Source: Oscillospiraceae bacterium (GTDB taxonomy: Bacteria > Bacillota > Clostridia > Oscillospirales > Ruminococcaceae). Taken from it: a stretch of 33,291 nucleotides of DNA. The translations under genes were made by a program, and so were the position numbers. The DNA lies in the NCBI GenBank assembly GCA_016281125.1, contig JAEEIA010000090.1, positions 1-33,291 of the forward strand. Reading direction: 5' to 3'. The number at the start of each line of letters is the position of its first letter. Within the stretch, counting starts at the first letter, position 1. Positions 1-33,291 of this stretch are shown here, one piece after another. Below the pieces are notes generated by a model. The model saw only the letters and a list, made by a program, of their open reading frames with translations. It made no database searches and was not told the DNA's origin.

Positions 1-48
1 CGTCGCTGCGCTCCTCACTCCAAAAGGTGCTTGCCATTTGCTAACAAC

Positions 49-81
49 AAAGCAGCCTGCACAAATTGCACAGACTGCTTT
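49..81. terminator. Terminator-like hairpin at left edge
   Basis: AAAGCAG (49-55) can pair with CTGCTTT (75-81), and TGCA (58-61) with TGCA (67-70) inside it, followed by a short T run on the plus strand. It would fit the end of a plus-strand gene lying left of the window. No gene is seen in bases 1-232. Confidence 0.4.
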
Positions 82-167
82 TAGTTACTTCATAGATTAT
101 TTTTGTTTTTTGCGCTGTCTACTTGACAGGGGGCGGGTCACATCAGCAGAGGGGCTTTATGGACAAA

Positions 168-206
168 CTGAATCCGCCGCGTTTCATGGGAAACGCGGCG
201 GTTCAG
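168..206 (-). terminator. Terminator hairpin after the LRR-transglutaminase gene
   Basis: A 12-bp perfect stem (174-185 with 190-201) is extended by CTGAA/TTCAG (168-172 with 202-206) around one bulged T; the loop is only 4 bases. It lies 27 bases beyond the stop codon of the minus-strand gene at 233. The T tract on the minus strand is weak, so termination is inferred mainly from stem strength and position. Confidence 0.6.
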
Positions 207-232
207 AAAAAGGAGTGTATCATGCGGAATAA

Positions 233-1888
233 TCATGCCTTGCGGATTGTGAGCTTATAATAATTCTGGTAGCCGTTTGCAGGCGGTACACCGGTACCCG
301 CATAGGTCAGGACTTCATATTTCACTTTGTACGTCTTGTTGCCGGCAGTAACCGTCTGCTCCTGCCCCTGCATCTGCGCACTCGTGTTGATCGCCTTGCC
401 GTTGACTCTGATCGTGAAATAGCAGGTGCTGGGGATGAACTGCGGCTGCAACGTGAGGTCTGAAAATGTGCTGACATTGGCAGGAGAGATGGTTCCGGGC
501 GTTACGTGCCCCGTGTAATTGACATATTTGCGGGAAGGATAATTGGTGTCATAAACCTCGACCTTCAATCCTGCATTATTCTGGTTTACGATCTGCATGA
601 AGCAATCGCCGCCATAGTAGGATTGACTTGCAAGCATACTGGAAGAGAAATTGAATACTGTCTGGTTGAGCTGTGCCGCAGTGGAGGACTCACCGTATGA
701 ATATGCAGACGTAAAGGCAGTATTTCTATAATTCACGGTCTGCATGAAATGTGCGGTATCGGGGAACTGCGACGCATCAATAATATAGTAGCCCTGATTC
801 GGAGAAAGCCGGACTGCATTGACAACATGACCGGGCATTCCGACACAGACGACATCAGATCCGGCCGCTGTATCACCGAATGTAAATTTGCCCGTTGCAC
901 GGCAAAGCTGTTCAAAACTGTGTGCAAAGCTGCCGCAGACACCGCTGTTCAGTGCCAGTGCGCTCAGCGAGGTACCCATCAGGCCGCTCAGGGTTTCTGA
1001 TTCTGCCGTCCGGATCCTGGAATAGCGCTCATGTGTTCTCAGATAGTTATAGATCATTTCCAGAACCTGCTGTTTGGTGAGGCCGGAAGCATTGAATCCG
1101 TTTTCTTGGACTATTTTTTGTGCATACTGATATCCGAGTTTTTTGCAGTATGGCGTATTATCCACCGCATTCAGGAAGGTTGCCTCGCCGGTCAGGTTTT
1201 CATCCGTAAGCCGGAAAACCTTTCCCAGATACGGATCATTACCCTCATTTGTTGTGCACTGATACTGTGTATACAGCGGCTTTCCTGCCGAATCTTTCAA
1301 CTGGTTCCCGTTATCATCATACTGATAGATCAGGCTGTAATACTTTTCAAAATTACTGACAGTACCGAGATAATCGTATCCGCAGGTCTTTTTGTTGTAT
1401 GCATAGATAAACTCTAATTTGCCATTATCACCGAATGCTAAATCATCACAGTAATCAAGACCTTTCAGATTCATCTTCAGGGTTTTCAGATTCGGAACTT
1501 TGTTGCAATGCAGAGCATAATTATTGATTTTCTCAACACAGTTCGGGAGCTTCAGAACTTTGACCGAAGTGCTGTCTATAATTGCCTCTCCGTTATAGCC
1601 AAGCTCACGGATCTCATAATTGGAGCCCGGAATCTTATCAGGCAGTTCCAGACTTGTCTTATCGGTGATCTTTGTTCCGTTTTCATCACTGACTCTCCGG
1701 AGAACACACTTGTCTGTCTCTGTGATAACATAACGGTATCGCAGATGATTCACCAGGTCAATCGTGGTTTCTTCGGAGTTGACGGCAGCCTGAGCTGTCA
1801 TTGCGGGAAACGTGCCGGTCATGCCGGATACGAGCAGTGCGCCGGTCATGATAAAAGCAGTAATACGTGTCTGACTGATGTGTTTCAT
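233..1888 (-). CDS. Secreted LRR / transglutaminase-like protein
   Basis: 551 aa. The start at 1888 is chosen because GGAGG lies 8 bases upstream and the protein then opens with a clear signal peptide (MKHISQTRITAFIMTGALLV..., cleavage probably after TAQAA, about residue 35); longer in-frame starts add a non-signal tail. Residues about 80-170 resemble BspA-type leucine-rich repeats (LPNCVEKINNYALHCNK). The centre is a transglutaminase-like fold with a plausible Cys-His-Asp triad: C318 in GVCGSFAH, H354 in GHVVNAV and D371 in YYIIDAS. The C-terminal 130 residues look like a beta domain of unknown role. Families of this kind either crosslink or cleave amide bonds in extracellular protein or peptidoglycan peptides; which of these applies cannot be told. 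It is monocistronic, with its own terminator. A second protein of the same general plan is encoded at 25718-27313. Confidence 0.85.
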   Translation of the reverse strand: MKHISQTRITAFIMTGALLVSGMTGTFPAMTAQAAVNSEETTIDLVNHLRYRYVITETDKCVLRRVSDENGTKITDKTSLELPDKIPGSNYEIRELGYNGEAIIDSTSVKVLKLPNCVEKINNYALHCNKVPNLKTLKMNLKGLDYCDDLAFGDNGKLEFIYAYNKKTCGYDYLGTVSNFEKYYSLIYQYDDNGNQLKDSAGKPLYTQYQCTTNEGNDPYLGKVFRLTDENLTGEATFLNAVDNTPYCKKLGYQYAQKIVQENGFNASGLTKQQVLEMIYNYLRTHERYSRIRTAESETLSGLMGTSLSALALNSGVCGSFAHSFEQLCRATGKFTFGDTAAGSDVVCVGMPGHVVNAVRLSPNQGYYIIDASQFPDTAHFMQTVNYRNTAFTSAYSYGESSTAAQLNQTVFNFSSSMLASQSYYGGDCFMQIVNQNNAGLKVEVYDTNYPSRKYVNYTGHVTPGTISPANVSTFSDLTLQPQFIPSTCYFTIRVNGKAINTSAQMQGQEQTVTAGNKTYKVKYEVLTYAGTGVPPANGYQNYYKLTIRKA

Positions 1889-1950
1889 AATAAACCTCCA
1901 TGATGTTTTTGTGTCTGAGTTTTGTTTGAATGTTGGTTCTGTAATGCATG

Positions 1951-1979
1951 CATGCAAAGGGCAGCTGTCCCTCTGCATG
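1951..1979 (-). promoter_or_regulatory. Leader hairpin upstream of the LRR-transglutaminase gene
   Basis: CATGCA (1951-1956) pairs with TGCATG (1974-1979) and AGGG (1958-1961) with CCCT (1969-1972), with one A-C mismatch and a 7-base loop. It sits about 60 bases before the start codon, in the likely 5' leader. Function unknown. Confidence 0.35.
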
Positions 1980-2019
1980 GGATACGTTTCGTTGCATGAT
2001 TATGTTTCAGAGCCTTGCA

Positions 2020-2072
2020 ATCTTTGTATAAACACACAAACACAAGACCGCATCTTTGTATAAAACACACAA
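2020..2072 (-). repeat. Two 20-bp direct repeats upstream of the LRR-transglutaminase gene
   Basis: ATCTTTGTATAAACACACAA (2020-2039) recurs at 2052-2072 with one extra A; the copies start 32 bases apart. They are the most conspicuous sequence between this gene and the kinase terminator. On the minus strand each contains TATACAAAG, so they could be duplicated promoter or operator elements, but no properly spaced -35 box is seen. The rest of 1889-2130 shows only the leader hairpin. Confidence 0.5.
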
Positions 2073-2135
2073 CTCACCTTTTGTTTTTCATCGCCTAGCA
2101 AAACTGCATTCAGGCGCTTTCTCCATACGAAAAAG

Positions 2136-2166
2136 GCAGCACCCCGCTTGAGGTGCTGCTTTTTTT
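2136..2166. terminator. Terminator of the kinase/regulator operon
   Basis: GCAGCACC (2136-2143) pairs with GGTGCTGC (2152-2159). There are T runs on both sides (TTTTTTT from 2160 on plus; CTTTTT on minus), so it can act in both directions. It follows the minus-strand histidine kinase stop at 2181 by about 15 bases. Confidence 0.85.
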
Positions 2167-2180
2167 GATCAGGCGATGCT

Positions 2181-3659
2181 TCATTTCATCAGAACAATCT
2201 GCATGGTAAACACATGCTCTGCGCAGGACAGCTTCATCATTCCGCCGTATTTTTCAACCGTTCTGCGAATGTTGCCGATGCCGTATCCGTGCAGGGACTT
2301 GTCCTGCTTGCCGGTGATGTGATTTCCGCCGAGCATAAGCGCATCACAGTCCACATCCGCCGGACAGCTGTTGACCGCTTCAATCAGGCGGTGATGCTCC
2401 GATTTTTTGAACGCCAGCCGGATATAACCGTTTTCCGTCTGCGCAGCTGCTTCAATCGCATTGTCCAGCAGATTTGCGAACACCGTGCAGATATCCATCG
2501 GCTTCCAGTTCAGGCCGCCGTCAATCACGCCGTCGATACTGAATGTGATGCCGAGATCGGCCATTTTCGCCAGCTTCGACGAAATCAGCGCATCGACCAT
2601 GTCGTCCCCGCTGACAATCTTCGGGGAAAGCGCATTGACCTCCGTGCGCATATCATTCAGATACTGTCTGGCCTCCTCGATCTTCCCCTCCTCCATGAGC
2701 ATGGCAACCGCCGTCAGATTATTCTGCACATCATGGCGGAATGCGCGGGTATCCTCCTGCGCAGCCTTATACTGGCGGGATGCATTCAGCTCCGTTTCCA
2801 GAAAATTCTGCTGATAGGCTGCCTGCTCCTTATAGGCAGCACTGAGGCGGTTCCGCACAATCAGCAGCGGAATCAGCAAAATCAGCAGCATCATGAAGAG
2901 CACCAGAATGATCCGCATGGAAAGACTGCCGCCTGCCAGCGGGATCCCCTGCTTTTCCACCGTTTCAAACAGAATATTGATCAGCAGCGCGATCGCGGCG
3001 TAAAACAGAACCGATACAATATCAACTTTCCGCAGCCGGAGCGCAACCCCCTTTTTGTATACGCGGTGATACAAAAGCAGCGTGATGATAATGCCCAGCA
3101 CCATGCGAATAATATCCGACTGCATCAGCTCCTCCATGGATGCTTCCGCAATATGCTTGCCGGAAACACCCGTTTCCGTGACGCAGTAACGGATCATCTC
3201 CGGCGGCAGACTGCACACAAAATTGATCAGCATACATACACCGAACGCGATCAGAAAACGCAGCAGTCCTTTTCGGATTCCGATGCCTTTTCCCGCCGCG
3301 ACCACTGCGGCAATCCAGAGAAAAATCGGCAGACTTCCGACCAGGTAGAGCATGTCGCCTAAATCCGTATTCAGGAAAAAATCATTCTTGATACCCAGAG
3401 CCTTCATAATCTGCGCGATGACAAAGCCGATGAAAAACGAGATGATGCTCACAGCAATCATTGTGATCGGAAAACCGACCATCACAAACACCGCCCGTTT
3501 CCGCGAAATCACGATTGAATCATCATAAAAGCAGTGCATGATCAGCAAAGTTGCCAGATACTGAAACAGGATCATGAAAAAATCAATGACCGTCATGACC
3601 AGCATTTCCCATGAAAACGCCATAGAAATATAATCCTGCATGGAAACAAAATCCTGCAT
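2181..3659 (-). CDS. Membrane GHKL sensor histidine kinase (AgrC/LytS-like)
   Basis: 492 aa. Residues about 13-265 form six or more hydrophobic segments, a polytopic membrane sensor. A short helical linker follows, then the dimerisation/phosphoacceptor motif with H309 in FRHDVQNN, as in AgrC-type kinases. The C-terminal ATPase domain has an N box (NLLDNAIEAA) and a G box (GYGIGNIRRTVEKYGG). The start ATG overlaps the regulator stop by one base (TGATG), and GGGAGG lies 8 bases upstream, so the two are translationally coupled. The family phosphorylates a LytTR-type regulator, often in response to a peptide signal. No processing enzyme or obvious peptide precursor is next to it, so the ligand is unknown. 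Confidence 0.92.
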   Translation of the reverse strand: MQDFVSMQDYISMAFSWEMLVMTVIDFFMILFQYLATLLIMHCFYDDSIVISRKRAVFVMVGFPITMIAVSIISFFIGFVIAQIMKALGIKNDFFLNTDLGDMLYLVGSLPIFLWIAAVVAAGKGIGIRKGLLRFLIAFGVCMLINFVCSLPPEMIRYCVTETGVSGKHIAEASMEELMQSDIIRMVLGIIITLLLYHRVYKKGVALRLRKVDIVSVLFYAAIALLINILFETVEKQGIPLAGGSLSMRIILVLFMMLLILLIPLLIVRNRLSAAYKEQAAYQQNFLETELNASRQYKAAQEDTRAFRHDVQNNLTAVAMLMEEGKIEEARQYLNDMRTEVNALSPKIVSGDDMVDALISSKLAKMADLGITFSIDGVIDGGLNWKPMDICTVFANLLDNAIEAAAQTENGYIRLAFKKSEHHRLIEAVNSCPADVDCDALMLGGNHITGKQDKSLHGYGIGNIRRTVEKYGGMMKLSCAEHVFTMQIVLMK

Positions 3660-4360
3660 CAGAACGCCTCCCTTCTGACAAATGAAAACAGCGCCTCCCG
3701 CAGTGCAGATTCCTTGCTGCGGCTGACCGGCAGCTTCGTGCCGTCCTCCATGACCACCTCTCTGCCGGAAATCTGCCGGATCTTGGAAAGTGCAGCAAGA
3801 TAGCAGCGGTGAATGCGGAAAAATCCTTCCGGAGTCAGGCGCTGCTCAAAATCGCTCATGTTGCCGCGCACGGAATAGCTTTCCGCATCCGTATTGATGA
3901 CGACATTCTGATTCTGGGATTCGATAAACAGAATCTCAGTCAGCCGCAGCCGGATCTCCCCTTCCTCATTCTTGATCCAGAGTGTTTTTTCGTTTTCCAT
4001 TTTTTGCAGCACATGGTCAATCACGGCCTGAATCTTCTGCTCATCGGCAGGCTTTGTCAGATACCGCAGGGCATTGACCTCATAGCCTCTGATTGCGTAC
4101 TCGATATGTCCGGTGAGAAAAACGATCTGAACCGTATCACTGATTTCCCGGAGCGTTTCCGCCAGCGTGATACCGTCCATTCCCGGCATTTCGATATCCA
4201 GAAACACCAGATCGTATGCGCGGAGCCGAAACTGCTTCAGCAGCGCCGCGCCGCTTGAAAAGCAGTCCACAAGCATGTCAAGGCTTTTATACAGCCGGTC
4301 GGTGATGCGCCGGAAATCACCGAGAAACTGCTGTTCGTCGTCGCAAATTGCAATTCGCAT
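3659..4360 (-). CDS. LytTR-family response regulator (AgrA/ComE-like)
   Basis: 233 aa. It starts at MRIAICDDEQ (4360) with CGGAGG upstream; ten further in-frame upstream codons lack a ribosome site. Residues 1-120 are a receiver domain with acidic pair DD (residues 7-8), phosphoacceptor D55 in LVFLDIEMPGMDG, and K in the LTKPAD motif near residue 105. Residues about 135-233 are a LytTR DNA-binding domain (RLTEILFIESQNQNV, FFRIHRCYLAALSKI). LytTR proteins bind pairs of short direct repeats about 21 bp apart. Just such repeats lie between this gene and the divergent gene at 4566, which suggests self-regulation plus control of that gene. It forms an operon with the kinase downstream. Confidence 0.93.
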   Translation of the reverse strand: MRIAICDDEQQFLGDFRRITDRLYKSLDMLVDCFSSGAALLKQFRLRAYDLVFLDIEMPGMDGITLAETLREISDTVQIVFLTGHIEYAIRGYEVNALRYLTKPADEQKIQAVIDHVLQKMENEKTLWIKNEEGEIRLRLTEILFIESQNQNVVINTDAESYSVRGNMSDFEQRLTPEGFFRIHRCYLAALSKIRQISGREVVMEDGTKLPVSRSKESALREALFSFVRREAF

Positions 4361-4392
4361 GGAATGTCCTCCGTTTTTTTCTTTGTACAATC

Positions 4393-4421
4393 AGTATACC
4401 ATAAATAAAGTCAAAAAACAA
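4393..4421 (-). promoter_or_regulatory. Promoter of the regulator/kinase operon
   Basis: On the minus strand, -35 TTGTTT (4416-4421) and -10 TATACT (4393-4398) are separated by 17 bases. The start codon is about 25 bases beyond the predicted transcription start. The repeats at 4434-4467 lie directly upstream of the -35 box. Confidence 0.65.
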
Positions 4422-4433
4422 GTGTGCTGTTTG

Positions 4434-4486
4434 CAGCTTACGACAAAATCCGTACCGTTCACGACAATTTTTCCCGTTTCCGGAAA
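4434..4486. promoter_or_regulatory. Direct repeats, probable LytTR operator
   Basis: CAGCTTACGACAA (4434-4446) and CCGTTCACGACAA (4455-4467) are 21 bases apart. A weaker third copy, CCGTTTCCGGAAA (4474-4486, 9 of 13 matches to the second), follows at 19 bases. They sit between the divergent regulator and small-membrane-protein promoters. The spacing of two helical turns matches known LytTR sites such as those of AgrA and ComE. Assignment to the adjacent regulator is inferred. Confidence 0.6.
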
Positions 4487-4494
4487 AAACGTGC

Positions 4495-4500
4495 TATACT
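4495..4500 (+). promoter_or_regulatory. -10 box of the 78-aa membrane protein gene
   Basis: TATACT at 4495-4500. The 17-base-upstream position (4472-4477, TCCCGT) is a poor -35 box. This is what is expected of an activator-dependent promoter, here with repeats reaching into the -35 region. Confidence 0.55.
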
Positions 4501-4565
4501 CAGGTCATCAAAACCGCTCCGGGCATTCAGGAAAGCCGGGAGCAAGTGAAAAGGAGTATTGCTTT

Positions 4566-4802
4566 ATGAAAATGTCAACCAAGGTTGATGCGGAGAAGGC
4601 ACTCCGCGGCGTGATGATCTTTGCGATCATCGTCACAATCGCTTCTATGATCTTTTCTGCCGTGACAAAAGAAGATGACGGACTGAGAAGCGGGCTCATC
4701 AATCTGTGCTGCCTGAGCGCCTGCTCGACATGCCTGCTGGCACAGAAAAAAGAAAAAAAGCCGGATGAAACGGAAATCGAAGTCAGAAAGGAACACGAGT
4801 AA
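4566..4802 (+). CDS. Small two-helix membrane protein
   Basis: 78 aa, starting at MKMSTKVDAEK with AAGGAG 9 bases upstream. There is one clear hydrophobic helix (GVMIFAIIVTIASMIFSAV, residues 15-33) and a second Cys-rich one (about 43-60, GLINLCCLSACSTCLLAQ), then a charged KE-rich tail. I do not recognise a family. It is divergent from the LytTR regulator and appears to be its closest target. It may be cotranscribed with the C39-like peptidase gene 134 bases downstream, since no terminator or good promoter is seen between them. It does not look like an AgrD peptide precursor: it lacks the amphipathic leader/acidic tail plan and has no AgrB partner. Confidence 0.75.
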   Translation: MKMSTKVDAEKALRGVMIFAIIVTIASMIFSAVTKEDDGLRSGLINLCCLSACSTCLLAQKKEKKPDETEIEVRKEHE

Positions 4803-4936
4803 CACGGCTTTTTCCGTCCGGGATGATTCCCGCGGCGACTGAGGAAAAAACTGGAACAGGGAGATGATATATTACACAGACATTTCGCAATACCAGCTGC
4901 AAACAAAATCAATATGATGATAAGGAGAATGAAAAA

Positions 4937-6205
4937 ATGAAAGGTATCAAAAGAATTATTTCTGCATGTCTTTGCGGTGTGATGACCGCAGCATCGCTGT
5001 CAGTGATGACACTGACATCTTCGGCAACCGTCACCGGCACGGGATATTATACGAACGGATATTATGACCAGCACAATCAGTTTAAGGGCGGATCCTATTA
5101 CTGGAAACAGTCAAAGTATACATATACGTGGTACAGCGGCAAGCAAAAGAAAACAACGACGTTATACCAATCCGGCTGCGGAATCTTCTCATTCTGCAAT
5201 GCAATCCGGGCATTGAACGGGATCACACCGGATGCATCGACTGTATCATCCTGGGCCCGTTCAAACGGATATTATGTCGGTTCCACAGATCGTTCTTTTT
5301 ATGGAACAAAACTTCAGAATGCATACGGCACGAAGTACAAGTTCCAGTTTGCCGGAACAAGAACCAGGAATATTAATTATACGAACAGCGCAAAAAGCGA
5401 GGTATGGAACAGCAGCAGTGCAGCGATCAAGGCTTTGAAAGCGCATTTGCAGAACGGCGGGGTTGCAGTTGCACATACCGGCGGAAGCGGGAATACCGTT
5501 AAAGACCAATATAGTAACGGACACTATATCTGCATCTCAAATTACAGAACGTACAACGGCGCAGATCAGTTTTATGTCATTGAAAGCTGGACAAGATTTG
5601 ACGGCTTCGGCGTGGAAAACGGCATCGGCTGGGTGAATCTGGATACGCTGACGAAAAAAAGCAGCAAAAACTGGTACCGGGTTCTCGACTGGTTCGTCAT
5701 GCTGAAATCGACTGACAAAAACAGAAATGATTCTGTCAATCATTGGTCTAGAATCAAAAATGCAGTTTCCGACGACAAATCCTTCCTGAAAGTGAATTCC
5801 GGCGTAGATCAGATTGCCACCCCGAAAACCGGTTTGATTGTCGATACCAAGAACAAGAAATACTCTGCAAATCAGGACTTCCTGCTGGTGCGGACAGGTT
5901 CAACAACTTACAGCGGCAAAACACTGGCGACATATATGCTGATTCCTGCCATGGCGCCCGACTGTGCAGTTTCGTATCTGTATCTGAACACGACTTATCT
6001 GGTTCAGATCGAAAAGAAAAATACAAGTTCCAAATCCCAGCAATGGTTCTTTGAGCCGCTGGACAATGCCTGCACAAAATTCAGAATTCATAATCTGAAC
6101 AGCCCGTCCACGGTGATGACGGTGAATTCCGATCATAAAGTCCGCCTGGAAAAAATGAACGGCAGCGCAAAGCAGACGTGGACATTCCCCAATATCAATA
6201 TTTAA
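4937..6205 (+). CDS. Secreted C39-like cysteine peptidase with ricin-type lectin domain
   Basis: 422 aa; the start is supported by AAGGAG 9 bases upstream. A signal peptide covers residues 1-31 (KRIISACLCGVMTAASLSV..., SSA). Residues about 35-255 resemble the C39-like (papain-fold) peptidase family: Q78 and C81 in YQSGCGIFSFC, H196 in GHYICISNY, and the acidic third position occupied by E216 in FYVIESW, where Asp or Asn is usual. Residues about 285-422 resemble a ricin B-type beta-trefoil, with QQW (SKSQQWFFEPL) and a final KQTWTF motif; such domains bind glycans. Likely role: cleaving or processing extracellular protein or peptide at the cell surface or on glycan. Substrate unknown. The 134 bases before it contain an imperfect inverted repeat and only a weak -10-like TATATT (4868). 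Confidence 0.8.
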   Translation: MKGIKRIISACLCGVMTAASLSVMTLTSSATVTGTGYYTNGYYDQHNQFKGGSYYWKQSKYTYTWYSGKQKKTTTLYQSGCGIFSFCNAIRALNGITPDASTVSSWARSNGYYVGSTDRSFYGTKLQNAYGTKYKFQFAGTRTRNINYTNSAKSEVWNSSSAAIKALKAHLQNGGVAVAHTGGSGNTVKDQYSNGHYICISNYRTYNGADQFYVIESWTRFDGFGVENGIGWVNLDTLTKKSSKNWYRVLDWFVMLKSTDKNRNDSVNHWSRIKNAVSDDKSFLKVNSGVDQIATPKTGLIVDTKNKKYSANQDFLLVRTGSTTYSGKTLATYMLIPAMAPDCAVSYLYLNTTYLVQIEKKNTSSKSQQWFFEPLDNACTKFRIHNLNSPSTVMTVNSDHKVRLEKMNGSAKQTWTFPNINI

Positions 6206-6214
6206 TCCCCTGAC

Positions 6215-6245
6215 AGAGAGCCGGCGCGAGTCGGCTCTCTTTTTT
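6215..6245 (+). terminator. Terminator after the C39-like peptidase gene
   Basis: AGAGAGCCG (6215-6223) pairs with CGGCTCTCT (6232-6240), followed directly by TTTTTT. It lies 10 bases after the stop codon. Confidence 0.92.
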
Positions 6246-6246
6246 C

Positions 6247-6263
6247 AAGCGGTATCTCCGATG
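6247..6263 (+). repeat. Dispersed 3'-end repeat, copy 1
   Basis: AAGCGGTATCTCCGATG, identical over 17 bases to 33068-33084. It begins immediately after the T run of the preceding terminator. Related copies lie at 8715 (plus) and 21763 (minus). Confidence 0.65.
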
Positions 6264-6270
6264 CAGGCAT

Positions 6271-6299
6271 TTGCATTCCCCTCTGTGTTATGCTATAAT
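6271..6299 (+). promoter_or_regulatory. Promoter of the first ECF operon
   Basis: -35 TTGCAT (6271-6276), 17-base spacer, extended -10 TGCTATAAT (TATAAT 6294-6299). The leader to the GTG start is about 100 bases. Confidence 0.7.
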
Positions 6300-6404
6300 A
6301 GAATAAAGGACGCGATTCATCCCTCCGATAAAAAAATTTTTTCTGACAGGCTGTTACCTTTTCTGCCGACGTTCGTCCTAGTAAGTGAAAGGCGGTGATA
6401 ACCC

Positions 6405-6971
6405 GTGCGCACACAAATAGAAAATCAGATCATCCAGCTTTTAGACGAACGCGATGAATCGGCGCTCACAATCATTGAACGGGAATACGGCAGACTGTGC
6501 CGCAAAATTTCGCTCGATATCCTCAACAATCAGCAGGACGCAGAAGAATGCTGCAATGATGCGCTGATGCGGGTATGGAGTTCCGTTCCGCCGATGCACC
6601 CCGCAAGCCTGCGTGCATATCTGGTGACGATTGTCAGGCACCTGAGCATTGACCGCTACAAGGTCGGAAAGGCCAGATGCAGAGCCGATTCTCAGCTGGC
6701 CGAGGCAATCGACGAGCTGGACAGCACACTGGCCGGAAAAGAGGATGTCGAGCGTACTGTCGATCAGAAGCAGCTGGTTGCGGCGGCAGAAGCCTTCATC
6801 CGTTCGCTTCCGCATGAACAGGGCAGAATCTTTCTGATGCGGTACTATCAGATGCTGCCGATCCGCGAGATCGCAGAAAAATGCGGCATCAGCACCGCAA
6901 ATGCCAAGATGATCCTCATGCGGACAAGAAAACAGCTCAGAAAGCATCTCAATCAGGAGGGGTTGCTATGA
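6405..6971 (+). CDS. ECF-type RNA polymerase sigma factor (first)
   Basis: 188 aa, GTG start at 6405 with AGGCGG about 9 bases upstream. Region 2 is visible at residues about 20-90 (YGRLCRKISLDILNNQQDAEEC, NDALMRVW), and region 4 at about 125-180 with a helix-turn-helix (REIAEKCGISTANAKMILMRTRKQL). It directs RNA polymerase to a dedicated promoter set, as known for this family. The stop codon overlaps the next start (ATGA), so synthesis is coupled to the PASTA membrane protein. It is clearly a paralogue of the sigma factors at 21069 and 29857, sharing the RDESAL, DAEEC-NDALLR-W and IPP-P motifs. Confidence 0.93.
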   Translation: MRTQIENQIIQLLDERDESALTIIEREYGRLCRKISLDILNNQQDAEECCNDALMRVWSSVPPMHPASLRAYLVTIVRHLSIDRYKVGKARCRADSQLAEAIDELDSTLAGKEDVERTVDQKQLVAAAEAFIRSLPHEQGRIFLMRYYQMLPIREIAEKCGISTANAKMILMRTRKQLRKHLNQEGLL

Positions 6972-8668
6972 AAGGCATTGAATTCATTGATGCGCTCAGT
7001 CAGATTGACCCGGCACTTGCCGACACCTATCTGAACGGCGCACCTGCCGCAGAGCAGAACGTGCCGGCAGCAGAGGCTCCCGGCATCGTATTACAGAAGA
7101 CTGCGAAATCCGCAGCAGAGCATCCGCGCAGACTGAAGCTGCTCTCCGCAGCCGGTGTGCTCGGCAGTGTGGCCGCGTGCGCCGCACTGGCATTCGGGTT
7201 CTGGAAGTTCTCCGCGCCTGAACGGTCTTCGACGGAACAGGTTTCTGAAGTGTCCATGATCTCGCTGGACGCGGACAGCACGGACGATTCCGCTGCCGCC
7301 GTCACGACCGCGGCAGTGACCGAACAAACGACTGCCGCATCCGTTGAGAAAACAGCAGCCAAAACAACTGCCGCGCAGACCGCAGCGAATCCTGCAAAGA
7401 CCACTGCGGCAGGGCAGAAAACGGTCACTTCCGTGATAAATGCCGGTAACGGAAACGCGAACAGCACGCAGGCATCCGGCAGGACGAACAAATCATCTGT
7501 GCAGACAACAGCCAAGCCTGCGCAAACGACCGCAGCGCCGAAGCAGACGACAACAGCACCGCAGCCGCAAAAGCTGATCGTACCGAACTTTATCGGCATG
7601 AGCACAGACCAGATCATAAGTCAATATCTGAATCAGTATATGATCTTCTTTGATGAACCGCGATTCAGTGACGTTGCCGAAAACGCGATCTGCGCACAGG
7701 ATATTCCTGCCGGGACTGAGATTCTGGCAACCGACGTCATCCGCGTGCATCAGTCCCTCGGTCCGGCAACTGCCGCATATTTTCCGGATCTGATCGGAAA
7801 ACAGGAAGACGAAGCACGTCAGATTCTCCAGCAGCTCGGCTTATTTGCCAGCCCGTGGTATACAGGCCGCAGCGATTTGCCGTTCGGAACAGTTGTCGGT
7901 GCGAAACAGGATGACTATAGTCCGACAACGATCAATATTTTTCTGTCGAATGGTCTTGGAAACGAAATACCGGATGTAACAGGCCTAAACTTTTGGGACG
8001 AAGTAACCAGTTTTTACGGATATGACATCTATTTTATGATTACGAAAGTTGAAGCCTCTGATTATCCGGACGGAACCGTTCTGAGCCAATCCGTTGCACC
8101 CGGAACGCCATTTAACAAGCAGTATAGTTTAGCGGGTGACGGTTCTGAGAATGCATTAGACAACCGCCCTGTTGTAAATGTGACGATCTCCGGTTCCGGC
8201 AAGGATATTGAACCGGTCATCATGCCGGATCTGATCGGAGAGGTGGTATCACCCAACGCTCCGTATCATGAGAAGCTGGATGTATTCTATAATGATTATC
8301 CGTATTGGTCAATCGGCTTTGAACTTGACGAAACCTCTGATCAGCCGTACGGTACGATCATCTCGCAGAATCCGGCACCCGGCACACCGGCTTATGCTTA
8401 CAGCCCCGTGACGTTTGTGATTTCCGCTCCGCAGAATCAGTACGTGTCCATGCCGAATCCGGTCGGCATGAGCGTCCGTGAAGCGATCGACATGATCCAG
8501 GCAAAGGGCTGTGTACCGATCATGGTTCCGGAGCCTGAATACGATCCGACTGTTCCGGATTTCACCGTCATCCGTGCTGAACCGGGTGATCTGACGAACA
8601 TTAAGATCGGCAGCGGCATCCGCCTGATTGTATCTATTTCGGATCCGAACCTTGCCGGAACGCCATAA
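6968..8668 (+). CDS. Membrane partner of ECF sigma, with extracellular PASTA repeats
   Basis: 566 aa from the ATG at 6968 that overlaps the sigma stop. It has a short cytoplasmic N-terminus (residues 1-55, FIDALSQIDPALADTYL), similar in pattern to the N-termini of the other two ECF partners and probably the sigma-binding part. A single TM helix is at about 57-81, then a Thr/Ala/Lys-rich low-complexity linker (about 95-200). Four or five PASTA-like repeats follow (about 203-566: VPNFIGMSTDQ, FPDLIGKQEDEA, IPDVTGLNFW, MPDLIGEVV, MPNPVGMSVREA), each with the GTVLSQSVAPGT-type ending. PASTA domains are known to bind peptidoglycan fragments or beta-lactams. I infer a transmembrane anti-sigma/sensor that reports cell-wall state. 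No kinase domain is present. Confidence 0.85.
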   Translation: MKGIEFIDALSQIDPALADTYLNGAPAAEQNVPAAEAPGIVLQKTAKSAAEHPRRLKLLSAAGVLGSVAACAALAFGFWKFSAPERSSTEQVSEVSMISLDADSTDDSAAAVTTAAVTEQTTAASVEKTAAKTTAAQTAANPAKTTAAGQKTVTSVINAGNGNANSTQASGRTNKSSVQTTAKPAQTTAAPKQTTTAPQPQKLIVPNFIGMSTDQIISQYLNQYMIFFDEPRFSDVAENAICAQDIPAGTEILATDVIRVHQSLGPATAAYFPDLIGKQEDEARQILQQLGLFASPWYTGRSDLPFGTVVGAKQDDYSPTTINIFLSNGLGNEIPDVTGLNFWDEVTSFYGYDIYFMITKVEASDYPDGTVLSQSVAPGTPFNKQYSLAGDGSENALDNRPVVNVTISGSGKDIEPVIMPDLIGEVVSPNAPYHEKLDVFYNDYPYWSIGFELDETSDQPYGTIISQNPAPGTPAYAYSPVTFVISAPQNQYVSMPNPVGMSVREAIDMIQAKGCVPIMVPEPEYDPTVPDFTVIRAEPGDLTNIKIGSGIRLIVSISDPNLAGTP

Positions 8669-8671
8669 TCA

Positions 8672-8703
8672 AAAGAGGACACCCGCTGCAGGGTGTCCTC
8701 TTT
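8672..8703. terminator. Bidirectional terminator between convergent genes
   Basis: AAAGAGGACACCC (8672-8684) pairs with GGGTGTCCTCTTT (8691-8703) across a 6-base loop. TTTGTTTT follows on plus and TTTTGATT on minus. It serves the PASTA gene and the zinc-ribbon gene. Confidence 0.92.
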
Positions 8704-8714
8704 GTTTTCCAAAA

Positions 8715-8729
8715 AAGCGATATCTCAGA
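8715..8729 (+). repeat. Dispersed 3'-end repeat, copy 2 (diverged)
   Basis: AAGCGATATCTCAGA, two differences from the consensus AAGCGGTATCTCCGA, 11 bases after the terminator stem. It is followed by CCCATTATGAATCATC, which resembles sequence next to copy 3 near 21755. Confidence 0.5.
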
Positions 8730-8762
8730 GCCCATTATGAATCATCGCGCAGCGATACCTTT

Positions 8763-11138
8763 TCAGCTGAGAAGCCGGTCGAGCAGGCTTTTTTCTGCAA
8801 GCGTTTTGAGGCCGATCAGATTGCTGACATCCGTATCAATCTGATACTGCTTTTTGCCTGCACAGTAATGCAGCGCGCCGTTCTCTCCTTTTTCCCCGCA
8901 GATCACGAGGAACTGCTCCTTGTCAAACGGGACGAAGTCCGTCACGCGCTCCGCGACCGTTTCTGTTTTGCGGTCTGAACGGCGCATCAGCGTCCCGCAG
9001 TATGCCGTGTTCATATCAATGTACATGTTATTCGCAGACGTTTTTTGATCCTGATTCATGATGAAACAAAGCTGCCGGTATTCCGGCTGCTGCTTGGCTC
9101 CCGTGTTCAGCACGCCGGATGCAATCTTCTCATCTCCGCTGTACATATCGCCGTAGGTAACACGGAGCACCTCTGCGGGCTCGTTTTCCAGTTCCAGCGT
9201 CAGAACCGCCGCATCATCATCGGGATCAGAAAGAAGCTCCGTTCTGACCTCCCCGCTGCCGTTCAGCGTGCCGCAGAAAAGCCTGATTTCCGGCACGCCG
9301 TAGCTCCATTCAGGAGCACTGTCATCCGTGTATACCGCATTGCCTTCAACCACCTCTGCGAACAGCCGGGTGCCGTCCTCGGAAATGAACATGGCATTCG
9401 GGGCGGTATCCTCCCCTGTGTCCTGCGGCAGGGTGACGGGAACCTCCTGCGCACGGTAATAAAGGTGCATCGCTCTGTCGTCGCCGTTGTATTCCGGCAG
9501 ACTGATATAAGGAACCCTCGTGTTTGTCTGCATTTCGCTGGAATAAACCGATTGATTTCCGTCCCCTGCAAATTTCGGAAGCGCCTGCGGCTCTCCGTCC
9601 GCTTCCTGATAAAAAACGGTCAGATCCTGCATCGGAGCATACAATGAATACCATTTCGCTGCTCCGTTCTCACTGCTCATCAGCTTCCGCGTTTCCGGAT
9701 CCGGCAGCCATTCCTCCAGTTCCTCGGACTCCGGCGCCTTATATGCGCCGAAATAGCAGCTGCCGTCCGGATAATCCTGCAACAAAATGATCTTGCTGGT
9801 CAGATCCGTGCCGTAGACTGTTTCGGCGGTTCCGCTCAGGAAATCATACCGCCGCAGCTGCGTCACCTGCTCCTCCGGACTGTACGTCGTATAATAAAGA
9901 TACTGCGTGAAATCTCCCCGCATCGGCTTCCAGTCCTCAATCCGCTCCGGAACCAGCTGCTCTGCCGGATTTCCGGGCGTGATGCGGCACAGCACATAAT
10001 CGCTGTTGTGTATCCGTGTCTGAACGGTTTCTCCGCCGTCAGAAAACGTCACCTCGGCAAAGTTGTTCATGCAGTCATAATCCGTATGAATGTATTCGCC
10101 TGACCATTCCCGTTTCTCACGGATATCTTCATAGTCCGGAACGCCGATGTAGTATACACCGGCCAGATCCGGCATTGTCCAGAAACGCTCGACAAACGGC
10201 GCAATGACCTGTGTTTCTCCGTTCTGCGTGCAGCAGAATTCGCCGTCCGGATTGCGGTAATACACCGCACCGTCAGCAACCACATAGGGCAGATTCATCT
10301 GAAAAAGAGGGGTGCTTCCTGCCATATAGGAATTGGCGGATAATCCGTATATCCCGGACAAATAAGAATAGGAAGACGCAGTATAAATGACTCTGTCATT
10401 ATAATCGCCTGAGCGCAGATTGATCCGCGCGACTTCCTCTGCCAGCTCCGGGTGATCTGCGGTACAGTGCATCAGCGCGCAGTCATCTGTGCCGATTGTG
10501 GCAGTCTTCGGGAAATAGAAATCATTTCCGTCCGGCGATACATAGAGCATCTCATTCAGCCGCGGCATATTGCCGTACTGGGTGAACAGGATACGCGTGG
10601 ATTTCAGCGGAAGGAATTCCTCTTTCAGGCAGATTCGGCTGCCGGTCTGCCCGTTCTGGAACCAAAGATCCTGATCCTTCAGATAAAACGTGCCGACCGT
10701 GCTCCGGATAAAGCCCGCCGGTTTTCCGCTCCGGTACGCCCAGAACGCACTGCCGCCCAATGCAGCGGCAGCGGCTGCACCGACAGCCGCGAGCTTCAGC
10801 CCGGTATGGGATCTGCCTTTCTTTGCGTTCCAGTCGTCTGCACCGGACGCCTCTTTTGCACCGTCCGGCGCAGCGGCAAGCGCCTGCTCCAGAACAGCCA
10901 GGCGCGGATCCTCGGCACTTGCGCTGCTTTGCGCGGGAGCCTGCGCATAGATATGCTCCTTTGCGCGTTCCTGCTGCTGCCGGGATATTTCCTGCTGCTG
11001 CGCGGTGATTTTGCGTTCCTGCTCAGCGGCCTTTGCGAACAGGTCGATATGGTCGGATGCATCTGTTTCATGCCCGCAGACCGTGCAGGCATCCGGCACG
11101 ACGGTATATTCCGTGCCGCATTCCGGACATCTGTACAT
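8763..11138 (-). CDS. Zinc-ribbon, single-TM protein with large ectodomain
   Basis: 791 aa. The start at 11138 is chosen because GAGGT lies 7 bases upstream, a good promoter lies just upstream, and the protein opens directly with a zinc ribbon (C4, C7, C18, C21: MYRCPECG...CTVCG). A Gln/Glu-rich probable coiled segment is at about 40-65, one TM helix at about 113-135 (LAAVGAAAAAALGGSAFWAYRSG), then about 650 residues outside. The ectodomain has repeated short strand motifs with aromatic/Asp content (LWFQNG, AVYYRNPDGEF, YLYYTTYSPEE), suggesting a beta-propeller-like or repeat beta fold similar in feel to the ECF partner at 27374. I do not recognise a named family beyond the zinc ribbon. It has no sigma gene beside it, and its function is unknown. 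Confidence 0.85.
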   Translation of the reverse strand: MYRCPECGTEYTVVPDACTVCGHETDASDHIDLFAKAAEQERKITAQQQEISRQQQERAKEHIYAQAPAQSSASAEDPRLAVLEQALAAAPDGAKEASGADDWNAKKGRSHTGLKLAAVGAAAAAALGGSAFWAYRSGKPAGFIRSTVGTFYLKDQDLWFQNGQTGSRICLKEEFLPLKSTRILFTQYGNMPRLNEMLYVSPDGNDFYFPKTATIGTDDCALMHCTADHPELAEEVARINLRSGDYNDRVIYTASSYSYLSGIYGLSANSYMAGSTPLFQMNLPYVVADGAVYYRNPDGEFCCTQNGETQVIAPFVERFWTMPDLAGVYYIGVPDYEDIREKREWSGEYIHTDYDCMNNFAEVTFSDGGETVQTRIHNSDYVLCRITPGNPAEQLVPERIEDWKPMRGDFTQYLYYTTYSPEEQVTQLRRYDFLSGTAETVYGTDLTSKIILLQDYPDGSCYFGAYKAPESEELEEWLPDPETRKLMSSENGAAKWYSLYAPMQDLTVFYQEADGEPQALPKFAGDGNQSVYSSEMQTNTRVPYISLPEYNGDDRAMHLYYRAQEVPVTLPQDTGEDTAPNAMFISEDGTRLFAEVVEGNAVYTDDSAPEWSYGVPEIRLFCGTLNGSGEVRTELLSDPDDDAAVLTLELENEPAEVLRVTYGDMYSGDEKIASGVLNTGAKQQPEYRQLCFIMNQDQKTSANNMYIDMNTAYCGTLMRRSDRKTETVAERVTDFVPFDKEQFLVICGEKGENGALHYCAGKKQYQIDTDVSNLIGLKTLAEKSLLDRLLS

Positions 11139-11187
11139 CGTTGTTACCTCAGTTTTTTGATTGCGGGAAAACACCCGCGGCATCTTC

Positions 11188-11216
11188 ATTATAGCACGAA
11201 AGCCCCGGGATTTCAA
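11188..11216 (-). promoter_or_regulatory. Promoter of the zinc-ribbon protein gene
   Basis: On the minus strand: -35 TTGAAA (11211-11216), 17-base spacer, extended -10 TGCTATAAT (TATAAT at 11188-11193). A small GCGGG/CCCGC hairpin (11163-11178) lies in the leader. Confidence 0.8.
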
Positions 11217-11278
11217 TAGGCAGTGAAACAAAACTCCGCGCCGGTGACAAATCAGCCTGCGTGATGCTTTCCGGATCA

Positions 11279-11370
11279 TCAGACGGCGGCTGCCGGGGAC
11301 TGTTCCCCGCCAAGCACAATTCTGTGCATGGAATCGTCAATGAGTGTCGGATCATGCGTCACCATGCCCG
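11279..11370 (-). pseudogene. 3' remnant of an ABC-transporter ATPase
   Basis: Reading the minus strand from about 11370 to the TGA at 11281-11279 gives GMVTHDPTLIDDSMHRIVLG followed by GEQSPAAAV and stop. The VTHDP core is the H-loop (switch His) of ABC ATPases, and what follows is typical of the C-terminal end of MacB/LolD-like exporters. Everything upstream of the H-loop (Walker A, signature, Walker B) is missing; the preceding residues (FYLFSA) do not fit the family. The breakpoint is about 20 bases from the -35 box of the protease gene, so this is probably the scar of a deletion or replacement. The stretch 11139-11504 otherwise holds only the two divergent promoters. Confidence 0.6.
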
Positions 11371-11389
11371 CTGAAAACAGATAAAATGA

Positions 11390-11418
11390 TTGCATTTTCA
11401 GTATGAACATGCTATAAT
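11390..11418 (+). promoter_or_regulatory. Promoter of the dockerin subtilase gene
   Basis: -35 TTGCAT (11390-11395), 17-base spacer, extended -10 TGCTATAAT (TATAAT 11413-11418). It has the same boxes as the promoter at 6271-6299. The leader is about 80 bases. Confidence 0.75.
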
Positions 11419-11504
11419 GAACTAAAAAAGCATTTCTGTACGGATCAGCTGACATATCACACAGCGATGCGGGCGAAATCCGGCAGATGTTCAGGGGGAA
11501 TAGT

Positions 11505-14500
11505 ATGAAACGAACGCTGAAACTTCTTGCGCTGACAGCAGCAGGTGTACTGCTGTCAAACAGTTTTGAATATCATGTGCCGTTTGTCCGGCCGGATATT
11601 CCGGATCCGGATACACTGCGCGCATTCACGGAAAAAATCGGTCAGGCAGCAGAACCGGCCGTGCCGTTCTGCTCGCTGCGGTATTCGGAAAACGAGCAGC
11701 AGCTTTACCGGGACGGGCAGGCCGTCGGACAGACATACGCAGATTGCAGCGTCCGGAGCGGTTCTCTTGTCATTTCAGCAGACGGGGCGCAATCGCTCAC
11801 ACCGCAGGAGGCAGCAGAGCAGATCGGCTGCGAGGTGACAGAAGAAAACGGGGACATCACGGTCAGCTTTCCGTTTCAGACTGCAAGACTGATCGTCAAA
11901 TCTGCGGAGGAGCCGGAGCTGCACGGCGGCAGACTCCTTGCCGGCGGGTACCGCGATCTGTATGTGGTGCAGTACGGCTCACAGCGGGAGGCATATCAGG
12001 CGTATCAGGCATATCAGCAGGATCCGGATATCTGTTATGCAGACTGCGACAGAATCCTGTCGGCTGCGGAGGTACAGTCCTTCCGGACGGATGCGCAGTC
12101 CGCAGTCTGCGGGACGGCGGAGATCGGCGCGGATGCTTTCTGCGAACGGCTCAGAAACGAAAAAACAGAGCTGCCGGAAATCCGGGTTGCTGTGATTGAT
12201 TCCGGCATTTATGCGGAGCATGCATGGCTGAAAGGCCGTGTGCTGTCAAAGGGCGCAAATCTGTGCAGCGGAATCAGCGCGGATGCCTCCGATGACAACG
12301 GACACGGCACGCACTGCGCCGGTATCATTGCTTCGGGAACGCCCGAGAACGTCATGCTGCTGCCAGTCAAGGTGCTGGACCGTTCCGGATACGGCTCGCT
12401 GCTCTCGATCTACTGCGGCCTGATGTATGCACTGGAACAGAATGCCGATGTCATCAATTTCAGCCTCGGCGGCTACGGAGAATCGCCGCTGCTGGATGAG
12501 GCTGTTGATATGATCGCGGAAGCGGATATTCCGCTTTGCAATGCAGCAGGCAACGATCAGAAAAATGTGAGATATGTGTATCCCGCTTACTCTGAAAAGG
12601 TGATTACGGTTTCGGCGGTTGACCGGGAGCATCATCTCGCGGAATTCAGCAATTACGGATCAACGGTTGATTTTGCAGCGCCCGGCGTGGAAATTGTCAG
12701 CTCCGTGATCGGCTCTCCGACGGCCGTGGACGGGGACAGCGGCACAAGCATGGCAACGCCGTTCGTAACGGCTGCCGTTGCGGATCTGCTCTCTTACGAT
12801 CCCGCGATGACAACGAAACAGATCTACGATAATCTGCGCAGCAATGCGGTTGACCTCGGAGAACCCGGCTTTGACGAGCAGTATGGCTGGGGCGAGATTT
12901 CTCTGCGGGATTTCCATTTTGTCAGTGCGTTTTGCCGTCCCCCGGTCATTCAGCCGTCCGGCGGAAATTACAGGTGGGCCCTGTCCGTCACGCTGGAACC
13001 GGCTCCCGGCGCGGATGAGCAGACGAAAATATATTATACGACAGACGGTTCCGATCCGGATCCGGAAACTGCGCTCTGTTATACAGGCAGTCCGATTGTG
13101 CTGGAGCATTCCGCAAAGCTGAAAGTGGTCGCAGTGAACGGAGATGCGCAGAGCCGGATAGCTTCTGCGGATTACTGCATCAACCGCGAGGAGGTTGCGG
13201 AGCCGTTTGTGATCCGGGACGACGTCCTTCTGGCCTATCAGGGCATCATGAGCGAGCCGGATCTCTCTGCATTAAACGGAGAAGTAACTGCGATCGGTGC
13301 GGAGGCATTTTCGCAATGCACAGGTCTGCGCTCCGTCACGCTGCCGGACAGTATTACGGAGATCGGCGCACATGCATTTTCCGGATGCAGCAAGCTGACA
13401 GACATTTCCGGAAAGCATGTTTCCGTCGTCGGGGAAAGCGCGTTCAGCGGATGCACGGCGCTCCGGTCGGCATCATTTGAACCGCTTGCAGAACTCGGTA
13501 CATCGGCGTTCCGGGATTGCGAAGCACTGCGCACACTGGAAAACGGGTGTTCCGAAGCGCTGACGGTGATCCCGGCAAACGCATTCCGCGGCTGTGCCGG
13601 GCTGACAGATCTCAGTATGCCTTCCGTGACGCAGATCGGGGACTATGCCTTTGCAGACTGCAAAAAGCTCTGCTTCAAAAGCAGTGATGTGTGGGAAAAA
13701 GCAGAACACATCGGCGCACACGCGTTTGAGCATGCGGGACTGACCGGAACGGTTCGCCTGACATCGCTCCGCAGTCTGGGGGCCTATGCGTTTGCGGACA
13801 ATGCAATCGGAGAGATTCTGTTTCCGGACACGCTGACTGCGCTGCCGGAGGGTGTGTGCAAAGAGAATCCGAAGCTGAGAAAGCTCACCGCTGCCGGTGT
13901 GACGTCGCTTGCGCCTTATGCGCTCCAGCAGGCAGACGCAGTTCCGGTTGCGCTGAACATGGATTTCAGCCGGATTACTTCGCTCGGCTGCGAAGCATTG
14001 GACGGCGTGCGGTTTTCGGAGCCGGTTGTGTTCTCAGGGCTGCGCACGTTAGGAGAAGGCGCGCTGGACGGGATCCAGGGGCCGGGCTTCCGGTTCCCCG
14101 CTGTTCTGTCGCTGGATGCGGGTGCGGTGCATCATGCTGAAAATGCTGTTCTGTACTTTGAAAACCTGGTGACGATCCGTTCGGATGCCGTGAAGCAGGT
14201 GCGTGCGCTGGTCGTCGGCGATCAGCTGAAAACCGCGGAGCCCGGTGCCGTTTCGGCTGAAATTCTGGCCGGACCTGCGGAATCCGCGCTGGAACAGTAT
14301 GCGGAACAGGCACATGCGAATTTCAAGGCAACGCCGTGTATCCTGACAAATCAGAAAACACGGAATGTGCGCACCGGCGAAACGGTGCAGCTTCAGGCAT
14401 TGCCGCTGGGCTTCGGGGAGCTGCGTGTCAGGTGGACGGATGAAGCCGGAAATACGCTGCCGGATGGCAGCAACGGTATTTTGCAGACAGAAATTGATTT

Positions 14501-17500
14501 CGCCGGAAACCAGACATACCGCGCCGTTTTGTATCAGGGAGATACAGAAACAGCATCTGCTGATTTTCATGTACACGCCTCCAATGCAGCAGCGTCCGTG
14601 ACGGAGCTCCGGACGGATGAGCTGTATATCACGGATATAAAACGTGCAATCGCCGCCGGAACGGCCGTATCGTCAGACGGATATAACTATCACATCACAT
14701 ACCGTTTCCGCGCAGAGGAGAACAATACATACCGGCTGCTTCTGGCCGGAGCCGGTTCTTATCTGAATATTCTGGATGCAGAGGGCAAACCGGTTCCGTT
14801 TGAGCGGGATACCGGCATCAGCGTGCAGAATGCCGTGCTGATTGCCGAAAAGGGGCGCACGTATCTGATTGATCTGACGGTGCAGTACAGCACGTATCAG
14901 GGAAATTCTCCGGCTTTTGCGCTGCGGCTGACCGACCGGGAGCCGTCTGCGCTGACACCGCTCACGGATTCCGGCACCGAGGTGCTGAACGCAGAACAGT
15001 CTGAATACGTCTGGCAGGGCGTGCCTGTGGTACCGGCAGCAACCGGTCTGCGGCTGAAAAGCACCGGAACGGAGCTGACTGAAAATACGGATTATATCGT
15101 TTACTGCACCGATCATACCGCTGTCGGCTCTGCAATATGCTGGTATTTCGGCATCGGTGATTATTGCGGCTCCGTGAGCTTTTCGTATATGATTACCGGT
15201 GTGCTCCGGGAAGGGAAACCGACGGAAACGGGCAGCGCACTGTACGGTCAGTATTATGATTTTACGCCGGAGGAGGACGGCAACTATCTGATCTGTCCGG
15301 ATTATGCGGATGCGTGGATCGCAGAACAGAAAGCGAAAAACTGCTTTGACGTTCAGAATTGGCATAACAATGTCACAATCGAGGTCTATTCAAAATATCC
15401 GGATGAAACAGATCCTCTGCTGAACCGGGAAGAATCGTTCGATACATTTACCGAAGCATTTACGTATCCGCTCAGAAAGGGTGTGCAGTACCGGATCGCG
15501 CTCACGCTCAGTCCCGAAGCTGTCCGGTCGCAGCTTAGCATCTGTCCGGAGCGCGGCATCACAAGAATCGAAGACTACTATTTCTATTTTGAAGATGAGC
15601 CGGAATATGTGCAGCTGAACGGTGCGGCGTATGAAGGGCACATCATCTGCAAACCTGTCTGTGGCGGACCGGCGCTGACAGAAGGAAAGGATTACACGGT
15701 CACATATATTGCAAATGACCGTGCAGGCGAAATGGCCGCGATCATTCGCGGAATCGGAAATCTGCGCGGCACAACCTTTGCGGAATGTCATCTGATCGGA
15801 CAGATGAAGCAGTCCAAATACGCAGAGGTGCATCAGACCAATGAATATGCAGCTGGGGAATATCAGTTTGTGCCGGATACGTCCGGAACCTATGTCTTTT
15901 ATACGGACTATCCCGGCGAAATACTGGCAGAAGCAGAAAGAACCGGCAGCTATGATCCGGAAAGCCTTGCAGCGGAGCCGCAGACGGAACTGACACTGAT
16001 GACAGGGGAGCATGTGCGCCTGAAATACAACGCACAGCGCAATCCGGGACAGTTCACGGCAATCGAATGCGAGCTGACCGCCGGAGAATCCTACATAATT
16101 GAGGCCGGAAGCAGCGCAATCTCCGATTTTGCAGTATGTGCGGAAAAAGCGGAGCACAGCATCGGGGATGCTGCGGTCAGTTATCAGAAAACCGTCGGCC
16201 GTGACGAGCTCAGTACGAACACCGTCACGGTGACATTCGGGGATACGGTGCTGAAAGCAGGGGAGGATTATACGGTCACGCTGCTGGACGGCGGAAACGG
16301 GCAGTATCTGTACCGGCTGCGAGGCATCGGCAGCTACTGTGGTTCGCTCTATTGTCCGCTCACGGTGACAGGCAAGGCGCAGATCCGGCAGCTGGAACCC
16401 GGTGTCCCGTTTGTGCAGAAGCAGGCATCGGCTGATTACATTTTGAATCTGACGGATACGGCTGTGCTGCGGCTCAGACCTGCCGATCAGTCGGACAAGC
16501 CGTTTTATGCAGTTCTGACCGGCGACGCAGGAACCGATACAGAACGGCAGTTTGATTCGGATATGCAGAACATCACCCTGCCGGCAGGCTCCTATACGAT
16601 GACGCTGGAACAGGAATCCGGGACGGAGCGCAGCTATGTGCTTGACATTCTGGAAACGGCGTTTCCGCTTTCGGAGAGCATTGCAGAGGTGCAGAATACG
16701 ATCTGCACCGGTCAGGCTGTGCAGCCGGCTGTCAGGCTTTCGTTCCGCGACAGAAGATCCGGCGCCGTGACAGAGCTGACAGAAGGCGCGGATTACCGGA
16801 TAGCAGAGCATGATCCGTGGACAGCGCCGGGACAGTATCAGATCCGGCTCACGGGAATCGGAAACTGGTACGGCGATAAGCTGGTCAGCTTCTGCATTCT
16901 TCCGTCTGATCCCGAATCCCTGCCGCTTCTGACAGACGGCAATTACACCGCAGAGATCACCGCACCGGGCGGCACCGTGTTTTACCGCTGGGATCCGAAG
17001 CAGAAACGCTGCATTGTATCTGACGGTATCCGGAACAGAAGATTCAGCTTTTATACCGGTACAGAGCTTGCGGAAGAACACAGCGGCCCCGGTTATCAGT
17101 GCTTCATTCCGGACGCTGTGCAGGAAACATCCTGTGTCGTGGCAGTGTCATTCTGCAATGCATCGGAATCCGGCGGAATCGGGTTCCGGGTAAAATCGGA
17201 TTTCAAAGCGCTGTCCGGCTGTCAGACGGAAATCGCGCAGGCCGTGCCTTACGATCCGGCGGGAAGCATCCCGGCCTATACCGTCAGGGACGGCGAAAGG
17301 GTGCTTCAAGAGGGAACGGATTATGAGGTGCTCTATGTCGGCGGGGAAACGCATTGCGGCGCGGCAAGAATCGTTCTGCGCGGAACCGGGCGATACGTCG
17401 GGGAATGCCGCCTGGATTATGACATTTATCCGGAGAACCCCGACAGCATTCCGGCAGAGGATATTTCTTCTGAAAAAGAGCTTGTGCTGAAAGAAAAAAC

Positions 17501-18239
17501 GGCGTTTCAGTTCGGAATGCCCGGAGAAGCTGCCCTTTACACATTTACTGCGCCGGAAGACGGGACGTATTATCTGGTGAAGGAATGCGGTGCCGCAGAT
17601 GCCGTGTCTGTGTTTGTATATCTGCCGGACGGCTCTCTGATGCCAGTGCGGCGTACAGAGCTCGAACTGTCTGCGGATGACTGCGTCAGGATCCTTTTGA
17701 TCAACAACTGGCTCAATACGAAAACCGCCGCAGAAGGGACGCTGTGTGTGACGCAGTCTGCGCCGTCGTATATCTGGACGGATGAATCCTGCGGCATCAC
17801 CTATTTTGTGAAAGGGGACAGCGCGACCGTGACGGAGATCGACACAGATGCGGCCGGTGTGATGCTGCCGGATACGATCACGGATCCCGATACCGGTGAA
17901 ATCAAGACGGTTGCAGAAATCCATGCAGATGTTCTGCGTGACTGTGCCGGGCAGAAGACGTTTTATCTGACACCGGGCGGAGAAGTGGAGAAGCATCTGG
18001 CTTCCCGGTATGACCTCTGCTTTGCATATGCATATCCGGTATCTGCAAAGCCGGGTGATGTGACCGGAACCGGCGAAGTGGATCTGAATGATGTCCTGAC
18101 GCTGCTGCGGATTCTGTCCGAGAGCAAGGGCATGGTGCTCAGCAGCAGCACGGCGGAAGCGGCAGACTGCAACGGCGACGGGATTCTTGATCTGTCGGAT
18201 GTCCGGCTGATCATGCAGATGACCGAAAGCCGGGAATAA
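11505..18239 (+). CDS. Giant secreted subtilisin-like protease with LRRs, beta modules and dockerin
   Basis: 2244 aa. The start at 11505 follows AGGGGG by 7 bases and opens with a signal sequence (MKRTLKLLALTAAGVLLSNS). Residues about 25-225 are a propeptide-like region. The S8 peptidase domain spans about 227-470 with D232 (AVIDSGIY), H267 (DNGHGTHCAG), oxyanion N in NAAGND and S415 (SGTSMATP). A chitobiase C-terminal-like beta domain follows at about 481-556 (YYTTDGSDPDP), then BspA-type LRRs at about 570-930 (AIGAEAFSQCTGLRSVTLP). From about 1030 to 2085, PPC-like beta sandwiches alternate with five copies of a module of the form L-EG-DY-V...G-G-Y-G. A type I-like dockerin ends the protein at about 2183-2244, with two Ca loops (GDVTGTGEVDLNDV and DCNGDGILDLSDV). 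It is expected to be displayed on a cohesin scaffold and act on extracellular protein. It is monocistronic. Confidence 0.95.
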   Translation: MKRTLKLLALTAAGVLLSNSFEYHVPFVRPDIPDPDTLRAFTEKIGQAAEPAVPFCSLRYSENEQQLYRDGQAVGQTYADCSVRSGSLVISADGAQSLTPQEAAEQIGCEVTEENGDITVSFPFQTARLIVKSAEEPELHGGRLLAGGYRDLYVVQYGSQREAYQAYQAYQQDPDICYADCDRILSAAEVQSFRTDAQSAVCGTAEIGADAFCERLRNEKTELPEIRVAVIDSGIYAEHAWLKGRVLSKGANLCSGISADASDDNGHGTHCAGIIASGTPENVMLLPVKVLDRSGYGSLLSIYCGLMYALEQNADVINFSLGGYGESPLLDEAVDMIAEADIPLCNAAGNDQKNVRYVYPAYSEKVITVSAVDREHHLAEFSNYGSTVDFAAPGVEIVSSVIGSPTAVDGDSGTSMATPFVTAAVADLLSYDPAMTTKQIYDNLRSNAVDLGEPGFDEQYGWGEISLRDFHFVSAFCRPPVIQPSGGNYRWALSVTLEPAPGADEQTKIYYTTDGSDPDPETALCYTGSPIVLEHSAKLKVVAVNGDAQSRIASADYCINREEVAEPFVIRDDVLLAYQGIMSEPDLSALNGEVTAIGAEAFSQCTGLRSVTLPDSITEIGAHAFSGCSKLTDISGKHVSVVGESAFSGCTALRSASFEPLAELGTSAFRDCEALRTLENGCSEALTVIPANAFRGCAGLTDLSMPSVTQIGDYAFADCKKLCFKSSDVWEKAEHIGAHAFEHAGLTGTVRLTSLRSLGAYAFADNAIGEILFPDTLTALPEGVCKENPKLRKLTAAGVTSLAPYALQQADAVPVALNMDFSRITSLGCEALDGVRFSEPVVFSGLRTLGEGALDGIQGPGFRFPAVLSLDAGAVHHAENAVLYFENLVTIRSDAVKQVRALVVGDQLKTAEPGAVSAEILAGPAESALEQYAEQAHANFKATPCILTNQKTRNVRTGETVQLQALPLGFGELRVRWTDEAGNTLPDGSNGILQTEIDFAGNQTYRAVLYQGDTETASADFHVHASNAAASVTELRTDELYITDIKRAIAAGTAVSSDGYNYHITYRFRAEENNTYRLLLAGAGSYLNILDAEGKPVPFERDTGISVQNAVLIAEKGRTYLIDLTVQYSTYQGNSPAFALRLTDREPSALTPLTDSGTEVLNAEQSEYVWQGVPVVPAATGLRLKSTGTELTENTDYIVYCTDHTAVGSAICWYFGIGDYCGSVSFSYMITGVLREGKPTETGSALYGQYYDFTPEEDGNYLICPDYADAWIAEQKAKNCFDVQNWHNNVTIEVYSKYPDETDPLLNREESFDTFTEAFTYPLRKGVQYRIALTLSPEAVRSQLSICPERGITRIEDYYFYFEDEPEYVQLNGAAYEGHIICKPVCGGPALTEGKDYTVTYIANDRAGEMAAIIRGIGNLRGTTFAECHLIGQMKQSKYAEVHQTNEYAAGEYQFVPDTSGTYVFYTDYPGEILAEAERTGSYDPESLAAEPQTELTLMTGEHVRLKYNAQRNPGQFTAIECELTAGESYIIEAGSSAISDFAVCAEKAEHSIGDAAVSYQKTVGRDELSTNTVTVTFGDTVLKAGEDYTVTLLDGGNGQYLYRLRGIGSYCGSLYCPLTVTGKAQIRQLEPGVPFVQKQASADYILNLTDTAVLRLRPADQSDKPFYAVLTGDAGTDTERQFDSDMQNITLPAGSYTMTLEQESGTERSYVLDILETAFPLSESIAEVQNTICTGQAVQPAVRLSFRDRRSGAVTELTEGADYRIAEHDPWTAPGQYQIRLTGIGNWYGDKLVSFCILPSDPESLPLLTDGNYTAEITAPGGTVFYRWDPKQKRCIVSDGIRNRRFSFYTGTELAEEHSGPGYQCFIPDAVQETSCVVAVSFCNASESGGIGFRVKSDFKALSGCQTEIAQAVPYDPAGSIPAYTVRDGERVLQEGTDYEVLYVGGETHCGAARIVLRGTGRYVGECRLDYDIYPENPDSIPAEDISSEKELVLKEKTAFQFGMPGEAALYTFTAPEDGTYYLVKECGAADAVSVFVYLPDGSLMPVRRTELELSADDCVRILLINNWLNTKTAAEGTLCVTQSAPSYIWTDESCGITYFVKGDSATVTEIDTDAAGVMLPDTITDPDTGEIKTVAEIHADVLRDCAGQKTFYLTPGGEVEKHLASRYDLCFAYAYPVSAKPGDVTGTGEVDLNDVLTLLRILSESKGMVLSSSTAEAADCNGDGILDLSDVRLIMQMTESRE

Positions 18240-18273
18240 TGCCGCCATGCAGCTTTTCACGGAGAATATGAAA

Positions 18274-18310
18274 ACACCCCTGATACGTTCACATGCCGTA
18301 TCAGGGGTGT
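18274..18310. terminator. Bidirectional terminator between protease and CotH genes
   Basis: A 14-bp perfect stem, ACACCCCTGATACG (18274-18287) with 18297-18310, with a 9-base loop. It lies between two convergent genes whose stops are 35 and 5 bases away. TTCTGTC follows on plus and TTTTC on minus. Confidence 0.9.
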
Positions 18311-18314
18311 TCTG

Positions 18315-20165
18315 TCAGAACATAATCATTTTTTTCAGCAGCGTCAGATCGGCGGCCTCCAGCCTGCCGTCCGCATTCAGGTCAGCGGCATACCATTCCG
18401 TCAGCGCTGCATCCGGATCGCCGGAAAGCCAGTCCCGGAACAGTGACGCATCTGCTGCATCGGCTGTGCCGTCCCCGTTCACATCCCCGGGCATGATGCA
18501 GCCCTGCAAATACCGGATGAGATGTGCCTCCGCATATCCCGCACGATCCTGCCAGAAGCCGTGCAGCACGCTGTAAAGCGCGGTCAGGCCTTCTTCAGAC
18601 GAAAGCTCCGCGATGTCATAGCTGTCATATGTTTGGAACCGGAACCGCGTGAGTGTTTCCGTCAGCGGCTCCCGGTAAGCAAGCCACAGCGCCTCCAGCC
18701 GGTTCAGTACCTGGTCGGGATTGTAATTTTCCCCGCAGATGCGCAGATAAGCGTCTGCGAACTCCGTGCGGAACCGCGGACTGTATTGCAGCAGCGTAAA
18801 CAGAATATCAAGGATTCCGCTCATGCTTTGCAGCTCCTCAAAGATGTTGATGTCCGGATCCGACGTGCCGAACAGCCCCTGCCCGAATTCCGTATCATAC
18901 AGCACAAAGCGCCATTTGCCGTCCGCATAGGGATTTTCCGGATCAACCGTTCTGCTTTTCCAGAGCGCATAATTGTTGAAGCCGCAGTCCGTGTTTCCGA
19001 TAATCACCTCCACTGCCGCATAATCGGCAAAGCTCCCCATGTCCATATGTGCCGCGTAAAGATCATAGGGATCCTCCCCGCCCCCGATCTCCTGCGACAG
19101 ATTCAACAAATCCAGAAAGCCGCTGTCGTCCGTTTCTTCATCCGGAAGATCCTTCATCAGAATGACGTCATCCTTGCTGATATGATAACGGTCGGCGACA
19201 TAGGATTCATTGACCTTTTCTGTGATATTGTAAAGCCCCCAGTATTCGCCGTCGAGGAACAGGATGCATTCCCGCTGTGCCTGTGTTCCGCAGCGGAGCC
19301 CTGCTGCCAGCTCCTGATTCAGCCGGTCACGGAGTTTCAGATGCTGATCGTTGCCGCCGTTCCGTACCATGAGATGGTTGACCGATTCCAGTATATTGCC
19401 GTCAGCGTCTTTTCGCGCACCTTCAAAGAAATCATATTTCAGGCGCTTGGTTCCGTATTCCTTGCGGGAAAAGAATGAAAAGCTCTTCTGTGCGGAATCG
19501 CGGGAGGAATTGCCGTGAATGCGAATCCCGATATCGGCACTGTATGCGGCTGTCCCGTTCTCAAACAATGTGAAATATGCAGGGCGCTCCCACTCTTTTC
19601 CCTCATTCCAATAGTTCGGTTTGATGCAGCCGAACTGATCCTCATTGGTTCCTGCAACATAGATTCCCTTTTTCTCATCAAACAGATTTGCCGGATCCGT
19701 TACCAGCGAAATCACCGGCATGTTCATCAGGTAATCGCTTTCCGCATAGCCGATGAAATAGGTCTTTGTCACGATCTCACTGAAATGGCCCGCGGTATCT
19801 GCCGCCGCTGCCCGCACGATCATCGCTTTGTCAACAGGCTCCTCCGGCGGAATATAATCAGATACAACGTCCGTGACTGCCGCGTAAATGTTATCCTCCG
19901 GCGTTCTGTCATATACCGTGATCGGCGCCTGATACAAATGTGCATCGGCGGTCGGATCGCTCCCGTCCAGCGTATAATAGACGGTAAAGCCCTCCGGCAC
20001 AGTCAGGCGCAGTGCAAAGGAATCGGGATAAAACCCGCTCTCCTGTGAAAATACCGGCGCCGGAATCCCGGTTTCTGCGGAAACCGGAAGCATGCCGGTG
20101 TTTGTAAAAACAAGGAGTAATGCTGTCCCTGTCGCTGTGATGCGTTCCTTCAAATGTTGTTTCAT
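18315..20165 (-). CDS. Secreted CotH-family protein with dockerin
   Basis: 616 aa; GGGGAGG lies 6 bases before the ATG. A signal peptide covers residues 1-30 (TGTALLLVFTNTGMLPVSA). A chitobiase C-terminal-like domain follows at about 35-130 (YYTLDGSDPTAD), then a CotH-like domain at about 145-485 (MPVISLVTDPANLFD, RIHGNSSRDSAQKSFSFFSR, GLYNITEKV, FVLYDTEFGQG). A C-terminal dockerin is at about 557-616 with two Ca loops (GDVNGDGTADAADA and DLNADGRLEAADL). CotH of Bacillus spores is a protein kinase-like enzyme; CotH-dockerin proteins are known in Ruminococcus cellulosomes, where the substrate is unclear. It is convergent with the dockerin protease and shares its chitobiase-like domain. Confidence 0.92.
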   Translation of the reverse strand: MKQHLKERITATGTALLLVFTNTGMLPVSAETGIPAPVFSQESGFYPDSFALRLTVPEGFTVYYTLDGSDPTADAHLYQAPITVYDRTPEDNIYAAVTDVVSDYIPPEEPVDKAMIVRAAAADTAGHFSEIVTKTYFIGYAESDYLMNMPVISLVTDPANLFDEKKGIYVAGTNEDQFGCIKPNYWNEGKEWERPAYFTLFENGTAAYSADIGIRIHGNSSRDSAQKSFSFFSRKEYGTKRLKYDFFEGARKDADGNILESVNHLMVRNGGNDQHLKLRDRLNQELAAGLRCGTQAQRECILFLDGEYWGLYNITEKVNESYVADRYHISKDDVILMKDLPDEETDDSGFLDLLNLSQEIGGGEDPYDLYAAHMDMGSFADYAAVEVIIGNTDCGFNNYALWKSRTVDPENPYADGKWRFVLYDTEFGQGLFGTSDPDINIFEELQSMSGILDILFTLLQYSPRFRTEFADAYLRICGENYNPDQVLNRLEALWLAYREPLTETLTRFRFQTYDSYDIAELSSEEGLTALYSVLHGFWQDRAGYAEAHLIRYLQGCIMPGDVNGDGTADAADASLFRDWLSGDPDAALTEWYAADLNADGRLEAADLTLLKKMIMF

Positions 20166-20200
20166 GTGGTCCTCCCCTGTTGCATAAAATTGTCACTACC

Positions 20201-20229
20201 ATCATACACGGAAGCGACGGTTTTGTCAA
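20201..20229 (-). promoter_or_regulatory. Promoter of the CotH-dockerin gene
   Basis: On the minus strand: -35 TTGACA (20224-20229), 17-base spacer, -10 TATGAT (20201-20206). The leader is about 30 bases. Confidence 0.82.
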
Positions 20230-20283
20230 GTCTTTCGCGGAAAATCGGGTTTTCTGTACGTCAAACCGGCTCTTGCATATTCT

Positions 20284-21072
20284 TCATTCCGCCGGGAATT
20301 CAACCGGCCCGTATTTTTCGCGCAGCGCTTCCAGCTTTGCGCGGTTTTCATCCCCGAAAGCGGGCAAAACCGTGTATTCCCATTCATAAAAAACATACCA
20401 TTCGCCGCGGTACCGGATAACAGCAATCAGCGACATCGCATCATCGTCTTCATCGGATTCTTCAGCTGTTTCGGCAAGCTCCGGGGCTTCGATCTGCACA
20501 TCAAATACATATACCAGATCGCTGTTCCGGTAGAAATCCAGATACTGATTGTCTGTCGTGCGCCATTCCTCGGCTTTTTCGGTTTCTCCTTCTTCAAGAT
20601 AGTGGTAGTAGACCATTTCCATTGACGAGCGCTCATAATATTCACCGTACGGAAGAAAATCCGTGTCTTCCGCGCAGGCACTGATCCGATAATTTGTGAC
20701 CTTCACCAGCGCGTCAAGCAGCTCTTGCGTATTCGCTGGTTCATCTATTTCAAGTAGTTTTTCGATCGAGGAATCATGTATTTTTTCGCGGTCGCCCCTG
20801 ACGCAGGCATCAAGACTTTCTTTCAGCGCGGTATACGCAGCCTGTTCTTCGGGCGTGGATGCCTGAAAATCGTCAGAGTGCAGCTTGTGGATGATCAGCA
20901 GCCCGCCGATGCAGATGCAAACGGATGCACAGACCGCAAGGAGCTCCGCTGTCCGGCGGAAACGCAGCTGCGGCATCCGGAATCCGCGTTCTGCACGCGG
21001 CGCAGTGCCGTTGACCGTTTTCTCATCGGCATTGCCGATGGCTTCCAGCAGATCATAGCTTGTGAGTTTCAT
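20284..21072 (-). CDS. Single-TM partner of the second ECF sigma factor
   Basis: 262 aa; the start ATG overlaps the sigma stop by 4 bases (ATGA). The cytoplasmic N-terminus (MKLTSYDLLEAIGNADEKTV) resembles in pattern those of the proteins at 6968 and 27374. One TM helix lies at about 42-62 (LLAVCASVCICIGGLLII). The outer part (about 65-262) has a helical segment and a C-terminal beta part rich in Tyr, Trp and Glu (YRGEWYVFYEWEYTVLP), somewhat like NTF2/DUF4878-type small domains, but I cannot name a family. An acidic stretch (ESDEDDDA) precedes the last strands. Inferred to be an anti-sigma factor or membrane sensor. Confidence 0.8.
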   Translation of the reverse strand: MKLTSYDLLEAIGNADEKTVNGTAPRAERGFRMPQLRFRRTAELLAVCASVCICIGGLLIIHKLHSDDFQASTPEEQAAYTALKESLDACVRGDREKIHDSSIEKLLEIDEPANTQELLDALVKVTNYRISACAEDTDFLPYGEYYERSSMEMVYYHYLEEGETEKAEEWRTTDNQYLDFYRNSDLVYVFDVQIEAPELAETAEESDEDDDAMSLIAVIRYRGEWYVFYEWEYTVLPAFGDENRAKLEALREKYGPVEFPAE

Positions 21073-21626
21073 ATGTACCGCTCCTTTCTCAGGTGATCGT
21101 GCAGTTTCTGGCGCAGCCGGTGCAGCGTGACATTCACGCGGTTTTCGGTGATGCCGAGTCCTGCCGCGATTTCCGGCGCGGTCATCATATAAAAATAGCG
21201 CTGCATGAAGATGGTTTGCTGCATGGCATTCTGTCTGCGCAGGAATGCGCGCACGGCCTCATCCAGCATGGAGGCCTCTGTCTGTGCCGCGACATCCGAC
21301 GCATCTGCAAGCACTTCCGCGAGCTCATCGAGCACCGCTGCGGTTTCCGATTGTCCGCGCTTTGCCGCGTTGTTGTATGCATAGCGATTCAGCGCAATGT
21401 GCCGCACCGCCGCGGAATAATACGCTTTGAGAAAGCGCGGCTTTGCAGGCGGAATGCTGTTCCAGATCCGCAGCAGGGCGTCGTTGAGGCATTCTTCCGC
21501 ATCCTGCGCATTGCCGAGAATGTTTGCCGCGATCTGTCTGCCGAGATTTCCGTATGATGCGGTGATGTCCCGCAGCGCAGACTCGTCACGCGATTCGAGC
21601 TTTTGTATGATCTCAGCGTCCTTCAT
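21069..21626 (-). CDS. ECF-type RNA polymerase sigma factor (second)
   Basis: 185 aa; GGGAGG lies 8-9 bases before the ATG. Region 2 is at about 20-90 (YGNLGRQIAANILGNAQDAEEC, NDALLRIWNSIPP), and region 4 at about 125-180 (MTAPEIAAGLGITENRVNVTLHRLRQKL). It is a paralogue of the sigma factors at 6405 and 29857. It is the first gene of a two-gene operon with the membrane protein at 20284. The region 4 helix-turn-helix differs from the other two, so it probably reads a different promoter set. Confidence 0.92.
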   Translation of the reverse strand: MKDAEIIQKLESRDESALRDITASYGNLGRQIAANILGNAQDAEECLNDALLRIWNSIPPAKPRFLKAYYSAAVRHIALNRYAYNNAAKRGQSETAAVLDELAEVLADASDVAAQTEASMLDEAVRAFLRRQNAMQQTIFMQRYFYMMTAPEIAAGLGITENRVNVTLHRLRQKLHDHLRKERYI

Positions 21627-21682
21627 TCTGACCGCCTCCCTTCACCCTATATGACAGCATCACTGCCGGAAAACTTACAGTC

Positions 21683-21711
21683 ATTATATCATTTTTTTCT
21701 GTTTGTGTAAA
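21683..21711 (-). promoter_or_regulatory. Promoter of the second ECF operon
   Basis: On the minus strand: -35 TTTACA (21706-21711), 17-base spacer, -10 TATAAT (21683-21688) preceded by TGA (extended -10). Confidence 0.82.
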
Positions 21712-21762
21712 GCGAAGAAAAAGTGCCTCCGGCAGGGCAATAACGTGAGCGAGCGCCCATTC

Positions 21763-21786
21763 TGAATGCATCTGAGATAACGCATT
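21763..21786 (-). repeat. Dispersed 3'-end repeat, copy 3 (minus orientation)
   Basis: Read on the minus strand it is AATGCGTTATCTCAGATGCA followed by TTCA, matching the consensus AAGCGGTATCTCCGATG with 4 changes. It lies just past the terminator of the minus-strand 847-aa gene, so it has the same orientation to its upstream gene as the other copies. Confidence 0.5.
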
Positions 21787-21797
21787 CCCAACAGAAA

Positions 21798-21829
21798 CAC
21801 CGGCCTGAATGAAACGGTTCAGGCCGGTG
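21798..21829. terminator. Terminator after the 847-aa dockerin protein gene
   Basis: A 12-bp perfect stem, CACCGGCCTGAA (21798-21809) with TTCAGGCCGGTG (21818-21829), with an 8-base loop. It lies 9 bases beyond the minus-strand stop. The T run is better on plus (CTTTTTC) than on minus (TTTCTGTT). Confidence 0.8.
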
Positions 21830-21837
21830 CTTTTTCA

Positions 21838-24381
21838 TCAGAACGGATTCATGCCGGGTATCTCGGTGCCGCCCCATTCCACAACCGTGAAGCCCGTTCT
21901 TTCAAAGGCTTCCAGCTGCTGCGGTTCGATCTCCACGGCATTCTCAAGCGGGACATATGTCATGAACACACGGAGCAGGCTGTCCGGTTCCGGTGAAATA
22001 TGCAGCTTGGCCGTGTCCGTATAGGCTTCGCCCTGGAACGCAATGAGGTTATACGCATTGTGCTCCATTCTCGGCAGCCAGTATACGATAAACTCATTCA
22101 TCTCCTCCTCGGTCAGCCCCATATATGTGAGCTTATCCTTAAGGAATTTTTCGGTATCGCTGCCTGCAACACAGAATCCTTCGGAAAGATCAAATCTGGT
22201 GCGGCAGTTCACGGCATCCCAGAACAGATATCTGTGATGTGTGCCGTCCGCCTTGTTCAGCAGCGAGCCGTCCGGCGATGCGGTCACATCCCAGCCGTTG
22301 TTGTATTTCGGATAGGTGGTGGAGAGCTCGGATTCTGTCAGCTCCAGCTCCACATGCACATCGGTTTCCTCTTCGGGGTACAGGTAAATGACCGGCTTAT
22401 CGACCGCGAGGCCGTGGAATTTGACATTCGGTTCATCGCTGTTGTCGCAGACTGTCTTGATCCAGCCGGAACCGCCGTCGTATTTCACATAAACCCAATC
22501 ATCATTTCCCTCGTTGTGTCCACGCTCCCAGAACTCCGTGTAGAGCGGGAAGGTTGCGAGGACCGTATAATCGGTGCCCGGGCCTGCATACAGATTCAGA
22601 TTGTCGCCGATCAGCATAAACATGTCATAGAAATCACCCTCAACATCCGGCTTCACGATTTCTGTGTTTTTGAGGATGTAATACCGTTTCATCAGAGCAA
22701 GGTCGGATGCATCGAGCTTTTTGTCACGGTGAAGATCGGCTGCTTCCCAGAGTTTTGTTTTCGCGTTCGGCTTTCCGAGCAGCAGGTTTTCCAGCAGCAC
22801 AATATCCTGATACGTAAATTTGTCATCGCCGTTGAGGTCGCAGTCCGGATGCCATTTCATTTTGCAGGAGATTTCAGTATGTTCCAGATCCCAGCCGACA
22901 GTTTCAAACTGCGCAGACTCGTAATAGCCGGCAGTTGAAGTGATATAGAGAAAATACTCCCAGTTCCGTTCCAAAACTCCGGACTCGGTCGTTGTCCACG
23001 GGTTTGATTCGACCTGGTACTGCATATATTGGTCTCCGATTCTGGGATCGGCAGAATACTGCTGTTTTCCAAGTACAGTCCGGTTATCCGGAAATTCAAT
23101 CAGTTCACCGGTATCCGCATCATAGAATGAAATGACGGTTTCATATTCAATCGACGCAGCATTTTTCAGCTTGAGCACAATATCCGCAGAGCCGTTTTCG
23201 TATCTGGTCACGGAAACAGCGTCTTTTGGCGAGCCGCCCCCGTTATAATAGCCGATTGTGCTGGCAAATCCGGGAATCACATAGCCTTCCGGCAAATGAT
23301 CGTTATCCAGCTCAAAGGTGAAATAATCCGCATCGAAGAACGCGGTGAACTGTTCTCCCAGCACCGTGGGATTCGTGCCCAGTTTATAAACCGGACCGGT
23401 CGTGATTGTGCCGCTCGGCCGCTCGTACCGGACATCCGTCAGGAGCGTCGGCACAGAATCGCCGCTGTACGAAAGCGGCGCGCCGGTGTCATAATCCGCA
23501 AGCGTCACGCGGGACTGTCCGGACAGCAGAACTGCCTTTGCTCCGTCAATCACCATGCAGTCTGCAATGCGTGACTGTACAACATCCTCCGGCCGGTACG
23601 GCGTGCTGCTCTTCGGCACATAATCGTATCTGATTTTGGATCTGCCGTCCTTTTTGGCCTGATACACCAGAATTCTCAGAATCTCCCCACCGTCAAGCGG
23701 TTCAGCCGTCAGCAAAGAACAGTCTGAAGTATAGATGTAATCAATGACGGAATGATCCGTTTCCTCCAGGCCGGTGCCGACCCATTCAAAGGCTGCGCCG
23801 GAATCGGCATTCAGACAGAACATCACATACTGATCCCTTGCGAAAACTTCACTGTCTGCCGTGGGCAGCGCCTCAAATTCGGCCGCGCAGTCCGGCAGCC
23901 AGCTGAACATATCCGTTTCGGTCACTTTCAGATCGCTGTTAATGTCAAATGTATACGTTGTGGTTCCGTGATCCGGCTGTGCGCCCGCCTGAAATGCATC
24001 CGAAAAAGACACTGCAAACGCACCCGCGCTGACCGGCTGATATACATGAACCTCAAAGACGAGCGAACTGTTCTCCGAACCGTAATATTCCGTTTGCAGG
24101 AGCTTCGCGCTGTTTCCTTCCGCATTCACCTCATAGCGCAGCATACCCTGCGGTGCATCCGACGATGCGCGTTCCTCTGCAAATACCGTGCAGATCAGGC
24201 CGTCTGCAATATGCGTTGCGCCGTGGGTGTTGCGGAATTCCAGTGCGGAAGCAAAATCATCCGGCACCCAAGACGGCATTGCAGCAGGAGCAGGCGCGTC
24301 CGCAGCCTCCGCCGCCGGGAACGCTGCCGGGGATGCAAGTAGGATTGCAGTTGTCATACATGCCAGGATTCTGTTTTTCAT
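21838..24381 (-). CDS. Secreted protein with internal dockerin, SH3-like domain and KPVIYLYPE-type C-terminal domain
   Basis: 847 aa; GGAGG lies 7 bases before the ATG. A signal peptide covers residues 1-27 (CMTTAILLASPAAFPAAEA). Residues about 30-505 are beta-rich with no family I can name. A dockerin with two Ca-loop-like segments (CDLNGDDKFTYQDI and DLHRDKKLDASDL) is at about 510-570, internal rather than terminal. An SH3-like domain is at about 585-640 (LNLYAGPGTDYTVL, DDWVYVKYDGGSGWIK). The last 185 residues begin KPVIYLYPEEETDVHVEL and contain FIVYWLPRMEHNAYNLIAFQ and FTVVEWGGTEI, a conserved but uncharacterised domain I have seen in many Firmicutes proteins. Likely a cell-surface or scaffold-bound protein. 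Catalysis is not evident. Confidence 0.85.
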   Translation of the reverse strand: MKNRILACMTTAILLASPAAFPAAEAADAPAPAAMPSWVPDDFASALEFRNTHGATHIADGLICTVFAEERASSDAPQGMLRYEVNAEGNSAKLLQTEYYGSENSSLVFEVHVYQPVSAGAFAVSFSDAFQAGAQPDHGTTTYTFDINSDLKVTETDMFSWLPDCAAEFEALPTADSEVFARDQYVMFCLNADSGAAFEWVGTGLEETDHSVIDYIYTSDCSLLTAEPLDGGEILRILVYQAKKDGRSKIRYDYVPKSSTPYRPEDVVQSRIADCMVIDGAKAVLLSGQSRVTLADYDTGAPLSYSGDSVPTLLTDVRYERPSGTITTGPVYKLGTNPTVLGEQFTAFFDADYFTFELDNDHLPEGYVIPGFASTIGYYNGGGSPKDAVSVTRYENGSADIVLKLKNAASIEYETVISFYDADTGELIEFPDNRTVLGKQQYSADPRIGDQYMQYQVESNPWTTTESGVLERNWEYFLYITSTAGYYESAQFETVGWDLEHTEISCKMKWHPDCDLNGDDKFTYQDIVLLENLLLGKPNAKTKLWEAADLHRDKKLDASDLALMKRYYILKNTEIVKPDVEGDFYDMFMLIGDNLNLYAGPGTDYTVLATFPLYTEFWERGHNEGNDDWVYVKYDGGSGWIKTVCDNSDEPNVKFHGLAVDKPVIYLYPEEETDVHVELELTESELSTTYPKYNNGWDVTASPDGSLLNKADGTHHRYLFWDAVNCRTRFDLSEGFCVAGSDTEKFLKDKLTYMGLTEEEMNEFIVYWLPRMEHNAYNLIAFQGEAYTDTAKLHISPEPDSLLRVFMTYVPLENAVEIEPQQLEAFERTGFTVVEWGGTEIPGMNPF

Positions 24382-24554
24382 GTGAAGTCCTCCGTTCTGT
24401 TAAAAAGTGTATGGCATTGAAACGCATGGAGGCAGCGTCTGCAAAGGGGATGCTTTCCGCGAAAGAAAGCTGCGGATGCGCTGCACATGCGGATTCTTAT
24501 TCTGCCGGTTCCTGATGGAAGAGCCGCTGTCCGGTATCCTCCGGATTATATAAT

Positions 24555-24584
24555 ATCATAACATAATTTTCACGGCGCTGTCAA
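24555..24584 (-). promoter_or_regulatory. Promoter of the 847-aa dockerin protein gene
   Basis: On the minus strand: -35 TTGACA (24579-24584), 18-base spacer, -10 TATGAT (24555-24560). It gives a leader of about 165 bases, which holds a GCTTTC/GAAAGC hairpin near 24458-24473 and is otherwise unremarkable. Confidence 0.65.
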
Positions 24585-24586
24585 TG

Positions 24587-24640
24587 CAACTTACCGCCAA
24601 AAAAATACAACTTACCGTTCAGAAACCGCAGCTTACCGGA
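24587..24640. promoter_or_regulatory. Three direct repeats, probable LytTR-type operator
   Basis: CAACTTACCGCCA (24587-24599), CAACTTACCGTTC (24607-24619) and CAGCTTACCGGAA (24628-24640) are 20 and 21 bases apart. The array fills the space between the minus -35 (24579-24584) and the plus -35 (24646-24651). The third copy matches the 4434 repeat CAGCTTACGACAA at 10 of 13 bases. I infer shared control of the divergent genes. Confidence 0.65.
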
Positions 24641-24645
24641 AAGCA

Positions 24646-24674
24646 CTTGACATCGCGGCCGGAATCCGGTATAA
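24646..24674 (+). promoter_or_regulatory. Consensus promoter of the 187-aa membrane protein gene
   Basis: -35 TTGACA (24646-24651), 17-base spacer, -10 TATAAT (24669-24674): both boxes perfect. The leader is about 65 bases. Confidence 0.9.
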
Positions 24675-24743
24675 TCAGGAATCATAAAACCAATCCGGAA
24701 AAACGCCGGAGCTGTCAGCGTACCCGACAAAAGGAGATGCCAT

Positions 24744-25307
24744 ATGTCATTCAGGATCAAGCATGAAACAACATGGATGAAGATTGTATCCACGGCTTCC
24801 TGCCTGCTGTTTTTCGGCGTGATTATGAAGTTCTGCCTGATTACAGAGAGCTTCGGGAAGCCGCCCGCATGGCTGATTGCAGTGTTTGTGCTTCTGTTGA
24901 TTCTGCTTGCTGCGGCTTCTGCACTGTATTTTATTGAGCAGGCCGTCGGAACGCGGATTGCCGTTGACAGCGAAACGATCACGGTCAGATACCTGTTCGG
25001 AAAGCGGCGAATCGCGCCGGACAGCATCCGTGATGTGCAGATGGAACGGTACCAACGTGTACGCAGGAAAAAGCATTCCATCGTCTGCAAAAGCGGCGGT
25101 TATCATTTTCTGGAACACCGGCTGCGGATGACGGTTCACATGCTGAATGAGAGGGATCTCGTGCTGACCGATACGGCGATGACGGAAACGGGCGGGATCT
25201 TCGGATCCCTGTTCAGTACAATGGAACCGCTCCCGGATGAGGTGGTTCCGCTTTATCAGGCATACCGGAGCATTCTTTCCATGCTGAACCGGACGCCTGC
25301 AAATTGA
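24744..25307 (+). CDS. Two-TM membrane protein with PH-like cytoplasmic domain
   Basis: 187 aa; AAGGAG precedes the ATG by about 7 bases. There are two hydrophobic helices, at about 12-33 (KIVSTASCLLFFGVIMKFCL) and 42-66 (WLIAVFVLLLILLAAASALYF). Residues about 70-165 form a soluble domain that begins GTRIAVDSETITVRYLFGKR and reads RIAPDSIRDVQMERYQ, the pattern of bacterial PH-like domains. The family function is unknown. It is monocistronic with its own strong promoter and terminator, and lies next to a repeat array shared with the divergent dockerin gene. Confidence 0.75.
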   Translation: MSFRIKHETTWMKIVSTASCLLFFGVIMKFCLITESFGKPPAWLIAVFVLLLILLAAASALYFIEQAVGTRIAVDSETITVRYLFGKRRIAPDSIRDVQMERYQRVRRKKHSIVCKSGGYHFLEHRLRMTVHMLNERDLVLTDTAMTETGGIFGSLFSTMEPLPDEVVPLYQAYRSILSMLNRTPAN

Positions 25308-25314
25308 AAAGCCG

Positions 25315-25403
25315 ACAGCCCGCGTTTTCATTACGGGTAGCGCAGGCTGTAAAAAGATCCCTCACCGGATGAAGCTGTTTCACCCGGCGGGGGATTTGTT
25401 CTT
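25315..25403 (+). terminator. Hairpins and terminator after the 187-aa gene
   Basis: The first hairpin pairs ACAGCC (25315-25320) with GGCTGT (25345-25350). The second pairs ATCCC (25357-25361) with GGGAT (25391-25395) and CCGG (25365-25368) with CCGG (25384-25387), followed by a T-rich run (TTTGTTCTT). The second is the likelier terminator. Confidence 0.55.
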
Positions 25404-25413
25404 GGCCGTTCGT

Positions 25414-25528
25414 CCGCGACAAACGGCGGAGGGCGGCATTTCGTCGCAGACCGGCAACTCAGGTGCCGAAAACGGCAATTCGTCGTGATATACGGCAATT
25501 CGTCGTGAAATATGGCATTTTGTCGGAA
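25414..25528. promoter_or_regulatory. Six-copy 20-bp-period repeat array upstream of the second LRR-transglutaminase gene
   Basis: Copies of GGCAATTCGTCGTGA-like sequence begin at 25414, 25435, 25453 (degenerate), 25474, 25494 and 25514; the 25474 and 25494 copies are identical over 15 bases. The period is 18-21 bases, about two helical turns. The last copy ends just before the -35 box at 25533. Reverse complemented, the unit (TCACGACGAATTGCC) resembles the 4455 repeat (TTCACGACAATTTT). Together with the hairpins before it and the leader after it, this accounts for the gene-free stretch 25308-25717. Confidence 0.65.
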
Positions 25529-25532
25529 AATA

Positions 25533-25561
25533 TTGCGCTGAATGTTTCATTGTGTTATAAT
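25533..25561 (+). promoter_or_regulatory. Promoter of the second LRR-transglutaminase gene
   Basis: -35 TTGCGC (25533-25538), 17-base spacer, -10 TATAAT (25556-25561). The weak -35 with upstream repeats suggests activation. Confidence 0.7.
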
Positions 25562-25564
25562 AAG

Positions 25565-25717
25565 ATTGCAGCTGATATGCATGCTCCAGCCGGCGGATCA
25601 GCATATATTCAGCATTACATCATGTATCGTGACTGCAATATCATCAAAGCAATTTTATTCAATTTTTGCGCTGCGTTCCGGCAGCGAAGAATCTGAACTT
25701 TCAAAGGAGGATCACAC
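25565..25717 (+). promoter_or_regulatory. Structured 150-base leader
   Basis: The leader holds several complementary segments: ATTGCAG (25565-25571) with CTGCAAT (25633-25639), GCTGA-TATGC with GCATA-TCAGC inside it, and CGCTGC/GCAGCG near 25670-25687. No known riboswitch signature was recognised. Confidence 0.35.
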
Positions 25718-27313
25718 ATGAAACACCGCAAGCTCATCGCGCTGTTCACGGCTGCCCTGCTGGGCATTTCCGCTGCTGCATTCCCGCCCTTCGATGCAGC
25801 ACCCTCCGCACTGGTTGCGGAGGCCGCAAGCGAACAAACTTTCATCTCCGGAAACTATGAATACAGCTATGTTCCCGGCGCAGGCACCGCAACATTTGTG
25901 CGGTACAACGGCTCCGGCACCAGCCCCAAACCGGCGTCTTATATTCAGACCCCGGACGGCCAGAAGAAGGTCACAAAAATCGGCAGTTATGCATTCCATA
26001 CGGCATCCGAGCATGGGTGGGCCGCAAAGCCGATCACTTCTGTGACGATTCCCTCCACTGTCACGGAAATCTGTGAAGACGCATTCAGATATTGCAGTTC
26101 CCTGAAAACGGTTTCATTTTCTTCCAAGCTGAAAAAGATCAGACCACGTGCTTTTCAGGGAACAAAGCTGACTGAGGTCGTTCTGCCTGAAACGGTTTCA
26201 TTGATCGGCAATTCTGCATTTTTAGATTGTAAATCGCTGAAAACGGCGACAATTCAAAAGAAAGCAACGATCGAAGAATCCGCCTTTCAGGACTGTACGG
26301 CACTGACTGACATCACACTTCCGTCCGACTGCATCCTTGAAAAATACATCTTTTCAGGCTGTACATCACTGAAAAGAATCAACGGCATCACCCCCTGGAC
26401 GACCATCAACGGTGTGCCGGTAATCACCAGCGATCCGTTCATCAAAGAGCTGCTCGGCTCATTCTTCTCCCAATGTGAAGGTGTCGAATTCGTGGACAAA
26501 CTCTGCACCGCAATCTGCGACTATGTTGTGAAGACAGAAACCACCACGAACAGCAGCGAGGACTGGATGGGTGACGCGGTCAAGGCGCGGCAGCTTCATG
26601 ACTGGCTGATCCGGCACTGCATGTATGAGGATGAGGAAAACGGTGAAACACTGGACGATCCGGAAAACAACACCTATTCCGGCGTGTTCCTCAGCTACAT
26701 GCTGAACGTCCGGGGCACGGGCATCGGTGAAACGGTCTGCGAGGGCTATGCCAAAGCCTATGCGATGCTGCTGCGGGCTGCGGGCATCGAATCCTATGTC
26801 GTTGATGCAGACGCAGCAGAAGCAGGCAAGAAAGGCCATGCATGGAACATTGTGAAGATCAGCGGCAAATACTATCAGTGTGACACCTGCTGGGATGCCG
26901 ACAAATACTGGAAGCAGAGCACCCATGAACTTTACGGAACAGTGTATAAACGCTTTCTGAAAAACAACGCTCAGATGCAGAACCTGCACGGCTCCGGATT
27001 CAAAAAGCCCTATATCCGAGTGGTATATGATTCGCACCCGTATCTCACCTATACACGCGCAGCAGCAGAGAATGCGCTCAGCAAATGCAATTATACATTC
27101 GATGACTCCAACATGGACGGCCTTCTGAATATGAACTGGGATTTCGACAACAAAGCCAATTCCTCCGCAGACAAGGCCACATATCTGTCTGTCTGCCATT
27201 CGCTGGGTTACGAATGGGGCGACGTGCCGGCTTCCGGTATGCAATGCTTCCTGTACAATCTGTTCTACGAATTCAAGATGTCCCCGGCGTATTTCCGCAG
27301 TATTTATCCGTAA
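25718..27313 (+). CDS. Secreted LRR-transglutaminase-like protein (second)
   Basis: 531 aa; AAAGGAGG precedes the ATG. A signal peptide covers residues 1-37 (LIALFTAALLGISAAAF, ending near AEAAS). BspA-type LRRs lie at about 85-225 (KIGSYAF, ITSVTIPSTVTEICEDAFRY, LTEVVLPETVSLIGNSAFLD). The transglutaminase-like core is at about 300-400 with C341 (GETVCEGYAKAYAMLLRAAG), H374 (GHAWNIVKI) and D389 (YYQCDTCWD), a complete triad. The C-terminal 130 residues are Tyr-rich and unassigned; there is no dockerin. Likely secreted or surface protein that crosslinks or cleaves protein amide bonds; the LRRs may bind the partner. It has the same plan as the product of 233-1888, but the sequences are far apart. 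Confidence 0.9.
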   Translation: MKHRKLIALFTAALLGISAAAFPPFDAAPSALVAEAASEQTFISGNYEYSYVPGAGTATFVRYNGSGTSPKPASYIQTPDGQKKVTKIGSYAFHTASEHGWAAKPITSVTIPSTVTEICEDAFRYCSSLKTVSFSSKLKKIRPRAFQGTKLTEVVLPETVSLIGNSAFLDCKSLKTATIQKKATIEESAFQDCTALTDITLPSDCILEKYIFSGCTSLKRINGITPWTTINGVPVITSDPFIKELLGSFFSQCEGVEFVDKLCTAICDYVVKTETTTNSSEDWMGDAVKARQLHDWLIRHCMYEDEENGETLDDPENNTYSGVFLSYMLNVRGTGIGETVCEGYAKAYAMLLRAAGIESYVVDADAAEAGKKGHAWNIVKISGKYYQCDTCWDADKYWKQSTHELYGTVYKRFLKNNAQMQNLHGSGFKKPYIRVVYDSHPYLTYTRAAAENALSKCNYTFDDSNMDGLLNMNWDFDNKANSSADKATYLSVCHSLGYEWGDVPASGMQCFLYNLFYEFKMSPAYFRSIYP

Positions 27314-27336
27314 TCCCTCCGGCTCCGCGCCGGAAA

Positions 27337-27367
27337 AGAGCTGCTGCACTGTGCGTGCAGCAGCTCT
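27337..27367. terminator. Bidirectional terminator
   Basis: A 12-bp perfect stem, AGAGCTGCTGCA (27337-27348) with 27356-27367, between convergent genes. TTTGTT follows on plus and TTTTCC on minus. Confidence 0.9.
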
Positions 27368-27373
27368 GCTTTG

Positions 27374-29860
27374 TTATGCCGGAAAACTGACCTCAAAAGA
27401 GGAAACCTGCTCCCCGTCTACGGTAAAGAGGATGTCACGAACCGCCTTTGCCTCCCCGACTTCAGGGTTATCTGATTCAGATACTGCGATGTGAATGACA
27501 CCGTTTTCACAGTAAGCGCCTGCAACATAGAAACGCTGTGTCGGGTAATCCTTTCCATCCCGCAGTGTGATCTCACCGGAACCGTCATACCTGTTCAGGA
27601 CAACACGCTCCGTGTCGCCGTCAACGCTGACAACCCCGTTTGTACCTTCGATGTTGCTGCAATGCCTGTGATATTCGGATTCCGATACGACTGTGAGCGC
27701 GCCGGTATTCGTATTGCCTTTGCAGTACTGATCATCTCCGTTGATGAACCACATATTTCCGTCTTCATCAAAGGTCGTTCTGAGCAAGCCGCCGAATTTC
27801 CAGTCGGGCGTACTGACCGGAATCTTTGTTCCGTCATCCACATATTTGACCAGCTCATAATATTTGTCGTCAAACTGTTCTTCTTCCGGAATGCCTGTTT
27901 CCGGCTGCCCTGTCGCAAGATGCCACCCGGCCTCATAGACCGCATCACCGGCCACTCTCCATTCTTTTCCGATTATATTGCCGTTCCAGTCATTGAACTC
28001 CCCGGTTTTCAGATTCAGAATTGCATGGAACAGATATCCTTTTGTACTGCCGGTGATGCTTGCACCGCCGCGCAGGAACAGCTTTTCCGGTCTGCCGGAT
28101 GCATCCTTTGCAAGGCTGTACACACCCGAAAACCCAAGATCCTCGATCGGATTGCCTTCGCTGTCCTCGGTCAGCTCCAGCAAAGATGTCCGGCTGCCGT
28201 CCGCATGCAGCTCATACAAAACGCCGTCCTCAAAGATGACCACCATGCCGTCCGTGACAAACAGCTTCGTCCCGTCCGGATTGTCCGGATCATACCGCGG
28301 AACATGCGGCAGTGTGAGCTTTTCATATACGGGCTCGCTGTCGGCTTTGCGGGCGCGGCTGCCGTTGTCAAAATCGTAGATGTATTCATCATCCTCTGCA
28401 ATGGCAACGTGATTGCCCATCGGGCCTGCGTAATAAGTGAAAAAGGGACGGATTTTACCCGTTCCGCCGAGCGCGTTGACCGCTGCGGCTTCCTGCGGTT
28501 CCTCTTTTTCCGTCAGATCGGACTGCGCCTGTTCCGGCGCATAGTTTTCACCGTAATACTGATATGCACCGGTTTCCTTGTTCAGCTGCACAAGCTGTTC
28601 GCCGTTTTTGCCCTCCTTCGGGAGCGTGAAGAGAATCTGCGTTCCGGTATCAAAGAACTCCATGTACGGATAAACGGCCGGATCCGGCATATCACCGCCC
28701 CAGAGCGCTGCCGCAGCAACACTGTAAGAACAGCATCCCGCGGTATTATGCGGCGGATTCAGCGGTTTGCCGTCGGATACTTTCTGAAATTCCGGAGCTA
28801 CGCCGGCCGCTGCCTGAAATTGCAGCGCGCCGTCAAGATAGGTATATACAACCGTGAACAGCTCGCTGTTCTCCTTGCTGAAATAATCATATTCCCATAC
28901 CGGATTTTCAGTATCCGGAATCAGGGGCTCTATCATCGAACATCCGGTTTTCACTGAATCGGGATCCAACGGGCAGGTAGAATATGTGCGTCCTGCGTTA
29001 CTACAGACAAAACTATACAGCGTATCATTGTTTACCGTCCAGTCCATGACGAATGGTGAATCCTGACATGCGTCCATGATCATCCATTCTTCGTCTGGTG
29101 CTGTCAGCGGTGCGCTGTAAATTTGGCCGTTTCTGCGAAAATAGATGGTTTCTTCCTTACCGTCCAAACGGACATCCCCGAAATCGACTGGATGGCAGAT
29201 GCCGTCACCGTTCTTGTCCAGGAACACATACGGCCGCGGTTCTCCGTCGGTCCACGAATCCTCCACATACGCGGAGATGAAATACCAGCCCTCGCAAAGC
29301 TTCTGAATTGCGCACGGCTTCCACGGCACCGCAGAAAATGCAGTTTCATTGCCGTAGCTGTCTGTGACAAACAGCTGTCCGTCGTGATAGAGATAGAGCT
29401 GTTCGCCGTCGGTCAGCAGTCTGCCGTCATAACGGACCTGCTCCATGGCGCCTCCGCCGTTCAATGCAAAACGCAGGTAATATGACGCATCCGCGGACGG
29501 CTCGCCTGTCATAGCTCCCTCAGCGCCGGAGCTCCCGCGTGCAGAGAAATAATAGCTTTCGTCGTCGCGGTAGAGCACAGTGCCGTTGCTGCCGACAAAG
29601 CCACTGATTTCGCCGTGTCCGCCGAGGAGATTCAGCCCGTCGCTCTGATCCCCGCCGGAATCGGTACTCGTCCGCTCGCGGTAGGCGTTATAGCCGATGC
29701 CGCCTGCAACGAGTGCAATGGCTGCTGCAATCGCGCCGATGCCCTTGCTCATCCGGCGGATGGCAGAACGGTTTTTCTGTGCGGGATGATATAAAAAGGC
29801 TTCGTCGACCTTGTCTTTGCTGATGCGGTTCATGATCTTGACATAATTCTGCTCTTTCAT
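27374..29860 (-). CDS. Single-TM partner of the third ECF sigma factor, two-lobed ectodomain
   Basis: 828 aa; the start overlaps the sigma stop by 4 bases (ATGA). The cytoplasmic N-terminus (MKEQNYVKIMNRISKDKVDE, 1-35) matches the pattern of the other ECF partners. The TM helix is at about 39-58 (GIGAIAAAIALVAGGIGY). The ectodomain shows an internal duplication: LNLLGGHGEISGF (about 76) and VNALGGTGKIRPFF (about 459) each begin a lobe of about 370 residues made of short strands (EQLYLYHDGQLFVTD, VIFEDGVLYELHADG), suggestive of two beta-propeller-like units. Inferred anti-sigma/sensor; the ligand is unknown. Similar strand motifs occur in the zinc-ribbon protein at 8763. Confidence 0.82.
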   Translation of the reverse strand: MKEQNYVKIMNRISKDKVDEAFLYHPAQKNRSAIRRMSKGIGAIAAAIALVAGGIGYNAYRERTSTDSGGDQSDGLNLLGGHGEISGFVGSNGTVLYRDDESYYFSARGSSGAEGAMTGEPSADASYYLRFALNGGGAMEQVRYDGRLLTDGEQLYLYHDGQLFVTDSYGNETAFSAVPWKPCAIQKLCEGWYFISAYVEDSWTDGEPRPYVFLDKNGDGICHPVDFGDVRLDGKEETIYFRRNGQIYSAPLTAPDEEWMIMDACQDSPFVMDWTVNNDTLYSFVCSNAGRTYSTCPLDPDSVKTGCSMIEPLIPDTENPVWEYDYFSKENSELFTVVYTYLDGALQFQAAAGVAPEFQKVSDGKPLNPPHNTAGCCSYSVAAAALWGGDMPDPAVYPYMEFFDTGTQILFTLPKEGKNGEQLVQLNKETGAYQYYGENYAPEQAQSDLTEKEEPQEAAAVNALGGTGKIRPFFTYYAGPMGNHVAIAEDDEYIYDFDNGSRARKADSEPVYEKLTLPHVPRYDPDNPDGTKLFVTDGMVVIFEDGVLYELHADGSRTSLLELTEDSEGNPIEDLGFSGVYSLAKDASGRPEKLFLRGGASITGSTKGYLFHAILNLKTGEFNDWNGNIIGKEWRVAGDAVYEAGWHLATGQPETGIPEEEQFDDKYYELVKYVDDGTKIPVSTPDWKFGGLLRTTFDEDGNMWFINGDDQYCKGNTNTGALTVVSESEYHRHCSNIEGTNGVVSVDGDTERVVLNRYDGSGEITLRDGKDYPTQRFYVAGAYCENGVIHIAVSESDNPEVGEAKAVRDILFTVDGEQVSSFEVSFPA

Positions 29861-30423
29861 CGTAAGCCCTCCTTTTCCAGATATGCTTTCAGTGCATTGC
29901 GTGTACGCAGAAGCGTCATTTTGACTTTGCTCTGCCCGACGTCGCAGCGGTCGGCGATCTCCTTGATGCTCAGGTCTGACCAGTATCGCAGCACAAACAT
30001 GACGCGGGCTTCTGCGGGCAGATCATCCAGAAACCGGTCGATCGCATCGCCGATGGCAATGGTATCCAGCACGGATTCCAGCTGATCGGGTGCGGCGAGC
30101 GTGTTTTCGATTTCTGACAGGGCGACTGAAAATTCACCGCCGCCGCGTTTTTGTCTGTGTGCTGCCAGGCGCCGGTTAATGGCGAGATTGCGGGCAATGA
30201 CACTGATATATGCCGCAAGACTGCGCGGCTTTTCCGGCGGAATCGTATCCCAGAGCGTGAGAAGCGCATCGTTCATGCACTCCTCCGCGTCCTCGCGGCT
30301 GCCGAGAATGTTGAGCGCGATGCGGCGGGCAAGTCTGCCGTATTTCTGCTGCGTTCCGGCCAGTGCCGTCTGGTCGCGCCGTGAGAACAATCCGACTAAT
30401 TCGGCATCTGTGAGATTCGGCAT
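29857..30423 (-). CDS. ECF-type RNA polymerase sigma factor (third)
   Basis: 188 aa from MPNLTDAELV (30423), chosen because AAGGAG lies 8 bases upstream and because longer in-frame starts run into the promoter's -35 box. Region 2 is at about 20-90 (YGRLARRIALNILGSREDAEEC, NDALLTLWDTIPP), region 4 at about 125-185 (LSIKEIADRCDVGQSKVKMTLLRTRNALK). It is the first gene of a two-gene operon with the 828-aa partner. It is a paralogue of the sigma factors at 6405 and 21069 and almost identical in length to them. Confidence 0.92.
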   Translation of the reverse strand: MPNLTDAELVGLFSRRDQTALAGTQQKYGRLARRIALNILGSREDAEECMNDALLTLWDTIPPEKPRSLAAYISVIARNLAINRRLAAHRQKRGGGEFSVALSEIENTLAAPDQLESVLDTIAIGDAIDRFLDDLPAEARVMFVLRYWSDLSIKEIADRCDVGQSKVKMTLLRTRNALKAYLEKEGLR

Positions 30424-30514
30424 TCCGTCATCTCCTTCCATGTGGTTTAGAGGTCCTCTATATAATTCGACAACATTCTGAAAGCCCGGGTCACATTTCC
30501 CTCCCCGGAAGGGC

Positions 30515-30543
30515 AGAAAACAGCACCTGCCGCAGCAAGTGCT
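30515..30543 (-). terminator. Terminator-like hairpin in the leader of the third ECF operon
   Basis: On the minus strand, AGCACTTGC pairs with GCAGGTGCT (30522-30530 with 30535-30543, one G-U) over a 4-base loop and is followed by GTTTTCTG. It lies inside the transcribed leader, about 100 bases before the start, so it could attenuate transcription. The rest of the gene-free stretch 30424-30724 holds the two divergent promoters. Confidence 0.4.
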
Positions 30544-30598
30544 TCGTATCTGTATCAAAGTTTCGTCCGAATTTGTTGCATGATTGCGTAATATCAGA

Positions 30599-30627
30599 AT
30601 TATATCACGGAAGAATGAAAAAGTCAA
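30599..30627 (-). promoter_or_regulatory. Promoter of the third ECF operon
   Basis: On the minus strand: -35 TTGACT (30622-30627), 17-base spacer, -10 TATAAT (30599-30604). The leader is about 170 bases. Confidence 0.82.
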
Positions 30628-30647
30628 TCGGAGCGCGCCGGATATGC

Positions 30648-30677
30648 TTGACGGATTGTATCTGTCCGTAGTATAAT
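30648..30677 (+). promoter_or_regulatory. Promoter of the GH3 glycosidase gene
   Basis: -35 TTGACG (30648-30653), 18-base spacer, -10 TATAAT (30672-30677). It is divergent from the ECF promoter, with the two -35 boxes 20 bases apart. Confidence 0.8.
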
Positions 30678-30724
30678 TTCAGTAACAGAATAAACCGCTG
30701 CCGGATACAGAAAGGAGATATCAC

Positions 30725-33058
30725 ATGAATCTGACACCTGACGAACAGATCTATATGGTCAACGGACAGTCGTTCTTCGGTATGGGCGAGCTGCCGGAGA
30801 AGGGCATTCCCCGCATTCAGATGCTGGACGGCGGCACAGGGCTCAACCTGGAGCAGCTGTTCGGCGATATGCTGACAAAGGCGAATCGCCCCGGAAAAGG
30901 GACTGCTGCATTCCGCAGCGTGCTGAATCACTTTTTTGATCCGGATTTCCCGGAAACGGAGGAAGAACGGGAGCTCTATGACTGGCTGTCCTGTCAGCTT
31001 CGGGCATTGATCCCGGAAATGACAGCGCCCGGCTGCTATCCGCCCGGCATGATGCTCGGTGCCACATGGGATCCGGAAACCGTTTTTGAAGTCGGTCAGG
31101 CGCTTGGGCATGAGGCGCGCGCTTACGGCGTGCATGTACTGCTCGGAACGCCGAATATCAATCTGCACCGCGACCTCAGAGCAGGCCGCCTGTTTGAAGG
31201 ATACTCCGAGGATCCGTATCTGATCTCGCAGCTGGCGCCCGCGCTTGTACAGGGCGTGCAGTCGCAGGGGGTTGCCGCCAATGTCAAGCATTTTGCCGCC
31301 AACAATCAGGAAACGAACCGGCAGGGCATCAATGAAACGATTCCGGAACGCGCCCTGCACGAGCTCTATCTGCCGGGATTTGAAGCCTGCGTCAAAGCCG
31401 GATGCGCGACTGTCATGGCGGCTTACAATCAGATCAACGGCGTACCGTGTACCGAAAACAAATGGCTCCTGACGGAGCTTCTCCGTGATGAATGGGGCTT
31501 TGACGGCCTTGTCATGAGTGACTGGTATGCAGTGTATCATCCGGCAGCGGCGGTCAATGCAGGCTGCGATGTGAATATGCCGGGGCCTGTTTCCTCTGAA
31601 CCGCTGACACATGCCCTGGCAGACGGTTCTCTCGATCCGGAAAAGCTGGCTGCATCCGCGGAACGCGATGCTGCGCTTGCACGCAGATATGTACTGCCCC
31701 CGACGGGGCACATCGACCGCGAACTGACCGACCGCGCTGCCTACAAAGCCGCAGCGGAGGGAACTGTCATGCTCCGGAATGTGCGATGCAGCAATGATCC
31801 GGCGCATCCGCAGAAATGCTGTCCGCTTCCGGCATCCGCAAGAATCGCGCTGACCGGTACGCACAGCGGTGACCTGCTTGTCTGCGGCGGGGGCAGTGCA
31901 TGCGTCTGGACTGACCGCAATACCTCCCTGCTGACAGAGCTCCGCAAGCGGTTTGCGGATGCCGGAACCGGCCTGTATGAAAATGCCGACACACTGATCT
32001 ATGTGCTCTGTGTTCCCGGACAGGAGGGCAATGACCGCAAAACGCTCTGTGCGGATCCGGCGGAGCAGGCGCGTATCCGCAAACTGAGCGATTATGCGAA
32101 ACAGAACAAAATGCGAACGGTGCTGATCATCAATGCAGCGGGGCCGGTTACAAATCCGGCAATCGGATACTGGGATGCAGCGTTCTGGGTTTCACTGCCG
32201 GGGATGCAGGGTGCAGCCGCAATCGCAGATATTCTCTGCGGAAACGTCAACCCTTCCGGCCGGCTGCCGCTGACCGTCCCGTACAGCGAGGAGGATATGC
32301 CGACATTTCTGAATTTCCCCGGCGACGGCATGAACGTGAACTACGGCGAGGGCGTTTTTGTCGGCTACCGCTATTATGCCACACGTCTGCACCGGAATCC
32401 GGATGCCGACTTTGCTTCCGTGTATTTTGGATACGGTCTGTCTTATTCCACGTTTGCGGTGCGGAATCTGCGTGTGGAGCGCGGTGACATTGCAAACGGG
32501 CTTGATCTGCTTGCGGACGTTGAAAACACCGGGGAAGCCGCGGGAAAAACCGTGGTTCAGGTCTATGTACACGATCCGGTTTCCGCGCTGACAAAGCCGG
32601 TCTGTACGCTCTGCGCGTTCCGGAAGGTCTATGCGGAACCGCATCAGACGGTCACCGTTCGTCTGCATGCTGACCGCCGTGCCTTTGAGAGCTGGGATGC
32701 CGATCTGCACACATGGACGCTGGAGGACGGCATCTATATTCTCAATGCAACCGTTGAATCACCGGACAAAATCGACTGGCATAACCGTGCTGATCTCACG
32801 CTGCGCAGTGATGCGGAATCACCTTACAGCTGGGGCGCGAATACGAGCATCAAGGAAATCTATGAAACCCCTGCGCTGAACGCAGCCCTCCGCCGGTTCA
32901 TGGACGAAAACGGGCTTGCATGGGAGAATGTGCTTACGACATATGAATACACCGCCAAGGACAGCGTCAGCCTGATGCTGAAAAACGCCGGATGCTCCGA
33001 TGAAGCATTTGCGGAATTCACGGATATTCTGCGGCAGATGCGGCATCTGAAACCGTGA
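30725..33058 (+). CDS. Cytoplasmic glycoside hydrolase family 3 (beta-glucosidase-like)
   Basis: 777 aa; AAAGGAG precedes the ATG, and there is no signal peptide. The family 3 barrel covers about 1-310 with substrate-binding KHFAANNQE and the nucleophile D266 in GLVMSDWYA. The second alpha/beta domain is at about 335-560 (GTVMLRN, NPSGRLPLTVPY, GEGVFVGYRYY). A fibronectin-III-like domain is at about 580-670 (VRNLRVERGD, NTGEAAGKTVVQVYV), and a C-terminal extension of about 100 residues follows. Family members remove terminal beta-linked glucose, xylose or similar sugars from oligosaccharides. Being cytoplasmic, it probably finishes imported oligosaccharides. The exact specificity cannot be read from sequence. 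Monocistronic. Confidence 0.93.
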   Translation: MNLTPDEQIYMVNGQSFFGMGELPEKGIPRIQMLDGGTGLNLEQLFGDMLTKANRPGKGTAAFRSVLNHFFDPDFPETEEERELYDWLSCQLRALIPEMTAPGCYPPGMMLGATWDPETVFEVGQALGHEARAYGVHVLLGTPNINLHRDLRAGRLFEGYSEDPYLISQLAPALVQGVQSQGVAANVKHFAANNQETNRQGINETIPERALHELYLPGFEACVKAGCATVMAAYNQINGVPCTENKWLLTELLRDEWGFDGLVMSDWYAVYHPAAAVNAGCDVNMPGPVSSEPLTHALADGSLDPEKLAASAERDAALARRYVLPPTGHIDRELTDRAAYKAAAEGTVMLRNVRCSNDPAHPQKCCPLPASARIALTGTHSGDLLVCGGGSACVWTDRNTSLLTELRKRFADAGTGLYENADTLIYVLCVPGQEGNDRKTLCADPAEQARIRKLSDYAKQNKMRTVLIINAAGPVTNPAIGYWDAAFWVSLPGMQGAAAIADILCGNVNPSGRLPLTVPYSEEDMPTFLNFPGDGMNVNYGEGVFVGYRYYATRLHRNPDADFASVYFGYGLSYSTFAVRNLRVERGDIANGLDLLADVENTGEAAGKTVVQVYVHDPVSALTKPVCTLCAFRKVYAEPHQTVTVRLHADRRAFESWDADLHTWTLEDGIYILNATVESPDKIDWHNRADLTLRSDAESPYSWGANTSIKEIYETPALNAALRRFMDENGLAWENVLTTYEYTAKDSVSLMLKNAGCSDEAFAEFTDILRQMRHLKP

Positions 33059-33067
33059 CTGCCGATA

Positions 33068-33092
33068 AAGCGGTATCTCCGATGGATTCAAA
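33068..33092 (+). repeat. Dispersed 3'-end repeat, copy 4
   Basis: Starts with AAGCGGTATCTCCGATG, identical to 6247-6263, then GATTCAAA, which (reverse complemented) resembles the TGAAT flank of copy 3. It lies 9 bases beyond the GH3 stop. It overlaps possible hairpins (CCGATGGA 33079-33086 with TCCATC/CGG 33100-33108; CTCCG with CGGAG), which may be the weak GH3 terminator. Confidence 0.65.
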
Positions 33093-33176
33093 ACGGAGCT
33101 CCATCCGGAATCCCATAACGAGAAAAGATTCGTAAATGCATCACTTTCATCGTAAGATAATATGAAGTGACCCCTC

Positions 33177-33205
33177 TTGTAAAACGTGGATTAGTCTGCT
33201 AAAAT
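33177..33205 (+). promoter_or_regulatory. Promoter in the IS110 left-end region
   Basis: -35 TTGTAA (33177-33182), 17-base spacer, -10 TAAAAT (33200-33205). Transcription would start near 33212, about 47 bases before the transposase. Confidence 0.55.
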
Positions 33206-33240
33206 AGAAGGTGTAAAAAATCCATTAGCAGAGGTACCAC
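33186..33240 (+). ncRNA. Two-step stem-loop in the IS110 left end (possible bridge RNA part)
   Basis: TCTGCTAA (33195-33202) pairs perfectly with TTAGCAGA (33225-33232), and GTGG (33186-33189) with CCAC (33237-33240), leaving internal and apical loops. Bridge RNAs of IS110 elements are built of stems with internal loops that hold target- and donor-binding sequences. Assignment rests on position and shape only. The stem overlaps the -10 box, so an alternative role is a regulatory palindrome. Confidence 0.35.
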
Positions 33241-33258
33241 ATACAAGGAGGAGTCACC

Positions 33259-33291
33259 ATGAATAGTATAACATATATCGGACTGGATGTC
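33259..33291 (+). CDS. IS110-family transposase/recombinase, N-terminal fragment
   Basis: Only 11 codons are in the window: MNSITYIGLDV. The YIGLDV motif carries the first Asp of the DEDD (RuvC-like) catalytic set of IS110 recombinases. AAGGAGGAG ends 6 bases before the ATG. The rest lies beyond the window. Confidence 0.75.
   Translation, partial: MNSITYIGLDV

Follow-up and report, generated by a model that had tools for sequence, protein, structure and literature searches.

A five-unit repeat array before an LRR/transglutaminase gene, and a LacI-sensor LytTR protein as its candidate regulator

The stretch of DNA analysed here (33,291 nucleotides of contig JAEEIA010000090.1, assembly GCA_016281125.1, from an Oscillospiraceae bacterium; hereafter, the window) carries a row of short repeats that runs up to the promoter of a gene for a BspA-type LRR/transglutaminase-like protein. 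The question raised by this locus is which protein, if any, reads the repeats, and for the control of which genes.

The array and its promoter

The array comprises five in-register direct units of the GGCAWTTYGTCG type (25435-25525), repeating every 20 bases or so. Counted from the -10, the units start at -121, -103, -82, -62 and -42, with spacings of 18, 21, 20 and 20 bases. Specifically, and all on the + strand, these are unit 1, GGCATTTCGTCG (25435..25446), which stands at an equal spacing in the congeneric genomes G015 and G017; unit 2, the variant GGCAACTCAGGT (25453..25464); units 3 and 4, both GGCAATTCGTCG (25474..25485 and 25494..25505); and unit 5, GGCATTTTGTCG (25514..25525), whose end lies 7 bases short of a weak -35, TTGCGC (25533..25538). 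A 17-base spacer leads from there to a perfect extended -10, TGTTATAAT (25553..25561), and the TTGC of the -35 is kept in orthologous promoters. The initial annotation had described a repeat row of about 20-base period that leads to a promoter with a weak -35 and a perfect -10, which is confirmed, but its count of six units becomes five in register, of which the second is a variant, plus an upstream inverted pair of half-units, TTCGTC-N3-GACAAA (25409..25423, no strand assigned), read directly from the sequence. Downstream, AAAGGAGG lies at 25703-25710, ahead of the LRR/transglutaminase-like gene (25718..27313, + strand), whose 531-aa product has a signal-peptide-like start and matches the Pfam families LRR_5 (1.4e-29) and Transglut_core (2.6e-8).

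In a tandem-repeat scan (TRF), the array tops the 16 repeat rows of the window (score 82; the next, 60), and the window's best three-copy and four-copy periodic matches both fall inside it, at scores that none of 200 dinucleotide shuffles reached. A rigid five-copy test has its best match in the window elsewhere, at 2863 with a period of 18 (2 of 200 shuffles reached this score), and does not single out the array, whose real spacing is uneven. The layout is in keeping with that of a LytTR-type operator. LytTR operators are described, in the accessible part of the source, as 9 bp units with 10-13 bp spacers (PMC11347149), an arrangement that the array shares, its spacing of 18 being one below the canonical 19-22. 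Likewise, the proximal repeat of S. mutans LRS operons lies 4-11 bp upstream of the -35 in the excerpts available (PMC6193735), and unit 5, at 7 bases, falls within that range.

Two further arrays lie in the window. Array 1 (4433-4464) holds two LytTR-like units (GCAGCTTACGA and ACCGTTCACGA) and is divergent from a response-regulator gene (3659-4390). Three close orthologues of that gene (79-91% identity; L038, L039 and L040) keep it at their divergent promoter, its pattern was not seen at a 57% orthologue (L041), and it is, on this comparison, probably the response regulator's own target. Array 2 (24586-24638) holds three GCARCTTACCG-type units with a period of 21, before a TTGACA/TATAAT promoter that belongs to a PH-domain-like gene (24744-25307). 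Units of its type occur near small LytTR protein genes in 4 of the 33 LytTR loci scanned (L001, L123, L126 and L127) and also precede an LRR/transglutaminase homologue in L028; tentatively, array 2 probably marks a separate LytTR regulon. In this part of the window, a gene for an ECF-type sigma factor (21069-21626, minus strand) is found between an unassigned gene and a gene for a large dockerin/SH3 protein (20284-24381, all on the minus strand).

The LytTR consensus is [TA][AC][CA]GTTN[AG][TG]. Set against 118 units of the array family, it does best in a single + strand register, at a mean of 6.56 of 9, and scores 3.1-4.5 in seven other registers tested, which is a partial fit (its degeneracy alone would give about 4.25 by chance, and the first and fourth positions mostly differ). 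The array had been held to be flipped relative to that at 4434, a claim that finds no support: the consensus fits best in one + strand register, and the distance from the start of the last + strand unit to the -10 is 41, 42 and 41 bases in the window's three arrays. On register and distance together, we read the array as running with its promoter strand, not flipped. Against this reading, a weight matrix made from arrays 1 and 2 and their relatives, with the 25435-25525 array excluded, is weak on the array units (2.8-6.0 bits), and its minus-strand hits, of up to 8.4 bits, are non-periodic. Arrays 1 and 2 by themselves cannot classify the 25435-25525 array; comparative data decided.

A family of array promoters

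The array is one of a family of promoters whose units keep fixed distances from the -10 and which mostly precede genes with signal-peptide-like starts. Two congeners (G015 and G017), with LRR genes 39% identical over residues 108-482, carry an equal array, in which the spacings are identical, down to the 18 and 21 bases on either side of the variant unit; the 5' untranslated regions are less alike. Within unit 2, AACTCAGGTGCC is invariant across the three orthologous LRR promoters, and GGCAAYTCAG-like units stand at -103 in several further array promoters. The G015 and G017 promoters are near-identical to each other and count as little over one observation; for the G015 LRR protein, LRR_5 was matched and no transglutaminase family was found at E 0.01.

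A sequence-only profile (R1), built from three sequences and covering three units and the promoter, found nine distinct array promoters in the window's own genome (G000) at E < 1e-7. Among 29 congeners, it gave strong matches in G001, G002, G008, G015 and G017 and a weak one in G020 (8.8e-4), and in the remaining 23 of the 30 genus genomes its best E was 0.0017, the cut-off for calling an array in the genus (1e-3) having been chosen after the data were seen. Weak profile matches (E 0.001-1), which are present in genomes with and without the regulator discussed below, were left out. In the 27 promoters compared, units stand at -42, -62, -82, -103 and -121 in 26, 26, 24, 20 and 18 cases, respectively, the first three positions being built into R1 and the last two, as well as the inverted pair (found upstream in 19 of the 27), lying outside the model. 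These 27 derive from 28 places, minus a weak match on C55 (L082) and the + strand arrays of L086, L091 and L095, which face the regulator gene itself, plus the window array, G015:C65 and G017:C189; the G020 match was also left out. G001:C19 was read from the adjoining half of its array, and G008:C18b was scored as a miss at most unit positions, its -10 having been assigned wrongly.

Behind the array, a signal-peptide-like start is found in 24 of the 27 promoters, versus 28 of 116 control ORFs from the same loci, as judged by a crude hydropathy rule and with controls that may include non-genes. Dockerin proteins, papain-type proteases with dockerins, a CBM2/thermolysin-type protease and LRR proteins are among the products, several of which went unmatched in Pfam; NCBIfam gave no family above its cut-off for the five proteins checked. 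The three array promoters without a clear secreted gene are G000:C76 and G000:C19 (two of the nine in that genome) and G008:C18a, which lies beside the regulator gene. No ORF of 120 residues follows the array of G000:C19. At G000:C76 (L076:3033-3665), the next clear ORF encodes a MoxR-type ATPase about 550 bases downstream, which leaves room for a long leader or a small RNA.

A broader profile (R2), made from 21 promoters and run on nine chosen genomes, extended the family beyond the genus. It found a second array in G330 (of another genus; its coordinates match R. flavefaciens ND2009) at E 2.1e-8, outside the model, with like-kind units before a gene with a signal-peptide-like start. In G009, G016 and G023, which are without the regulator, its best E was 0.0015.

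The sensor-LytTR protein and rival readings

The array family occurs with, and next to, the gene of a sensor-LytTR protein. Within the genus, this candidate regulator is present in six of the seven array genomes and in none of the 23 others (Fisher 1.2e-5, with relatedness ignored), the array match of G020 sitting just upstream of the regulator gene itself. In the seventh, G017 (81% complete), the array is present, a regulator orthologue was not found, and the single LytTR match is a 192-residue frame. In a sample of 396 genomes of the family, which repeats some genus members (including G000, G002 and G008) under stricter filters, arrays (E 1e-5) occur in four genomes and the regulator (E 1e-60) in five, with all four included; the fifth, G346, has a 39% identical relative and no array, R2 giving no match there at 0.01. 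Further, all nine loci at 64% identity or more (L102 and L150-L157, where L150, L151, L152 and L155 are G015, G001, G002 and G008) carry, upstream of the regulator gene, a divergent array, as judged by eye on sequence. L158 (27%) and L159 (33% over 81 residues) were not counted as orthologues, and L174, whose sequence is not set in the direction of the gene and which we take to be the same locus as L153, went uncounted.

G000 encodes six LytTR proteins, G002 two and G008 three. By orthologue searches with LytTR proteins as the candidates, the only kind common to G002 and G008 is the sensor-LytTR protein, the favoured candidate. In G000, it is a 573-residue one-component protein (G000:C61:21877-23595), whose gene is divergent from an array promoter, and which consists of an N-terminal LacI/PurR-type ligand-binding domain, an unassigned middle and a C-terminal LytTR domain (PF04397, 6e-21, residues 475-570). 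The FhRhHRS motif of LytTR domains, as given in the accessible part of PMC4227749, is replaced in the candidate by FIRISRS, with Ser for the motif His. The sensor matches Peripla_BP_3 (1.2e-23) and, from residue 6, Peripla_BP_1, so that the chain begins directly with the binding domain, which also matches solved structures of LacI-family regulators. Searches at E 0.01 gave no match to Response_reg, to the LacI HTH, or to PAS or MHYT; the protein thus joins a sensor and a LytTR domain in one chain with no receiver matched, as expected of a one-component LytTR regulator. A structure prediction from six orthologues was of low confidence (mean pLDDT 45.1, pTM 0.30). Near full-length orthologues of at least 60% identity occur in G000, G001, G002, G008, G015 and G020, and the next-best match in the genus search (33%) stops before the LytTR domain.

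In L150:3480-4001 and the matching stretches of L152 and L155, three like-kind units face the regulator gene's own promoter, besides the divergent array, as would suit autoregulation. In G020, the repeats upstream of the match to the regulator (L107, position 1501), a 60% orthologue, have diverged to GGCATCTTAGTCGC-like units; possibly, regulator and operator are changing together. L158, from an R. flavefaciens MAG (SIG534), is related to the candidate over query residues 6-458 at 27% identity and ends in an AraC-type HTH, with a GGDEF-like stretch below the cut-off. Because this related sensor half bears an AraC-type domain, the LytTR version of the LacI-sensor protein looks like the outcome of a domain exchange.

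We consider it likely that the array is the operator of this LytTR-type, LacI-sensor one-component protein, acting as an activator. It would sense a small ligand in the cell, probably a sugar or similar, load cooperatively from the inverted pair down to the unit beside the -35, and, once bound, help RNA polymerase at a promoter whose extended -10 is good but whose -35 is poor, so that a set of secreted proteins, and probably the regulator's own gene too, would be switched on together. The earlier proposal of a LytTR-type multi-site array with probable cooperative loading fits well, while a regulator shared by the three arrays of the window does not find support. An extracellular signal had also been proposed; because the sensor is of LacI type and no receiver domain was matched, a small ligand sensed inside the cell is the more probable.

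The direction of control is where a rival fares best. That the candidate is the right protein, but a repressor released by its ligand, is unlikely, and there are points on both sides. LacI-type sensors mostly belong to repressors, which counts for that reading. CoxC, a one-component LytTR protein with three repeats, likewise represses, according to the accessible part of PMC11347149, where its repeats lie across the -35. The last array unit, by contrast with the CoxC operator, stays clear of the -35. It is because of this position, together with the weak -35 and the extended -10, a layout like that of LytTR-activated operons in the excerpts available, that we favour activation.

Direct repeats spaced by about 21 bases can serve as sites for AraC-type regulators, and a non-LytTR protein of this or another kind might bind the units, with the sensor-LytTR gene merely a neighbour or a target. 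Adjacency would arise also if that gene were only a target, co-occurrence was computed for LytTR proteins alone among transcription-factor families, and G017 has an array with no regulator found. However, the array co-occurs with the sensor-LytTR gene across two genera, and its units have a LytTR-type register, which makes such a binder quite improbable.

Still less probable, in our judgement, is that the array is the target of the window's own LytTR response regulator (3659-4390), paired with the adjoining kinase gene (2181-3659). This protein, with receiver and LytTR domains, is encoded in the same window and is present in four of the seven array genomes; at its divergent promoter stand two LytTR-like units, the nearer one 41 bases ahead of the -10. 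Yet its own conserved boxes (GCAGYTTACGA/ACCGTTCACGA, period 21) are a different unit, and G009 carries a 57% orthologue without any strong array. The converse is seen in G008 (99% complete), where array promoters are present and the search at E 1e-30 found no orthologue; on this ground we set the response regulator aside as array controller. Finally, there is next to no chance that the array is a functionless product of neutral tandem duplication. Units 3 and 4 are near-identical along 20 bases, as a recent duplication would leave them, but units and spacing are kept across species in spite of a diverging 5' untranslated region, and G000 has nine promoters of like layout.

Known systems and implications

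The sensor of RcoM is of the PAS/haem kind. The CO-responsive CoxC and RcoM, with an MHYT membrane or a PAS/haem sensor, differ in this respect from the candidate, whose sensor is of LacI type. They resemble it in that a sensor is fused to a C-terminal LytTR domain and in that more than two direct repeats stand about two helical turns apart. In the accessible part of the source, their operators have three direct repeats, 18-21 bases apart for CoxC (PMC11347149), compared with five plus an inverted pair here. The initial annotation had called long arrays unusual, as LytTR sites usually have two copies; two is indeed the rule, but the three repeats of CoxC and RcoM are known from the same text (PMC11347149). 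AgrA and the LytTR Regulatory Systems (HdrR, BrsR) also belong to the LytTR family and have direct repeats just upstream of the -35, with spacers mostly of 12 bases and sometimes of 11 or 13, in the excerpts available (PMC6193735; PMC4227749). They differ in that the repeats form a pair, and in that AgrA is a response regulator while the others act together with an inhibitory membrane protein.

LacI/GalR regulators (CcpA, RbsR, PurR) share the ligand-binding domain of the candidate, which, unlike them, has no matched LacI HTH, has a C-terminal LytTR domain and has a direct-repeat array as its putative operator. LacI-sensor proteins of the L158 type are like it in the sensor half and end in an AraC-type domain, not LytTR. 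The proposed assembly recalls Streptomyces BldC, an unrelated, MerR-like protein that forms head-to-tail oligomers on a variable number of direct repeats, as far as the accessible text goes (PMC5859096). Among the matches listed from the open-licence literature, we found no paper that describes a fusion of a LacI-type sensor to LytTR or a LytTR operator with five sites.

An orphan repeat array here becomes a defined regulon with a testable candidate regulator. To our knowledge, little is understood of how rumen Ruminococcus controls its secreted and its dockerin-bearing proteins, and R. flavefaciens ND2009 carries both the candidate regulator and the arrays. As a tentative extension, to which we give somewhat less than an even chance, the protein may represent a new LytTR class with a LacI-type sugar sensor, which would assemble cooperatively and in order over five to seven sites (a symmetric dimer on the inverted pair, then the five direct repeats) and so exert joint, steep control of secreted and dockerin (cellulosome-linked) proteins in rumen Ruminococcus relatives. 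If true, a LacI-type sensor joined to LytTR, with five-site operators, would widen both the known sensors and the known operator layouts of the LytTR family.
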